This document shows, piece by piece, positions 1 to 64,000 of a DNA stretch of 64,000 bases (position 1 is its first letter; each line of letters starts with the position of its first letter). The stretch comes from Sulfitobacter sp. F26169L. GTDB taxonomy: Bacteria > Pseudomonadota > Alphaproteobacteria > Rhodobacterales > Rhodobacteraceae. Both the position numbers and the translations under genes were made by a program. The notes under the pieces were generated by a model, which saw nothing but the letters and a program-made list of their open reading frames with translations, made no database searches and was not told the origin of the DNA. The stretch covers positions 186,001 to 250,000 of the forward strand of contig NZ_JAPMLP010000003.1 in the NCBI RefSeq assembly GCF_026410285.1, given 5' to 3'.

Positions 1-1062
1 CCGGTGCGCACCTTCATACAGTGTAAAAGTCGTTGCATCGCCTTTGAACCGATGCGCTTTTTTGACTTTCAGCGATTTACCGGCGTGTAATTCTGCCGCC
101 TTCAGCTTGAACACCTTTTCAGATCGCTTGCCCCCTGCGCGCATGAAATCAATGCGGTAATCAATCAGCACAGGCACATTTTCAGCGCTGTTCAAAGTCA
201 CCTCGAATGCCAGCGTCTCACCCATTTTCACGGTTGTATCTGCCAAGAAAATTTCCGCGCTCACCGGTGCATCGGCGCGGTAGCCTAGCGCGGCCATTGC
301 CCCTTCGTGGCCCTGTTTGATCAGGGTGCGCAGCGCATGGCGCCGCATCCAAGCAAGCTCTGCCTGCTGCTGTTTGCCTTGCCGATGCCAGCGCGCAAGC
401 CGGTCCAGCACCGCGTCGGGTACAATCTTGCTCAGGTCATTGAGATGGTTCGCGACGGATCGTGTCACAAAACGTGTCGGATCGGCATGAAGCATGTCAA
501 GCAGCGGGAAAGTCTGCTCTGGCGTGAGTCTGACATTCTGCGCCCATGGCAGGCGCGGGCGCGTGCCCTCACTGACCAAGCGGCGCACGTGATAGTTTTC
601 GTCAGTGGCCCATTGCACCAGTTGCGCCAGCGTTTCTTCCGGCCAGCGGTTGATAAAGGCACGGATATAGAACTCCATGGAAAATCGCTGTGTCGCTTGA
701 TGCAGGAGGGTCATCGCGCGGCTTCGGTGGTTTTCCAAACCGTGACGCACCGCCAGAATACCGGGAGTGGCGTGGATGAAATGACCGAAATCATCATCCG
801 TCAGGGTCGGGTCCAGCGGATCGGCCAGTGCGCTTTGCAACTGGTCTGCCATGGTGGAGAAATCACGTGCCAATTGCCTTTCCAGACAATCGGCCATCCA
901 GTCCATCCGCGCCATCAACTCCCGCTCGGGGAAGCCTGCCAATGCCTCGTGGCTGAAACGCTGTGCGTCAAAACCAGCGACACCGGCGGCATACTCTGCC
1001 GCCAGTTGCCCGACCGTCTGCTCGTTAAACAGATGGTCTTTCAGTGAAAATTTCTCTGCCAC
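1..1062 (-). CDS. AlkC-type DNA alkylation repair glycosylase, 3' end cut by window start
   Basis: This is probably a DNA glycosylase of the HEAT-like-repeat AlkC family, which removes alkylated bases without flipping them out. 354 codons are visible and the stop lies beyond the window edge. The helical core runs from the start to about residue 260 and includes the family-like stretch WATDENYHVRRLVSEGTR near residue 150. From about residue 265 a beta-rich segment follows (LADTTVKMGETLAFEVTLNS, then Lys-rich strands). It resembles the Ig-like C-terminal domain known in some AlkC proteins. The start is a GTG that shares one base with the TAG stop of the upstream SDR gene (TAGTG), so translation is probably coupled. 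The family assignment is strong. Activity on particular lesions is inferred. Confidence 0.85.
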   Translation of the reverse strand, partial: MAEKFSLKDHLFNEQTVGQLAAEYAAGVAGFDAQRFSHEALAGFPERELMARMDWMADCLERQLARDFSTMADQLQSALADPLDPTLTDDDFGHFIHATPGILAVRHGLENHRSRAMTLLHQATQRFSMEFYIRAFINRWPEETLAQLVQWATDENYHVRRLVSEGTRPRLPWAQNVRLTPEQTFPLLDMLHADPTRFVTRSVANHLNDLSKIVPDAVLDRLARWHRQGKQQQAELAWMRRHALRTLIKQGHEGAMAALGYRADAPVSAEIFLADTTVKMGETLAFEVTLNSAENVPVLIDYRIDFMRAGGKRSEKVFKLKAAELHAGKSLKVKKAHRFKGDATTFTLYEGAHR

Positions 1063-1841
1063 TACATCGTGATGTTTGTTGCGCCACCATCCAGCAGAAT
1101 AGATTGCCCGACAATAAAGCCTGCGTGTTGCGAGCACAGGAATGCACACGCCGCGCCAAACTCCTCCCGGGTGCCGTAGCGGCCGGCGGGTATGGTGGCA
1201 GCGCGCTCTGCGCGGGCCTCGTCCATTGTGATGCCTTTGGCCTTTACCACACCACCATCGAGCGAATCTGCGCGGTCTGTTGCGTGGATACCGGGCAGCA
1301 GATTGTTGATCGTCACGCCTTTGCCAGCAACCTGCCGCGATGTGCCAGCTACATAGCCCGTCAGCCCCGTGCGGGCCGAATTGCTCAGCCCCAGAACGGC
1401 AATCGGCGCACGGACCGATTGCGAAGTAATGTTTACCACACGGCCCCAGCCACGCTCCATCATGTCAGGCACCAGCGCTTTGATCAGCGCAATGGGGGCC
1501 AGCATGTTGGCATCCAGCGCTTGTATGAAGTCTTCGCGGTCCCAGTCCGTCCACATACCGGGGGGCGGGCCACCCGCGTTGTTGACGAGTATATCAACGC
1601 CCTGCGCGGCCTTGATAACTTCCGCCTGCCCTTCCTGTGTGGCAACATCGGCCACCACTGTCACGATGTCGACACCGTATTGCACCCGCAAACGCTCGGC
1701 TGATGCTTGCAGCGCCTCTGCGCCGCGCGCGTTCATCACCAGATCGACACCCGCGGCCGCCAGTGCCTCGGCACAGCCAAGCCCCAAGCCCTTGGAGGAT
1801 GCGCATACAAGCGCGCGTTTACCTTTGATCCCCAGATCCAT
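1062..1841 (-). CDS. SDR-family protein with degenerate cofactor and catalytic motifs
   Basis: A 259-residue short-chain dehydrogenase/reductase fold protein. The Rossmann glycine motif is ASSKGLGLG (residues 14-22) instead of the usual TGxxxGxG. NNAG is present at 87-90 and NITSQS near 137-142. Where the catalytic YxxxK should be, the sequence is SNSAR (153-157), so Tyr is replaced by Ser and Lys by Arg. This fits the atypical 'BKR-like SDR-like' subgroup, which lacks the standard tetrad. It may be an oxidoreductase with altered chemistry or a non-catalytic binder. FabG-type ketoacyl reduction should not be assumed. It is the first gene of a two-gene unit with the AlkC glycosylase, overlapping it by one base. 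Confidence 0.9.
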   Translation of the reverse strand: MDLGIKGKRALVCASSKGLGLGCAEALAAAGVDLVMNARGAEALQASAERLRVQYGVDIVTVVADVATQEGQAEVIKAAQGVDILVNNAGGPPPGMWTDWDREDFIQALDANMLAPIALIKALVPDMMERGWGRVVNITSQSVRAPIAVLGLSNSARTGLTGYVAGTSRQVAGKGVTINNLLPGIHATDRADSLDGGVVKAKGITMDEARAERAATIPAGRYGTREEFGAACAFLCSQHAGFIVGQSILLDGGATNITM

Positions 1842-1979
1842 TCCGTCTCTCCCTGTTAGGTTTATGCCTTGCTATCGCAGCCTTGCTCGCCTTGCCAGCA
1901 AAACACCGCTCCATTGACCGCACCTTGCCATAATTCTACTGTAAACGTTCCCAAAAGCAGACCCTTAAAAGGCGCATTC

Positions 1980-2990
1980 ATGTCCACAGGCTCTCTCTCG
2001 TCGCAAAGCGTCCCCGTATATCTTGCGGGTCAAGTCCGTGCCACGGATGGCGCAAACATGGGCGATCAGATTTCCATCGCCAGCGAGTTGATTCTTGATG
2101 ATGTTTACGAGGTTGATTTCGGCGCTGAACCCGTGCGCCTGTCGCTGGTGGCGCGCGACGATGCGACGTTCAGTGTGGGGTATGACACCAGTGTCGGCAC
2201 CGCTGGTGCGACAATCCACCTTGATAGCGCGCTGACGTTTATGTCACCGGATGGCGGCATTTCCGACGCACTGGTGCTGGTTGAAGTTGACGATGCGGGC
2301 GATATTGCCCAGATTTACCTTCTGCCTTTCAGCGCCCTGAGTGGGAAGATCGAATACCGGCTTGTCGGGATTGACCGTGAAACCGCGCATACCAAATTTG
2401 CGCAGGTTGCCTGTGTCAGCTTCACCCGTGGCACCCATATCACGTTAGCCTCCGGCGCGCAGCGCGCTGTTGAGGATCTGGCGGTTGGCGACCGTATTCT
2501 GACACGCGATGACGGGGTGCAAACCCTGCGCTGGATCGGCACCACGACCACCCGCGCCGTCGGCGAATTTGCCCCGATCCGCATTGCAGCGGGCGCGCTG
2601 CACAATACCGCCGATTTGCTGGTCAGCCCCGATCACCGCCTGTTCATCTATCAGCGCACGGACGAGCTGGGCGCGGGGCGGTCTGAACTGCTGGTAAAGG
2701 CCCGCCATCTGGTCAACGGGGATACCGTGACAGTCGCGCAAGGCGGATTTGTAGACTATTTCCAACTGCTGTTTGACAGTCACCAGATCATCTATGCCGA
2801 AGGCATCGCCGCCGAAAGTATGCTGATCGATAGCCGTACCCGCCCCGTCCTGCCCGATGATCTGGCGCAAAGCCTTGGCCAACACGTTCCCGGACATTCC
2901 GACCTGCCTCACGCCGGGCTGGACGTAAACGAAGGCCTGCTGAAGCGCGCCGATATCGCGGATTTGCTGAAAAAGGCCTCCAGCCGCTGA
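1980..2990 (+). CDS. Hint-domain protein (Hedgehog/intein fold)
   Basis: A 336-residue protein typical of roseobacters. Residues 1-140 form a beta-rich N-terminal part with no recognised function. A Hint domain starts at Cys145 (CVSFTRGTHITLASG), continues through AVEDLAVGDRILT and VSPDHRLF (about 216-222), and ends with the HQIIYAEGI block near 268-276. Cys145 sits where a Hint nucleophile belongs. No canonical intein C-terminal His-Asn followed by an extein is visible, so protein splicing is unlikely, although N-terminal cleavage is possible. The ATG at 1980 is preferred over an upstream in-frame codon at 1869 because AAAAGG lies just upstream and the extra N-terminus is Cys/Pro-rich and unlike the family. 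A possible promoter, TTGACC-17-TACTGT, lies at 1914-1942. The role is unknown. Confidence 0.85.
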   Translation: MSTGSLSSQSVPVYLAGQVRATDGANMGDQISIASELILDDVYEVDFGAEPVRLSLVARDDATFSVGYDTSVGTAGATIHLDSALTFMSPDGGISDALVLVEVDDAGDIAQIYLLPFSALSGKIEYRLVGIDRETAHTKFAQVACVSFTRGTHITLASGAQRAVEDLAVGDRILTRDDGVQTLRWIGTTTTRAVGEFAPIRIAAGALHNTADLLVSPDHRLFIYQRTDELGAGRSELLVKARHLVNGDTVTVAQGGFVDYFQLLFDSHQIIYAEGIAAESMLIDSRTRPVLPDDLAQSLGQHVPGHSDLPHAGLDVNEGLLKRADIADLLKKASSR

Positions 2991-3092
2991 TTGCTTGCCT
3001 TGCCAGCCCTGTAAGGTATGAGTACGCAAAAAGTATAGAGTGTTGATCCAGCCCGATGGATGGCACAAAACACATCAGGAACACGCCGCAAC

Positions 3093-4712
3093 ATGCTGGA
3101 TAATCAACACAATCGCCCCGATCTGCCGCTTGAAATCGCACGGCGGCGCACCTTTGCGATCATCAGTCACCCGGATGCCGGGAAAACGACGCTGACAGAA
3201 AAGTTTCTGCTGTTTGGGGGGGCAATCCAGATGGCCGGACAAGTGCGCGCCAAAGGAGAAGCGCGTCGCACTAGATCAGACTTTATGGCAATGGAGAAGG
3301 ACCGCGGCATTTCCGTATCGGCCTCGGCCATGTCGTTTGATTTTAAGGGTAAAGACAAAAACTATCGCTTCAATCTGGTCGACACGCCCGGTCACTCGGA
3401 TTTTTCCGAAGATACCTACCGCACGCTAACAGCGGTAGACGCCGCCGTAATGGTGATTGACGGCGCGAAAGGTGTGGAAAGCCAGACACAGAAACTGTTC
3501 GAGGTCTGCCGGATGCGTGACCTTCCGATCCTGACCTTTTGTAACAAAATGGACCGTGAAAGCCGTGATGTCTTCGAGATCATTGACGAAATCCAGCAAA
3601 ACCTCGCCATTGATGTAACGCCAGCGTCATGGCCTATCGGGGTGGGCCGCGATTTTATCGGTTGCTACGACATCCTGCGTGATCGTCTGGAGCTGATGGA
3701 CCGTGCGGACCGCAATAAGGTATCCGAAAGCATCAAGATCGAAGGGTTAGAAGACCCCAAGTTGGCAGAGCATGTGCCTGCAGAACTACTGGGTAAGCTC
3801 AAAGAGGATCTTGAAATGGTCCGCGAGCTGATGCCGCCCCTTGACGCGGATTTGATGGCCGAAGGTTCGCTCACCCCGATCTGGTTCGGATCCGCGATCA
3901 ATTCTTTCGGCGTCAAGGAGTTGATGGACGGTATCGCGACATACGGGCCGGAACCGCAAATCCAGCGCGCCGAGCCGCGCCCGATTCTGCCAGAGGAAAA
4001 GAAGGTATCCGGCTTTGTTTTTAAGGTACAAGCCAACATGGACCCGAAACACCGCGACCGCGTGGCGTTTGTACGTCTTGCCTCGGGCCATTTTGAACGT
4101 GGGATGAAACTAACCCATGTGCGCACCAAAAAGGTGATGACCGTTGCCAGCCCCGTGATGTTTCTGGCCGCCGATCGCGAACTGGCAGAGGAAGCATGGG
4201 CAGGCGATATCATCGGTATCCCAAACCACGGCCAGTTGCGCATCGGAGACACATTGACCGAAGGCGAAGCGATCCGCGTGACCGGCATCCCGTCTTTTGC
4301 GCCGGAACTGTTGCAAGGGGTACGCGCCGGTGATCCGTTGAAATCAAAACACCTTGAAAAAGCGCTGATGCAATTCGCCGAAGAAGGTGCCGCGAAAGTG
4401 TTCAAGCCTTCCATCGGCGCGGGCTTTGTGGTGGGTGTTGTGGGCCAGTTGCAGTTCGAGGTTCTTGCCAGCCGGATCGAGCTTGAATACGGCCTGCCCG
4501 TGCGGTTTGAACCGTCACAGTTTACATCCGCGCGCTGGGTCAACGGGCCAAAGGCGGCGATTGATAAATTTGCGGAAGCCAACAAGCAGCACATCGCCTA
4601 TGACAATGATGGCGATATCGTCTATCTGACGCGGCTTCAGTGGGACATTGACCGCGTTGATCGCGATTATCCCGATGTAAAGCTGACTTCGACCAAAGAA
4701 ATGATGGTCTGA
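3093..4712 (+). CDS. prfC: Peptide chain release factor 3
   Basis: RF3 is the class II release-factor GTPase that ejects RF1/RF2 from the ribosome after termination. The 539-residue product has the translational GTPase G1 loop SHPDAGKTT (about residues 25-33), an RGIS switch I segment, DTPGHSDFSEDTYR (G3) and CNKMD (G4), followed by the domain II and III regions. Its length is close to the usual ~530. The ATG at 3093 gives the family N-terminus (LEIARRRTFAIISHPDAGK). An in-frame ATG at 3060 would add 11 atypical residues. The next gene starts one base after the stop, so the glycosyltransferase is very likely cotranscribed. Confidence 0.97.
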   Translation: MLDNQHNRPDLPLEIARRRTFAIISHPDAGKTTLTEKFLLFGGAIQMAGQVRAKGEARRTRSDFMAMEKDRGISVSASAMSFDFKGKDKNYRFNLVDTPGHSDFSEDTYRTLTAVDAAVMVIDGAKGVESQTQKLFEVCRMRDLPILTFCNKMDRESRDVFEIIDEIQQNLAIDVTPASWPIGVGRDFIGCYDILRDRLELMDRADRNKVSESIKIEGLEDPKLAEHVPAELLGKLKEDLEMVRELMPPLDADLMAEGSLTPIWFGSAINSFGVKELMDGIATYGPEPQIQRAEPRPILPEEKKVSGFVFKVQANMDPKHRDRVAFVRLASGHFERGMKLTHVRTKKVMTVASPVMFLAADRELAEEAWAGDIIGIPNHGQLRIGDTLTEGEAIRVTGIPSFAPELLQGVRAGDPLKSKHLEKALMQFAEEGAAKVFKPSIGAGFVVGVVGQLQFEVLASRIELEYGLPVRFEPSQFTSARWVNGPKAAIDKFAEANKQHIAYDNDGDIVYLTRLQWDIDRVDRDYPDVKLTSTKEMMV

Positions 4713-4713
4713 C

Positions 4714-5664
4714 ATGACGACGTGGGGCATTGTCGCGACGATCAAGGCCGATGCCCCGACGATCCTGCGCTTTGTTGCCTATCACTTGGAACTGGGCGCG
4801 CACCGTATCTATATCTATCTTGATGCGCCCTGCACGGTGGCACAGGATGCCCTGCGCGAACACCCCAAAACCCGCGTGATACGCTGCGATGACGATTACT
4901 GGAACCAGCATAACAATGGCCGCCCCGAAATGCATCAGCCACGCCAGACCGTCAATGCAACCCGTGCATATCGCCGGGCCCGTGAAGTGGACTGGCTGAT
5001 GCATATGGACGTTGACGAGTTTCTCGTGCCAAGCAGTCGGGTGACCTCCCTGCTTGCCGCGCTGCCCGATAATATCCAGTGCGCACGCGCGCGCCCGATG
5101 GAACTTCTATCGGGCGGTGATCCGCAGGTTGACGCCGCATTCAAGACCTTCATTCCTGCCGGTAAAAAGCGCGAACAGGTTGTGTCCGCACTTTACCCCA
5201 CATTCGGGCAACATCTGAAAGGCGGTTTTCTAAGCCATATCGCGGGCAAGATATTTGTCCGCACCGGTATTGAGGGGCTGAAGTTCCGCATTCACAACGC
5301 GTTTGTGAATGGTGAGACGAACCCCAATCATGTCAAACTGCCGGAAATCCGCCTTGCGCATTTTCATGCGACAGACTGGCAGTCGTGGCATGACCACTTC
5401 GCCTACCGCTTTCGCGAGGGATCCTACCGCGCCGATCTGGGGCCCGCGCGCAGTCGTGAGCGCGGCGGGATCACAATGCATGAACTGTTCACCGCGATCC
5501 ATGAAGAAGAAGGCGAAGCAGGTCTGCGCGCGTTTTTTAACGAAGTCTGCGCCGACACACCGCACCTGCGCGCACGGCTGGAGAGCCACGGATACCTGCA
5601 CACCACTCGCTTCCTGTTTGACACAGCAGTTGACAAACATTTTCCAAATATCGCAAAGATTTGA
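4714..5664 (+). CDS. Family 2-like glycosyltransferase (Glyco_tranf_2_4 type)
   Basis: A 316-residue putative glycosyltransferase of the small GT-A type. The N-terminus (IVATIKADAPTILRFVAYHL) and a nucleotide-sugar/metal motif HMDVDEFL near residues 105-112 match the family that transfers sugars in surface polysaccharide or glycan modification. There is no signal peptide or membrane helix, so it should act in the cytosol or at the inner face of the membrane. The ATG follows the prfC stop after one base, and no other polysaccharide gene is adjacent. The donor and acceptor cannot be read from the sequence. The family call is good and the substrate unknown. Confidence 0.8.
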   Translation: MTTWGIVATIKADAPTILRFVAYHLELGAHRIYIYLDAPCTVAQDALREHPKTRVIRCDDDYWNQHNNGRPEMHQPRQTVNATRAYRRAREVDWLMHMDVDEFLVPSSRVTSLLAALPDNIQCARARPMELLSGGDPQVDAAFKTFIPAGKKREQVVSALYPTFGQHLKGGFLSHIAGKIFVRTGIEGLKFRIHNAFVNGETNPNHVKLPEIRLAHFHATDWQSWHDHFAYRFREGSYRADLGPARSRERGGITMHELFTAIHEEEGEAGLRAFFNEVCADTPHLRARLESHGYLHTTRFLFDTAVDKHFPNIAKI

Positions 5665-5788
5665 CGCCCCCCCTGCAACTTGCTATGCGCTGTCCAGATA
5701 TGTCGCGGCAAACGCCGCCCCTTGGGCCATGCGGGCCGACGTAGATGCTGGCGCGGGCCAAACAAGTGTCCGCAACTAACGGATACAC

Positions 5789-7324
5789 ATGATAAAATTT
5801 TCAGAACTGAGCCTGAACCCCAAGGTCCTCAAAGCTGTTGAAGAGGCAGGGTATGAAAGCCCTACACCGATTCAGGCGGGCGCCATCCCTCCCGCGCTTG
5901 AAGGGCGCGATGTGCTGGGCATTGCCCAGACGGGTACAGGTAAAACCGCCAGCTTTACGCTGCCGATGATCACAATGCTGGCGCGGGGCCGCGCACGTGC
6001 GCGCATGCCGCGCAGTCTGGTCTTGTGCCCTACCCGTGAACTGGCCGCACAGGTTGCCGAAAACTTTGACACCTACGCAAAATACACCAAGCTGACCAAG
6101 GCGCTACTGATCGGTGGCGTATCGTTCAAGGAACAGGACAAGCTGATCGACAAGGGTGTTGATGTACTTATCGCGACCCCCGGCCGCCTGCTGGACCATC
6201 ACGAGCGCGGCAAACTGATCCTTACTGACGTAAAAGTAATGGTTGTGGACGAAGCAGACCGGATGCTGGATATGGGGTTCATCCCCGACATCGAACGCAT
6301 CTTCGGCCTCACCCCCTTCACCCGCCAGACGCTGTTCTTTTCCGCCACCATGGCGCCCGAGATCGAGCGGATCACAAATACATTCCTCAGCAATCCCGAA
6401 CGCATCGAAATGGCGCGTCAGGCGACAACCTCTGAGAATATCGCCCAAGGCGTGCTGATGTTCAAAGCATCGCGCAAGGATCGCGAAGCGACTGAAAAGC
6501 GCAAGTTGCTGCGCGCGTTGATCGACGCAGAGGCAGACAAATGCACAAACGCCATTATCTTTTGCAACCGCAAGATGGATGTGGATGCTGTTTCCAAGTC
6601 ACTGAAAAAATACGGCTATGATGCCGCGCCGATCCACGGTGATCTCGACCAAAGCCAGCGCACCAAAACCCTCGACGGGTTCCGCGCTGGCGATCTGCGC
6701 TTTCTTGTGGCCTCTGATGTGGCGGCGCGCGGCCTTGATGTGCCTGCGGTAAGCCATGTGTTCAATTTCGATGTGCCCAGCCATGCAGAAGACTATGTTC
6801 ACCGCATCGGACGCACAGGCCGCGCAGGCCGTGACGGCAAAGCGATCATGATTTGTGTCCCACGGGACGAGAAAAACCTCGAAGACGTTGAACGTCTTGT
6901 GCAAAAAGAAATCCCGCGGCTGGAAAACCCTCTAGGTGGCAACGCCACCGAAGAAGCACCGGCAAAGGCCGACAAAAAGCCGGATACTCAAAAAGAACCC
7001 GCGACAAACAGCGACAAGCCCAAACGGACACGCTCGCGGAGCCGTAAATCCGATGATACATCCAAGCAGGATGACACAGCCAAAGCTGCATCCCAAAAGC
7101 ACGAAGAGCCTGCTGCAAAGGAAAAGCCTAAGAAGCCGGCGCAAGACAAGAAGGCAAAGGCCGAGCCGAAACAAGCGGATATGGACAAGCCTGATCGTCA
7201 GACATCGCGCTCGCGCAATGGAAACCGCAAGAATGACCGCCGTGATGACAGCCCTGTTGTCGGCCTTGGCGATCACACCCCCAGTTTCATCAAGCTGAGC
7301 TTTGCGGATCGTCCAAAAGATTAG
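5789..7324 (+). CDS. rhlE: DEAD-box ATP-dependent RNA helicase, RhlE-like
   Basis: A 511-residue RNA helicase. It has an F-x17-Q motif near the start (FSELSLNPKVLKAVEEAGYE), motif I AQTGTGKTASF, Ia PTRELA, Ib TPGR, II DEAD (in VDEADRMLDMGF), III SAT, and VI HRIGRTGRAGRDG. RecA-like domains 1 and 2 cover about residues 1-375. The rest is a low-complexity tail rich in Lys, Asp, Ala and Arg, probably for RNA binding. It likely remodels rRNA precursors or mRNA. RhlE is the closest familiar subfamily by overall organisation, but SrmB- or DbpA-like roles are not excluded. The start has only a weak upstream purine tract. A strong terminator follows 20 bases after the stop. Confidence 0.9.
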   Translation: MIKFSELSLNPKVLKAVEEAGYESPTPIQAGAIPPALEGRDVLGIAQTGTGKTASFTLPMITMLARGRARARMPRSLVLCPTRELAAQVAENFDTYAKYTKLTKALLIGGVSFKEQDKLIDKGVDVLIATPGRLLDHHERGKLILTDVKVMVVDEADRMLDMGFIPDIERIFGLTPFTRQTLFFSATMAPEIERITNTFLSNPERIEMARQATTSENIAQGVLMFKASRKDREATEKRKLLRALIDAEADKCTNAIIFCNRKMDVDAVSKSLKKYGYDAAPIHGDLDQSQRTKTLDGFRAGDLRFLVASDVAARGLDVPAVSHVFNFDVPSHAEDYVHRIGRTGRAGRDGKAIMICVPRDEKNLEDVERLVQKEIPRLENPLGGNATEEAPAKADKKPDTQKEPATNSDKPKRTRSRSRKSDDTSKQDDTAKAASQKHEEPAAKEKPKKPAQDKKAKAEPKQADMDKPDRQTSRSRNGNRKNDRRDDSPVVGLGDHTPSFIKLSFADRPKD

Positions 7325-7343
7325 AACCAACAATCACAAACAG

Positions 7344-7374
7344 AAAAAGCCCCGCATTAGCTGCGGGGCTTTTT
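7344..7374. terminator. Bidirectional intrinsic terminator between rhlE and rnj
   Basis: A 13-bp perfect inverted repeat, AAAAAGCCCCGCA (7344-7356) and TGCGGGGCTTTTT (7362-7374), with a 5-base loop. It gives a GC-rich stem with a U tract in both orientations and sits between two converging genes, so it should end both the rhlE transcript and the long nuo-to-rnj transcript. Confidence 0.93.
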
Positions 7375-7396
7375 GCGTTCAGGCCTCGCCTGCTGG

Positions 7397-9064
7397 TTAA
7401 CTCAAACGGCTGACAACAACGGTCACTTCGGGCTTTTTGCCGATTTCGTTTTGTGCAGACTGACGCGCAACTTTTCGCAAACCGTCATCCAGTGCTTTGT
7501 CATCGCGTAGGGTCTTTGCCCCTGCCCGACCCAGCCACTGGCTCAGATCTTCTTCGACAACATCTGTCAGTGCCGTCTGGCTGATGCCCATATCAGGCAG
7601 ACCCATCGTATCCACCCAAGGATCGCCAAGCGGCTCGTCCTGTTCATCCATCAAAACGGTGACGGTCATGTGACCGTTCAGCGCCATGCGGATACGGTCG
7701 CGCACGACGCCATCCAATGCACCGATCTGGACAGTGCCATCAATATAGGTGCGGCCTGTCTCGATGTATTCCGCCACTTTCGGCTCGTTGCCGGACAGAT
7801 CGATCATCATGCCATTTACAGCCAGAACACCTTTGATGCCCTTACCGTCCGCAATTTTCACATGCTCGCGCAGGTGGCGGTGTTCGCCGTGCATCGGGAT
7901 CAACACCTGCGGCTTCAACAGATCGTGCAGCGTTTCCAGATCGGGGCGGTTTGCGTGGCCCGAAACGTGGTATTTGCTTGTGCTGTCGTCGACTACATCA
8001 ACACCCATTTCAGAGAATTGGTTGATGATGCGAATGACGCCTTTTTCATTTCCCGGAATAGTCTTGGACGAGAATAGGAACATATCCCCTTCCTGCATCG
8101 TCAGGCCCATGTATTTGCCACGCGCCAGTTGCGCACTTGCCGCGCGCCGCTCGCCCTGCGATCCTGTTACCAGCAGCAGCAGGTTTTCGCGTGGCACATC
8201 GCGCGCCTGCTCGGGGCTAATGGTCGGGGGGAAGTCTTTCAGAACGCCCGCCTCGACCGAGGCTTCAACCATACGTTTCATCGCGCGACCCAGCAGCACA
8301 ACAGAGCGCCCGGCCTTGGCACCGGCAACCGCCAGTGTCTTCACGCGGGCCACGTTCGAGGCAAATGTCGTTGCCACAACCATGCCCGTGGCGCCGGAAA
8401 CCAGATCAGTGATCGCTTCGGGCAGTGTCGCTTCGGAACGTCCGGGCTCCTGGCTGAAGACATTGGTACTGTCACAGACCAGCGCTTTGATCCCCGTCTT
8501 GGCGATCTCTTCAAACGCTGCGGGATCAAACGGTTCGCCCACGCCGGGGGTCAGGTCAACTTTGAAATCACCCGAATGCACGATACGGCCCGCAGGCGTA
8601 TCGATCACCAGTGCCGAGCTTTCGGGGATAGAGTGGGAAATCGGTTGGAAGCCGACCTTGAACGGCCCCGCCTCTACCTGATGGGGGAAGATGCCCACAA
8701 CTGTGACAGCATCATCGGGGTGATTATATTCCGCCATTTTCCGTTTCGTGATATTGGCGGTGAATTTACGTGCGTAAATCGGCGCTTGCAGACGGTCATA
8801 GGTATGGGCAATGCCGCCTACGTGGTCTTCGTGCGCGTGGGTTACAAACACCGCTTCGATGCGGTCTTTACGCTGCACCAGCCAGTCAATGTCGGCAATA
8901 ATCAGGTCAACCCCGGGTGAGGTGTCCATATCCGGAAACGCCACACCGATATCAACGACAATCAGCCGTTCCTTGTTGGGTTTTCCGTAGCCGTATACAT
9001 AGGCATTCATGCCTATTTCACCCGCCCCGCCGAGGGGAAGGTAGATCAATCTTTCGCTGCTCAT
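7397..9064 (-). CDS. rnj: Ribonuclease J
   Basis: A 555-residue metallo-beta-lactamase/beta-CASP ribonuclease with 5'-to-3' exonuclease and endonuclease activity in RNA decay and rRNA maturation. LPLGGAGEIGMN lies at residues 9-20. The zinc-binding HAHEDHVGG is near 76-84, HSGDFKVDLTP follows, and later histidines include GHANR and IPMHGEHRHL. The length is normal for RNase J. It is the last gene of the long minus-strand operon, and its ATG overlaps the coaX stop by four bases. RNase J occurs in alphaproteobacteria alongside RNase E, so it is probably not the sole decay nuclease. Confidence 0.95.
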   Translation of the reverse strand: MSSERLIYLPLGGAGEIGMNAYVYGYGKPNKERLIVVDIGVAFPDMDTSPGVDLIIADIDWLVQRKDRIEAVFVTHAHEDHVGGIAHTYDRLQAPIYARKFTANITKRKMAEYNHPDDAVTVVGIFPHQVEAGPFKVGFQPISHSIPESSALVIDTPAGRIVHSGDFKVDLTPGVGEPFDPAAFEEIAKTGIKALVCDSTNVFSQEPGRSEATLPEAITDLVSGATGMVVATTFASNVARVKTLAVAGAKAGRSVVLLGRAMKRMVEASVEAGVLKDFPPTISPEQARDVPRENLLLLVTGSQGERRAASAQLARGKYMGLTMQEGDMFLFSSKTIPGNEKGVIRIINQFSEMGVDVVDDSTSKYHVSGHANRPDLETLHDLLKPQVLIPMHGEHRHLREHVKIADGKGIKGVLAVNGMMIDLSGNEPKVAEYIETGRTYIDGTVQIGALDGVVRDRIRMALNGHMTVTVLMDEQDEPLGDPWVDTMGLPDMGISQTALTDVVEEDLSQWLGRAGAKTLRDDKALDDGLRKVARQSAQNEIGKKPEVTVVVSRLS

Positions 9065-9840
9065 TGTTCAGCTAATTCCTTGTTATATTTATGGATCACG
9101 GTCAGGCCGTGCATCGTCAGATCATCATGATATTCGTCAAAGAGGGCCTCGGCCTGCTGAAACAGCGGCGCGAGCCCGCCGGTGGAGATCACACGCATCT
9201 CGCGCCCACGCTCCGCCTTTATCCGCGCACATATCTCACGTACGAGGCCAATATAACCCCAAAAAACCCCTGATTGCATACAGGCCACAGTATTGGTGCC
9301 AATCACCTGCTGCGGTTGCGATATATCCACATGCGGCAAAGCGGCGGCGGCGTTGTGCAGTGCCTCAAGGCTCAGGTTCACACCGGGCGCAATAACGCCA
9401 CCGATATAGGCACCGTCCTCGGCCGATACATCGAATGTGGTGGCCGTACCGAAATCTACAATGATCAAATCACCGCCGCACATATCATAACCGGCAACGG
9501 TATTTACCAAACGGTCGGGCCCAACTGCTGTGCCTGCATCTACCCTTACTTCTACGGGCAGCGCACATTCCGGTTTACCCACAACAATCGGGCGCGTGTT
9601 GAAGTATCGATCCGCCAGCACCCGCAGGTTCCATACAACACGTGGCACGGTTGAAGATACGATCATATCGGATATCTTCACATCAATTCCCTGCAATTTC
9701 ATCAGGGTACTCAGCCAGACGTAATACTGATCTGCTGTGCGCTGCCACTGCGTGGCCGTCCGCCATGTTGCTATAAACCGGTTCCCGTCCCAAATGGCGA
9801 AAACCGTATTTGTGTTGCCGCAATCAATTGCCAAGAGCAT
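9061..9840 (-). CDS. coaX: Type III pantothenate kinase
   Basis: A 259-residue CoaX phosphorylating pantothenate in the first step of coenzyme A synthesis. It has the ASKHA-fold P-loop-like DCGNTNTVFAIWDG at residues 6-19, then DAGTAVGPDR and IVDFGTATTFD. Normal family length. A clear AGGAGGG lies six bases before the ATG. It overlaps rnj by ATGA and follows birA after 18 bases. The birA-coaX-rnj order after nuoN is common in alphaproteobacteria. No bacterial type I CoaA is seen in the window. Confidence 0.95.
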   Translation of the reverse strand: MLLAIDCGNTNTVFAIWDGNRFIATWRTATQWQRTADQYYVWLSTLMKLQGIDVKISDMIVSSTVPRVVWNLRVLADRYFNTRPIVVGKPECALPVEVRVDAGTAVGPDRLVNTVAGYDMCGGDLIIVDFGTATTFDVSAEDGAYIGGVIAPGVNLSLEALHNAAAALPHVDISQPQQVIGTNTVACMQSGVFWGYIGLVREICARIKAERGREMRVISTGGLAPLFQQAEALFDEYHDDLTMHGLTVIHKYNKELAEQ

Positions 9841-9858
9841 CGGATGCCCTCCTAATCT

Positions 9859-10593
9859 TCAAAAATAGACATCTGCCGCGGTGATCGCAACGCGGCCCTT
9901 TGGTGTATTAAGGATGAGATTACCGTCCGCGTCCACATCTTCGAAAACGCCGACAGTCTCGTCACGCATTGTGCGCGCAGTCACAACTTCACCAATGCGC
10001 GCCGCGTGGTTAAGCCATTGTGTGCGGATCGGCTCAAATCCGTAGGTTGAAAACTGCTGCTCCAGACGCGCGTACGAACTCGCAAGAACGTCCAGAAAAA
10101 TTTCTGGCGCAACAGAAATGCCGGCACCCGCAGCCACACTTACAGGCGTAACAGCACCCTGTTCCACCTGATCGGGGTGCGGTGCGTGTGCAAGGTTTAC
10201 GCCGATACCGATAACCAGAAAATCATCGAGCGACTCCAGCAATATCCCTGCGACCTTTCCGCCATGCAGCAGCACGTCATTGGGCCATTTAAGAGAGAAA
10301 GAACTGGTCTGCCCCGTAACCTCGACAAAGGCTTCGCGAAGGGCAAGGCTGGCGACAAAACTGCGCAAGGCTGCATTTGCAAAACTGCCCGATCGGCGCA
10401 TGATCAGAGTTGCGGCAAAATTCCCCCGGGGAGTGGACCATGTCCGCCCCCGTCGTCCACGGGCGGCAGTCTGCTCAACCGCCATAATCCACGCAGGACC
10501 TGTAAGTGAGGGGGCCATGCGCGCGGCTTCGGACAGGGTGGAATCCAGCGTGTCAAAGACATGCCGAGCATAGCCTTCGGGCCAATCGGCCAT
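9859..10593 (-). CDS. birA: Biotin--[acetyl-CoA-carboxylase] ligase
   Basis: A 244-residue biotin protein ligase that adenylates biotin and attaches it to carboxylase carrier domains. One likely target is the biotin domain of the methylcrotonyl-CoA carboxylase alpha subunit in this window. The biotinyl-AMP loop is ARGRRGRTWSTPRGN, followed by KWPNDVLL and GIGVNLAH. It lacks the N-terminal helix-turn-helix of E. coli BirA, so it should be a ligase only and not the repressor. It starts 15 bases after the nuoN stop, in the same operon. Confidence 0.95.
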   Translation of the reverse strand: MADWPEGYARHVFDTLDSTLSEAARMAPSLTGPAWIMAVEQTAARGRRGRTWSTPRGNFAATLIMRRSGSFANAALRSFVASLALREAFVEVTGQTSSFSLKWPNDVLLHGGKVAGILLESLDDFLVIGIGVNLAHAPHPDQVEQGAVTPVSVAAGAGISVAPEIFLDVLASSYARLEQQFSTYGFEPIRTQWLNHAARIGEVVTARTMRDETVGVFEDVDADGNLILNTPKGRVAITAADVYF

Positions 10594-10608
10594 CAGAGGT
10601 AATACCGG

Positions 10609-12048
10609 TTACTGGACAAGAGTTGCCGCAGCAAGTGCAGCCGCACTTTCAACACCGAACATATTTACGATACCAACAACCATCAGAACCGCGCTCGCAA
10701 CAACGAAACCAACCAACACACCGCCACGGTTTTGATCCAGGGCATCGGATTTGTCTTCGCCAAAGTACATGTAGAAGACGATGCGCAGATAATAGAACGC
10801 ACCGATCACACTGGCCACGACACCGGCAATCGCCAACCATGCCAGCCCGCCTTCGTAGGCGGCACGCAGCACGTAAAGCTTGCCAAAGAAGCCGAGGAAC
10901 GGTGGCACACCTGCAAGGCTGAACATCAGCACCAGCAGCGCAAACGCACGACCCGGATGGCTTTTGGAATACAGGTTCAATGCAGAGATATCTACAACCG
11001 GCTGGCCGTCTTTCTCCATCAGCATGATGAAGGAGAAAACGCCGACATTCATGGTGACGTAGATCGCCATATAGACCAGCATCGCCTGCACACCAAAGGC
11101 GGTGCCCGCGGCAAGCCCCATCAGCGCATAACCCATGTGAGCGATGGATGAATAGGCCATCAGCCGCTTGATATTGGTCTGGCCAATCGCAGCGATACCA
11201 CCTAGGAACATCGACAGGACCGACAGCAGCGCCACAATCTGGCTCCAGTCGCTGACCGCATTGCCGAACGCATCATGCAGTACCCGCGCAAACAGACCCA
11301 TCGCCGCAACTTTCGGCGCCGTGGCAAAGAATGCAGTAACAGGTGTGGGTGATCCCTCGTAGACGTCCGGTGTCCACATGTGAAACGGCACAGCCGAAAC
11401 CTTGAACGCCATCCCCGAGATCAGGAACACAATACCAAACAGCAGACCAATAGACGTTTCACCCGATTGCGCCGTCGTGATAATGCCAGAAAACAGGGTT
11501 GTGCCGGAGTAACCGTACACCAGCGAGGCACCGTAGAGCAGCATACCGGAGCTGAGCGCGCCGAGCACAAAATACTTCAGGCCCGCTTCTGTCGATTTGA
11601 CACTGTCGCGCCGCAGGGAGGCAACGACATACAGCGCCAGCGATTGCAGCTCCAGCCCCATGTAAAGCGCCATCAGATCACCGGCGGAGACCATCATCAT
11701 CATCCCGACCGCGCTGAGCGCAACCAGAACCGGATATTCAAACCGCAGCATATCGCGCGATGTCATGTACCGTTCCGAAATAATCAGAACACAGGCGGCT
11801 GACACAAGGATCATCACCTTGGCAAAACGTGCAAACCCGTCATTGATAAACATACCGCCAAAGGCTTCGACGGTGGTGTTGTCGGTTGTGGCAACCATAA
11901 TCGCAACAACCAGAAAAACCGCAGCCGTCACCCAGAGCAATGGCCGCGCAATTGCGTCCTTGCCGCCATAAGCGCCTGCCATCAGCCCCGCGATCGCAAA
12001 AAGCGCAAGGATAATCTCTGGCAAGATTTGCATGATGTCATCGGTCAT
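10609..12048 (-). CDS. nuoN: NADH-quinone oxidoreductase subunit N
   Basis: A 479-residue antiporter-like membrane subunit of complex I, one of the three proton-pumping modules. Many hydrophobic helices are visible. The proton-channel signature includes [15 protein letters not shown] and [18 protein letters not shown], with the conserved Lys of the broken helix and [16 protein letters not shown]. It starts two bases after the nuoM stop. It is the last core nuo gene, followed closely by birA. Confidence 0.97.
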
Positions 12049-12050
12049 CT

Positions 12051-13622
12051 TTAGTCACCCAAGCTCAAAGTTTCGGCGGTTTGCAGTGTCGCATCCGCTG
12101 CGGCAACTGCCGTATCATAATTTTCAACCAGCGCCGCAACAGACGGTCCGATCACATCCAGTACCAATGCGGGGTACACACCCAGCAGCAGTGTCATCAC
12201 AACCAGCGGCGTGAAAATCCATTTCTCGCGTGCGTTCATATCGGTGATGGCTTTCAGACTTTCCTTGATCAAATCACCCATCACCACTCGGCGGTAAAGC
12301 CACAAGGCATAGGCCGCCGAGAAAATCACACCGGTTGCCGCAACCGCAGCGACCCAGGTGTTCACCTGGAATACCGCCATCAGCGTGAGGAATTCACCCA
12401 CAAACCCCGATGTACCGGGCAAGCCGACGTTCGCCATTGTGAAGAACATGAACAGCATCGCATACACGGGCATCCGGTTTACCAGACCGCCATACGCATC
12501 GATTTCGCGGGTGTGCATACGGTCATAAATCACACCAACCGCAAGGAACAGCGCACCGGAGATGAAGCCGTGACTGATCATCTGGAAAATCGCACCGTCC
12601 AGCCCTTGCTGGTTGGTGGAAAAAATCCCCATGGTTACAAAACCCATGTGCGCAACCGATGAATAGGCAATCAGCTTTTTCATATCGTCCTGCACCAGCG
12701 CCACAAGCGAGGTATAGACGATAGCAATTGCAGACAGCCACAGGATCAACGGGCCGACCACCTCCGCCCCGACGGGGAACATCGGCAGCGAAAAGCGCAG
12801 GAAGCCATAACCGCCCATTTTCAGCAGGATTGCCGCCAGCACCACAGAACCCGCTGTAGGCGCCTGAACGTGCGCATCCGGCAACCACGTATGCACAGGC
12901 CACATCGGCATTTTCACCGCAAAGCTGGCAAAGAACGCAAGGAACATCAGCGTTTGCATACCGCCCACCACCTGGAACCCCATCAGGCTAAACGACTCGG
13001 ATCCGAAATTGTGGGTCAGCAGGCTGACATCACAGCCGCCGATGCAGGTTGTGCCGGCATCTGCAAACATCGCCACCATCGCAACCAGCATCAGTACCGA
13101 GCCGAAGAAGGTGTAGAGGAAGAATTTGAAGCTGGCGTAAATCCGGTTCGCACCACCCCAGATACCGATGATCAGGAACATCGGGATCAGACTTGCCTCA
13201 AAGAAGAGGTAGAACAGGATCAGATCAAGCGAGACAAATACACCTATCATCAGCGTTTCAAGGATCAGGAACGCGATCATGTATTCCTTGACGCGCGTTT
13301 TCACATCCCACGATGCAGCAATCACCAACGGCATCATAAACGTGGTCAGCATCACAAACAGAATCGAAATTCCGTCAACGCCCAATCGATACTTCAGGCC
13401 CAGCAGCCAGTCGGCTTCGTCCACCATCTGGAAACCCGTGTTGGAAGGATCAAATTCCAGATAGACAAATATCGAAACAAGGAAGGTCACCGATGTCGTG
13501 ATCAGCGCCAGCCATTTGGCGTTGCGCTGCGCAGCCTCGTCCTCGCCGCGCAGGAATATGGCAAGGATCAGTGCCGCAAACGCAGGCATAAAGGTGACAA
13601 TGGAGAGAAGGTTATTTTCCAT
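12051..13622 (-). CDS. nuoM: NADH-quinone oxidoreductase subunit M
   Basis: A 523-residue antiporter-like complex I subunit. Features include [19 protein letters not shown], then [18 protein letters not shown] and [17 protein letters not shown], which hold the Lys/His residues of the proton path. The start chosen is the ATG at 13622, forming TAATG with the nuoL stop (one-base overlap). An upstream in-frame codon at 13652 would overlap nuoL by 31 bases and add an acidic, non-conserved N-terminus. Confidence 0.97.
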
Positions 13623-15718
13623 TAGTTTGCTCCTCCAGTCATCGTCATCCATGTAACCAGAACCGCAATCCCGATCACCATGGCGAAGGCATAGGTAAAG
13701 ATGTAGCCGGACTGTGCCTTACCGGCGATCCGTGTGAGGAACGGGATGATGCCCATGGCCAGACCGTTCAGCCCACCATCAATCACATTTCCGTCGCCCC
13801 GTTTCCACAGGAAACGGCCAACCGCTCTAGCGGGCTGCACAAAGATAAAGTTATAGACCTCGTCAAAGTACCATTTGTTCAGCAGGAACAGGTACAAAGG
13901 CCGCTGGTTCGCCGCCAGACGTGCAGGCAGTGTCGGGTTCCAGATATAGAACCACATCGCCATCAGAAAGCCGCCAAGCATCGCGATAAAGGGGCTGACC
14001 TTGACCCATTTCGGCGCGCTGTGTGCATCATCCAGAACGGTGTTGTCAGGTGCGAAATAAAGCGCGCCCTCCCCTGGCTTTCCGGCGAACGCCGGACCGT
14101 GGTGGCCACCACCGTGGTCATCTCCATCCGCCGCGCCATGGCTGTCCTCTGCGCCGTCAACCTGACCTTCACCATCGGCAGCGATCTCTGCCGTGGGAAT
14201 ACCATAGAACTTTCCGACATATTCTGCGGACCCGAAGAAGCTCTTGTAAAACACCATGCCCGAGAACACTGCACCGATTGCCAGAACCCCAAGCGGGATC
14301 AGCATAACCATCGGGCTTTCGTGGGCATGTTCGTGGGTGTGCTTGTCGCCGCGCGCCTCACCATAGAAGGTGAGGAACATCAGGCGCCACGAGTAGAACG
14401 ATGTCATCGCGGCCGCGATCACCAGCAGCCAGAACCCGTACATAGAGCCGCCACCCCACGCGCTTTCGATGATCGCATCCTTGGACAGGAAGCCGGCAAA
14501 GCCAATATGTGTCAGCGGGATACCGACACCGGTAATCGCCAGTGTGCCGATCATCATCGCCCAGAAGGTATAGGGGATCTTTTTGCGCAGGCCGCCGTAG
14601 TTATTCATGTCCTGTTCGTGGTGCATCGCGTGAATAACCGAGCCCGCCCCGAGGAACAGCATCGCCTTGAAGAATGCGTGGGTCAGCAGGTGGAACATCG
14701 CGGCAGAATACATGCCAACACCGGCTGCAACGAACATATAGCCCAGTTGCGACATGGTGGAATATGCGATGACGCGCTTGATGTCGGTCTGCACCAGACC
14801 GATTGTCGCGGCTACAAACGCTGTGGTTGCACCGATCACGGTCACAAAAACCATCGCTTCGGGCGCAAACTCCATCAGTGGCGACATGCGGCTGACGAGG
14901 AAGACACCTGCCGTAACCATGGTGGCCGCGTGGATCAGCGCGGAAACTGGCGTTGGCCCTTCCATCGCGTCGGGCAACCAGGTGTGCAGGAACAGCTGTG
15001 CCGATTTACCCATCGCACCCACAAACAGCAGGAAGGCAATCAGGTTTGCCGCGTTCCACTCTGTCCACAAAAACCCAACAGTGGTTTCAGCCAGTTCCGG
15101 TGCGGCGGCAAAGATGTCATCAAACCGGATGCTGTCCGTCAGCAGATACAGCGCCAACATCCCCAGCATGAAACCGAAGTCACCGACGCGGTTTACCACA
15201 AATGCTTTCATCGCGGCGGCATTTGCCGATGGCTTTTTGTAATAAAAACCGATCAGCAGGTATGACGCGACACCAACACCTTCCCAGCCAAAGAACATCT
15301 GAACAAGGTTGTCGGACGTTACCAGCATCAACATCGCAAAGGTAAAGAACGACAGGTAGGCGAAAAAGCGCGGCTTGTAGCTGACGCCTTCGTCGAAGTG
15401 TTCGTCATGCGCCATGTAGCCAAAGGAATAAAGGTGAACCAGACTGGACACGGTTGTAATCACGATCAGCATAATCGCTGTCAGGCGGTCCATGCGAATT
15501 GACCAATCCGTGCTGAGTGTGCCGGATTCGATAAAACGGAAAATCTGGATTGTTTCGGTTGTACCGTCAAAAGTAATAAATACGATCCAGCTGAGCAGTG
15601 CCGACAGGAACAACCCAGCTGTAGCGATCCAGCAGGCCGCATTTTCGCCGATGATTTTCCAGCCAAAGCCGCACAGAAGCGAGCCGATCAGCGGGGCAAA
15701 GAGAATTGTAAGTTCCAT
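13622..15718 (-). CDS. nuoL: NADH-quinone oxidoreductase subunit L
   Basis: A 698-residue distal proton-pumping subunit of complex I. The conserved core includes [39 protein letters not shown] and [19 protein letters not shown]. The C-terminus should form the long lateral helix. Two His-rich hydrophilic stretches stand out: THEHAHESP (around residue 460) and an acidic/His loop containing [10 protein letters not shown] (around residues 530-540). The loop is not needed for the core fold and could bind metal. A GAGG lies just before the ATG. The nuoK stop is four bases upstream. Confidence 0.97.
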
Positions 15719-15722
15719 GTCC

Positions 15723-16028
15723 TCAGCCCTTCATCACGTTGACGTCTTCCACGGCGATACTGCCGCGGTTCCGGAAGAAACAGACCAGAATAGCCAGACC
15801 GATCGCCGCTTCGGCGGCTGCAACCGTAAGAACAAAAAGCATGAAAACCTGCCCGACCAAATCACCGAGGAAACTGGAGAAGGCGACCAGATTGATATTC
15901 ACCGCAAGCAACATCAGTTCGATGCTCATCAGCAGGACGATCACGTTCTTGCGGTTCAGAAAAAGGCCAAAGATGCCAATGACAAACAGCGTCGCCGCTA
16001 CCGTCAGATAATGTTCAAGTCCGATCAT
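15723..16028 (-). CDS. nuoK: NADH-quinone oxidoreductase subunit K
   Basis: A 101-residue membrane subunit of complex I with three helices. It carries the conserved glutamates in [17 protein letters not shown] and [16 protein letters not shown]. The ATG at 16028 ([14 protein letters not shown]) gives the normal ~100-residue length. An in-frame start at 16061 would add 11 unconserved residues. It is separated from the upstream 23-aa peptide ORF by 72 bases. Confidence 0.97.
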
Positions 16029-16100
16029 GTCGTCCCTCAAATTCCCGCTCGCACGGAGCAATAGTCAGTCAGCGCCACCGGCTCTTTGGCGCTGCGTATT

Positions 16101-16172
16101 TCACAAGAAGCTATAGCCGCCAAGCACAATGATTAGAACTACGATCAGCACGACCCAGGTGTTACGTGACAT
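16101..16172 (-). CDS. Candidate 23-residue single-helix membrane peptide inside the nuo operon
   Basis: A 24-codon ORF between nuoJ and nuoK. It encodes a basic N-terminus (MSRN), then an almost uninterrupted hydrophobic segment (WVVLIVVLIIVLGGY), and ends in SFL. AGGGAAG lies about eight bases upstream of the ATG, a good ribosome-binding site. The nuoJ stop is 95 bases upstream and nuoK starts 72 bases downstream, so it has its own unhurried slot in the operon. It looks like a one-helix inner-membrane peptide. Such peptides can be small subunits, assembly aids or regulators of membrane complexes. No homology can be claimed from sequence this short. Confidence 0.55.
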   Translation of the reverse strand: MSRNTWVVLIVVLIIVLGGYSFL

Positions 16173-16267
16173 TGCTTACTTCCCTATCATTTCTGGCCGG
16201 ACCTGTTGCCGCTTGTAAGGCAACTCCGGCAAATTCAACGTCCGTGCCAGCGCGGCACGGAGCATAC

Positions 16268-16873
16268 TTAACGCAATCCCTGCCCCGGTTTCACGTCATG
16301 CAAGTTCATCGCCTTGGACGGATCGCGCATCATTTGGGCAACCACATCCTGACGCTTCACATCGCCACGGTGGCGCAGTGTCAGAACAATCGCACCGATC
16401 ATTGCAACCAGCAGGATCAGGCCCGACAGCTGGAACAGGAGGAAATAGTCATCATAAAGAACCATCCCCAATGCGTTGGTGTTAGCCACCGCCGTGTCGG
16501 TCACTTGCGCGCGCAACCCTTCGGCCGCCGCGTTGCTTTCCCACGCGCCAAACGCCATGACGAACTGCATCAAGATCACAAGGCCAATCAGCAGCGCCAG
16601 AGGCATGTATTTCGCCATTTCGGCCTTCAGCTCGGCAAAGTCGACATCCAGCATCATCACCACAAACAGGAACAGCACCGCCACGGCGCCCACGTAAACG
16701 ATGATCAACAGCATCGCGACAAATTCCGCGCCGAGCAGCACGAACAATCCCGCCGCCGACAGGAATGCCAAGATCAGCCACAAGACCGAGTGGACCGGAT
16801 TACGGCTAACCACCGTGAACAGACCGCCTGCAATCACGCTGATCGCAAAAAGATAAAATGCAAAAACGCTCAT
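16268..16873 (-). CDS. nuoJ: NADH-quinone oxidoreductase subunit J
   Basis: A 201-residue membrane subunit of complex I with five hydrophobic helices. It includes the conserved [20 protein letters not shown]-like region (here starting [15 protein letters not shown]) that carries the pi-bulge helix near the E-channel. The first codon overlaps the stop of the upstream CMD-family gene by ATGA. The C-terminus is hydrophilic. Normal length for the family. Confidence 0.96.
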
Positions 16874-17286
16874 GTGTCACCTTCCGCTTTTCCGGCGGTT
16901 TCGCCGTCGTCCAGAACTTCTTTGGCCAGATCCATTGCGCGTTGCATTGCGGGAATGCCAGCGAATACTGACATCTGGCCGATTGTCTCGATAATTTGTT
17001 GCTTGTGCGCGCCCGCTTCCATCGCGTGCCGTACAGTCTGCCGCACTGCTGTATCGTTCTGCGCGCCCTGCATTGTCAGCCCTGCAAGCGTCAGCAACAG
17101 ACGCGTTTTTGCATCGAGCCCGTCGGGGTTCAGTTTGTTGCCAAAGAATGTCTCCATCATGTCCTTGGGCATCAGCCCCATCATGGATTCAAATCCCTTG
17201 GGCGAAAACGCATCCATTGCCGGAAAGGTTTTTGCCATTTCCTGCGCCTGCTTCAACATATCTTCCCAAGGGTTTTTATCAGTCAT
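16870..17286 (-). CDS. Carboxymuconolactone decarboxylase (CMD)-family protein in the nuo operon
   Basis: A 138-residue protein. Its second half (about residues 55-120) matches the CMD/AhpD helical fold: [20 protein letters not shown], then [20 protein letters not shown] and [10 protein letters not shown]. AhpD-type CMD proteins use a CxxC pair, but this protein contains no cysteine at all, so alkylhydroperoxidase chemistry is excluded. The first 50 residues are amphipathic and Met-rich ([18 protein letters not shown]). It overlaps nuoI upstream and nuoJ downstream by ATGA, so it is translated with the complex I genes. A role in complex I assembly or quinone handling is only inference. Confidence 0.85.
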
Positions 17287-17771
17287 CGGTACGGTGCATC
17301 CATTTCAAGATTGCGTGCAATCTCTGCTTCCCACCGGTCGCCATTTTCCAGCAGCTTGGTCTTGTCGTAATACAGTTCTTCGCGTGTTTCGGTGCTGAAC
17401 TCGAAATTCGGCCCCTCGACAATCGCATCCACCGGGCAGGCTTCCTGGCAGAAACCGCAGTAGATGCATTTCGTCATGTCAATGTCATAGCGCGTGGTAC
17501 GACGGCTGCCATCTTCACGGGGCTCCGCATCAATGGTGATCGCCTGCGCGGGGCAGACCGCTTCGCACAGTTTGCACGCGATGCAGCGCTCTTCGCCGTT
17601 GGCATAGCGGCGCAGCGCATGTTCACCGCGGAAACGAGGTGATAGCGGCCCCTTTTCATGCGGATAGTTTATCGTCGCCTTCGGCTTGAACATATACTTT
17701 ATGCCCAGCTTCATGCCTTGGTAGAAATCCTGAAGCAGGAAATATTTGGCGTGACGAGTGTAGTCGGTCAT
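17283..17771 (-). CDS. nuoI: NADH-quinone oxidoreductase subunit I
   Basis: The 162-residue ferredoxin-like subunit of complex I that carries the N6a and N6b [4Fe-4S] clusters linking the peripheral arm to NuoB. Two complete CxxCxxCxxxCP motifs are present: [12 protein letters not shown] (about 63-74) and [12 protein letters not shown] (about 102-113). The length is typical of alphaproteobacteria and mitochondria. It starts one base after the nuoH stop and overlaps the CMD gene by ATGA. Confidence 0.98.
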
Positions 17772-17772
17772 A

Positions 17773-18813
17773 TCAGCCCCCTACGGTCCAGCGGGCGTAA
17801 ATCCCCCAGAACCATCCAAATTTTGCCGCGAAAGCCACAAATACCACCCAGAACAGCGAGAACGGCAGGAACACTTTCCACCCCAAACGCATCAACTGGT
17901 CGTAGCGGTAGCGCGGTGTGATCGCCTTGATCAGCGAGAAGAAGAAGAACACGATGCCCATTTTGGCAATCATCCAGAAGATGCCATCGGGCAGGCCCGG
18001 GATGGGTGACAGCCAGCCGCCAAAGAACATCAGCGAAATCAGCGCACACATCAGCACCACCGCCACCAGTTCACCGATCATGAACAGCAGGAAGGGTGTC
18101 GAGGAATACTCTACCTGATAACCGGCAACCAGTTCGGATTCCGCTTCGGGAAGGTCAAACGGTGGGCGGTTGGTTTCGGCCAGTGCCGAGATGAAGAACA
18201 GGATAAGCATCGGGAAGTGCGGCAACCAATACCAGCTAAGCAGGCCATAGTTGCTGTCCTGCGCAGCGACAATGCCACTGAAGTTCATCGAACCTGTCGA
18301 AATAATGATACCGATAATGATCAGGCCCAGCGACACCTCGTAAGAGATCATCTGCGCCGCAGAGCGGAGCGAGCCGAGGAAAGGGTATTTCGAGTTAGAA
18401 GCCCACCCCCCCATGATCACGCCATATACCTCAAGTGAGGACACGGCGAAAACAAACAGGATGGCGACGTTGATGTCGGACAGAACCCAACCGTCGTTGA
18501 ACGGAATCACCGACCACGCCACCAGCGCCATCACAAGCGTGATCATCGGCGCAAGAAAAAAGACCGGACGGTCTGCACCCGCAGGCACAACAATCTCTTT
18601 CACAATATATTTGCCGAAATCGGCAAAGGATTGCAGCAGCCCGTAAACCCCGACCACGTTCGGGCCACGGCGCAACTGCACGCTCGCCCAGATCTTGCGG
18701 TCCAGATACATCAGAAACGCCAGTGCAACCAGCAACGGAACCACCACAAGAAGAATCTGACCGACGATCAGTAGAATCATCCCCAGCGTCGTGTTGAAAA
18801 AGAAGTCAGCCAT
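17773..18813 (-). CDS. nuoH: NADH-quinone oxidoreductase subunit H
   Basis: A 346-residue membrane subunit that forms much of the quinone-binding chamber with NuoB and NuoD. Conserved segments include [19 protein letters not shown] and [20 protein letters not shown], the latter holding the acidic loop at the entrance to the E-channel. About eight hydrophobic helices are seen. The lipoprotein gene ends six bases upstream. Confidence 0.98.
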
Positions 18814-18819
18814 AGGTCC

Positions 18820-19203
18820 TCACACCGTCGGGATGCCTTTTTCGCGGCAGCTTTGCGTTACCACTTCAGCATCAATAGTCTTCAAGCCTTTGGGCAGGCT
18901 CGGCGAGATTGTGTAAACAGCATCAGCGCGCCAAATGCCACCCTCAATTGCTACATTTGTCCTTACATGTCGCGCAAAACCGTACCCGCGTATCAGCGTA
19001 TACTGCGCCGCAGCACATTCTGCGTAGGCCGAGACATTATCAGGCGCAAGCGCCTTCGTCATCGCAACATTGAACTGCACAAGATCGCCGTCCAGCAGCA
19101 CGGTTTCCACCCCCTTGTATTCGGGAATGAAATCCTCTGCTGTTGGTGTCGCAGGCTCACATCCGGCCAGCGCCAAAAAAGCGATCAGCCCTTTGTCTCT
19201 CAC
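18820..19203 (-). CDS. Small lipoprotein between nuoG and nuoH
   Basis: A 127-residue protein with a short signal sequence ending in the lipobox LALAGC (Cys near residue 15), so it should be lipid-anchored and face the periplasm. The mature part has two further cysteines (YAEC and QSC), which could form a disulfide. The start is a GTG overlapping the nuoG stop (GTGA). Function unknown. Its layout (lipobox, a DG...QF segment, a central Cys, a C-terminal Cys) resembles the lipoprotein at 21733-22065, so the two may be distant paralogs. Confidence 0.8.
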
Positions 19204-21215
19204 TCTGCAGCCAAAGCCTTTGTGCGACGCGCCTTTGCATTGGCTGACAGTTCGGCCATCAGGCTGGACGCCCGCGCAATCGGATTGCTTAGATAAAAAT
19301 CTGAGACTGCGTTCACAAATTTACCCGACCCGAGCGGGGCCTGTGGCAGCGACGTCCATTCGTTTTCTGCGACCTGATCGACATTACCCAGATGCGGGTA
19401 TGCCTTTACCAACGCCTGACGCAATGCGGCAAGCGAATCAAACGGCAGCACTGCATCCATTTCGGCGCTCAACGCGCGCAGGATGGCCCAGTTTTCCTTG
19501 GCCTGACCGGGCGCAAAGCTGGCGCGCTGTGCCAATTGCGGGCGTCCTTCGGTGTTCACAAACAGGCCTGATTCTTCGGTATAGGCGGCGGCGGGCAGAA
19601 TGATATCCGCACGGTGCGCTCCGCGATCCCCATGACTGCCCTGATAGATGACAAACGGGCCTGCGGGGATATCCCCCTCATCAGCGCCAAGGTTGTAGAT
19701 AACGTCGGCGGCCAGCACATCCACGACACCGCCTTCGGTGACAGCATCAACATCCATCGCGCCTACGCGACCAGCCGCTGTGTGCAGCACCAACAACTTT
19801 CCACCGGATTTTTCACAGATCGCCTGCACGGTTGCCAGCACCGCAGCGCCGTCTTCCGCTGCCAATGCGCCCTGCCCCACAACCACGATGCAGTTTTTAT
19901 CTGCGAGCTCGGCCATATCAAGGTCCAGCACATGCGCCAGAGCAGCGCGGTCATCGCCCATGTGCTCATATTCATAGGTTAGATCTGCCGGTTCACCGAC
20001 AACAATTACGTCAGCTCCCTGCGTCCATGCCTTGCGGATGCGCGCATTCAGGACCGGTGCTTCGATGGCAGGGTTTGTGCCTACAAGCAGAACTTTATCC
20101 GCAACATCGATATCCTCGATCGCCGCTGTGCCGACATAGGCAGACCGGTTGCCCGCAGGCAACTTGGCACCATCCGTGCGACATTCAACCACACCGCCCT
20201 GCCCCTCGATCAACTGCTTGAGGGCAAACGCGGCCTCAACAGGGGCCAGATCGCCTACAAGACCGGCGACTTTTTTATCTTTCATTGCGGCAGCGGCAGC
20301 GGCCAAAGCTTCGGGCCATTCCGCTTTGCGCAGCTTACCGTTTTCGCGGATGTAGGGCGTATCAAGGCGCTGTTTGCGCAGGCCATCCCAAACAAAACGG
20401 GTTTTATCCGAAATCCACTCTTCGTTTACGCCGTCATGGTTGCGCGGCAGGAAGCGCATCACTTCGCGGCCCTTGGTATCCACGCGAATGTTTGAACATA
20501 GCGCGTCCATCACATCAATGGATTCGGTCTTGGTTAGTTCCCATGGACGGGCGGTGAACGAATAAGGTTTGCTGACCAACGCACCCACTGGGCACAGATC
20601 GATGATGTTGCCCGACAGGTTGCTGTCAATAAGCGCACCCAAATAGGTTGTAATCTCCGAATCTTCGCCACGACCGGTTTGCCCCATGACGTTCAGACCG
20701 GCCACTTCAGTGGTAAAACGCACGCAGCGGGTGCAAGAAATACACCGTGTCATGTGCGTTTCGATCAGCGGCCCGATTTCCAGATCTTCGGTCGCACGCT
20801 TCGGCTCGCGGTAACGCGAGAAATCAACGCCATATGCCATTGCTTGGTCTTGCAAGTCACACTCGCCTCCCTGATCACAGATCGGGCAATCAAGCGGGTG
20901 GTTGATTAGCAGGAATTCCATCACGCCTTCGCGCGCTTTCTTGACCATCGGGCTGTTGGTTTTGACCACAGGCGGCTGGCCTTCGGGACCGGGGCGCAGA
21001 TCACGCACCTGCATCGCACAACTTGCCGCCGGTTTGGGCGGACCACCGACCACTTCGACAAGACACATCCGGCAGTTGCCGGCAATCGAAAGCCGCTCGT
21101 GGTAACAGAACCGCGGCACTTCGACACCTGCCTGCTCACACGCCTGAATAAGCGTCATCGCGCCCTCGGCTTCAACTTCCTTACCGTCGATGATGATCTT
21201 GCGAATATCGCTCAT
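19200..21215 (-). CDS. nuoG: NADH-quinone oxidoreductase subunit G
   Basis: The 671-residue peripheral-arm iron-sulfur subunit of complex I. N-terminal [2Fe-2S] cluster ligands lie in [15 protein letters not shown]. The HxxxCxxCxxxxxC motif of cluster N5 is [14 protein letters not shown] (about 107-120), and [10 protein letters not shown] begins the N4 site. The molybdopterin-oxidoreductase-like remainder is shortened, as in mitochondrial 75-kDa subunits. I see no extra CxxCxxxC set for cluster N7. The DUF5333-like gene ends four bases upstream. Confidence 0.97.
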
Positions 21216-21219
21216 GGTA

Positions 21220-21618
21220 TCACTTTATCCTCAGCAACGAGCCGATGCGGCTCGATTTTTGAATCTCTTTGCGCCCCAATGCGCAATAGCTTTGCGGGTC
21301 GGACGCCACAACCCCGTTGGCGTTCATATATGCCTCGCCCTTGGCGCGCATCCGCGCCTTTTCCTGATCCGAGTCGGCGTATGCGTCAATCTCGTCGTCC
21401 GTAAACCCCAGCGAGCGGGCGTGCGCACGCACCGATCGGTAAAGCGATAGTGCCTTGATGACGCGCGCCGAAATGTCAGGGCACTTCTTTCGTATCTCGT
21501 CAGCTACAGCAACATCAAAAACTGCATCATCGACCGCGCGCACATCGCGCAGGTTTTGTTTAGCCGAGACCCCGCCGGCGGACATCACAATGAAAAGGGT
21601 GATTATCAGGTTACGCAT
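21220..21618 (-). CDS. Secreted DUF5333-like protein
   Basis: A 132-residue protein with an N-terminal signal peptide ([18 protein letters not shown], probable cleavage after A). The mature part is helical, with two cysteines (KKCPD and SYCALG) that could pair in the periplasm. The ATG at 21618 is chosen over one at 21633 because GAGGAG lies seven bases before it. It matches my recollection of DUF5333, a Rhodobacteraceae family found in this same nuo position. Function unknown. Confidence 0.8.
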
Positions 21619-21732
21619 ATGTGCTCTCCTCAAATGCTTTTACGGGCTATTGCCCTTGTCGGCATGTGGGTCGGGATCCCTTTGTTATGCAATAACAGCG
21701 CGCACCCGGCGGGATACACACTAGCGGTTGGA

Positions 21733-22065
21733 TTATCGTGCGTCGGGGCATTGTCCCTGCAAGGTGAGTGTATCTTTGTCGATGGAAAGCTGCGCTTGGG
21801 GGGCATCGGGTCCCGCCGTCCAGATGATATCGGAACTACCAAAAAGGTTGACGCAATGAACCACCGCTTCATAGCGGCCCGCTTCACGTGCGCCCAGCAA
21901 TGACTTTGAAACAGGCTTTACCGTGACTGTGAACTGGTCGAGCTGGCGGTCGATCTTGCGCAGTTTTGCATTGTAATATTGACCGTCGAAAAAGATACGG
22001 TCTTCGGCCGAGGTGCAGCCTGCAAGAAGCCCTGCGCACAGCGCAATACCTGTCCAATTGTTCAT
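21733..22065 (-). CDS. Small lipoprotein in the nuo operon
   Basis: A 110-residue protein with a lipobox LLAGC (Cys near residue 17), so a probable periplasm-facing lipoprotein. Two later cysteines (VVHCVN and GQCPD) may form a disulfide. The ATG at 22065 follows GGAGGAG by six bases. A GTG at 22080 is possible but would consume that ribosome-binding site. Function unknown. It is spaced 114 bases from the DUF5333-like gene and 256 bases from the MAPEG gene, a looser part of the operon. Confidence 0.8.
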   Translation of the reverse strand: MNNWTGIALCAGLLAGCTSAEDRIFFDGQYYNAKLRKIDRQLDQFTVTVKPVSKSLLGAREAGRYEAVVHCVNLFGSSDIIWTAGPDAPQAQLSIDKDTLTLQGQCPDAR

Positions 22066-22321
22066 CACCGTCTCCTCCACACGCAGCCGTGCGGCTAATT
22101 ACGTAACTTTGTGCCTGTTATTGCGCAAATTATCAGGCAGGGCCAGTGCTTCTTCGTTCTGTAATGTTTTGCGATGGCGCCACACTAATGCGATGCTCAA
22201 AGCCCAATGCAGCGCAGCCATTTGCCGCACGATCATTAGTAATGCCGAGAAAGACCATGTTCGATAGATCGCTCACCAGCCTTTGCGCGCCCCTTCGCGA
22301 GAAATATACCAACATGACAGC

Positions 22322-22729
22322 TTAGAATGCCGCGATCACTGCCAGAACAGCAGTGATGATGATGCAGAACCAGCCAATAACATACGACACAGACCGCATC
22401 GCCTGATTTTCTGTACGAATGTGAACGAACGCCATCACCAGACGGGATACCAGAAAAACCGATGCAAGGATGTTTACCATTAGCGGGGATGCCCCTGCCA
22501 ACATCGCGGCCAGTGTAGCGGCAACATAAGGACCAGAAGTTTCGACCGCGTTCATAAATGCGCGCTCGCTGCGGTAAGCCGGATCACTATAGTCCCGCTT
22601 TGGCTTACCACAGCCACACCGGTTTTCGGCGGTCCGGCCCCGCGTGCTATTCAGCGACAGCCCGACCACAAGCAAAGCCCACAGGGCGAGCGACGCGATG
22701 GCGTGACTATATTGCGCAAATTGGTCCAA
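22322..22729 (-). CDS. MAPEG-family integral membrane protein
   Basis: A 135-residue MAPEG-type protein (membrane-associated proteins in eicosanoid and glutathione metabolism) with four hydrophobic helices. The typical core is ERAFMNAVETSGPYVAATLA followed by FLVSRLVMAFVHIR. A hydrophilic loop (CGCGKPKRDYSDPAY) sits after helix 1. I choose the TTG at 22729: GGAG stands seven bases upstream and spans the nuoF stop. An ATG at 22801 would overlap nuoF by 68 bases and add a basic non-family leader. Glutathione or redox-lipid chemistry is only inferred from the family. Confidence 0.8.
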   Translation of the reverse strand: MDQFAQYSHAIASLALWALLVVGLSLNSTRGRTAENRCGCGKPKRDYSDPAYRSERAFMNAVETSGPYVAATLAAMLAGASPLMVNILASVFLVSRLVMAFVHIRTENQAMRSVSYVIGWFCIIITAVLAVIAAF

Positions 22730-22733
22730 CCCC

Positions 22734-24038
22734 CTACTCCGCAGCGACAGAGCCGACGCGGCCCGTGCGTTTATGGGCAATCCGCTCTTCGATCTCGTCA
22801 CGGAAGTGTCGGATCAAACCCTGAATAGGCCAAGCGGCAGCGTCGCCAAGAGCACAGATTGTGTGGCCCTCTACCTGCTTGGTCACGTCCAGCAGCATAT
22901 CGATCTCTTCCGGTTCTGCATCGCCCCTTACCAAACGCTCCATCACCCGCATCATCCAGCCCGTGCCTTCACGGCAAGGAGTACACTGGCCGCAGGATTC
23001 ATGCTTGTAAAACGCGGCCAGACGCCAGATCGCCTTGATCACATCGGTTTGCTTGTCCATCACAATCACTGCTGCGGTTCCAAGGCCCGAGCGCTGTTCG
23101 CGCAAGTAATCGAAATCCATAATCGCGTGGCGCATCTCGTGGCCGGGAATCAGCGGGACCGAACTACCGCCCGGAATAACCGCCTTAAGGTTGTCCCAGC
23201 CGCCGCGAATACCACCGCAATGTTTTTCGATCAGTTCTTCAAAACCGATGCTCATCGATTCTTCGACAACACAGGGGTTATTCACATGCCCCGAAATCGC
23301 GAACAGCTTGGTTCCCGCATTGTTAGGCCGACCAAATCCCGCAAACCAGCCACCGCCACGGCGCAGGATTGTCGGCACAACCGCAATGGATTCGACGTTG
23401 TTCACAGTGGTCGGGCAACCGTACAGGCCCGCACCCGCCGGAAACGGCGGTTTCATGCGAGGCATGCCTTTTTTACCCTCAAGGGATTCAAGAAGCGCGG
23501 TTTCTTCACCGCAGATGTAGGCTCCCGCACCATGTGCGAGGTACAAATCAAAATCCCAGCCTGACTTGGCTGCGTTCTTACCCAACAGACCTGCATCATA
23601 GGCTTCGTCGATTGCAGCTTGCAGCGCTTCTTTTTCGCGAATGTATTCGCCGCGGATGTAGATGTAACAAGCATTTGCGTTCATCGCAAAGGACGCGATC
23701 AGGCACCCTTCGATCAATGTGTGCGGATCGTGGCGCATGATTTCGCGGTCTTTACAGGTGCCCGGCTCGGATTCATCGGCGTTCACCACCAGATAGCTGG
23801 GCCGACCATCAGACTCTTTGGGCATGAACGACCATTTCAGGCCCGTGGGGAAACCCGCACCGCCCCGCCCGCGCAGACCGGAAGCTTTCATCTCGTCGAT
23901 GATCCAGTCGCGGCCCTTTTTAATGATGTCCGCCGTCCCATCCCAATGGCCCCGTGTTTGCGCACCCTTCAAGGTGCGGTCATGCATGCCGTAGAGGTTG
24001 GTGAAAATCCGGTCTTTATCTTGCAACATGGTGCTCAT
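22734..24038 (-). CDS. nuoF: NADH-quinone oxidoreductase subunit F
   Basis: The 434-residue NADH-oxidising subunit of complex I, binding NADH, FMN and cluster N3. The FMN/NADH glycine loop is [18 protein letters not shown] (about 55-72). [16 protein letters not shown] follows, and [11 protein letters not shown] plus a later C (HTICALGD) supply the N3 [4Fe-4S] ligands. The first ATG overlaps the DUF5337-like gene stop by ATGA. Full family length. Confidence 0.98.
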
Positions 24039-24259
24039 CCGTCTTTCTCAGATTGGCGCAAACGCCACATTCTGAATGCTTGTATAAAGACCCATAGAAA
24101 CACGGCAGCGATGCCGAGCTCCAACAGGCCCATTGTTTGGTTTGACCATCCATAGATAGTCCCTGCAGCTTCGATTGCTATAAAAGCAAACGCGCCCACA
24201 ACACTTACGATCGCAAGGTGTCGCCCGTTGCGTGACAGTTGATCATCGTTTTCCGCCAC
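24035..24259 (-). CDS. Small two-helix membrane protein, DUF5337-like
   Basis: A 74-residue protein with two hydrophobic helices (about residues 14-34 and 42-62) and basic ends. It starts with GTG, six bases after GGGAG, and its stop overlaps nuoF by ATGA, so it is coupled to nuoF. I recognise it as resembling DUF5337, a family of Rhodobacteraceae nuo operons. The function is unknown. An accessory or assembly role in complex I is inferred only from position. Confidence 0.75.
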
Positions 24260-24274
24260 GAACTGCTCCCTGCT

Positions 24275-25093
24275 TTATGTCTTTTTCTTCTTCTTCGAGA
24301 ACTCCGTCTCGCCGCCCTTGGCCAGTATTTTAGCCTGCGACATCCAGCCGTCCCGCTCTATCCGGCCCTTAAAACGCAGGTTTTCATCCACCCACGCGAT
24401 GTCTTTCTTCTTCCACTTTGAAACCTGGTCAAAGTGATAGACCCCAAGATCATTCAAAGTCTGTTCAAGCTTGGGACCAACGCCGCTGATCAGCTTGAGA
24501 TCATCTTTCCCTTCGGGGCGCGGCGCGGCAAGCATTGTTTCCGGCTTTTGGCCACTTGTTTTCGCTGCTGGCTTCGTCGTAGCTGCTGATGCCGTCGCTC
24601 TGCCAGCATTTGGCTGTTTTTGAGCAATTACCGCAGGTTTCGCAGCATTTTGTGCCTCTTTGACGCTTTCACTTGGCCCGTCAGCGATCCCTGAGCCTTG
24701 CTGTACTGCATTAGCTGTCTGGCTGAATGCAGCAGATGACGTAGTGTTTGTGCCTGCTTTTGTACCCGCTGCTGCTCGTTTGGGGGATCTCGTTCCAGCC
24801 GCCGTATCTACAGCTTTATTATCAGGCGTTGTGATCGTATCGGATGCAGCGATGCCTGCCGCAGCCCCCTCTGGAATGGCAGACGCAAAACCGATTGCTC
24901 GGGAGCGTCCATTGCAGAATGCGTTATTGAGAATAATTCCCAACCCCACGCCAATCAGGGCACCAAGCAGCAAAGAAAGTGAAAAAACGGCGTTTGCGCT
25001 CCAGAAAAGAAAAGCAAACGAAAGCGCGCCTGTCAGAGCCGCAATGCTCCAACAAATCATGCCACACTTTGTGCTGTTCTCTTTCATCGCCAT
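24275..25093 (-). CDS. Membrane-anchored protein with NuoE-type C-terminal HhH domain
   Basis: A 272-residue protein. Two hydrophobic helices at about 11-55 anchor it. A long Ala/Thr/Lys-rich linker (about 70-200) follows, then a C-terminal helix-hairpin-helix-like domain from about 205: DDLKLISGVGPKLEQTLNDL and WVDENLRFKGRIERDGW. The same domain ends NuoE, encoded immediately upstream, where it reads [20 protein letters not shown]. The two are clearly paralogous, and a tail duplication is likely. The start may be 25093 or 25087; neither has a strong ribosome-binding site. Function unknown. Confidence 0.8.
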   Translation of the reverse strand: MAMKENSTKCGMICWSIAALTGALSFAFLFWSANAVFSLSLLLGALIGVGLGIILNNAFCNGRSRAIGFASAIPEGAAAGIAASDTITTPDNKAVDTAAGTRSPKRAAAGTKAGTNTTSSAAFSQTANAVQQGSGIADGPSESVKEAQNAAKPAVIAQKQPNAGRATASAATTKPAAKTSGQKPETMLAAPRPEGKDDLKLISGVGPKLEQTLNDLGVYHFDQVSKWKKKDIAWVDENLRFKGRIERDGWMSQAKILAKGGETEFSKKKKKT

Positions 25094-25130
25094 CTCAGAA
25101 GCCTATCTGCCAGCCCGATCCCGTCAGCCG

Positions 25131-26336
25131 CTAGTTATACCGACCGTCTTTACCCGCTTTCGTAGAAAATTCGGTTTCTTCACCGCGTGCCAGTTTACCC
25201 GCTTGTTCTACCCAGTTGTCACGTGATGCACGGCCCTTGAAGCCTTCAAGGTTCCGGTCAACCCACGCAAGCTCGTCCTCACCCCATTTAGCGATCTGGT
25301 CATAGTGGTAAAAGCCCATGGAGTTTAACAGGCCTTCAAGTTTTGGTCCAATACCCTTGATCAGCTTCAAATCATCTGCACCGGCTTTGCGCGGCGCGCT
25401 CATGGTGCGGGGCTTCTTGCCGGCGCGCGGGGTCTCTGTGCCGGACTCTGCCTTTGCATCAGTCTTCGGTTCCGGTGCGGGTGTGCCGCGTGCAGGTTTG
25501 GCTTTGGCTTCCACCTCGGGCGCTTCGCCTTTAACTTCCGACACCTGATCAGATGCGACACCACGCTTGCGGTCGACTTCCGGATCGTCGCCTCGTTTGG
25601 CAGGAGGCTTCTCGCCTGTGTTCGCAGCTTTGCCCTGCCAAGGCGTCAACAACGGCACCTCTGTACCATCGATCCGTTTGACCGTATCGCCTATGTCCGT
25701 CGCCAACTGCACTGACGCGTTATATCGGGTTTTTCCGCTATCATATTCGGTAAGCGAAGTCAGCCCGCCAAGCGGTTCGGAGGCATAACGGCCATTTTGC
25801 GGCCCCGGAACGGGAACGTTGCCAGCCGCCAGTTCATCAAGAATTCTGGTAAAATTCTCGGCAGTCAAATCCTCGTAATAATCCTTGCCGATCTGCGCCA
25901 TCGGCGCGTTGGAACACGCGCCCAGACATTCCACTTCTTCCCACGAAAACTTGCCATCCGCGCTGAGTTCGAACGCTTTGGGCGCAATTTTTTCGCGACA
26001 AACACCGATCAGGTCTTCTGCGCCGCAAATCATGCAGGACGTGGTGCCGCAAATCTGGATATGGGCCACCGAGCCGACCGGCGCGAGTTTGTACATGAAA
26101 TAGAACGTCGCCACTTCAAGACCGCGGATATAGGCCAGATCCAGCATGTCGCAGACATATTCGATTGCCGGACGGGTCAGCCACCCCTCCTGCTCATGCG
26201 CGCGCCACAACAGCGGGATAATCGCCGATGCCTGACGGCCTTCGGGATATTTGGTGATCTGCACTTCGGCCCATGCCTGATTGTCAGGAGTGAAGGCGAA
26301 GGACTCGGGTTGTTCAGGGTGGAGACGGCGGAGCAT
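25131..26336 (-). CDS. nuoE: NADH-quinone oxidoreductase subunit E with C-terminal extension
   Basis: The 24-kDa-type subunit of complex I carrying the [2Fe-2S] cluster N1a. Ligands are in CGTTSC (near residue 95) and CLGAC (near 137). The product is 401 residues, about twice the usual length. After the NuoE fold (about 1-235) comes a charged Pro/Lys/Glu-rich linker (about 235-315), then an HhH-like domain, [20 protein letters not shown] and onward to [18 protein letters not shown]. This extension is known in Rhodobacteraceae but has no assigned role. The ribosome-binding site is weak and the gap to nuoD is 81 bases. Confidence 0.95.
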
Positions 26337-26417
26337 CGGATCAGGCTTTCGTACTTGCGGAGGCGGCAGATACCTCCGGAGGGAGTTTAGTTGGAAAAAT
26401 GATGAAGGGCGACAGAA

Positions 26418-27644
26418 TCAACGATCGACCTCGCCAAACACGATGTCCATCGTACCGATGATTGCAGCGACATCGGCCAGTTGATGGCCCTTGGCGAGAT
26501 AATCCATCGCCTGCAAGTGCAGATATCCCGGCGCGCGCAGTTTGGCGCGGTAGGGTTTGTTGGTGCCATCCGCCACCAGATACACACCGAACTCACCTTT
26601 GGGAGCCTCGACGGCTGCGTACACTTCACCAGCCGGCACGTGGAAGCCTTCGGTGTAAAGCTTGAAGTGGTGGATCAAACTCTCCATGGATGTCTTCATG
26701 TCCGACCGTTTGGGCGGAGTAATTTTACCACGGGCAAGGATATCGCCCTTCCCTTCCGGAGCGCGCAGTTTTTCGATGGCTTGCAGCATGATGCTCGCAG
26801 ACTGGCGCATTTCCTCCATGCGGACGAGATAGCGGTCGTAGCAATCGCCATTCACCCCTGTTGGGATCTGGAAATCAAATTCGTCATAGCACTCATAAGG
26901 TTCCGCGCGGCGCAAATCCCACGCAAGGCCTGAACCGCGTACCATCACGCCGGAGAAGCCCCAATCGGAAATATCCTGCTCGCTCACCACGCCGATATCG
27001 ACGTTGCGCTGTTTGAATATCCGGTTTTCGGTCAGCAGCGTGTCAATGTCGACCATAAACCCGCTGAGGAATTTATGGGTCCACGTTTCGATATCATCCA
27101 GCAGCGCCTCAGGCAGGTCCTGATGAACACCACCGGGACGGAAATAAGCCGCATGCAACCGGGCTCCGCAAGCACGTTCGTAAAAGATCATCAAATCTTC
27201 ACGCTCTTCAAAACCCCAGAGTGGCGGGGTGAGCGCGCCCACGTCCATCGCCTGCGTGGTGACGTTCAGCAGGTGCGACAGGATGCGGCCAATCTCGGAG
27301 TACAGCACACGGATGAGGCTCGCGCGGCGGGGCACCTCGACGCCGGTGAGGCGTTCGATGGCCAAACACCAGGCATGTTCCTGATTCATCGGCGCCACGT
27401 AATCCAGGCGGTCGAAATACGGCAGGTTTTGCAGATAGGTCCGGCTCTCCATGAGCTTTTCGGTGCCACGGTGCAGCAGACCGATATGCGGATCACAGCG
27501 CTCGACAATCTCGCCGTCCAGTTCCAGCACCAGACGCAAAACGCCGTGGGCCGCAGGGTGTTGCGGACCGAAGTTGATGTTGAAATTCCGGATTTTCTGC
27601 TCGCCCGTCAGAGCGTCTTCGAAACCTTTGGTGCCGTCCATCAT
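26418..27644 (-). CDS. nuoD: NADH-quinone oxidoreductase subunit D
   Basis: The 408-residue 49-kDa-type subunit of complex I, which forms the quinone site with NuoB. The conserved N-terminal loop is [21 protein letters not shown], split here as GPQHPAAHG and VLELDGE. The later CHIGLLHRG-like motif reads [13 protein letters not shown]. The C-terminus ends in [12 protein letters not shown], the family signature. GGAGG lies eight bases before the first of two consecutive ATGs, inside the preceding 42-aa ORF. NuoC and NuoD are separate genes here, unlike in E. coli. Confidence 0.98.
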
Positions 27645-27768
27645 GTGGAAGCCTCCGTTAAAAATCCACCAATGGTGGATTGGCTAGGTTTTTTAAAAAG
27701 GGGAAATGAAGCCAGTGCCAACGTCAGCGTGGCAATCGACCCACCATACATACCAACCAGCAAATCCA

Positions 27769-27769
<1 letters not shown>
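27641..27769 (-). CDS. Candidate 42-residue membrane peptide between nuoC and nuoD
   Basis: A 43-codon ORF that fills the gap between nuoC and nuoD exactly. Its ATG shares one base with the nuoC stop (TGATG), and its TGA overlaps the nuoD start (ATGA). Such double coupling is strong evidence that it is translated. The product has a hydrophobic N-terminal half ([20 protein letters not shown]), a Lys-Lys pair after it, and a polar tail with [10 protein letters not shown], suggesting one membrane helix. The ribosome-binding site of nuoD lies inside it. I know of no homolog. It could also act only as a translational spacer. Confidence 0.6.
27663..27681. repeat. 9-bp perfect inverted repeat inside the nuoC-nuoD ORF
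   Basis: AATCCACCA-A-TGGTGGATT, with arms at 27663-27671 and 27673-27681. In mRNA it would form a hairpin just upstream of the nuoD ribosome-binding site. It could limit nuoD initiation unless ribosomes reading the 42-aa ORF open it. Confidence 0.7.
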
Positions 27770-29266
<1,497 letters not shown>

Positions 29267-29323
29267 GGGTGGCTCCTTTCTTGGATGGCGTGGGCATCTC
29301 GCCCTGCTTGACGCTTTGTATGG

Positions 29324-29352
29324 GGTTTAGCCGTGCGGCGGCACGGGGTCAA
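29324..29352 (-). promoter_or_regulatory. Candidate nuo operon promoter with a palindrome in its spacer
   Basis: On the minus strand, TTGACC (29352-29347) is followed after exactly 17 bases by TAAACC (29329-29324), about 58 bases before the nuoA TTG. The spacer is nearly all one inverted repeat, CCGTGC-CGCC-GCACGG (29331-29346). A symmetric site between -35 and -10 is where a repressor or DNA-twisting activator would bind. The -10 match is weak, 3 of 6. Confidence 0.45.
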
Positions 29353-29506
29353 CGGGAGGAAGGGCGGAAAGGTAGTGCCAACGCGTGGCAGATAGCCGCC
29401 CCGACACCAGAAATCCGCGCAAAGTCGGTTTTCGAACCTATAGCATTGCGAAGAAACCGGATAGACAGGCCCCACTGTGCATCCGAAACAACTGACGACA
29501 CCTGCC

Positions 29507-30109
29507 ATGAAACAACTTGATCAAGAATTACGGGTTGATTTTATCAGCGGCGCGGTTGCTCACCGGCTTCGCTTTGGCGGGGGACGCGGGCAGGCTTTGG
29601 CGCGCGCGATGGGATTGCAGGCCGGCAAAACGCCAATGGTCGTCGATGCCACGGCTGGACTGGGGCGCGATGCGTTTTTGCTGGCATCGCTTGGCGCGCA
29701 GGTCACGCTGATTGAGCGATCGCAGAAAATGCATAAACTGCTGGCGCAAGGCATGAAGCAGGCCTTTGACGAAGGCGGCGTATTTCGAGACATTATCAAC
29801 CGCATGACCCTTCTGGAGGGCGATGCAAAGGATTTGCTGCCTGATCTGCGCGGAGAGGCCATTCTGGTTGATCCCATGCACCCGCCACGCAAAAATACGG
29901 CTTTGGTCAAGCGCGAGCTGCGTCAGGTCCGCGAAATTGTGGGAACCGATGAAGATGCGGTAGAGTTGATGCGCGCAGCCCTTGCGCACGCGCGCAACCG
30001 TGTGGTGCTGAAATGGCCAGCCAAGGCCGATCCGATGGCTGGGATACGGCCGCGCTCGCATGTCATTCAGGGAAAATCAACGCGTTACGATGTGTTTATG
30101 ATATCGTGA
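29507..30109 (+). CDS. rsmJ: 16S rRNA (guanine1516-N2)-methyltransferase, RsmJ-like
   Basis: A 200-residue SAM-dependent methyltransferase that should methylate G1516 of 16S rRNA. RsmJ hallmarks are DFISGAVAHRLRFGGGRGQA near the N-terminus, the SAM motif VVDATAGLGRDAFLLASLGA, and the catalytic-loop-like LVDPMHPPRKNTALVK, where E. coli RsmJ has DPMFP. It lacks the ~50-residue N-terminal part of the E. coli enzyme. The start may be the ATG at 29507 or a GTG at 29477; neither has a strong ribosome-binding site. It is transcribed divergently from nuoA and converges with the leucine cluster. Confidence 0.85.
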   Translation: MKQLDQELRVDFISGAVAHRLRFGGGRGQALARAMGLQAGKTPMVVDATAGLGRDAFLLASLGAQVTLIERSQKMHKLLAQGMKQAFDEGGVFRDIINRMTLLEGDAKDLLPDLRGEAILVDPMHPPRKNTALVKRELRQVREIVGTDEDAVELMRAALAHARNRVVLKWPAKADPMAGIRPRSHVIQGKSTRYDVFMIS

Positions 30110-30192
30110 GGCTCTTCCCTCGGGTTTAGAAAAGCAACGACAACGGGCTGCAACGAAATCGGAGTGCAAGGCCCCGCCCACACATTTCCGCG

Positions 30193-30975
30193 TTAAACCA
30201 CCCATGCAGCTTTGCGTTTTTCAAAGAATGCGCCGATGCCTTCGGCAGCCTCTTCGGTTTCCCAGCGTTCGGCCAGTGCGGCGATCGACATGGCAACGGC
30301 TTCTTCCGTCGCGGCACCGCCCAAATCCTGCGCCAGCTTTTTGGCGGCGGCCACGGCACCGGGGGCGCAGGCAAGATACGGCACAACTTCGCGCTCTATG
30401 GCGGCATCCAAGTCATCCTGCGGCACAGCACGCGACAGCAAGCCAAGCTCCACCGCTTCATCCGCGCCGAACACGCGACCGGACATAAACACCCGCCGCG
30501 CGCGTCCCTCACCCATACGGGCGATTACGTAGGGGCCGATGGTGGCGGGGATAATGCCCAGCTTTGTCTCCGTCAGCGCCATTTTCAGGCTATCCACGCC
30601 GATTGCCACATCACATACAGCGGCCATACCCACACCGCCACCAAACGCATTGCCCTGCAATCGCCCGATAAGCGGCTTGGGCAGACGGTTCAACGCCCCC
30701 AGCATGGTTGCCAGTTTTCCTGCTTCTGCTGCGCGGGTTGCAGCGTCCATGCCCATCTGCTCTTGCATCCAGCCCAGATCGCCGCCCGCGCAAAACGTGC
30801 GCCCCGCTGCGGCCAGCACCACAACCCGAACGGAGTTGTCGCCCGCCAGATCGGCGGCAGCTCGGGTCAAATCTGCCAGCATCTGCGCTGACATTGCGTT
30901 GTGTTTTTCTTCCCGCGCAAGGGTCAGGGTCGCGACACCGCGACTGTCTGTTTCAACGGTTATGGTTTCAAACAT
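30193..30975 (-). CDS. liuC: Enoyl-CoA hydratase, probable methylglutaconyl-CoA hydratase
   Basis: A 260-residue crotonase-fold hydratase. The CoA/oxyanion segments are AAGRTFCAGGDLGWMQEQ (about 55-73) and GNAFGGGVGMAAVCDVAIG (about 108-126), followed by ETKLGIIPATIGPYV. Placed last in a leucine degradation cluster next to HMG-CoA lyase, it most likely hydrates 3-methylglutaconyl-CoA to HMG-CoA. The crotonase fold alone cannot set the substrate. It lies 31 bases downstream of the HMG-CoA lyase gene. Confidence 0.88.
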   Translation of the reverse strand: MFETITVETDSRGVATLTLAREEKHNAMSAQMLADLTRAAADLAGDNSVRVVVLAAAGRTFCAGGDLGWMQEQMGMDAATRAAEAGKLATMLGALNRLPKPLIGRLQGNAFGGGVGMAAVCDVAIGVDSLKMALTETKLGIIPATIGPYVIARMGEGRARRVFMSGRVFGADEAVELGLLSRAVPQDDLDAAIEREVVPYLACAPGAVAAAKKLAQDLGGAATEEAVAMSIAALAERWETEEAAEGIGAFFEKRKAAWVV

Positions 30976-31006
30976 TTCTGATGGTCCTTAAAATCGAAAA
31001 GCGGGA

Positions 31007-31861
31007 TCAACTGCGCATGGCACGCGCCATGTCGGCAGCTTCGTTAATCACATCAAGGTCAAGCCCTGTGTCATAGCCCAACTGCGCCAGATGGGCAGCC
31101 ACGGCTTCGGTTGCGACATTCCCCGATGCGCCCGGCGCATAGGGACAGCCGCCCAACCCCCCGACAGCAGCGTCAAATACCCGCACCCCAAGGCTGAGCG
31201 AGGCATCGATATTGGCAAGCGCACGACCGCCCGTATCATGATAGTGCCCCGCCAGACGGCCCACAGGCACCACTTCACGCACTGCCAGCAACATCCGCGC
31301 GATACTGTCCGGCGTTCCAGCTCCGATAGTGTCCCCCAGCGATACCTCGTAACAGCCCATCGCAAACAGCTTGTCGGCCAGATCTGCAACAGCCTGCGGC
31401 GCAACCGGCCCGTCATAGGGGCATTCAACCACACAGGAAATATAACCGCGCACCGGCAAATCGATATGCCGCGCTTCCTCCAGAATAGGCACAAACCGCT
31501 CGATGCTTTCAGCTATCGAAGCGTTGATGTTCTTCTGGGAAAACCCCTCCGACGCGCTGGCAAAAATCGCGATCTCGTCCGCGCCTGCGGCTATAGCATC
31601 GCTATAGCCACGCATGTTGGGGGTCAGGGCGGCGTAGCGCACGCCATCCTTGCGCGTGATTCCCGCCAGCACCTCGGCCGAGCCCGCCATTTGCGGCACC
31701 CATTTCGGAGAAACAAAGCTGGCACATTCAATCCGCGAAAAGCCGGCCTTGCTCAGTCGGTCCACCAGCGCAATCTTCTCTGCAACAGGAATATCGCGTG
31801 CTTCGTTTTGCAAACCGTCCCGCGGCCCCACCTCGAAAATTTCACATGGTCCCAGGTTCAT
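31007..31861 (-). CDS. Hydroxymethylglutaryl-CoA lyase
   Basis: A 284-residue DRE-TIM-type aldolase that splits HMG-CoA to acetyl-CoA and acetoacetate, the last step of leucine degradation. It has the metal and catalytic motif EVGPRDGLQNE (about 10-20), the SFVSPKWVPQMA segment, and the C-terminal GGLGGCPYAPGASGNVATE with the catalytic Cys. Length is typical. Functionally this is LiuE/HmgL. Confidence 0.96.
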   Translation of the reverse strand: MNLGPCEIFEVGPRDGLQNEARDIPVAEKIALVDRLSKAGFSRIECASFVSPKWVPQMAGSAEVLAGITRKDGVRYAALTPNMRGYSDAIAAGADEIAIFASASEGFSQKNINASIAESIERFVPILEEARHIDLPVRGYISCVVECPYDGPVAPQAVADLADKLFAMGCYEVSLGDTIGAGTPDSIARMLLAVREVVPVGRLAGHYHDTGGRALANIDASLSLGVRVFDAAVGGLGGCPYAPGASGNVATEAVAAHLAQLGYDTGLDLDVINEAADMARAMRS

Positions 31862-31939
31862 AACGCTCTCTCCGAAATTATATATCTCAAGACTGCACTG
31901 TTATCCGCGCGCATGCACCCCTTTTATGACGCAACACTT

Positions 31940-32605
31940 TCAATTCCGGTGCGCAGACGCGTCCCAAGGTGCGAAAAAGGTTTGTGTAAAGATCGCGGCA
32001 TCGCCGGGTAATGATGCCTTAAATGCTGTCCGCGCAGTGATCCGCGCGTACCAGTCCGCCAGCGCGCCAAACCCGTCCAAATGGGCAAAAAAGCGCGCAA
32101 GATAGACCGCCTGACCCACCGAAACATCTGCCGCAGAAAATCCGCCATCAAGCAAATGGTCACGCCCCGTCAGCCGTGCCTCCAGCGCGGCATAGCATTT
32201 TGTCAGCCGCGCCGCCTCCAGCTGCATCACGATAGGACTGCGCATCGCATCGTCGCGCAATACAACGTGCTGTTGCGTCAGTGCCGCCGCATGCTGGCTG
32301 ATGGTTTCGGCAAAATGCACCCATACCAGCCACTGCGCGCGTTCGGGATGGCCTGCCGCCCGCCCCAGCACATCTGGCGAAAACCGCTCACACAACACCT
32401 GCGTGATTGCGCCTGTCTCGAATATCGTCTCGCCGTCGATCTCCAGCGCTGGCACACGACCCGCAGGGCTTTTTGCCAGATAGGCCGGATCGCGCAGGGA
32501 TTTGTCAAAGCCACGGGTCTGAACCTCAAACGCGACATCCAGTTCATGTAACAACCACAAGCTGCGCATGGAGCGGCTCTGCGGGCAGTGGTGCAGTGTG
32601 ATCAT
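31940..32605 (-). CDS. Glutathione S-transferase family protein
   Basis: A 221-residue cytosolic GST. The thioredoxin-like N-terminal domain has HHCPQSRSMRSLWLLHELD and the cis-Pro/glutathione-binding PAGRVPALEIDGETIFETGA (about 52-71). An all-helical C-terminal domain follows, with GGFSAADVSVG. The catalytic Ser/Cys position near SRSMR is compatible with a Ser-type enzyme. It lies in line with the leucine genes but 78 bases from the HMG-CoA lyase start, and its substrate is unknown. Confidence 0.88.
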   Translation of the reverse strand: MITLHHCPQSRSMRSLWLLHELDVAFEVQTRGFDKSLRDPAYLAKSPAGRVPALEIDGETIFETGAITQVLCERFSPDVLGRAAGHPERAQWLVWVHFAETISQHAAALTQQHVVLRDDAMRSPIVMQLEAARLTKCYAALEARLTGRDHLLDGGFSAADVSVGQAVYLARFFAHLDGFGALADWYARITARTAFKASLPGDAAIFTQTFFAPWDASAHRN

Positions 32606-32947
32606 GTCCTAATCCTCATTAAATCCGGTGCCCGTTCAGACAATATATTTTTCACCTTCCGCCGTCATCGTTATGAGCGGTGTACACTTCAGTTACCGCG
32701 CCATTCCAGCGCACGGCACTGTCTGCGCAACCAGCCGTTCGGGCTTCGGCTTGGCCGGACGCCACTGCCGGTAGATCATGCGAACCCCGCCAAACATCCC
32801 CTCCAGCAGCCTCTGCGCCAACGGTCGCCATACAAAAAACGACAGGGCCGCAAACACCGGCATCGCATATCCGAAAGAAAAGGCAAAACGACTAACGACG
32901 GCAAGCCCTGCAACCTTCAGAACATGGACCTGCCCGTCGATATGCCC
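32606..32947. other. 342-base gap between the GST gene and mccA
   Basis: No protein of recognisable family is seen here. The only candidate is the 56-codon minus-strand ORF listed separately. I see no clear terminator hairpin with a U tract, so transcription from mccA may run through to the GST and downstream leucine genes. Confidence 0.6.
32693..32863 (-). CDS. Possible 56-residue small protein downstream of mccA
   Basis: A 57-codon ORF on the operon strand, beginning 84 bases after the mccA stop and in the same frame; no stop occurs between the two. The product starts with a hydrophobic stretch (MPVFAALSFFVW), then turns strongly basic (MIYRQWRPAKPKPERL). Its ribosome-binding site is weak. 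It might be a small membrane protein or simply an unremarkable open frame. Confidence 0.3.
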   Translation of the reverse strand: MPVFAALSFFVWRPLAQRLLEGMFGGVRMIYRQWRPAKPKPERLVAQTVPCAGMAR

Positions 32948-34885
32948 TCACGCGTCTTCGGCCTCCAGCCTGACCAGCGCTGCACCCGCTTCGACCTGAT
33001 CACCCGCACTGGCCAGAACTTCGGCAACGATCCCGTCACGCGCCGCAAGCAGGCTATGCTCCATCTTCATCGCTTCCAGAATGGCCAGTTTGTCGCCTTT
33101 GGCGACTTTCTGGCCAGCGGTGGCAAATACTTCCCGCACCAGTCCGGGCATGGGCGCTTCAATCAGGTTACCATCTCCGTGCGCGCCGGCGGCTTGCAGC
33201 AGGGGATCAATGCGGTCAAAAATCAGGCCGTACCCGTCAAAAACCGTAATCCGATTGTTGGCGACAGCAACATCTGCTGCCGGATTGCCGCCAACCTGCC
33301 AGTTTTCCCCGACGCGGCGCGCCTCGATCACATCATCCTGCACATGCCAACGCTGGTGATCCGGTCCGACAACCTCGACCTTGACCAGATGATCCTCACC
33401 GTCCCAGGCAAGCTGAACCTGACGCAGCATAGGCTCCCAAAGCGTGAAACCCGTCAGTGGTCCTGTTTCCATCAAATCAAGCGCGGCCATTCCTGCCAAC
33501 GCCACGTGACGGGGCAGAACCGCTGGCACCTGTGTCAGCGCATCAATGTCACGTGCGATCAGACCGGTATCCACATCTCCGTTGCGGAACCCTTCATGCC
33601 CCGCAAGCGCGCCCAGAAACGCAAGGTTCGTCACGGTGCCTGCCACTTGCGTTCCCGCCAGCGCCTGACGCAGCCGTGCCAATGCCACGTCACGCGTAGG
33701 ACCGTGCACGATAACTTTGGCAATCATCGGATCATAAAACGGGCTGATGGTATCCCCCGCCCGCACACCGCTGTCGGCGCGGCACGCTGGATCAAACGCC
33801 AGATGCGTCAGCGTACCGGTTGCAGGAAGGAATCCTTTTGGAACGTCCTCGGCATACAGACGCGCCTCAAACGCATGGCCCGTGATCGACAACTCGTCTT
33901 GCGCTTTGGGCAGATCCTCACCCGCCGCAACACGCAGTTGCCATTCCACCAGATCAACGCCGGTGATCGCCTCGGTCACCGGATGTTCCACCTGCAAACG
34001 GGTGTTCATCTCCATGAAAAAGAACCCGTCGGCCTTCAACCCGTCCGAACCGTCAACGATGAATTCGACGGTGCCAGCACCCTTATATCCAATCGCTTCA
34101 GCCGCTTTTACGCCCGCCTGCCCCATTGCGGCGCGCATCTCTTCAGTCATTCCCGGTGCGGGCGCTTCCTCGATAACCTTCTGGTGACGCCTTTGCAGCG
34201 AACAGTCCCGCTCGAACAAATGCACAGCCGTTTTGCCATCGCCAAAAACCTGCACCTCGATGTGGCGCGGCTGGCTGACAAACTTCTCTACCAAAACATC
34301 CGCATTGCCAAAGGCGGTCTTCGCCTCGGACCGCGCACTCGCCAGAGCATCTGCGAAACCGCTTGCGTCCTCGACCAGACGCATACCCTTGCCACCGCCC
34401 CCTGCGACCGCTTTGATCAGTACCGGATAGCCGATCTTGCCCGCCTCCTCCGCCAGCAGATCATCGGACTGGTCGCTGCCGTGATAGCCCGGCACAACAG
34501 GCACACCCGCCTCGATCATCAATGCCTTCGCGGCATCCTTCAGACCCATCGCGCGGATCGCGTCCGCAGACGGCCCGATGAACGTCAGCCCCGCCGCGCC
34601 GACCGCATCGACAAAATCGGGGTTCTCTGACAGAAATCCATAGCCCGGGTCGATCGCCTGCGCACCGGTATCAAGTGCCGCCTGAATAATCACATCACCG
34701 CGCAAATAGCTTTCGGATGGCGCAGAGCCGCCGATATGCACCGCCACATCGGCCAGCGCTACATGCTTGGCCCCCGCATCCGCATCTGAATAAACCGCAA
34801 CGCAGCGCACACCCATGGCTTGCGCCGTTTCCATCACCCGACAGGCAATCTCGCCCCGGTTCGCAATCAAAATCGTGTCAAACAT
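32948..34885 (-). CDS. Methylcrotonyl-CoA carboxylase, biotin-containing alpha subunit
   Basis: A 645-residue biotin carboxylase plus biotin carrier protein. The ATP-grasp carboxylase domain (about 1-445) contains AVAGGGGKGMRLVED, EKFVSQPRHIEVQVFGD and EMNTRLQVEHPVTE. The C-terminal biotinyl domain holds ILEAMKMEHSL, with the acceptor Lys near residue 612. It pairs with the carboxyltransferase gene at 35363-36967 and carries out ATP-dependent carboxylation of 3-methylcrotonyl-CoA (LiuD/MccA). The BirA encoded in the window is its likely biotinylating enzyme. Acyl-CoA specificity is taken from the gene neighbourhood. Confidence 0.93.
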   Translation of the reverse strand: MFDTILIANRGEIACRVMETAQAMGVRCVAVYSDADAGAKHVALADVAVHIGGSAPSESYLRGDVIIQAALDTGAQAIDPGYGFLSENPDFVDAVGAAGLTFIGPSADAIRAMGLKDAAKALMIEAGVPVVPGYHGSDQSDDLLAEEAGKIGYPVLIKAVAGGGGKGMRLVEDASGFADALASARSEAKTAFGNADVLVEKFVSQPRHIEVQVFGDGKTAVHLFERDCSLQRRHQKVIEEAPAPGMTEEMRAAMGQAGVKAAEAIGYKGAGTVEFIVDGSDGLKADGFFFMEMNTRLQVEHPVTEAITGVDLVEWQLRVAAGEDLPKAQDELSITGHAFEARLYAEDVPKGFLPATGTLTHLAFDPACRADSGVRAGDTISPFYDPMIAKVIVHGPTRDVALARLRQALAGTQVAGTVTNLAFLGALAGHEGFRNGDVDTGLIARDIDALTQVPAVLPRHVALAGMAALDLMETGPLTGFTLWEPMLRQVQLAWDGEDHLVKVEVVGPDHQRWHVQDDVIEARRVGENWQVGGNPAADVAVANNRITVFDGYGLIFDRIDPLLQAAGAHGDGNLIEAPMPGLVREVFATAGQKVAKGDKLAILEAMKMEHSLLAARDGIVAEVLASAGDQVEAGAALVRLEAEDA

Positions 34886-34935
34886 TCCCGTCCCACTTTC
34901 CTACTTTTTTTGGCCTTAAATATCCAATCCGGATC

Positions 34936-35352
34936 TCAGCCAAAATCCTCGACAACGCAAAAGCGCTCGCACATCAGCATCATGTCCGGCGCGAAACCAC
35001 CGTTTCGCCGAAAGTACGCCTCATAGGCCGCCCGCCAGTGTGCCAGATCCCGAAACTCGCCCTGTGCCGCGACGAATTCGGCGTCCATATCCTCGAACCC
35101 CCGTTTGCGAACCTCCACGGTCTCGATCATCACCGCCGGCGTGCCGTCCCAATTGAGCGCGACATCACGCCGCCCAACCTCGGGCCATGCGTCCTTGCCA
35201 TTGCCATAGGCTGATGCTGCCTCGCAGGTTGCGGTTTTTGTCCCGCTGCGCACCAGCGCAAGGATTTCGGCACAAAGTTCGGGACTGTCGCCAAACCGAA
35301 ATGTTTCGGCTTGCGGGTTGGCGTCGACGATCTCTTGCAATGTCTTGCTCAT
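34936..35352 (-). CDS. ASCH-domain protein
   Basis: A 138-residue protein with the ASCH fold (an RNA-binding-like beta-barrel). It shows FGDSPELCAEILALVRSGTK, then TATCEAA and later GFAPDMMLMCERFCVVEDF. The ATG at 35352 has AGGGA eight bases upstream and starts ten bases after the mccB stop, so it is cotranscribed with the carboxylase genes. ASCH proteins may bind RNA or act as amidohydrolases on modified nucleosides. There is no evident link to leucine catabolism. Confidence 0.85.
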   Translation of the reverse strand: MSKTLQEIVDANPQAETFRFGDSPELCAEILALVRSGTKTATCEAASAYGNGKDAWPEVGRRDVALNWDGTPAVMIETVEVRKRGFEDMDAEFVAAQGEFRDLAHWRAAYEAYFRRNGGFAPDMMLMCERFCVVEDFG

Positions 35353-35362
35353 ACCGTTTCCC

Positions 35363-36967
35363 TCACATTCGAAACACGCCGAACTTTGTCGGCTCGATAG
35401 GGGCGCACAACGATGCACTTAAACTCAGTGCCAGCACGTCGCGGCTTTTGCGCGGATCGATGATGCCATCGTCCCAAAGCCGCGCAGAGGCATATAGCGG
35501 GTGCGACTGCTCTTCGAACATATCGATGGTGGGCTGCTTAAACTTGGCCTCATCCTCGGCTGACCATGTCTCGCCCGCGCGTTCGATCGCGTCGCGTTTG
35601 ACCGTGGCCAGAACACCCGCCGCCTGCGGACCGCCCATCACGGAAATCCGGCTGTTGGGCCATGTCCACAGGAACCGCGGGCTATAGGCGCGACCGGCCA
35701 TGCCATAGTTGCCAGCCCCGAATGACCCCCCCACCAGCATGGTAATTTTGGGCACATTGGTACAGGCAACCGCTGTCACCATCTTTGCCCCGTGACGCGC
35801 GATACCTTCGTTTTCGTACTTTCGCCCAACCATAAAGCCGGTGATGTTTTGCAGAAACACCAGCGGGATACCCCGCGCCGAACACAGCTCGACAAAGTGC
35901 GCGCCCTTTTGGGCCGCTTCGGAGAACAGCACACCGTTGTTGGCGATGATCCCGACGGGGCACCCCTTCACATGGGCAAACCCCGTCACGAGCGTTTCCC
36001 CGAAACGCGGTTTGAATTCGTCAAAACGGCTGCCATCCACAGTGCGCGCGATCACTTCGCGGATGTCGTAGGGCGTGCGCAGATCGGCTGGCACTACCCC
36101 CAGAATTTCATCGGGATCATAGGCAGGTTCTTCGACGCTTTCCCATTGTACTGTTGTGGGCTTTGCACGGTTGAGATGGCCCACCGCCCGGCGCGCCAGT
36201 GACAGCGCATGCGCATCGTCTTCGGCCAGATAGTCGGCAACGCCTGACAGACGGGTATGCACATCACCACCACCCAGATCTTCCGCGCTGACAACTTCAC
36301 CGGTTGCCGCCTTGACCAGCGGCGGCCCCGCGAGAAAAATTGTGCCCTGCTCTTTGACGATGATCGTCACGTCAGACATCGCAGGCACATAGGCCCCGCC
36401 CGCTGTACATGACCCCATCACAACTGCAATCTGGGGAATTCCCTTCGCGCTCATCCGGGCCTGATTATAGAAAATCCGGCCAAAGTGGTCGCGATCGGGA
36501 AAAACTTCATCCTGATTGGGCAAGTTCGCGCCACCGCTATCAACCAGATAGATACAGGGCAGATGGTTTTCCTCTGCAATTTCCTGCGCGCGCAGGTGCT
36601 TTTTCACGGTGGCAGGATAGTAGGTGCCGCCCTTCACGGTGGCATCGTTACACACGATCATCACCTCCTGGCCCTGCACCGTGCCAATTCCGGCGATTAC
36701 ACCGGCACTAGGCGCCGCGCCGCCGTACAGACCATGGGCCGCAAAGGCTCCGATTTCCAGAAACGGGCTGCCCGCATCCAGCAGGTTCGCTACTCTTTCC
36801 CGCGGCAACATCTTGCCACGGCTCAAATGCCGCTCGCGCGACTTTTCGCCACCGCCAAGCGCTGCTGCCTGCGCCGCTTCACGTACTTGGGCCAGAGCCT
36901 CCAGATGAGCAGCGGTGTTTGATTTGAACGCCTCGGATGAGGGCAACGCCTGTGACGCAAGTTTCAT
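35363..36967 (-). CDS. Methylcrotonyl-CoA carboxylase, carboxyltransferase beta subunit
   Basis: A 534-residue carboxyltransferase. Family segments are [55 protein letters not shown] and [15 protein letters not shown], together with [16 protein letters not shown]. The N-terminal half (crotonase-like) binds the carboxybiotin arm and the C-terminal half the acyl-CoA. GGANLPNQ is typical of methylcrotonyl-specific enzymes (LiuB/MccB). The ATG at 36967 has AAAGGA six bases upstream. It is divergent from ompW. Confidence 0.95.
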
Positions 36968-37020
36968 GGCTATCCTTTCACACTGCACATGCAGAATTTT
37001 GGGTGAGTATTTGTTTTTCA

Positions 37021-37032
37021 ACACTTAAGTGT
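37021..37032. promoter_or_regulatory. 12-bp perfect palindrome in the mccB-ompW divergent region
   Basis: ACACTTAAGTGT is its own reverse complement. It stands nine bases before the FNR-like box and about 55 bases upstream of the mccB start. It is a candidate operator for either gene. The regulator is unknown. Confidence 0.4.
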
Positions 37033-37040
37033 CGGAAATA

Positions 37041-37054
37041 TTGATCCAGATCAT
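37041..37054. promoter_or_regulatory. Candidate FNR/FnrL box upstream of ompW
   Basis: TTGAT-CCAG-ATCAT matches the FNR consensus TTGATNNNNATCAA in nine of ten defined positions. It lies 59 bases before the ompW ATG and 74 bases before the mccB start. FNR-type regulation of ompW is known in enterobacteria, which supports the reading. Regulation by low oxygen here is inferred. Confidence 0.6.
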
Positions 37055-37112
37055 GGCCGCGCGCCGCAGCGCAGCGCAAACTGGGGGCGTCAAATCGACA
37101 GGAGACAGAATC

Positions 37113-37709
37113 ATGAAGACCACATTTATCGCCCTTGCAATCGCCGCAACCGCCGCGACCTCTGCCGCTGCGCAGTCCCGGGGGGATTTCACACTCGGCT
37201 TCGGCATCGGGTCCGTCATGCCGAAATCCGGCAACGGTGTGCTTGCGGGGGGTGACGCCTCTATCGGGAACGATGTACGCCCGACCATCACCGCCGAATA
37301 TTTCATCCGTGACAATCTGGGCATCGAACTGCTGGCCGCGACCCCGTTCGAGCATGACATCAACATTGCTGGTGTCGGATTTGCCGGCACCACCAAGCAC
37401 TTGCCGCCCACACTCTCGCTGAACTACCACTTTCCGACAAACAGCGCGTTCAAGCCCTATATCGGTGCCGGTGTGAACTACACCGCCTTCTTTCAGGAAG
37501 AATCCCCGCTTGGCACGCTTGAGCTGGAAGACGGGTTCGGCTTCGCCGTTCAGATCGGGATGGACTACCAACTCGCCAACGGCTCTGCCTTGCGCGCTAA
37601 TCTGCGCTGGATGGACATCGACAGCGAAGCAACCCTGAACGGCGCATCCATCGGCAAGGCCGAGATCGATCCGCTGGTCCTGAACCTCGCTTATGTTATC
37701 AAGTTCTGA
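37113..37709 (+). CDS. ompW: OmpW-family outer membrane protein
   Basis: A 198-residue eight-stranded outer membrane beta-barrel. A signal peptide (KTTFIALAIAATAATSAAAQ) is cleaved near AAA-Q. Barrel strands alternate with turns, including YKYIGAGVNYT-like FKPYIGAGVNYTAFF, and the last residues LAYVIKF end in an aromatic as barrel proteins do. OmpW forms a narrow hydrophobic channel for small molecules. AGGAGA lies eight bases before the ATG. It sits against the direction of the leucine catabolic genes around it. Confidence 0.95.
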   Translation: MKTTFIALAIAATAATSAAAQSRGDFTLGFGIGSVMPKSGNGVLAGGDASIGNDVRPTITAEYFIRDNLGIELLAATPFEHDINIAGVGFAGTTKHLPPTLSLNYHFPTNSAFKPYIGAGVNYTAFFQEESPLGTLELEDGFGFAVQIGMDYQLANGSALRANLRWMDIDSEATLNGASIGKAEIDPLVLNLAYVIKF

Positions 37710-37738
37710 CACTGCGCTATGAACAGACGGGGGCCGCA

Positions 37739-39262
37739 TCACTCTGCGGCCTCTATACGGGCACGCTTTTTCAAATCCCCGCGAATGACCTTTCCGGTCA
37801 CGGTCATCGGCAGCGCATCCAGAAACTCGATTTCCCTTGGGTATGAGTAGCTTGCCAGCCGTTCCTTAACCCATGCCTGAAGATCGGACGCGCTGGCATC
37901 GAAACCCGATTTCAGAACGACATAGGCCTTCACGATCTCGGTGCGCATGGGGTCGGGCTTGCCCACCACACCTACGGTTGCAACCGCCGGATGGGTCAGC
38001 AGACAATCCTCGATCTCGGACGGGCCAATCCGATAGCCGCTAGAGGTGATCACATCATCCTCGCGCCCGACAAATCGCAAGAAGTCGCCCTCCCAAATGC
38101 CACGGTCACCCGTCAGCATCCAGTCACCGTGAAACTTGGCCGCAGTTTCTTCGGGCCGCTGCCAGTACTCCAACATCATCGTCGCCGCGCCGCGCCGCAC
38201 GGCCACATCACCTTCGCCGTCTGTGGGCGTACCATCCTCCAGAACTGCCAATTCAAAGCCGGTCACAGGTTTGCCAATGCAGCCAGCGCGCGCAGGGAAT
38301 GCCGCGCCGCAACTGCTGGCGACCATATTACATTCGGTTTGCCCGTAAAATTCGTTGATATCGACACCGAGCGCGCTGCGCCCCCATGCCAGCATTTCAG
38401 CGCCCAGAGGCTCCCCGCCGCTGGCAACAGAGCGCAAACCTGTTATTTCTGCGCCTTCAGCTTTCAGCATCCGCAAAGCGGTTGGCGGAAAGAATACGTT
38501 GCGCACGCCGCCCTGCGCGATGATGCGCAGACACTCCGCCACATCAAATTTCGCCATGCGGGCCGCGACCACAGGCACGCCCAGCGCAAGCGCAGGCATC
38601 GCCACGTCAAACAAACCGCCGATCCACGCCCAATCCGCAGGCGTCCAGAGGCAATCCCCCTCCTGCCCCAGATAGTCATGGCTGGTCGCGACACCGGGCA
38701 AATGTCCTGTCAAAACGCGATGGCCGTGCAGCGCCCCTTTTGGAGTTCCTGTCGTGCCGGAGGTGTAGATGATCACTGCCGGATCGTCGGGTCCGGTATC
38801 GGCAAAATCAACCGGTTCACCGGATATGCCGTAGGTATCGGCCTGCAACGGCTCTGCCAGTTCTCCTAGCAATACCGCGCCTTCGGCGTCTGTCAGCACC
38901 AGTTCGACACCCGCATCATTGATCCGCGACGCCAGCGCATCGTTCTTAAAGAGTTTGAACAAAGGCACTGATATTGCGCCAATTTTCCAGATCGCCAGAT
39001 GGGATGCGAGACACCACATACTCTGGCTGAGCAATACGCCGACGCGGTCACCGGGCTGCACACGCAAGAGCAGCGCGCGCGCCAGCCCGTCAGCCATTTC
39101 GCCCAGCGCCCCATAAGTGGTATCGTGCCGCGCGCCGCTGGTCACATCAATCACGGCCAGCGCATCGTCGGGCTGGCTCAGGCATTGCTGTGCCATGTTC
39201 AGACGCGCCGGAATATCCCAGCGCCCCTGATCGTCCAATCCCGCCAACGCGCGCTGCATCAC
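37739..39262 (-). CDS. Acyl-CoA synthetase, AMP-dependent
   Basis: A 507-residue ANL-superfamily ligase that activates a carboxylic acid to its CoA thioester via an acyl-AMP. The P-loop-like [18 protein letters not shown] (about 163-180), the [11 protein letters not shown] motif, [11 protein letters not shown] and the C-terminal [15 protein letters not shown] with the catalytic Lys are all present. It follows isovaleryl-CoA dehydrogenase with an ATGA overlap, so isovalerate, other short branched acids or acetoacetate are plausible substrates. The sequence does not decide which. Confidence 0.92.
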
Positions 39263-40422
39263 GACATTGCCGCCATCATTTCGCGTCCCACCAACATGCG
39301 CCGCACTTCGGACGTTCCTGCGCCGATCTCCATCAGCTTTGCATCACGGAAGATACGCGCAACAGGGTTGTCAGACAGATACCCCGCCCCCCCCATGGCC
39401 TGTACCGCCTGATGAGCCTGAACCATTGCCTGTTCGGATGCATACAAACAGCACGCCGCAGCATCAGCACGGGTCACGGTGCCGCGATCACAGGCTTTTG
39501 CCACTTCATACACATAAGCACGGGCCGAGTTCATAGCCGTGTACATGTCTGCCATCTTACCTTGCATCAGCTGGAAGTTACCGATCGGCTGGCCGAATTG
39601 CTTGCGCTCTACCATATATGGCATGATCTCATCCAGACAGGCCGCCATCAGGCCCAGACCGATCCCCGCCAACACGACACGCTCGTAGTCCAGACCCGAC
39701 ATCAGGACGCGCACGCCCTTGCCCTCTTCGCCCAGCACGTTCTCGAACGGGACTTCACAATCGTCAAAAATCAGCTCGGCGGTGTTTGATCCACGCATCC
39801 CCAGCTTGTCAAAATGCGCGCTGGTGCTGAAGCCTTTCATGGATTTCTCGATCAGGAACGCCGTGATCCCCTTGGAGCCAGCATCCTTGTCCGTCTTGGC
39901 GTACACGACCAGCGTATCCGCGTCGCAGCCATTGGTGATCCAGTATTTGTTGCCGTTCAAACGGTAGTGATCATTGCGTTTTTCCGCGTTAAGCTTCATC
40001 GAAACAACGTCCGACCCAGCAGATGTCTCCGACATTGCCAGCGCACCCACATGCTCGCCCGAGCAAAGTTTGGGCAAGAACTTCTCACGCTGTTCGTCAG
40101 TGCCATTCAGGCTGATCTGATTAACGCACAGGTTGGAATGCGCCCCGTAGGACAGCGATACCGAAGCACTGGCCCGTGCGATTTCTTCGACCGCTACCGT
40201 ATGCGCCAGATACCCCATGTCGGTGCCGCCGAATTTCTCATCTACCGTCATGCCCAAAAGGCCAAGACCGCCCATTTCCTGCCACAGATCGGCGGGAAAC
40301 AGATTGTCGCTGTCGATATTCTGCGCCATCGGGCGGACCCGCTCTTGCGCCCAGCGGTGAACCGTTTCGCGCAGCATCTGCACGTCTTCACCCAGATCAA
40401 ACTGCATGGTGGCATTGAACAT
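39259..40422 (-). CDS. ivd: Isovaleryl-CoA dehydrogenase
   Basis: A 387-residue FAD acyl-CoA dehydrogenase that oxidises isovaleryl-CoA to 3-methylcrotonyl-CoA. Motifs include [21 protein letters not shown]/substrate loop [19 protein letters not shown] and the C-terminal [20 protein letters not shown]. The catalytic Glu of the isovaleryl subgroup lies in helix G, around [13 protein letters not shown]. The start has GGGAGAG six bases upstream. It is the first gene of the leucine cluster, with a palindromic site 24 bases upstream. Confidence 0.95.
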
Positions 40423-40445
40423 TAAGTCTCTCCCTGACTTCGTTT

Positions 40446-40463
40446 ATTGAACGCTTGTTCAAT
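40446..40463. promoter_or_regulatory. Palindromic operator upstream of ivd
   Basis: ATTGAAC-GCTT-GTTCAAT, a perfect 7-bp inverted repeat, lies 24 to 41 bases before the ivd start, in the promoter region shared with the plus-strand PPOX-like gene at 40556. The shape suits a TetR-family repressor such as those that control acyl-CoA catabolic genes. No regulator gene is seen nearby in the window. Confidence 0.55.
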
Positions 40464-40555
40464 ACTGACAGATCACCTGCATTGCGTCAAGCTTTCACGG
40501 AACCAAATCAAATCATCAGACGTTTGCCAACAACTGAGATATTTAGGAGATAACC

Positions 40556-41026
40556 ATGTCCGACGACCTGAAGGAAATGTTTTGGGACCGCCTTGAAGAT
40601 ACACGCGCAGGAATGCTTTCGGCAGATGGCGCACCCGCCGTCCCGATGAGCCATCATGCGGATGATGACAGCGGTACAATCTGGTTTATCACTGCAAAGA
40701 CAACCGATCTGGCTAAAGCGGCGGCGCGCCCTGTGCCCGCGCAGTTTCTGGTAAGCAGTTCAGATGAGAGTCTCTATGCCCGCATCGATGGAACGCTAGA
40801 CGCGGTAACAGATCGAATGATGCTGGACGAAATCTGGAGCGTTTTTGCCGGCGCGTGGTTTGAGGACGGCAAGGACGATCCCGATATCCAGCTTTTGCGG
40901 TTCGCCCCGCGTGAGGCTGAAGTCTGGGCAACAGGTGGCAGCGTCAAGTTCCTGTATGAGATCGCAAAGGCGAACATGACCGATGAGAAGCCCGACGCCG
41001 GCGAACATGGCACCATCCGCTTCTGA
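40556..41026 (+). CDS. Pyridoxamine 5'-phosphate oxidase-like (general stress protein 26 type)
   Basis: A 156-residue split-barrel flavin-binding protein. The start DDLKEMFWDRLEDTRAGML and the block GTIWFITAKTTDLAK match the general stress protein 26 group, which binds FMN/FAD or F420-like cofactors without true PdxH activity. AGGAGA stands five bases before the ATG. It is divergent from ivd. The substrate is unknown. Confidence 0.88.
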   Translation: MSDDLKEMFWDRLEDTRAGMLSADGAPAVPMSHHADDDSGTIWFITAKTTDLAKAAARPVPAQFLVSSSDESLYARIDGTLDAVTDRMMLDEIWSVFAGAWFEDGKDDPDIQLLRFAPREAEVWATGGSVKFLYEIAKANMTDEKPDAGEHGTIRF

Positions 41027-41085
41027 TCCGGCAAAATGGCTACTGCGCGTGCATCCCTACGGTTCGCGCGCGCAGAGGTTTCACA

Positions 41086-42282
41086 CTAACGGGATGCTTG
41101 GTACACGCGTGATACCTCTTCACGAATGATCCGTCCGATCTGTGCGCAATCTTCCAGACTGAACGTCAACGGCACCCTCATGTCGATAATACCGGCGAGC
41201 ACCTGATCGCTTTTTGGCATTGCAGGTGCATTCACGTAGCGCCAGCTGTCATAGCGGCTGGTGAAACCCACCGGCTCTGCCCCGCCAAACCACTTAAGCT
41301 CTACCCCGCGCGCGGCGCAGCGCGCGACGGCTTGCTGCACGGCTTCCCCCGTCCAGTCTGGCAGCAAAAACTGGATAGAAGACCCGACAAAGCTTTCCTC
41401 GGCCGGTCGTTGGATAACGGTAAGCCCTACCGTACCTGCAACATCGTTTTCAACGGCAAGGTAGCGTTCGTTCCAGCGGGCGCATTGTGTTGGCAGATCA
41501 GCCAACTGCGGACGCAGGATCGCGGCGCGCAGGTTATCCATACGGCCTGATATGTTGGGGGTTTCAAAACGGATCGTTTCAAATGTTTCTTTGGGGGGGC
41601 CTGCCTGATGACTTTCATACAGCATATAGGAGCCTGAATACATGATCGCGCGCGCCGCGATCTGTGCATCATCGGTTATCAGCAATCCGCCTTCACCGGA
41701 ATTGATGTGTTTGTAGGTCTGACAGGAATAACAACCAACAGTTCCCCATGTTCCCGATGGTTTGCCTTTCCACGCAGCGCCCATTGTGTGTGCGCAGTCC
41801 TCTATCATGGTGACGCCAGCGCGCGCGCAGATATGCATCAGCCGCTCCATATCGCAGATGTGGCCACGCATGTGGCTAAGCAATAATACCGTTGCCTGAT
41901 CCGCCTTTGCTGCCAGATCATCAAGGTCCAGCACCAGTTGGGGTGTGACGCCCACAAATACCGGCACAGCGCCCACGGCGGCGATTGCACCCGGCACAGG
42001 GGCCAGCGTGAAGGCGTTGGTCAGCACCCTATCACCCGCCTTTACCCCGACCGCGCGTAAGGCCGTCGCCATGGCATAGCCACCCGATGCCACCGCAAGG
42101 CAGTATTTCGCACCAACACTGGCGGCAAATTCCTGCTCCAGCAGCACGGTTTGCGCAGTTTCACCCGCAACCGTGTTATAGCGATGCAACCGCCCGTGGC
42201 GCATGACGGCAACCGCGGCGTCTATCCCCGCTTCGGGGATCGGTTCCTGCTGGGTGAAGCTTCCCTTGAATACATCGCTCAT
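41086..42282 (-). CDS. DegT/DnrJ/EryC1/StrS-family PLP aminotransferase
   Basis: A 398-residue fold-type I PLP enzyme. The PLP-binding Asp region is MIEDCAHTMGA (about 159-169), and the Schiff-base Lys is K191 in SCQTYKHINSGEGG. Such enzymes usually aminate nucleotide-linked ketosugars for surface polysaccharides or antibiotics, though some act on other keto compounds. No sugar dehydratase or transferase gene is adjacent, so the substrate is open. It begins three bases after the phosphatase stop and is probably cotranscribed. Confidence 0.9.
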   Translation of the reverse strand: MSDVFKGSFTQQEPIPEAGIDAAVAVMRHGRLHRYNTVAGETAQTVLLEQEFAASVGAKYCLAVASGGYAMATALRAVGVKAGDRVLTNAFTLAPVPGAIAAVGAVPVFVGVTPQLVLDLDDLAAKADQATVLLLSHMRGHICDMERLMHICARAGVTMIEDCAHTMGAAWKGKPSGTWGTVGCYSCQTYKHINSGEGGLLITDDAQIAARAIMYSGSYMLYESHQAGPPKETFETIRFETPNISGRMDNLRAAILRPQLADLPTQCARWNERYLAVENDVAGTVGLTVIQRPAEESFVGSSIQFLLPDWTGEAVQQAVARCAARGVELKWFGGAEPVGFTSRYDSWRYVNAPAMPKSDQVLAGIIDMRVPLTFSLEDCAQIGRIIREEVSRVYQASR

Positions 42283-42285
42283 CGC

Positions 42286-42957
42286 TCAGGCCTTTCCCAA
42301 CAGATCCTCGACCAGATCGGGCAGATCGGCGTACCGCTCCAGCAATGCCTCCGGCGCCAGGGCGGCCATGTCTCCCCCGGCGGGGCCGAATGTGACGAGG
42401 ATTGAAGGCACGCCAGCCGCTTTTGAAGTGTTGCGGTCGGTGTCACTGTCCCCCACCAACAGACATTTCGCCGGATCACCGCCTGCGCGGCGCGCGGTTT
42501 CGAACAGGTGCTCGGGATCTGGCTTGCGCACTGTCAGCGTGTCGGCGCCCAGCATCGCGGCAAAACTGTCCAGAATGCCCAGCCGCGTCAGCAGCTCACG
42601 CGCCAGCCCTTCAGGCTTGTTTGTGCAGATCGCCACCAGATAGCCGCGCAGCTTCAGATCATCCACCGCCGCCATTGCTCCATCATACAGACGGGTATGG
42701 GTATCAATATCACGGGCATAGTGATCCAGCAGCGCCAGATAATACTGGTCGATCAACGGATCATCGCCGGGCCGCGCCATTCGCTGCATGCCCAGCCGCA
42801 GCATCGCCCGCCCGCCGCGCAGCGCGGTGCCGGCATCTGTGGCAGGGTCTAGCAGGTTGCCCGCCCCCATATCGCGGAAACACGCATTAGCCGCCGCAAT
42901 CAGATCACCGCTGGTATCGGCAAGCGTGCCGTCCAGATCGAATACAACTGTTTTCAT
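42286..42957 (-). CDS. gph: Phosphoglycolate phosphatase, HAD superfamily
   Basis: A 223-residue HAD-IA hydrolase. Motif I DLDGTLADT (about 6-14), motif II CTNKPEG, motif III KPDPEHL and motif IV VGDSDTD are complete. A helical cap domain lies between I and II. Gph removes phosphate from 2-phosphoglycolate formed by Rubisco or DNA repair. I choose the ATG at 42957 because AGGGG lies seven bases before it; ATGs at 42963 and upstream do not fit that site. Other HAD-IA substrates are possible. Confidence 0.88.
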   Translation of the reverse strand: MKTVVFDLDGTLADTSGDLIAAANACFRDMGAGNLLDPATDAGTALRGGRAMLRLGMQRMARPGDDPLIDQYYLALLDHYARDIDTHTRLYDGAMAAVDDLKLRGYLVAICTNKPEGLARELLTRLGILDSFAAMLGADTLTVRKPDPEHLFETARRAGGDPAKCLLVGDSDTDRNTSKAAGVPSILVTFGPAGGDMAALAPEALLERYADLPDLVEDLLGKA

Positions 42958-43101
42958 CTTCATCCCCTGATCCATCCGCCACACCGCCTACTGCCCGCCT
43001 TGCATCGTTGCAAGCCGCAGACCGGATGCGTCAGCCCACCTTGCGTCGACGCGCCCATCAGTTAAACAGGAAAAATCGAAAAAACGCAGGACGGATACCA
43101 C

Positions 43102-44454
43102 ATGAAGACAAGCCTGATCATCCTTGCCGCCGGCAAGGGCACGCGGATGAACTCCGATTTGCCAAAGGTGCTGCACGCGGTTGCAGGCGATGCCATGCTG
43201 GTTCATGCGATGGCCGCCGGTGCCACGCTGTCCCCTGAACGCACGGTAGTTGTGGCAGGTCACGGTGCCGAAGCAGTCACCGCCGCTGCGCAGTCCTATG
43301 ACGAAACCGCCACCGTTGTTGTCCAGACCGAGCAGTTGGGCACCGCCCACGCAGTTGAACAGGCAAAAGACGCGCTTGCAGGTTTTGAAGGTACGGCGAT
43401 TGTGCTCTACGGCGATACGCCGTTTGTCTCACCCGAGACATTGCAAGAGATGATGCGCGCCGCGCAGGATGCAGACGTGGTTGTACTGGGTTTTAAGGCT
43501 GCCGATCCGGGTCGCTATGGCCGCCTGATTGTCGAGGGTCAGTCGCTGGAGCGGATTGTCGAGTTCAAAGACGCAACCGAGGCCGAGCGCGCAGTGACCC
43601 TGTGCAACAGCGGTGTCATCGCCTGCAATGCGACACTGCTGTTCGACCTGATCTCAGCCGTTGGCAATGAAAACGCCTCGGGCGAGTATTACCTGACCGA
43701 TGTGATCGGCCTTGCCCGTGCCCGCGGGCTGAGTGCAACTGCCGTTACCTGTGATGAATCCGAAACCCTTGGCGTGAATTCGCGCGCGCAACTGGCCGAG
43801 GCGGAAGCCGCATTTCAAAGCCGCGCCCGCGCTGCCCTGCTTGAGAATGGCATCACCCTGCAAGCCCCTGAAACCGTCTATCTGGCCCGTGATACGGCCA
43901 TCGGGCGTGATACGGTGATCGAGCCGAACGTGGTATTCGGCCCCGGCGTTACGGTAGAAAGTGGCGCGGTGATCCGTGCATTCAGCCATCTGGAAGGCTG
44001 CCACGTTTCGCGCGGCGCTGTCGTCGGCCCTTACGCGCGCTTGCGTCCGGGAACCGAACTTGAGGAAAACACCCGCATCGGCAACTTTGTCGAACTGAAG
44101 AACACCACCATTGCCGAGGGCGCAAAGGTTAATCACCTTAGCTATATCGGCGACGCCTTTGTAGGGGCGCAGGCCAACGTTGGCGCAGGGACCATCACGT
44201 GCAACTATGACGGCGTGATGAAGCACCACACCCACATCGGTGCGCGCTCGTTCATCGGCTCCAACACGATGCTCGTGGCACCTGTTCATGTGGGCGACGG
44301 GGCGATGACCGGCTCGGGCTCGGTCATTACGTCTGATGTGGAGCCTGATGCATTGGCGCTGTCGCGCGCGCCGCAGGTCGAAAAACCGGGCATGGCACGC
44401 AAACTGCGTGATATTCTGATCGCCAAAAAGGCAAAACAGCAACGCGGCAGCTGA
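43102..44454 (+). CDS. glmU: Bifunctional GlmU: GlcN-1-P acetyltransferase / GlcNAc-1-P uridyltransferase
   Basis: A 450-residue enzyme for the last two steps to UDP-GlcNAc, the precursor of peptidoglycan and lipid A. The N-terminal pyrophosphorylase has LAAGKGTRMNSDLPKVLH (about 8-25) and YGDTPFV. The C-terminal left-handed beta-helix has hexapeptide repeats and the acetyltransferase signatures GNFVELKNT and GAGTITCNYDG. Family-typical length. It is transcribed divergently from gph. A strong inverted repeat follows the stop. Confidence 0.98.
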   Translation: MKTSLIILAAGKGTRMNSDLPKVLHAVAGDAMLVHAMAAGATLSPERTVVVAGHGAEAVTAAAQSYDETATVVVQTEQLGTAHAVEQAKDALAGFEGTAIVLYGDTPFVSPETLQEMMRAAQDADVVVLGFKAADPGRYGRLIVEGQSLERIVEFKDATEAERAVTLCNSGVIACNATLLFDLISAVGNENASGEYYLTDVIGLARARGLSATAVTCDESETLGVNSRAQLAEAEAAFQSRARAALLENGITLQAPETVYLARDTAIGRDTVIEPNVVFGPGVTVESGAVIRAFSHLEGCHVSRGAVVGPYARLRPGTELEENTRIGNFVELKNTTIAEGAKVNHLSYIGDAFVGAQANVGAGTITCNYDGVMKHHTHIGARSFIGSNTMLVAPVHVGDGAMTGSGSVITSDVEPDALALSRAPQVEKPGMARKLRDILIAKKAKQQRGS

Positions 44455-44474
44455 CTGGTCCCGATGCACCGTTT

Positions 44475-44509
44475 CACCGCGCCTGCGGGATCACCCCACA
44501 GGCGCGGTG
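44475..44509 (+). terminator. Hairpin after glmU
   Basis: An 11-bp perfect inverted repeat, CACCGCGCCTG (44475-44485) and CAGGCGCGGTG (44499-44509). GTTTCA/TGAAAC extend it at 44471-44476 and 44513-44518 with a small bulge. No U tract follows, so it may be a processing or stability hairpin between glmU and the next gene rather than a full terminator. Confidence 0.55.
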
Positions 44510-44540
44510 CGTTGAAACGCAAGACAGGAAACGGCGAGAA

Positions 44541-45098
44541 ATGGCCAAACAATTCAACGAAATCACAGACGATCACCGCACTTTCATAGAGGCCCAGCAT
44601 CTGTTCTTTTGCGGCACCGCCGCGCAGGACGGGCGGGTAAATATCTCTCCCAAAGGGATGGACAGCCTTCGGATACTGGGGCCGAACCGGATCGTCTGGC
44701 GCAACTTCACCGGATCGGGCAACGAAACAGCGGGTCATCTGGCGCAGATCAACCGGATCACTCTGATGTGGTGCGGTTTTGAAAAACGTCCGATGATTCT
44801 GCGCGTCTACGGCAGTGCGCGTATTCTTCATCCCCGCGATGCGGATTTTGAAACGCTTGGCGCACTATTTGCGCCCGCACTCGGTGCACGGCAACTGTTT
44901 GATGTGCAGATCGAGATGGTGCAATCCAGTTGCGGTTATGCCATCCCTTTTTTTGACTACTCAGGCGAACGTGACGTGCTGACCCAATGGAACGACACCA
45001 AGGGCCAGAGCGGCATCGAAAGATACTGGGACGAACGCAACCGCACAACAATAGACGGGATGCCGACACACATCCTGCCCGAGGACAAAGATGCATAA
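44541..45098 (+). CDS. Pyridoxamine 5'-phosphate oxidase-family protein
   Basis: A 185-residue split-barrel flavoprotein-like protein. FFCGTAAQDGRVNISPKGMD and IVWRNFTGSGNETAGHL mark the beta-barrel core, and SSCGYAIPFFDY the C-terminal part. It does not have the PdxH active-site pattern, so its substrate is unknown. AGGAAA precedes the ATG by about nine bases. It overlaps the AlkD-like gene by eight bases, suggesting joint expression with DNA repair. Confidence 0.85.
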   Translation: MAKQFNEITDDHRTFIEAQHLFFCGTAAQDGRVNISPKGMDSLRILGPNRIVWRNFTGSGNETAGHLAQINRITLMWCGFEKRPMILRVYGSARILHPRDADFETLGALFAPALGARQLFDVQIEMVQSSCGYAIPFFDYSGERDVLTQWNDTKGQSGIERYWDERNRTTIDGMPTHILPEDKDA

Positions 45099-45768
45099 AG
45101 AATACCTTGCCGCCCTTCAGGCGCTGGCCGATCCCGACCGCGCGCAGGACATGCGCGCTTATCACAAGGTTGATCGCGAATATCTGGGTTTGACAAATCC
45201 GCAGTTGAACGACCTCACGAAAGAGTGGCGCGATACGCTGGACATCGACACGCGCGTGGCTGTTGCAGACGGGCTGTGGCGCTCCAACATCTTTGAAGGC
45301 CGCATTGCCGCCGCCAAGCTGATGACCCAAGCGCGCATGCGCCCCGACGACGAGGCCGCATGGCAGCTGATCGCCACCTGGTATCGCGATTTCGACAGTT
45401 GGGCGATTGCCGATCACGCCTGTATGGCGGGGCAAAAACGGCTGCTTGCAAATCCGTCCCGCATCGACCGCGTCGAGGGTTGGACCCGATCAGAGCATAT
45501 GTGGACCCGCCGCGCAGCGTTGGTGATCACTTTGCCCTGGACCAAACAGAACAACCCGAAACCAGCCGATCTGGAGGTGCGCGAGCGCGTTCTGGGCTGG
45601 GCCGCGAGCTATGCCGCTGATCCGCAATGGTTCATTCAGAAAGCTATCGCATGGTGGCTGCGGGACCTTAGCAAGCACGATCCAGTGCGCGTGAACACCT
45701 TTATCGCGCAGCATGGCGATGCGATGAAACCCTTTGCGCGCAAAGAGGCTGTTCGCCTGATGAAATGA
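45091..45768 (+). CDS. AlkD-like DNA alkylation repair glycosylase
   Basis: A 225-residue all-helical HEAT-like-repeat glycosylase. Residues known to be key in Bacillus cereus AlkD have counterparts here: the W-x3-D pair in DSWAIADHAC, Arg in MWTRRAALV and Trp in FIQKAIAWWLRDL. AlkD removes positively charged N3- and N7-alkylpurines without base flipping. It starts inside the preceding PPOX-like gene. Together with the AlkC-like gene at the window start, this gives two members of the HEAT-like glycosylase superfamily. Confidence 0.92.
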   Translation: MHKEYLAALQALADPDRAQDMRAYHKVDREYLGLTNPQLNDLTKEWRDTLDIDTRVAVADGLWRSNIFEGRIAAAKLMTQARMRPDDEAAWQLIATWYRDFDSWAIADHACMAGQKRLLANPSRIDRVEGWTRSEHMWTRRAALVITLPWTKQNNPKPADLEVRERVLGWAASYAADPQWFIQKAIAWWLRDLSKHDPVRVNTFIAQHGDAMKPFARKEAVRLMK

Positions 45769-45797
45769 CGCAAGGGGCGTAGCAAAACTGCTCTCCC

Positions 45798-46322
45798 CTA
45801 GCTTCCCAGCGTTACTTCCAACTGTGCCAGTTCCGTCAGCGGTGCTTCGATCAGGCGCATCGCTGGTAGCGAAATGCGACTGCCGCCAGAAGCGGGGCCA
45901 TCAATCGGGATCAGCTTCACAGCAGATGATTTTCCGTTGGCCTTGTTGGTCACCCGGCCGCTTGTCTCGGTCTTGACCAGCGGGGTTTTCAGCCAGAACC
46001 CCGGTTCGGTCGGACTACCCAGACTGGCAACCGTTGTTCCCAGCAGTTTCGAACTTGCCGCAGGAGCAGCCGGTGCGGCGGCCTGCGCGCGCTGCGCGCT
46101 TGTGGTTGTGTCCAGCGCCTCTTGGGTTTTGGCGGCCTTTGGCGGTGGCGGCGCGGATGTCAGCACCGGATCGGCGTTGACCGCTGCCACCTCGGCTTGG
46201 CTCGCGTCCGCCTCGGCGACAGGTGCAACAGAATCTTCGGGTTGCCCGCTCCCAAGCTGCGCACAAGCGCTAAGCGTGAGGGCGGCGGTGATCGCGGTGA
46301 GTGGCGTTGTAATGCATTTCAT
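45798..46322 (-). CDS. Lipoprotein with Ala/Pro-rich linker
   Basis: A 174-residue protein with a signal peptide ending in the lipobox LSAC (Cys near residue 20). A long flexible Ala/Pro/Glu linker (about 25-90) follows, then a compact C-terminal domain (GTTVASLGSPTEPGFWLKTP, GRV and SRISLPAMRLI). This domain slightly resembles beta-barrel surface domains of envelope lipoproteins. Homologs in roseobacters are often labelled D-galactarate dehydratase, which I consider wrong. It converges with alkD and is divergent from moaA. Function unknown. Confidence 0.75.
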   Translation of the reverse strand: MKCITTPLTAITAALTLSACAQLGSGQPEDSVAPVAEADASQAEVAAVNADPVLTSAPPPPKAAKTQEALDTTTSAQRAQAAAPAAPAASSKLLGTTVASLGSPTEPGFWLKTPLVKTETSGRVTNKANGKSSAVKLIPIDGPASGGSRISLPAMRLIEAPLTELAQLEVTLGS

Positions 46323-46410
46323 ACCGGCAACGTAATTCAGCTTGCGTCACGCGCCAACCCCCTCAAATCCTCCTTGCCCCCCTTTCATGCGGCCTGTACA
46401 TCCTCGGGGT

Positions 46411-47418
46411 ATGAATGCACCTTTGATTGATCCCTTCGCCCGTGCCGTAACCTATCTGCGCGTCTCTGTGACGGATCGCTGTGATTTCCGCTGTGTTTAC
46501 TGCATGTCCGAGAACATGACCTTCCTGCCAAAGCGTGAACTGCTCACGCTGGAGGAACTGGATCGCATGTGTTCGACCTTCATCGGTCTTGGTGTGCAAA
46601 AGCTACGCATCACCGGCGGGGAGCCGCTTGTGCGTCGCGGAATCATGTCTTTCTTCGATGGCATGAAGCGGCATCTCGACGCAGGCACACTCAAGGAACT
46701 GACGCTGACCACCAACGGCAGCCAGTTGGAAAAATACGCAACCGCGCTTTATGATGCCGGTGTGCGACGGGTGAACATCTCCCTCGACACGCTGGATGAA
46801 GCAAAATTTGCCGAAGTGACGCGCTGGGGCCGTTTGGCGCAGGTATTGCGCGGTATTGATGCGGCGCAAGCGGCTGGCCTGCGCGTCAAGATCAACGCCG
46901 TGGCCTTGAAAGGTTTTAACGAGCCCGAACTGCCGCAGATTACCGAATGGTGTGCCGCGCGCGACATCGATCTGACATGGATCGAAGTAATGCCGATGGG
47001 CGATATCGGTAATGAAGACCGGATCGGTCAGTACTGGTCGTTGAAAGATGTACGCACCAAATATGCCGAACATTACACAATCACCGATCTAGACGAAAGC
47101 ACCGGCGGTCCCGCGCGCTATGTCCGTCTGGAAGAAACCGGTCAGAAGATCGGGTTCATCACCCCGCTGAGCCATAATTTCTGCGAAAGCTGCAACCGGG
47201 TACGGCTCACCTGCACGGGCGAGATTTACCTGTGTCTCGGTCAGGAAGACCGCGCCGATCTACGCGCCCCCCTGCGCGAGCATCCAGATGACAACGGCCC
47301 GCTGGAGGCGGCCATTCGTGCGGCAATCAACCTCAAGCCCAAGGGCCACGATTTTGATTATTCACGCCAGACCGCAGGTGGCCAGATGCCCCGCCACATG
47401 AGCCACACAGGCGGGTGA
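46411..47418 (+). CDS. moaA: GTP 3',8-cyclase MoaA
   Basis: A 335-residue radical SAM enzyme for the first step of molybdenum cofactor synthesis. The N-terminal [4Fe-4S] motif is CDFRCVYC (C24, C28, C31). The second cluster motif is in [18 protein letters not shown], and the product ends in the Gly-Gly tail typical of MoaA. The ATG at 46411 gives the family N-terminus; an ATG at 46387 or codons further upstream are unconserved. The stop overlaps the waaA GTG by four bases. Confidence 0.97.
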
Positions 47419-48701
47419 GCGCCATACGCGTGCCGCTGCTGTACCGCGCTTATGTGATGCTTAGCATGGTGCTGGTGCCTTTTGTGGCCCGTTCCACCAC
47501 CCGCAAATTGCGCGCAGCAGGCGTGCCGGCGCACCGCGCCCATGAACGCCTCGGCAACGCAACCGAGCCACGCGCAAACGGCACACTAATCTGGTTTCAC
47601 GCGGCCTCTGTCGGGGAAAGCCTGTCTGTTCTGGCGCTGATCACCCGCATGGGCGCCGCCCTGCCACATGCGCATTTTCTCATCACTTCCGGCACGGCCA
47701 CCTCGGCCGCGCTCATCGCGCAGCGGATGCCGCCGCGCTGTGTGCACCAGTTTGCCCCGCTGGATGCCCCCGGCCCGTTGAAAAGGTTCCTTAACCACTG
47801 GCGCCCCGATGCCGCTGTCTTTGTCGAAAGCGAGCTTTGGCCGCAGATGCTGCGCCGTACCCGCGCCACAGGCGCGACCATGGCGCTGGTCAATGCGCGC
47901 CTGTCGGAACGCTCGCTTGCGTCATGGGCCAAACGCCCCCGCCTTGCGGCCTATATCCTTGATGTGTTTGATCTGATCCTCACGCAGAATGACGCGATGG
48001 CAAAAGCGATGGTGCGCATCCACGCTCCTGCCCCCCGTGTGGCACGTGGCCAGAACCTCAAATCATTTGCAGGGCCGCTACCCTATGACGAAGATCTGAT
48101 ATTCAACGCGCGTGCTGCCCTTGGCCATCGCCCCGTGTGGATTGCGGCCTCCACTCATGCAGGTGAGGAAAAGATCGTGCTGGCTGCGCATAAAAAGCTG
48201 CGCAAAACCCATCCCGATCTGCATCTGATCCTTGTGCCGCGCCACCCCGAACGTGGCGCAGAGGTGGTTCAACATATCGCGGACGCGGGAATGGACTATA
48301 CCCGACGCAGCCGCGGCGATCTGCCTGCACAAGCGGTTTATCTGGCGGATACACTGGGTGAGTTGGGCAATTGGTACGCGCTGGGTGATATCGTTTTTCT
48401 CGGCGGCTCTCTTTTGCCCATCGGCGGGCACAACCCGTTTGAAGTTGCCCAGGCCGGCGCGATGGTGCTTTCCGGCAATCATGTATTCAATTTTGCCGAA
48501 ACGTTTTCGGATATGGAGGCCGCAGGCGCGGCGCGCATCGTGGCAGACGCCGACGATCTGGCCGCGCAAATCGATGCGCTGCTGCAGGATGACCACGCCC
48601 TTACAAAGGCAATCACCGCCGCCAAAGCATTTGCCAACGCCGAAACGGCAAAGCTGGACACAATCGCAACTCGCCTGATCAACGCACTGGGACTTTCATG
48701 A
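47415..48701 (+). CDS. waaA: 3-deoxy-D-manno-octulosonic acid transferase
   Basis: A 428-residue GT30 transferase (WaaA/KdtA) that adds Kdo to lipid A at the inner membrane. An N-terminal hydrophobic anchor ([20 protein letters not shown]) precedes the acceptor motif FHAASVGE, with the catalytic Glu near residue 67. A later donor-site region contains [14 protein letters not shown]. The start is GTG, overlapping the moaA stop (GTGA). It is followed by a glycosyltransferase that may extend the lipopolysaccharide core. Confidence 0.95.
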
Positions 48702-49738
48702 GCAAGCAAGACACCATCGAGGTCATCGCGCCGAATTTCAAACGCCGCCTGTCGGGCGTGACGGCAACCGTTGTGCGGCTGGTCCCTGTGCAGGCGCGCG
48801 ATATCGGTATTGTTGCCACCGGACCTGTCATACCCGAACATGTGCCGCAAATACCGCTCTCATCGCTGATCACCCTGCCGCGTAGAAAGCGGCGCGTCTG
48901 GCATGCGCGGCGCAACGTCGAAATGATCGGCGGTCTGGCGCTGAAATACCTCTTGGGCAAGCGGTTGAAACTGATATTCACTTCCGCGTCCCAGCGCAGG
49001 CAATCCGGCCTCACACGCTGGCTGATCCGGCGGATGGATGCGGTCGTCGCCACATCCAACCGCACAGCCGACTATCTGGAAAATCCGGCTCAGGTGATCA
49101 TGCACGGCATAGATACCGACACTTTCGATATCACCCCGGATCGCACCGCCCTGCGCACCCGCATGAACCTGCCAGCAGACGGCCCGCTCGTCGGCTGCTA
49201 CGGTCGCATCCGCGCGCAAAAAGGCACCGATGCGTTTGTGCGCGCGATGATCCGGATCATGCACGATCATCCCGCTGCACATGCAATTGTAATGGGCCGC
49301 GCCGTGGGCGAGGATAAAACCTATCTGAATGCTCTGAAGGAAGAGGTCAGCGCCGCAGGCCTCTCTGGCCGCATCCTCTTCAAACCCGAAGTCGCGACAC
49401 AAGACATGGCCGACTGGTACGCAGCACTCGATCTCTACGTGGCGCCCCAACGCTGGGAGGGGTTCGGCCTCACGCCGCTTGAAGCGATGGCAACAGGGTG
49501 CCCTGTCGTTGCAACCCGCGTCGGTGCGTTTGATCAACTGGTTGTTGAAGGCCAGACAGGCTCCTTGGTCGATCCTGACGATATCCCGGCACTTGCAACC
49601 GCAATTGGCACGGCCCTGTCCGACACCACCCGCCTGCAGCGATGGCGCAACAACAGCCGCTCGCACGTCCTGCAAAACTTCTCCATCGAAAAAGAAGCGC
49701 AAAGCCTGAACACCCTATATCGCAAACTGCTTTCGTGA
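48698..49738 (+). CDS. Glycosyltransferase family 4 (GT-B) protein, probable LPS core
   Basis: A 346-residue GT-B retaining glycosyltransferase. VGCYGRIRAQKGTDAFVRAM (about 165-184) begins the donor domain, and WEGFGLTPLEAMATGCPVVA holds the E-x7-E catalytic motif. It starts with ATGA overlapping waaA, so addition of a core sugar to Kdo-lipid A is likely. No signal peptide; it should sit at the inner face of the inner membrane. A terminator follows. Confidence 0.9.
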   Translation: MSKQDTIEVIAPNFKRRLSGVTATVVRLVPVQARDIGIVATGPVIPEHVPQIPLSSLITLPRRKRRVWHARRNVEMIGGLALKYLLGKRLKLIFTSASQRRQSGLTRWLIRRMDAVVATSNRTADYLENPAQVIMHGIDTDTFDITPDRTALRTRMNLPADGPLVGCYGRIRAQKGTDAFVRAMIRIMHDHPAAHAIVMGRAVGEDKTYLNALKEEVSAAGLSGRILFKPEVATQDMADWYAALDLYVAPQRWEGFGLTPLEAMATGCPVVATRVGAFDQLVVEGQTGSLVDPDDIPALATAIGTALSDTTRLQRWRNNSRSHVLQNFSIEKEAQSLNTLYRKLLS

Positions 49739-49741
49739 CGC

Positions 49742-49775
49742 GGGACGGATCACACCGTCCCCCGCCTTCATTTTT
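49742..49775 (+). terminator. Terminator after the moaA-waaA-glycosyltransferase genes
   Basis: GGGACGG (49742-49748) pairs with CCGTCCC (49755-49761) across a 6-base loop, followed within ten bases by TTTTT. It lies between converging genes. Confidence 0.7.
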
Positions 49776-49821
49776 CCAATAAACTAAATTCCGCACTCTC
49801 GCCGCGCGCTTGCACTCAGGT

Positions 49822-50985
49822 TCAGGCCGCCGTCATACGCTGCTCGACAATGCCGGCCCACCAGCTGCATCCGACCGGAATAATTTCATCGTTAAAATTG
49901 TATTTAGGGTGATGCACCATAGCTGTGTCGCCGTTGCCCACCAGAATATAGGCACCTGGCCGCTCTTCGAGCATGAATGCAAAATCCTCGCCACCCATAA
50001 CCAGTGGCGCCTCTGCACAATCGCCCGAGATAGAGCGCGCCACATCAGCGGCAAATTCTGTCTGCTCGCCGTGGTTGACCATCACAGGATAGTTCCGGTG
50101 ATACGTAACCCGCGCCACCGCCCCCATAGCCGATGCGATACCACTGCAAATCTCGTTGACCCGCTTGTCCGCCAGATCACGCAGTTCCAGCGACATGGTG
50201 CGCACGGTGCCTTTCAAGTGTACCTTTTGCGGTATCACATTGTAGGCGTTCGATGATGTCTGGAACGACGTAATCGACACCACGATATTGCCCACCGGAT
50301 CGGCGTTCCGGCTTACAATTGTCTGCAACGCGCTCACAATCTGGCTCGCAACCACCGTGGTATCGACGGTTTCATTGGGTTTCGCCGCATGGCCGCCCAA
50401 TCCCTCGATCTCGATATCCAGCAAATCGGTCGCCGCAAAAAACGGGCCCGGGCGGATTGCAAAACTGCCCGCTGGCATACCGGGCCAGTTGTGCATGCCA
50501 TACACTTCCTGAATGCCCCAGCGGTCCATCAAATCGTCATCACACATGACCTTGGCACCACCGCCACCCTCTTCGGCGGGTTGGAATATCACCACGGTAG
50601 TTCCGTCAAAATTGCGGGTTTCGGCCAGATATTGCGCAGCCCCCAGCAGCATTGCCGTATGCCCGTCATGGCCGCAGGCATGCATTGCCCCGTCGGTTTT
50701 AGAGGCATACTCAAGCCCTGTTTCCTCATGGATCGGAAGCGCATCCATGTCGGCGCGCAGGCCGATCACTTTGCCCGATGCTGTGGATTTTCCCTTGATC
50801 ACCCCCACAACACCCGTGCGCCCGATGCCCTCAGTCACTTCGTCACAGCCAAAAGCGCGCAGTTTCTGCGCAACCGTGGCAGAGGTGCGGTGTGTTTCAA
50901 ACAATATCTCGGGATGTTCATGCAGATCACGACGCCAGGCGGTGATATCATCGTGCAATTCGGCAAATCGGTTTTTGACAGGCAT
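49822..50985 (-). CDS. M20-family amidohydrolase (hippurate/IAA-amino acid hydrolase type)
   Basis: A 387-residue metal-dependent amidohydrolase of peptidase family M20D. The metal-site motif MHACGHDGHTAMLLGAAQYL, the catalytic Glu in FQPAEEGGGGA and the dimerisation lid domain are present. The ATG at 50985 gives the start of its neighbour (PVKNRFAELHDDITAWRRDL). These enzymes cleave N-acyl amino acids or related amides, and the substrate is unknown. It is a clear paralog of the adjacent upstream gene, probably from tandem duplication. Cotranscription is likely, with a 66-base gap. Confidence 0.92.
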   Translation of the reverse strand: MPVKNRFAELHDDITAWRRDLHEHPEILFETHRTSATVAQKLRAFGCDEVTEGIGRTGVVGVIKGKSTASGKVIGLRADMDALPIHEETGLEYASKTDGAMHACGHDGHTAMLLGAAQYLAETRNFDGTTVVIFQPAEEGGGGAKVMCDDDLMDRWGIQEVYGMHNWPGMPAGSFAIRPGPFFAATDLLDIEIEGLGGHAAKPNETVDTTVVASQIVSALQTIVSRNADPVGNIVVSITSFQTSSNAYNVIPQKVHLKGTVRTMSLELRDLADKRVNEICSGIASAMGAVARVTYHRNYPVMVNHGEQTEFAADVARSISGDCAEAPLVMGGEDFAFMLEERPGAYILVGNGDTAMVHHPKYNFNDEIIPVGCSWWAGIVEQRMTAA

Positions 50986-51051
50986 GGTTCTGGTCCTTCG
51001 GATGCATGGGGTTTTTGCGGAGTGTAGTTGTTCGCGCGCTAGCAGCAAGCA

Positions 51052-52218
51052 CTAGCTCAGCGGCATCCGCCGCTCCACCAGTTCGGCAAACCACGAACAG
51101 CCTGCGGGGATTGCATCGTCGTTGAAATCATACTGCGGGTGGTGAACCGTCGCACCATCGCCGTTGCCCAACATGATGTAGGCACCGGGGCGCTCTTCCA
51201 GCATGTACGAAAAATCTTCTCCCGCCATGATCGGTGGGGTGTCGGTATCCACACCGGGGCACACGGCCTCGGCGGCGGCGGCGGCAAAATCGGTGTTTTC
51301 GGCGTGATTGTATGTAACAGGATAGCCGCGGTCATAGGTGATTTGCGCGTGGCATCCGTGCGCGCGCGCTGTCAGATCGACAATTTCCTCCAGCCGCTTT
51401 TGCGCCAGATCGCGCACCGCCCCGTCCAGCGTGCGCACGGTGCCGCGCATGGCAACCGTATGCGGGATAACATTATGCGCTTCACTGTCAGAACGCAGCA
51501 TGCAGACTGAAACCACAACCTGTTTCAGCGGATCCACATTGCGCGAGGCGATGGATTGCAGCGCAAGGATCACATGCGCGCTGGCGACATTGGGGTCAAT
51601 CGCCTCATGCGGGGCGGCGGCATGACCACCCTGCCCTGTGATAGTGATGTCGAATTCATCGGTAGCCGCCAGCAGCGCGCCCTTGCGGATATGGAAACTT
51701 CCCACCTCGGCATTGGGCATGTTGTGCAATCCGTAAACCTCATCAATCGCCCAACGCTCCATCAGGCCATCATTGCACATCTCGCGCCCCCCGCCGCCGC
51801 CTTCTTCGGCAGGCTGAAAGATCAGCACAACGTGGCCGTCAAAATTGCGCGTTTGTGCGATGTATTGCGCAGCGCCCAACAGGATCGCCGTGTGCCCGTC
51901 ATGCCCGCAAGCATGCATTTTTCCCGGAATTTTGGAGGCATATTCAAGCCCTGTCGCCTCCTCGATCGGCAGCGCGTCCATATCCGCGCGCAAGCCGATG
52001 GTGCGCCCAGACGAAGTGTTACGCCCCTCGATCACCGCCACAACACCTGTGCGGCCGATGCCGGTGGTAATGTCGGTAATGCCAAAACTGCGCAGCTTTT
52101 CCTCGACAAACTTCGCTGTTTCATGAACGTCGAATTGCAGTTCCGGATACTGGTGCAAATGGCGGCGCCAGCCTGTTATTTCGGCGTGCATTTCGGCAAA
52201 GCGGTTCTTGATCGGCAT
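51052..52218 (-). CDS. M20-family amidohydrolase, tandem paralog
   Basis: A 388-residue M20D amidohydrolase with MHACGHDGHTAILLGAAQYI and FQPAEEGGGGG, colinear along its whole length with the gene at 49822-50985. Differences concentrate in the lid domain and in some active-site-near loops, such as LHNMPNAEVGSFHIRKG against MHNWPGMPAGSFAIRPG, which suggests different acyl or amino acid preference. It lies 12 bases downstream of the FAD oxidoreductase gene, in the same operon-like run. Confidence 0.92.
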   Translation of the reverse strand: MPIKNRFAEMHAEITGWRRHLHQYPELQFDVHETAKFVEEKLRSFGITDITTGIGRTGVVAVIEGRNTSSGRTIGLRADMDALPIEEATGLEYASKIPGKMHACGHDGHTAILLGAAQYIAQTRNFDGHVVLIFQPAEEGGGGGREMCNDGLMERWAIDEVYGLHNMPNAEVGSFHIRKGALLAATDEFDITITGQGGHAAAPHEAIDPNVASAHVILALQSIASRNVDPLKQVVVSVCMLRSDSEAHNVIPHTVAMRGTVRTLDGAVRDLAQKRLEEIVDLTARAHGCHAQITYDRGYPVTYNHAENTDFAAAAAEAVCPGVDTDTPPIMAGEDFSYMLEERPGAYIMLGNGDGATVHHPQYDFNDDAIPAGCSWFAELVERRMPLS

Positions 52219-52230
52219 GGTATTTCCTTT

Positions 52231-53580
52231 TCAGACATTCGGTCCCGGCACCATTGGGGTGCCATCGGTAAATCGGGCATAGCGAAAGCGTGTCAGATCA
52301 TGGCCCGCTGCGCGGCCCAGGGCCATATCAGCCAGCACACGGCCCATGGCGGGTCCGATGCCAAAGCCATGGCCGCTCATCCCCGTTCCGATGATCAATC
52401 CGTCAATGGGCGCATGGTCAACGACGGGCACAATATCGGGCATGGTGTCAATCATACCGGCCCATGCCGCTTTGATCTGAACTTTACCCAGTTGCGGGAA
52501 CATGGATTGGAAATCGCGCGCCAGCTTTGCAATTCTGCGCGGTGTTGGTTTGGGATCAAGGACGCGCATCCGCTCGAACGGGCTGGTATCATCACCGCCC
52601 CACCGCCGCGCTGTGCCCCACGCGTCGGGGTAGAGTTTGGGCGCTGCGGGCAGCAACATACAGCCAAGCGGATCATCGCGCAGTTGGTTGAGATATTTGG
52701 GAAAGGCGCGGAACGCATCTGGCCCGACGTATAGATCAGGCGCGCCCGCCGGGGCCAGCGTATAGCCTCCATCGGCGCGCCGTCGGAAGGCAAGCCTCCG
52801 CGCGGATCCCGCCGCCTGTCCCACATCAGCAACCGGCACTGTTGCCGCCACCTGCGAGCGGACGGACAACTGCGGCATCGCAATGCCATGATTGCGCAAA
52901 AACAACGCCGACCAAGCACCACCTGCCAACACAACACGCGGCGCGGCTACGCGCCCCTTTTCAGTCACTACGCCTGCGACCCTGCCATTGGTGATGTCCA
53001 GACAACGAACCGCGCAGTGTTCAATGATATTTACCCCCTCGCGCACGGCAATTTGTGCCAGTGCAGGGACCGCCACCCAAGGTTCGGCGCGCAAATCCGA
53101 CGCGGTATGCAACCCGCCCAGCGGTTTATCCGTCAGACCAGTGTACATTGCCGCCACCTCTGCGCGGTTGAGCATCCGGCTGTCCGCGCCGTTGGCCGCC
53201 GCGTGGGGCAGCCACATTTCATACCGCGCCAGTGCTTTTGGGGTATAGGCCAGATAGGTCACGCCGCCTTGTTGCAATCCGATGTCTTCGTTGGTTTCGC
53301 GCGACAGGTCTTTCCACAGCCGCTGCGCCTCGGCCATGATCGGCATCTCGGCTGGGTCACGGCCCTGCTGGCGTATCCACCCCCAGTTGCGGCTGGACTG
53401 TTCCGCCGCCACCAACCCTTTTTCAAGCAGCACAACCCTTGCACCGTTTCGCGCGGCATAAAGCGCCGTGCAAACGCCGATAATTCCGCCGCCGATCACA
53501 ACCAGATCGGCAGCGGCAGGCAACGCGCCGGTATGGCGCGGCGCCTGCGCCGCAGTGATCGCTGCACCCTGCATCAACAA
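52231..53580 (-). CDS. FAD-dependent amine oxidoreductase (DAO family)
   Basis: A 449-residue DAO-fold oxidoreductase. The Rossmann FAD motif ADLVVIGGGIIGVCTALYAA lies near residue 23, followed by LLEKG. SSRNWGWIRQQGRDPAEMP is the family segment after the dinucleotide fold, and IIGTGMSGHGFGIGPAMG the C-terminal FAD motif. It should oxidise a D-amino acid, N-methyl amino acid or similar amine. It starts only seven bases after the ArgE-like gene stop, and the amidohydrolase genes follow, hinting at joint catabolism of an amino acid derivative. Confidence 0.9.
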   Translation of the reverse strand: MLMQGAAITAAQAPRHTGALPAAADLVVIGGGIIGVCTALYAARNGARVVLLEKGLVAAEQSSRNWGWIRQQGRDPAEMPIMAEAQRLWKDLSRETNEDIGLQQGGVTYLAYTPKALARYEMWLPHAAANGADSRMLNRAEVAAMYTGLTDKPLGGLHTASDLRAEPWVAVPALAQIAVREGVNIIEHCAVRCLDITNGRVAGVVTEKGRVAAPRVVLAGGAWSALFLRNHGIAMPQLSVRSQVAATVPVADVGQAAGSARRLAFRRRADGGYTLAPAGAPDLYVGPDAFRAFPKYLNQLRDDPLGCMLLPAAPKLYPDAWGTARRWGGDDTSPFERMRVLDPKPTPRRIAKLARDFQSMFPQLGKVQIKAAWAGMIDTMPDIVPVVDHAPIDGLIIGTGMSGHGFGIGPAMGRVLADMALGRAAGHDLTRFRYARFTDGTPMVPGPNV

Positions 53581-53587
53581 CGTCCGC

Positions 53588-54751
53588 TCAGCGGCAAAGT
53601 CGCTCTACCAGTTTTTGCATGAATGCCTGGCCTGCATTGAACTGATCCACCTCAATGAATTCGTTCGGCTGGTGGGCCTGTGCAATGCTGCCGGGCCCGC
53701 AGATCACCGCGCTATAGCCTGCGTCCTGAAATTGCCCCGCCTCGGTGCCATAGCTGACCTTGTGACTGGCATTATCGCCTGTGATCTGACGCACCAGAGT
53801 TTCCGCTTCGCCCTCGTTTTCCGGTTGCAGCGCGGGCACGTCAAACCGTGGCGTGATCTCGATCCGCGTATCGGCCACAACCGATTGCATCGCCTCCTCC
53901 ACTTCACGCACTTTTTCCAGATAGGCGATTTTCCATTTTTCCTTGTCCTCACCGGGAACAACACGGAAATCCATGGCGAACCAGCAATCTTTGGCGGTGA
54001 TATTATGCGCGGTTCCGCCTTCGATCATACCCACATGCACGGTGGTAAAGGGCGGGTCGAACATCGCGGCAAGCTCGCTTGGCTTGGCCTCCATATTGGC
54101 GGTGTTCTGCTCGTTCGCCCATTCAATCAGCTTGGCCCCCGCCATGATCGCGTTGACGCCGGTGTGAAGCAGCGATGAATGAACCTCAAAACCGATCACA
54201 TGGGTGTTGAACCCCGTGCCGCCCTTGTGCCCTGTCACCGCCTGCATGCTGGATGGTTCACCAACGATCACCGCGCTGCCTTTGGGAACGACCCCTTGCA
54301 TAGCCGCAATCATCGGCGGCGCGCCGGTACAGCCGACCTCCTCATCAAAACTCAGCGCGATTTGCAGCGGGCGGTTCACCCCTGCGTAGTGCGCCTCTAC
54401 CAGCGCCCAGATCGCCAGCGCGTCGAAACCTTTCATATCACAGGTGCCGCGCCCGTAGTATTTGCCGTCTTTTTCCACCACGGTGAACGGGTCTGTGTCC
54501 CATGGCTGGCCATCAACCGGCACAACATCGGTATGGCCGGACAAAACAATTGCGCCTTCAATCTGCGGGCCCACATGGGCAAACAGCGCGTGTTTGGGCT
54601 GCTCGGGATCAACATAGCGGTGCGCGGTGATGCCGTGACTGTCGAGATATCCATCTACCCAGTCAATCAGGGGGATGTTTGTGTCACGCGACACGGTCGG
54701 AAAACTGACCAGTTTTTCCATCAATTCAAACGGGGTGAGACGGTCTGCCAT
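53588..54751 (-). CDS. argE: Acetylornithine deacetylase (ArgE)-like M20 peptidase
   Basis: A 387-residue M20A zinc hydrolase. VLSGHTDVVPVDGQPWDTDP (metal His and catalytic Asp), YGRGTCDMKGFDALA, DEEVGCTGAPPMI (catalytic Glu) and HQPNEFIEVDQF (last metal His) are all present. ArgE releases acetate from N-acetylornithine, but homologs also act on other N-acyl amino acids. The catabolic neighbours suggest scavenging rather than biosynthesis. The gene symbol reflects the family, and the substrate is uncertain. Confidence 0.88.
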   Translation of the reverse strand: MADRLTPFELMEKLVSFPTVSRDTNIPLIDWVDGYLDSHGITAHRYVDPEQPKHALFAHVGPQIEGAIVLSGHTDVVPVDGQPWDTDPFTVVEKDGKYYGRGTCDMKGFDALAIWALVEAHYAGVNRPLQIALSFDEEVGCTGAPPMIAAMQGVVPKGSAVIVGEPSSMQAVTGHKGGTGFNTHVIGFEVHSSLLHTGVNAIMAGAKLIEWANEQNTANMEAKPSELAAMFDPPFTTVHVGMIEGGTAHNITAKDCWFAMDFRVVPGEDKEKWKIAYLEKVREVEEAMQSVVADTRIEITPRFDVPALQPENEGEAETLVRQITGDNASHKVSYGTEAGQFQDAGYSAVICGPGSIAQAHQPNEFIEVDQFNAGQAFMQKLVERLCR

Positions 54752-54850
54752 AGCGGAACTCCGGAATAGACAGCGCTGGTGCGCTATTCAAAAACAAATG
54801 TGCTGTCCGCACCGACAGCGCGAACAGTATCAAACCGTTCCCGGCCGGAC

Positions 54851-54872
54851 GCCGCAAATAACATTTTGCGGC
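54851..54872 (-). terminator. Hairpin between the ABC ATPase and argE-like genes
   Basis: GCCGCAAA (54851-54858) and TTTGCGGC (54865-54872) form a perfect 8-bp stem with a 6-base loop, 23 bases downstream of the ABC ATPase stop on the minus strand. No clear U tract follows, so it is a weak terminator or processing site. Confidence 0.4.
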
Positions 54873-54894
54873 AGTAGTAGCGCGATGGCGCAGA

Positions 54895-56727
54895 TCAGTA
54901 GCCACTGTCCGTAATCAGCACCTTATGCTCCGGCCCGACCTCGCGGTAAACACTGGGTTCAGGTTCATAGCTAGCGGGATGGATCGGCGACGGGATTGGT
55001 TTGAAGTTGAGATCTTTCTCTGCTTTGCGTTTACGCGGATCAGCGATGGGAACGGCCTTCATCAACGCTTGGGTATAGGGGTGCTGCGGGTTTTCAAACA
55101 CCTGACGGCGCGGCCCAAGCTCAACGATGCGGCCCAGATACATCACACCGACATAATGGCTCACCCGCTCCACCACGGCCATATCGTGGCTGATGAACAG
55201 GAACGACAGCTCCATCTCCGCTTGCAGTTCCATCATCAGGTTCAACACCTGCGCCTGCACCGATACATCCAGCGCCGATACCGCCTCATCCGCAATGATC
55301 AGCTTGGGGTTGAGCGCAAGTGCGCGGGCAATCGCCACACGCTGCCGCTGGCCGCCGGACAATTCATGCGGGAACCGCCGCATGAAGCTGCGCGGCAGTT
55401 CGACACGGTCAAACAGCATCTCGACCCGTTTCATTACATCCGCGCCCTTGAGCGTGTTGAAGTTATGGATCGGCTCGGCCACCTGATCGGCCAGCCCCAT
55501 CTGCGGGTTCAGCGAGGCAAAAGGGTCCTGAAAAATCATCTGCATATCAAGACGTGCTGTGCGCAAATCCTGCGTGTTCAGCGCCATGATATCCTTGCCG
55601 CCAAGGTTGATTTCGCCTTCCATCGGCTCGACCAGTCGCAAAATGGACCGCCCCGCCGTGGATTTCCCGCAACCGCTTTCGCCCACAAGGCTCAGCGTCT
55701 GGCCCTTGTTGATGCTGAACGACAGATCCTCGACCGCATGAACATTCGCCACCGTGCGGCGCAGCAGGCCCCCCTGAACGGGAAACCGCGTCGTCAGGTT
55801 TTTGACCGTCAGCAACACTTCGTTTGTGCCCTTGATCGGGACAATGGGCTTGTCCTCGCTGCCCAGCAGCTTCATCGGTTCAGGATAGTCTTTGCCGGTC
55901 ATTTCGCCCAGCTTGGGCACAGCCGCCAGCAGCGCCTTCGTATAGGGATGCTGCGGGTTCTCGAATATCTCCTCGACGGTGCCTTCTTCCACCTTGTTGC
56001 CGCGGAACATGACAACAACGCGATCCGCCATCTGCGCCACCACTGCCATATCATGCGTGATGAACATTACGGCAGTTCCTGTCTCACGCTTGAGTCGGTC
56101 GATCAGAGCCAGAATCTCGGCCTGAATGGTTACATCCAACGCCGTCGTCGGCTCATCCGCGATCAACAGACGCGGCTCACAGGCCAGCGCCATAGCGATC
56201 ACAACACGCTGGCGCATCCCGCCGGACAATTCATGCGGATACTGCGTCAGACGCTTTTTAGGCTCGGGGATCCGCACCTGCGTCATCAGCTCCAGTGCGC
56301 GCTCTTCGGCTTGCGCCTTGGTCATGTTCTTGTGCAGCCGCAACCCTTCGGTCAGTTGCTTGCCCACTGTAAACACAGGGTTCAGTGCTGTCATCGGCTC
56401 CTGAAAGATCATCCCGATCTCGTTGCCCCGAATCCCGCGCATTGTATCTTGTGGCATTGACGCCAGATCGACCTGCTCTCCGCCCAAGCGGTCGAACAAC
56501 AACTTGCCGCCCGCAATCTCGCCGCCACCAAACTCCACAAGGCGCATCAGGGACAGGGATGAAACCGACTTGCCCGAACCTGATTCGCCAACCACACACA
56601 CCGTTTCGCCGGGGTTAATGTCGAACGATACATTCTCTACGCCGACAACAGGACCGTCTTTTGTCTGGAATTCAACGCGCAGACCCTCGATGCGGGCAAT
56701 CGGTTGTTTGGTTACGTCATCCAGCAT
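54895..56727 (-). CDS. Dipeptide/oligopeptide ABC transporter, fused double ATP-binding subunit
   Basis: A 610-residue cytoplasmic ATPase with two nucleotide-binding domains, like a fusion of DppD and DppF (GsiA/YejF type). Domain 1 has Walker A GESGSGKSV (about 47-55), signature LSGGMRQRV and Walker B LLIADEPTTALD. Domain 2 has GESGCGKST, LSGGQRQRVAIARAL and LIIADEAVSALD. Each domain ends with an oligopeptide-transporter C-terminal extension (NPQHPYTKALLAAVP and NPQHPYTQALMKAVP). The ATG at 56727 has AAAGGA six bases upstream. It is divergent from its likely partners at 57077-60972. Confidence 0.95.
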   Translation of the reverse strand: MLDDVTKQPIARIEGLRVEFQTKDGPVVGVENVSFDINPGETVCVVGESGSGKSVSSLSLMRLVEFGGGEIAGGKLLFDRLGGEQVDLASMPQDTMRGIRGNEIGMIFQEPMTALNPVFTVGKQLTEGLRLHKNMTKAQAEERALELMTQVRIPEPKKRLTQYPHELSGGMRQRVVIAMALACEPRLLIADEPTTALDVTIQAEILALIDRLKRETGTAVMFITHDMAVVAQMADRVVVMFRGNKVEEGTVEEIFENPQHPYTKALLAAVPKLGEMTGKDYPEPMKLLGSEDKPIVPIKGTNEVLLTVKNLTTRFPVQGGLLRRTVANVHAVEDLSFSINKGQTLSLVGESGCGKSTAGRSILRLVEPMEGEINLGGKDIMALNTQDLRTARLDMQMIFQDPFASLNPQMGLADQVAEPIHNFNTLKGADVMKRVEMLFDRVELPRSFMRRFPHELSGGQRQRVAIARALALNPKLIIADEAVSALDVSVQAQVLNLMMELQAEMELSFLFISHDMAVVERVSHYVGVMYLGRIVELGPRRQVFENPQHPYTQALMKAVPIADPRKRKAEKDLNFKPIPSPIHPASYEPEPSVYREVGPEHKVLITDSGY

Positions 56728-57076
56728 TGCAATCCTTTCTGGTGTTTGAAGCGCCGCTCGCGCGCAACGACACGCTATGCGCAAGCAGGACGCGCGTCAA
56801 ACGAACTCGGGCATCTCATGCTTGTGCCAGCACAAAAAATTCGTGTCGGGGCAAACTTTCAGCGCGCAGGCATACGCAGAAGGCTTGCAATTTCGGCGAA
56901 ACCTGTTTCGATACGGCACATGCACTTTGGGGGGTGCTCTAGGGCTGCCGGAAAATACCGCGCGATTGCGCGCCGTTAGACGGAAATCCTGATCGTCCCC
57001 AAAAATGGCAAGAGAGGCTGGGCACAGCCCAACCAGAGACGTGACACCCTAAAATGTGTCCAACAAGGAGTATACA
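56728..57076. promoter_or_regulatory. 349-base divergent promoter region of the peptide ABC transporter
   Basis: No credible gene is seen. The region must hold the promoters of the ATPase gene (minus) and the binding-protein gene (plus). Visible elements are a small hairpin GGCTG-GGCA-CAGCC at 57017-57030, an AT-rich TAAAAT at 57050-57055 and the AAGGAG ribosome-binding site at 57065-57070. No convincing -35 goes with TAAAAT. Confidence 0.5.
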
Positions 57077-58795
57077 ATGAAGATGAGAACCCTATTGATG
57101 GGTGCGATTGCAACAACTGCATTCGCCCCTGTCGCATTCGCCGACGGCCATGAAGGCGAACGCGGCCGCGATGGCCAGTTGAACATTATTTACTGGCAAG
57201 CCCCGTCAATCCTGAACCCTTTCCTGTCGGGCGGCACAAAAGACCTCGAAGCCGCTTCGCTGGTGCTTGAGCCTCTGGGCCGCTATGATGAAAACGGCGC
57301 ATTGGTGCCCTTCCTCGCCGAAGAAATCCCGACCGTTGAAAACGGCGGCGTTAGCGAAGACCTGACCAGCATCACATGGAAAATTGCCGAAGGCATGCAA
57401 TGGTCCGACGGAACCCCCGTCACCTCTGCTGACGTCAAATTCACTGCCGAATACTGTATGCATCCCGAAGGCGGCTGCGCACAGGGCGCCAAATTCAGCG
57501 GCGTCGAGAGTGTAGAGGCGGTTGATGAACGCACGATCAAGGTCACCTTCGATGGCCCCCAACCCAACCCCTACCAGCCGTTCATGGGCGCACAGTCTCC
57601 CATCCTGCAAATGGCACAGTTCAAAGACTGCCTTGGCCCCAAGGCACCTGAATGCACCGAAGCAAACTTTAACCCCATCGGCACCGGCCCGTTTGTGGTG
57701 AAAGACTTCCGCCCCAACGATGTGATCCAGTTTGAAGCCAACCCGAACTATCGCGACCCGTCCAAACCGGCCTTCGCAACTGTGAACTTCAAGGGTGGTG
57801 GCGATGCAGCTGCTGCCGGTCGTGCAGTTCTGGAAACAGGCGAGTTTGATTACGCGTGGAACCTACAGCTGGCCCCCGATGTCATCGCCAAGATGGCAGA
57901 AGCGGGCAAAGGCACGCCAATTTCCGCTTTCGGAACACTGGTAGAGCGGATCGAAATCAACCTGACCAACCCGTCACCCGATTTGCCTGCCGAAACCCGC
58001 TCTACAATCGCGGAGCCACATCCGATTCTGTCGGATTTCAAAGTCCGCAAGGCGCTTTCAATGGCGATCGACCGTGAGCTGCTGACAGAGGTCGGCTATG
58101 GTCAGGCGGGTCGTGCGACATGTAACTTCGTTCCTGCACCCGCGCTTTACGCCTCTGACAATACCGAGTGTCTGACACAGGACATCGAAGGCGCAAAAGC
58201 ACTGCTGGAAGAGGCCGGCTGGACAGACACAGACGGTGACGGCATCCGCGACAAGGACGGCATGAAATTCTCGCTGCTGTTCCAGACATCGACAAACGCT
58301 GTTCGCCAGGATTTTCAGGCCCTGATCAAGGACTTCTGGAACCAGATCGGTGTCGAAACCGAACTGCGCAATCTGGATGGTTCCGTGTTCTTCGGTGGTG
58401 ATCCCGGTTCGCCCGATACCTTCCAGAAGTTCTATGCAGATGTGGAAATGTACGCCAACAACTTTGATGGCACAGATCCGCAGGCATATCTTGGCTCGCG
58501 TCGTTGCGGCACCGAGCCAAAGCCGTCATCGCAATGGCAAGGTGAGAACATCAACCGCTTCTGTGATCCGGCCTATGATGCGCTGCTTGACGAATTGGAG
58601 ACAACCGGCGAGCTTGAAAAGCGCGGCGAAATCGCCCGCAAGCTGAACGACATGCTGACCAAAGATACAATGACCATCCTTCCCCTTGTGGATCGTGGCC
58701 GTGTGTCTGCAGCGTCAACCACCTTGGGTGGTGTTGTCCTCAACGTGTGGGATTCCGAACTCTGGAATGTCGCAGACTGGTATCGCAAGAAGTAA
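57077..58795 (+). CDS. Peptide ABC transporter substrate-binding protein (SBP_bac_5)
   Basis: A 572-residue periplasmic solute-binding protein of family 5. A signal peptide (RTLLMGAIATTAFAPVAFA) is cleaved before DGHEGERG. The mature protein has the ILNPFLSGGTKD-like N-lobe, TWKIAEGMQWSDGTPVTSAD (the SDG-P-TA-D family signature) and GTGPFVVKDFRPNDVIQFEA. AAGGAG lies six bases before the ATG at 57077. The transported ligand is unknown; peptide, opine or amino-acid derivatives fit the neighbouring hydrolases. Two hairpins follow the gene. Confidence 0.95.
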   Translation: MKMRTLLMGAIATTAFAPVAFADGHEGERGRDGQLNIIYWQAPSILNPFLSGGTKDLEAASLVLEPLGRYDENGALVPFLAEEIPTVENGGVSEDLTSITWKIAEGMQWSDGTPVTSADVKFTAEYCMHPEGGCAQGAKFSGVESVEAVDERTIKVTFDGPQPNPYQPFMGAQSPILQMAQFKDCLGPKAPECTEANFNPIGTGPFVVKDFRPNDVIQFEANPNYRDPSKPAFATVNFKGGGDAAAAGRAVLETGEFDYAWNLQLAPDVIAKMAEAGKGTPISAFGTLVERIEINLTNPSPDLPAETRSTIAEPHPILSDFKVRKALSMAIDRELLTEVGYGQAGRATCNFVPAPALYASDNTECLTQDIEGAKALLEEAGWTDTDGDGIRDKDGMKFSLLFQTSTNAVRQDFQALIKDFWNQIGVETELRNLDGSVFFGGDPGSPDTFQKFYADVEMYANNFDGTDPQAYLGSRRCGTEPKPSSQWQGENINRFCDPAYDALLDELETTGELEKRGEIARKLNDMLTKDTMTILPLVDRGRVSAASTTLGGVVLNVWDSELWNVADWYRKK

Positions 58796-58804
58796 AAAGA
58801 CTTG

Positions 58805-58861
58805 CGGCGGAGGTTTCTCCGCCGTACCTTAGGTCCCCTAGGGCGGGGTTTTCCCCGCCCT
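58805..58861 (+). terminator. Tandem hairpins between binding-protein and permease genes
   Basis: Hairpin 1 is CGGCGGAG-GTTT-CTCCGCCG (58805-58824), a perfect 8-bp stem. Hairpin 2 is AGGGCGGGG-TTTT-CCCCGCCCT (58840-58861), a perfect 9-bp stem followed by TATTT. Placed between a binding-protein gene and its permeases, such hairpins commonly stabilise the upstream message and reduce readthrough, giving excess binding protein. Confidence 0.8.
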
Positions 58862-58910
58862 TATTTGACCCCGACTGTTCTTTCAGACTGACAAATAAAG
58901 GCGCCGCTTG

Positions 58911-59978
58911 ATGCTGAATTTCACCATCCGACGACTCGTCCTCTCGATTCCGACGCTTTTATTTATCAGCCTCGTGATTTTCCTGCTTCTGCAACTGGCG
59001 CCCGGTGATCCGATGGCCCAGGTGCCGTTGACGGTGCCGCCCGAAGTGAAGCAAAAAATGCGCGAAGCGCTTGGGCTTGGTGCGCCGATTCACATTCAAT
59101 ACATCAAATGGCTGCAACAGTTTTTCGTTGTGGAACCATCTGTTTTTATTGATTATCTGACCAATAAAAGTTTCCTTTTGGGATGGCTGCCAGACACCCA
59201 ACTGTCCATGACAGTTGATCCCGTAACCGGTGAGTTGGTCGAAAAGCAGCGTGTGATAAGCTGGCAAACGCGCAGCCCCGTGATGGACATCGTGATCCAG
59301 CGTATGCCGCAGACGCTTTGGGTGGTTGGCCTCAGCTATCTGGTTGGTATCCTTATCGCGATTCCGATCGGCATTTACTCCGCTTACCGCCACTATTCTT
59401 TGTTTGATCAGGCCGGCACGTTTATCACGATGGTTGGCTTTTCCATCCCGCCCTTCTTCACGGGTCCGTTGCTGATTGTGATCTTCTCTGTATCACTCGG
59501 CTGGTTACCCTCGATCTACGACACAACGCTTGTTGTCGACAGTTGGGCCACTTTCAAAACCCAGTTCCTGCAAATGATCATGCCCGTGATGGTCCTCGCG
59601 CTTCAGACAACCGCCCAGATCAGCCGCTACATGCGCTCGGCTATGCTCGATAATCTCAATCAGGACTACGTGCGCACAGCACGCGCGAAAGGCCTGAAAG
59701 AAAGCGTTGTTGTCATGGTCCACGTCCTGCGCAATTCGATGATCCCCGTTGTGACCATTATCGCGATGGGTATGCCTGCAATCTTTGGCGGTGCCATTAT
59801 CACCGAAAACGTGTTCAAGGTGAACGGCATCGGTCAGCTGCTGTTGACCGCACTGTTCGCCAATGACCTACCGATGGTGATGACCCTCACATTTATCTTT
59901 GCCATTCTGATCGTGCTTTTCAATCTCATCGCCGACATCCTTTACGGCGTGCTTGACCCAAGGATCCGCTATGACTGA
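58911..59978 (+). CDS. Peptide ABC transporter permease, DppB-like
   Basis: A 355-residue inner-membrane permease. The N-terminal TM (RRLVLSIPTLLFISLVIFLL) and QLAPGDPM are typical of DppB. The coupling-helix EAA-type motif is in DYVRTARAKGLKESVVVMVH near residues 244-263. An insertion after TM1 (about 60-125) contains a hydrophilic segment. I choose the ATG at 58911, with AAAGG nine bases upstream, over the adjacent TTG. It overlaps the next permease by eight bases. Confidence 0.94.
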   Translation: MLNFTIRRLVLSIPTLLFISLVIFLLLQLAPGDPMAQVPLTVPPEVKQKMREALGLGAPIHIQYIKWLQQFFVVEPSVFIDYLTNKSFLLGWLPDTQLSMTVDPVTGELVEKQRVISWQTRSPVMDIVIQRMPQTLWVVGLSYLVGILIAIPIGIYSAYRHYSLFDQAGTFITMVGFSIPPFFTGPLLIVIFSVSLGWLPSIYDTTLVVDSWATFKTQFLQMIMPVMVLALQTTAQISRYMRSAMLDNLNQDYVRTARAKGLKESVVVMVHVLRNSMIPVVTIIAMGMPAIFGGAIITENVFKVNGIGQLLLTALFANDLPMVMTLTFIFAILIVLFNLIADILYGVLDPRIRYD

Positions 59979-60972
59979 GCAAGCCATCCCCGCAAGCCCC
60001 ATCGAGTCTGATCTGGAAGTCTACGGCGCGTTGGTCGACAAAGAACCGTCAAAGCCCCCGCGCAGCCAGTGGCGCGATGTCTGGGACCAGTTCCGCAAAC
60101 ACAAGGGTGCGATGTTCGGCGGCGGCTTTCTAATGCTGATCACGCTGGGTGTGCTGTTCGGCCCCTACCTATGGGATATCGAACCAACCAAACTGGACAT
60201 CCGCAACAAGAACTGGCGCCCGATCTACACATTGATATGGGACAGCGGCGCAAAAGCGGGGTGGAGCCATCCTTTCGGCACCGACCAGCTTGGCCGTGAT
60301 ATTCTAGCACAGATGATCTACGGCGGACGCGTATCCATGGCAGTGGGCTGGTCGGCGATGATCCTCGCAATTCTCATCGGTACAATAGTCGGAGTTGCGG
60401 CAGGTTATTTCAAACGCGCGGATTTCATCCTGATGCGCCTTACCGATCTGGTGCTAAGCCTGCCAATCCTACCACTGGTCCTGCTGGCCGTGACCCTGTT
60501 CCGCCAACCCCTGACCAGTTTTTTCGGCAGTCCCGAAGCCGGAATGTTTGTTTTGATTGTATCGGTCATCGCGCTCACGTCATGGATGCAGACTGCCCGT
60601 ATCGTGCGGGGTGATATTCTGGCTCTGAAAGAGCGTGAGTTTATCCTCGCCGCCCGCTCCATCGGGTCGACTTCCGGCAAGATCATCCGCCGCCACCTGC
60701 TGCCTAATGTGATTTCGCCCATCATGGTTTCGGCTACACTTGGTCTGGCAACAGCAATCATCACAGAATCCGCGCTCTCGTTCCTTGGCGTGGGCTTCCC
60801 CTCCGACTTCCCGACTTGGGGCAAACTGCTGGCGGATGCCGTTGACCGGATGCAGGAATACCCCGAGCGTGTCCTGCTTCCCGGTATCCTGATCTCGCTC
60901 ACTGTGCTCAGCGTAAATTACCTTGGTGACGGCTTGCGAGATGCACTCGATCCGCGCATCCGCGGACGCTAA
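59971..60972 (+). CDS. Peptide ABC transporter permease, DppC-like
   Basis: A 333-residue permease. A cytoplasmic N-terminal tail (about 1-45) is followed by the oppC-type N-domain and six helices in all. HPFGTDQLGRDILAQMIYGG is a typical DppC/OppC segment, and the EAA-type coupling loop reads KEREFILAARSIGSTSGKII. The ATG at 59971 (AAGGA eight bases before) overlaps the end of the DppB-like gene. It should pair with DppB-like, the binding protein at 57077 and the divergent fused ATPase. A strong terminator follows. Confidence 0.95.
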   Translation: MTEQAIPASPIESDLEVYGALVDKEPSKPPRSQWRDVWDQFRKHKGAMFGGGFLMLITLGVLFGPYLWDIEPTKLDIRNKNWRPIYTLIWDSGAKAGWSHPFGTDQLGRDILAQMIYGGRVSMAVGWSAMILAILIGTIVGVAAGYFKRADFILMRLTDLVLSLPILPLVLLAVTLFRQPLTSFFGSPEAGMFVLIVSVIALTSWMQTARIVRGDILALKEREFILAARSIGSTSGKIIRRHLLPNVISPIMVSATLGLATAIITESALSFLGVGFPSDFPTWGKLLADAVDRMQEYPERVLLPGILISLTVLSVNYLGDGLRDALDPRIRGR

Positions 60973-61018
60973 TGAAGAAAGGCCGCGCCGGATACCAGCG
61001 CGGCCCTTCTTCATTTTT
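60972..61018 (+). terminator. Terminator of the peptide transporter operon
   Basis: ATGAAGAAAGGCCGCGC (60972-60988) pairs with GCGCGGCCCTTCTTCAT (60998-61014), a 17-bp stem with one mismatch, then TTTTCG. It lies directly on the stop codon of the DppC-like gene. Confidence 0.88.
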
Positions 61019-61070
61019 CGATAAACTCAAATTCGGCGAGGGTTTCAAACCTCTCGCTAACGGTAACGCA

Positions 61071-62360
61071 CTACCCGAGCCGCCTGCGCACCCGCCTCAC
61101 CGACACCCACACCAGTAATATCACAGGCAGCGTCACAATCGCGCTCAACAGCCCCTTCGACACACCTACCCCCTGTGCAAGGGGATACAGCAGATAACTC
61201 GCAAGCGAGACTGCATAGTAACTGATTGCAACAACGGACAGTCCTTCAACTGTATGCTGCAAGCGCAATTGCAGATCCGCACGCTTGTCCATACTCCGCA
61301 GTATCGCCTGATTCTGCGCCGAGCGTTCCACATCTACCCGCGTACGCAACAAATCCGAAGCGCGGATCGCGCGCGCCGACATACGTGCAAGTCGCTTTTC
61401 CATAGAAACGACCGTGCGCATCGCAGGCTCATACCGGCGCATCATAAATTCGCCAATCCCCTGCCGTCCTTCATACCGGACTTCCCGCAACGCGGTGATG
61501 CGCTCGTCAACAATTGCCTTGTAGGCCGCCGTACCGGCAAACCGGAATGCGCTTTGCGCTACCACATTTTCCAATTCCACCGACACATCAAGCAGTGCAT
61601 CAAGCGTGGTTTCCGCCTTTGCATCCTGTGCACTCATCTTCGCCATCAAATCGCTCAACTGACGGTCGATCTTGCCAACCTCCCCTGCGATCTCGCGTGT
61701 CAGCGCAAAACCCAGCATCGACATGGTCTTGTATATTTCGATCTCCAGCAACCTCTGTATAATCCGCCCGATCCGGCGTGAGCCCGTTAGCTCGGGCACA
61801 AAAACGGCAAATCGTGTGTGCCCCGCCGGATCGATACGGAAATCGCTGGCAACAATTGCAGCCCCGTCCAGAACCTGACCCACCGCAAGGCTCTCGGGTA
61901 CAAACCATTCGCCCAGCTGTTCCAGCATACCCTCCGTTTCATGATGCTCGGGCATCAACCGCAGCAGGCATGATGTCAGCCGCTGTCCCGGTGCATCAGC
62001 AAGCCAACCAGCCGGGAACACTTCAAACTCAGCCGGATCGAACGGGCGATTGCTTAAATCGTCGCAGAACGCAGTATAGGTCACAAACTCTGTATGCTGC
62101 TCCCACTTGAGGAAATACTTCCCCATCGCTCCGTAATAATGTGTTGCGCCTTGATCGGGTCGGGGCGCGCCGTAATGATCAAGCAGCGTAGCCAGATGCG
62201 CCATATCCGCTTGGCGGTCGCGATCCCGCGCAGCACCGTTACCCGCCTGCTTGATCGCCAGAAATGCAACCACTTGTGGTGCTTTGACATTAGGAAACGG
62301 ACGGGCATGCAACTCTCCGGTCAGGGCATAGCGCAGAGGATGATCGGCAATTGACGACAA
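61071..62360 (-). CDS. DUF3422-family membrane protein
   Basis: A 429-residue protein of the DUF3422 family. The N-terminal signature is SIADHPLRYALTGELHARPF. The long middle is helical, and the C-terminus has two membrane helices (ISYYAVSLASYLLYPLAQGV and IVTLPVILLVWVSV) and a basic end. I take the TTG at 62360 as start, since GGAG lies seven bases before it and the family begins here. An ATG at 62474 would add 38 residues with no family match. The function is unknown. The topology suggests a large cytosolic domain anchored by a C-terminal hairpin. Confidence 0.85.
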   Translation of the reverse strand: MSSIADHPLRYALTGELHARPFPNVKAPQVVAFLAIKQAGNGAARDRDRQADMAHLATLLDHYGAPRPDQGATHYYGAMGKYFLKWEQHTEFVTYTAFCDDLSNRPFDPAEFEVFPAGWLADAPGQRLTSCLLRLMPEHHETEGMLEQLGEWFVPESLAVGQVLDGAAIVASDFRIDPAGHTRFAVFVPELTGSRRIGRIIQRLLEIEIYKTMSMLGFALTREIAGEVGKIDRQLSDLMAKMSAQDAKAETTLDALLDVSVELENVVAQSAFRFAGTAAYKAIVDERITALREVRYEGRQGIGEFMMRRYEPAMRTVVSMEKRLARMSARAIRASDLLRTRVDVERSAQNQAILRSMDKRADLQLRLQHTVEGLSVVAISYYAVSLASYLLYPLAQGVGVSKGLLSAIVTLPVILLVWVSVRRVRRRLG

Positions 62361-62525
62361 ATGATGGCTCCGGTTCGGGGTACTGCCTCCATAGTGGAGC
62401 GAGCGAACCAACCCCTCAACGCCTTTTTTCGGAAGTTTGCCACAAGTTTCGGGTACACAGGTATACTGTTCCACCTATCGGAAATTGCATGGGGTACGCG
62501 CGGGTCTTACGCGCGAACACTTCGC

Positions 62526-62567
62526 CCAAAGAAAAACGCCCCGCTGTTTCCAGCGGAGCGTTTGTTT
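62526..62567 (-). terminator. Terminator after pntB
   Basis: AAACGCCCCGCTG (62532-62544) and CAGCGGAGCGTTT (62549-62561) form a 13-bp stem with one mismatch and a 4-base loop. Runs of A before it and T after it give U tracts on both strands. It lies about 50 bases after the pntB stop. A second small hairpin, CCGGTTTT-TCC-AAAACCGG, lies nearer the stop at 62596-62614. Confidence 0.8.
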
Positions 62568-62614
62568 TTGTCGCCGGAATTGTCCAAATTCCGTTCCGGT
62601 TTTTCCAAAACCGG

Positions 62615-64000
62615 TCAGTCGATCATCGGCAGTAGCTTATCAAGGGACGCCTTTGCATCGCCGTAGAACATGCGCGTGTTCTCCTTGAAGAACAGCGGGT
62701 TTTCGATGCCGGAATATCCCGTGCCCTGCCCGCGCTTGGAGACAAACACCTGCTTGGCTTTCCAACATTCCAGAACCGGCATACCAGCGATGGGGCTGTT
62801 TGGATCGTCCTGCGCCGCAGGGTTCACGATATCATTCGAACCGATCACAATCGCCACGTCGGTGGAGGGGAAATCATCGTTGATCTCGTCCATCTCCATA
62901 ACGATATCATAGGGTACCTTGGCTTCGGCCAACAGCACGTTCATGTGCCCGGGCAAACGCCCTGCAACGGGGTGAATGGCAAAGCGCACATTCTTGCCCT
63001 TCGCGCGCAGCTTTTTGACCAGCTCGCTCACCGCTGTTTGCGCCTGTGCAACCGCCATACCGTATCCGGGAATGATGATAACGCTGTCCGCTTCATTTAG
63101 CGCTGCGGCCACACCCTCCGCTTCAATTGCGATCTGCTCGCCTTCCACGGCCATCTGCTCCCCTGCGGGGCCACCAAAGCCGCCGAGGATCACAGAGATG
63201 AACGAACGGTTCATCGCCTTACACATGATGTAGGACAGGATCGCACCGGAAGAACCAACCAGCGCACCGACAACAATCAGCAGATCGTTACCGAGGCTGA
63301 AACCGATCGCCGCCGCAGCCCAGCCGGAATAGCTGTTAAGCATGGAGACAACCACCGGCATGTCCGCCCCACCAATTCCCATGATCAGGTGATACCCGAT
63401 AAACAGTGCAGCCAGCATCATAAGGAACAGCGGGAAGAAATCGCCGGTGTTGAAGTACCAGACCAGCGTTATCACAGAAAGCGCTGCCGCTGCGATATTG
63501 AGAAGATGACCGCCGGGCAGCTTTTCCGCTGCCGACGAAACGCGACCGGCCAGTTTGCCATATGCGATAACGGAACCTGTAAATGTAACCGCACCGATGA
63601 ACACCCCGAGGAACAGTTCAACCCGCAGGATGTTGATCTCGACCGCCGATTTCTTGGCAATCAACGCCGCAAACGTCCCCAGTTGTGAAATATCGCCACC
63701 AGCTGCCATCAATCCGCTTACGCGTTTAATTTCGAAGTGCGCAATCACGCCGACGAATACGGCGGCCAGACCCACAAGACTGTGCATGGCTGCAACCAGT
63801 TCAGGCATCTGTGTCATCTGCACGCGGGTCGCCAGTTGGTAGCCGATTGCGCCGCCCCCTGCGATCAGCAGGATCGACAAAAGCCAATACCCCGATCCCG
63901 GACCGATCAGCGTGGCCGCAACGGCCAGCGCCATGCCTACAATGCCATACCATACAGCGCGCTTGGCACTCTCCTGACCGGACAACCCGCCCAGCGAGAG
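62615..64000 (-). CDS. pntB: NAD(P) transhydrogenase subunit beta, 5' end beyond window
   Basis: The membrane and NADP(H)-binding subunit of the proton-translocating transhydrogenase, which drives NADPH formation with the proton gradient. 461 residues are visible and the frame is open to the window edge ([19 protein letters not shown]). The true start lies outside, roughly 25 codons upstream by family comparison. A TTG at 63985 that could look like a start is the internal Leu of GLSGQ. About eight membrane helices are followed by the dIII NADP domain with [13 protein letters not shown] and [20 protein letters not shown]. The C-terminus is complete. Confidence 0.96.

Follow-up and report, generated by a model that had tools for sequence, protein, structure and literature searches.

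The window analyzed here, a stretch of 64,000 nt from Sulfitobacter sp. F26169L (NZ_JAPMLP010000003.1, positions 186,001 to 250,000), carries a nuo operon in which nuoJ and nuoK are separated by a spacer of 239 nt. A small open reading frame (sORF) lies in this spacer on the same strand as both genes, and the sequence 5' of its start reads ...GATAGGGAAGTAAGCA-ATG (Table 1). A 23-residue hydrophobic ORF between nuoJ and nuoK, preceded at good spacing by its own AGGGAAG site, had been pointed out in an earlier note made from the sequence of the window, and both features were borne out. Only two of the 418 ORFs of 20–40 aa on the two strands of the window reached a Kyte-Doolittle mean of at least 2.0 over 17 residues; the sORF ranked first with 2.92, and it is the only one of the two most hydrophobic small ORFs in the window that has a Shine-Dalgarno-like motif.

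Table 1 Features of the nuoJ-nuoK junction, in coordinates of the window.
Feature	Position	Strand	Remark
sORF, predicted 23-aa single-helix membrane microprotein (MSRNTWVVLIVVLIIVLGGYSFL)	16101–16172	minus	ATG to TGA
Putative ribosome-binding site of the sORF, AGGGAAG	16179–16185	minus	6 nt before ATG
nuoJ, upstream neighbor of the sORF	16268–16873	minus	
nuoK, downstream neighbor of the sORF	15723–16028	minus	
Spacer upstream of the sORF, with two hairpins	16173–16267	minus	z −2.15 for 16172–16267
Hairpin TCCGTGCCGCGCTGGCACGGA (TCCGTGCC/GGCACGGA), directly behind nuoJ	16241–16261	minus	resembles a terminator but has a poor T tail; chance expectation 0.4
Nested stem GCCGGA-GTTGCC/GGCAAC-TCCGGC	within 16173–16267	minus	second upstream hairpin
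Spacer downstream of the sORF, with hairpin AGCGCCA/TGGCGCT, weaker second hairpin, then nuoK ribosome site GAGGGACGAC	16029–16100	minus	

The predicted product is a single membrane-length hydrophobic helix of 23–25 aa across the family, below the size limit of about 50 aa that we applied. It consists of a short polar N-terminus containing Arg, about 12 aliphatic residues, a GG[YF] motif and a short end, and AGG-containing purine-rich stretches precede most of the homologues displayed. The earlier note had further argued that a gap of roughly 240 bases would be unusual if it were empty. The length was accurate and the argument overstated: two gaps of similar size between ORFs of at least 80 aa (24039–24274, 236 nt, and 22081–22321, 241 nt) are present in the same operon, and gap size alone is therefore weak evidence for the sORF. 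A 29-aa ORF directly behind nuoJ (16176–16265, minus strand) is not hydrophobic and had no counterpart among the ORFs listed for the relatives; we took it as a by-product of the two hairpins.

To compare the junction among relatives, we used named loci fetched by NuoJ (best 80 of 565) and a genus sample of 58 genomes, Sulfitobacter-like by the named loci, for which the surroundings of nuoK were fetched by NuoK; L065, in which nuoK was not found, was left out. The nuoJ-nuoK spacer spans 2 to 1,099 nt in the named and genus loci. We read homologous ORFs of 23–25 codons in 47 loci, and two of these ORFs start with GTG. Carriers among the named strains include Sulfitobacter marinus DSM 23422 (L036), S. 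litoralis DSM 17584 (L023) and S. brevis DSM 11443 (L058); in S. mediterraneus DSM 12244 (L003) the spacer measures 73 nt and is without the sORF. Several named loci and genomes represent the same organism. The coding tests were performed on unique sequences, with the 47 loci reduced to 38 unique coding sequences and 32 distinct peptides.

Variation among these sequences is that of a protein-coding frame. Pairwise differences in the 38 unique sequences averaged 0.274 at the first, 0.082 at the second and 0.542 at the third codon position, with pS of 0.593 and pN of 0.181 over 703 pairs. The pN/pS ratio was 0.303 on 150 sampled pairs and 0.977 in 300 column permutations (sd 0.234, minimum 0.548), none of which was as low. 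The ORFs had been picked by a pattern that calls for M1, one of a few residues at position 2, a run of aliphatic residues and GG, so that M1 and GG are kept partly by construction. We therefore repeated the codon test without codons 1, 2, 18 and 19, and the ratio was still 0.325, compared with 0.924 after permutation (sd 0.252, minimum 0.524; 0/100 as low). M1, S2, R3, L13, G18 and G19 are invariant in the 32 peptides, position 20 is Y in 29 of them, and most core positions swap V, I, L, A or F. The start, the ribosome site and the C-terminal end are retained among the homologues. These comparisons strongly support that the sORF is a protein-coding gene under purifying selection.

An ORF that arose by chance and has no function is barely credible as an explanation. 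The sequence compared amounts to only 69 coding bases and low-complexity hydrophobic helices arise easily, but none of the 300 permutations was as constrained, nor any of the 100 that omitted the codons favored by the picking rule, and the start and ends of the sORF are preserved in the genus and six further genera while the surrounding spacer sequences diverge widely among relatives. The spacer could also have been conserved as an RNA element, and the earlier note had regarded a conservation pattern favoring RNA structure over codons as evidence against its proposal. For the ORF this was not what we found. Folding compared with shuffled sequences gave z of +1.56 for the sORF in the window, 0.05 for the downstream stretch and −0.54 for the whole spacer. 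In relatives, the mean z was −0.04 for the ORF and −1.33 downstream (41 sequences, counting each combination of ORF and downstream stretch once and omitting L119, in which the downstream part is longer than 150 nt), and upstream stretches of at least 40 nt gave a mean z of −1.88 (n = 24). With variation concentrated at third codon positions and an ORF that folds like shuffles, the sORF was rejected as an RNA element, and neither structure nor chance explains its conservation.

The flanks are structured on average and the ORF is not, which indicated that the stem-loops form a separate layer. One or two of them are found between the sORF and the nuoK ribosome site in the genus. In the eight sequences of the window's clade, 4 of the 12 predicted pairs of the downstream stem-loops stay paired through two-sided changes, and RNAalifold finds only 3 pairs in 18 other sequences (MAFFT alignment); this covariation is partial and suggestive only. 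Searches of Rfam with the spacer returned one chance-level row (E 3.9, 13 bits vs. a gathering score of 70), a search limited to the sigma-70 consensus found no promoter-like site on either strand of 15900–16400, and there is no terminator-like site 3' of the sORF. Intercistronic hairpins in the puf operon set the relative expression or stability of mRNA segments. The stem-loops before and after the sORF may have such an effect on the expression or stability of their segments and may set the expression of the sORF apart from that of nuoJ and nuoK; the hairpin directly behind nuoJ could lower transcription into the sORF and nuoK.

Stem-loops placed before nuoK would also suit a regulatory peptide of the leader or arrest type, which would act on these structures by being translated and would have no working role as a protein. 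The downstream structure of the genus noted above is in keeping with such a peptide, as are a core rich in Val, Ile and Leu and a C-terminal GG[YF] that is kept. We nevertheless consider it quite unlikely and disfavor it, because the ORF ends only 10 nt (L160) or 24 nt (L157) before nuoK in two other genera, which leaves no room for such stem-loops, and because V, I and L interchange freely, which is in keeping with a helix rather than with a codon sensor. In addition, the stem-loop stretch is kept in L095 and L120, where the sORF is absent, and the downstream stretch of the window itself has neither a terminator-like site nor a z below that of shuffles.

We then traced the sORF through the genus and beyond with a profile (A1) built from genus sequences, 23 of the 32 distinct peptides. 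A1 matched 40 of the 58 genus genomes, once in each, and all 40 strong matches adjoin nuoK. The matches include the source sequences of the profile, and the new information is the finding that none of the 58 genomes has a second strong copy away from nuoK. Two weak matches fall within longer frames, one in another family (E 0.008) and one in the genus (E 0.045). For the evolution of the gene we used a DNA tree of NuoJ and NuoK in which 54 of the 58 genus genomes were placed; G004, G006, G037 and G049 were left out, and of these G037 carries the sORF near a contig end. The sORF is present in 39 and absent from 15 of the 54 resolved junctions. The presence/absence label needs 13 changes on the tree, which also took in 34 further family rows and in which many deep forks are open; at least 6 changes are forced by starred branches, and the mean for shuffled labels was 29.5. 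This distribution fits an sORF that was present in the ancestor of the genus and then lost repeatedly. A decayed copy, with the start and three codons gone, was found in L096; this was the only genome with the disrupted frame in a retained spacer that the earlier note had thought would speak against a gene.

Outside the genus, A1 gave seven matches at E < 1e-3 (G284, G279, G273, G103, G308, G145 and G162) in a family sample of 345 genomes, about one per genus. Six of these are located between nuoJ and nuoK, and the seventh, G308, is partial and adjoins nuoK at a contig end. The comparison of relatives that the earlier note had recommended thus did reveal a conserved short helix ORF, in 40 genus genomes and at these seven matches. 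In total, the sORF is present in about 8 of the 344 genera of the family sample. Complex I therefore works without the sORF, which is absent from more than a quarter of the resolved genus junctions and from most genera, and the sORF is not an obligatory or core subunit.

The genomic link of the sORF to complex I genes is stable, and helices similar in sequence are nevertheless found elsewhere. Three weaker A1 matches (G158, G425 and G420, E 0.002–0.0094) have neither nuoJ nor nuoK nearby. A widened profile (A2) included the six other-genera peptides found by A1; its strong matches to those six are not independent, and we relied on A1 instead. In the 345 family genomes, A2 found no further member at the nuoJ-nuoK junction and matched G233 (E 3.1e-4) and G420 (E 7.8e-4) away from nuoJ and nuoK. 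Another 22 rows reached up to E 0.1, three of them without a locus, and no NuoJ or NuoK is near the others. In a class sample of 337 genomes, two matches beyond the family reached E ≤ 0.01 (1.0e-5 and 9.3e-4), and neither nuoJ nor nuoK was found in their fetched flanks.

In size and composition, the peptide resembles Ibs and TisB, which are small hydrophobic type I toxins. A toxin-like peptide with an antisense RNA is most improbable here, as the sORF is co-directional inside an operon and has its own putative ribosome site, G000 has a single match, neither strand of 15900–16400 has a site resembling the sigma-70 consensus, and the fixed link to nuo would have no evident meaning for a toxin.

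A second single-helix family, of 26 residues, is located at the same junction, where it often overlaps or touches the nuoJ stop codon (L006, L007, L015, L025, L026, L106, L109, L111, L116, L192, L196, L197, L215-L225 and L227-L229). A profile (A5) of twelve peptides of 24–29 aa from other loci, starting at or near the nuoJ stop, gave 15 matches at E < 1e-3 in the same 345 family genomes. Fourteen of them are between nuoJ and nuoK, which places the second family at this junction in 14 further genera, and one, L226, is elsewhere. Three of the 14 genomes (G351, G398 and G438) had contributed sequences to A5, some of the other 11 may be the same organisms as named loci in A5, and the helix is degenerate in one of the 14 (L229). 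The second family is also codon-constrained, with a ratio of 0.510 vs. 0.979 after permutation (0/100 as low; 19 unique sequences from 22 loci, with ORFs picked by a pattern requiring a GY[FL] end). Homology between the two helix families was not detectable, as the profile comparison aligned only a GY pair. Both families occur in tandem in four genus genomes (L106, L109, L111 and L116).

Taken together, we consider it probable, judging from coding constraint and fixed location, that the sORF encodes a single-pass microprotein of the membrane that serves complex I as an accessory subunit or assembly factor. Our confidence is held at this moderate level because the gene is dispensable and because its translation and its binding to complex I are deduced indirectly. 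In the mechanism we propose, ribosomes would translate the sORF on the nuo mRNA after NuoJ and before NuoK, and the peptide would insert, with its N-terminus inside, at the membrane site where this section of the membrane arm is being produced. It would then pack against the membrane arm as an optional accessory subunit or an assembly or stability factor, in analogy to NdhP on cyanobacterial NDH-1 and CydX on cytochrome bd. The earlier note had suggested a membrane-helix peptide of a size often seen in respiratory complexes, and this was partly borne out. A conserved single-helix gene in a fixed place, under purifying selection on its codons and with its start, ribosome site and C-terminal end kept, is what we found; synteny makes it a candidate subunit of complex I, and the repeated losses in the genus show that it is not an obligatory one. 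Two further points count against a role in complex I. Operon synteny proves co-expression at most, at a junction that carries many unrelated inserts elsewhere, and similar helices were matched away from nuoJ and nuoK by A1, by A2 and in the class sample.

The same points raise the question of whether the sORF is a real membrane microprotein that sits in the nuo operon merely for steady expression and acts elsewhere, for example on another respiratory complex, a transporter, a protease or translocase, or in membrane stress. Small single-helix proteins that have been characterized work on larger membrane partners whose genes need not be adjacent, and this precedent, together with the frequent loss of the sORF and the tolerance of the junction for passengers that its many unrelated inserts in other genera suggest, lends such a role some weight. 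A passenger, however, should sometimes turn up elsewhere, and the sORF has no strong copy elsewhere in the 58 genus genomes, all seven of its matches at E < 1e-3 in other genera are at the junction, and a second helix family occupies the same place. We therefore regard a role away from complex I as unlikely, though worth weighing, and continue to favor a partner of complex I.

As a more speculative extension, it is possible that unrelated single-helix microproteins were recruited at least two times at the nuoJ-nuoK junction of the Roseobacter group as optional complex I subunits near the NuoJ/NuoK hinge, where they might modulate proton pumping or membrane-arm assembly in different lineages; we put this forward only tentatively. 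Coupling near this hinge is debated. The bacterial complex I is regarded as a core of 14 subunits with few additions, and genes as short as the sORF tend to escape annotation. If the proposal is true, small membrane partners of bacterial complex I have been overlooked, with two unrelated single-helix genes at one junction, the first of them fixed there in a marine genus. Close relatives without the sORF are natural knock-outs for comparison.

Small membrane peptides are established in other respiratory enzymes; the enzyme of CcoM, for instance, is cbb3 oxidase. A close parallel is that of NdhP and NdhQ, single-transmembrane peptides of less than 5 kDa of cyanobacterial NDH-1, a relative of complex I; NdhP was mapped to the distal NdhD1/NdhF1 unit, and the NdhP mutant had no detectable NDH-1L (PMC4131877). 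The sORF peptide differs from NdhP in being encoded inside the nuo operon, in occurring in Roseobacter-group bacteria, in being often lost and in a binding to complex I that is putative, and it matched no named family among the family models; the likeness is one of kind. CydX, CydY and CydZ are different small proteins in the cytochrome bd operons of different lineages (PMC4325964). Like the predicted sORF peptide, they are small and have their genes within a respiratory operon, and the two helix families at nuoJ-nuoK form a parallel to their diversity, but the enzyme is another one and the function of CydX has been experimentally shown. CcoM, a respiratory subunit of 36 aa (PMC10433244), likewise belongs to another enzyme, and its sequence relation to the sORF was checked by family searches only. 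Accessory subunits of an alphaproteobacterial complex I are represented by NDUFS4, NDUFS6, NDUFA12 and CI-PIMT of Paracoccus denitrificans, and a single-helix membrane peptide is not mentioned among these extras in the available part of that paper (PMC11522691).

Database searches did not connect the sORF with a described family. No Pfam or NCBIfam model scored above its cut-off for the two members scanned, and profile A2 matched no PDB chain at E up to 5. One sORF homologue was weakly similar to the 24-position small-protein model of E. coli YoaJ (NCBIfam NF011343; E 0.01), but its 15.7 bits are far under the 54-bit cut-off. Among the open-licence papers listed, including those found with nuoJ and nuoK by name and covered by titles and the beginnings of abstracts, none reported a small ORF between nuoJ and nuoK, and the nuoJ-nuoK sORF is not mentioned in the accessible parts of a paper on sORFs of marine biofilms (PMC11683478) or of the sORFdb paper (PMC11796252).

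Several further elements were observed at the junction and in the operon. The spacers of L003, L012, L082-L091, L095, L118, L131 and L133 contain palindromes that resemble GGAATTTTT..AAAAATTCC and CGTTTTCTT..AAGAAAACG, either exactly or with mismatches. The exact CGTTTTCTT..AAGAAAACG pattern has 5–7 sites per genome in the five relatives searched and is a dispersed repeat; it is absent from the window and its genome. In Ruegeria, Antarcticimicrobium, Mameliella and other genera, the junction is occupied by membrane proteins of 41–84 aa, each with a helix and a basic stretch (L035, L038, L042, L045, L047, L054, L056, L060, L068, L071, L194, L198, L209 and L211), and proteins of 130–200 aa with signal-peptide-like starts as well as soluble ORFs are also found between nuoJ and nuoK in other genera. 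The junction thus resembles a hot spot for insertions within a core operon. Within the nuo operon of the window, additional ORFs outside the set of core nuo genes lie on the minus strand at 16870–17286, 18820–19203, 21220–21633, 21733–22080, 22322–22801 and 24275–25093. The nuoE-like ORF (25131–26336, minus strand) has a long C-terminal extension, the last part of which, DDLKLI.G.GPKLE..L...G.YH.DQ..KW, recurs at the end of the neighboring 272-aa ORF at 24275–25093; we take the common part to be a shared domain of the helix-hairpin type.
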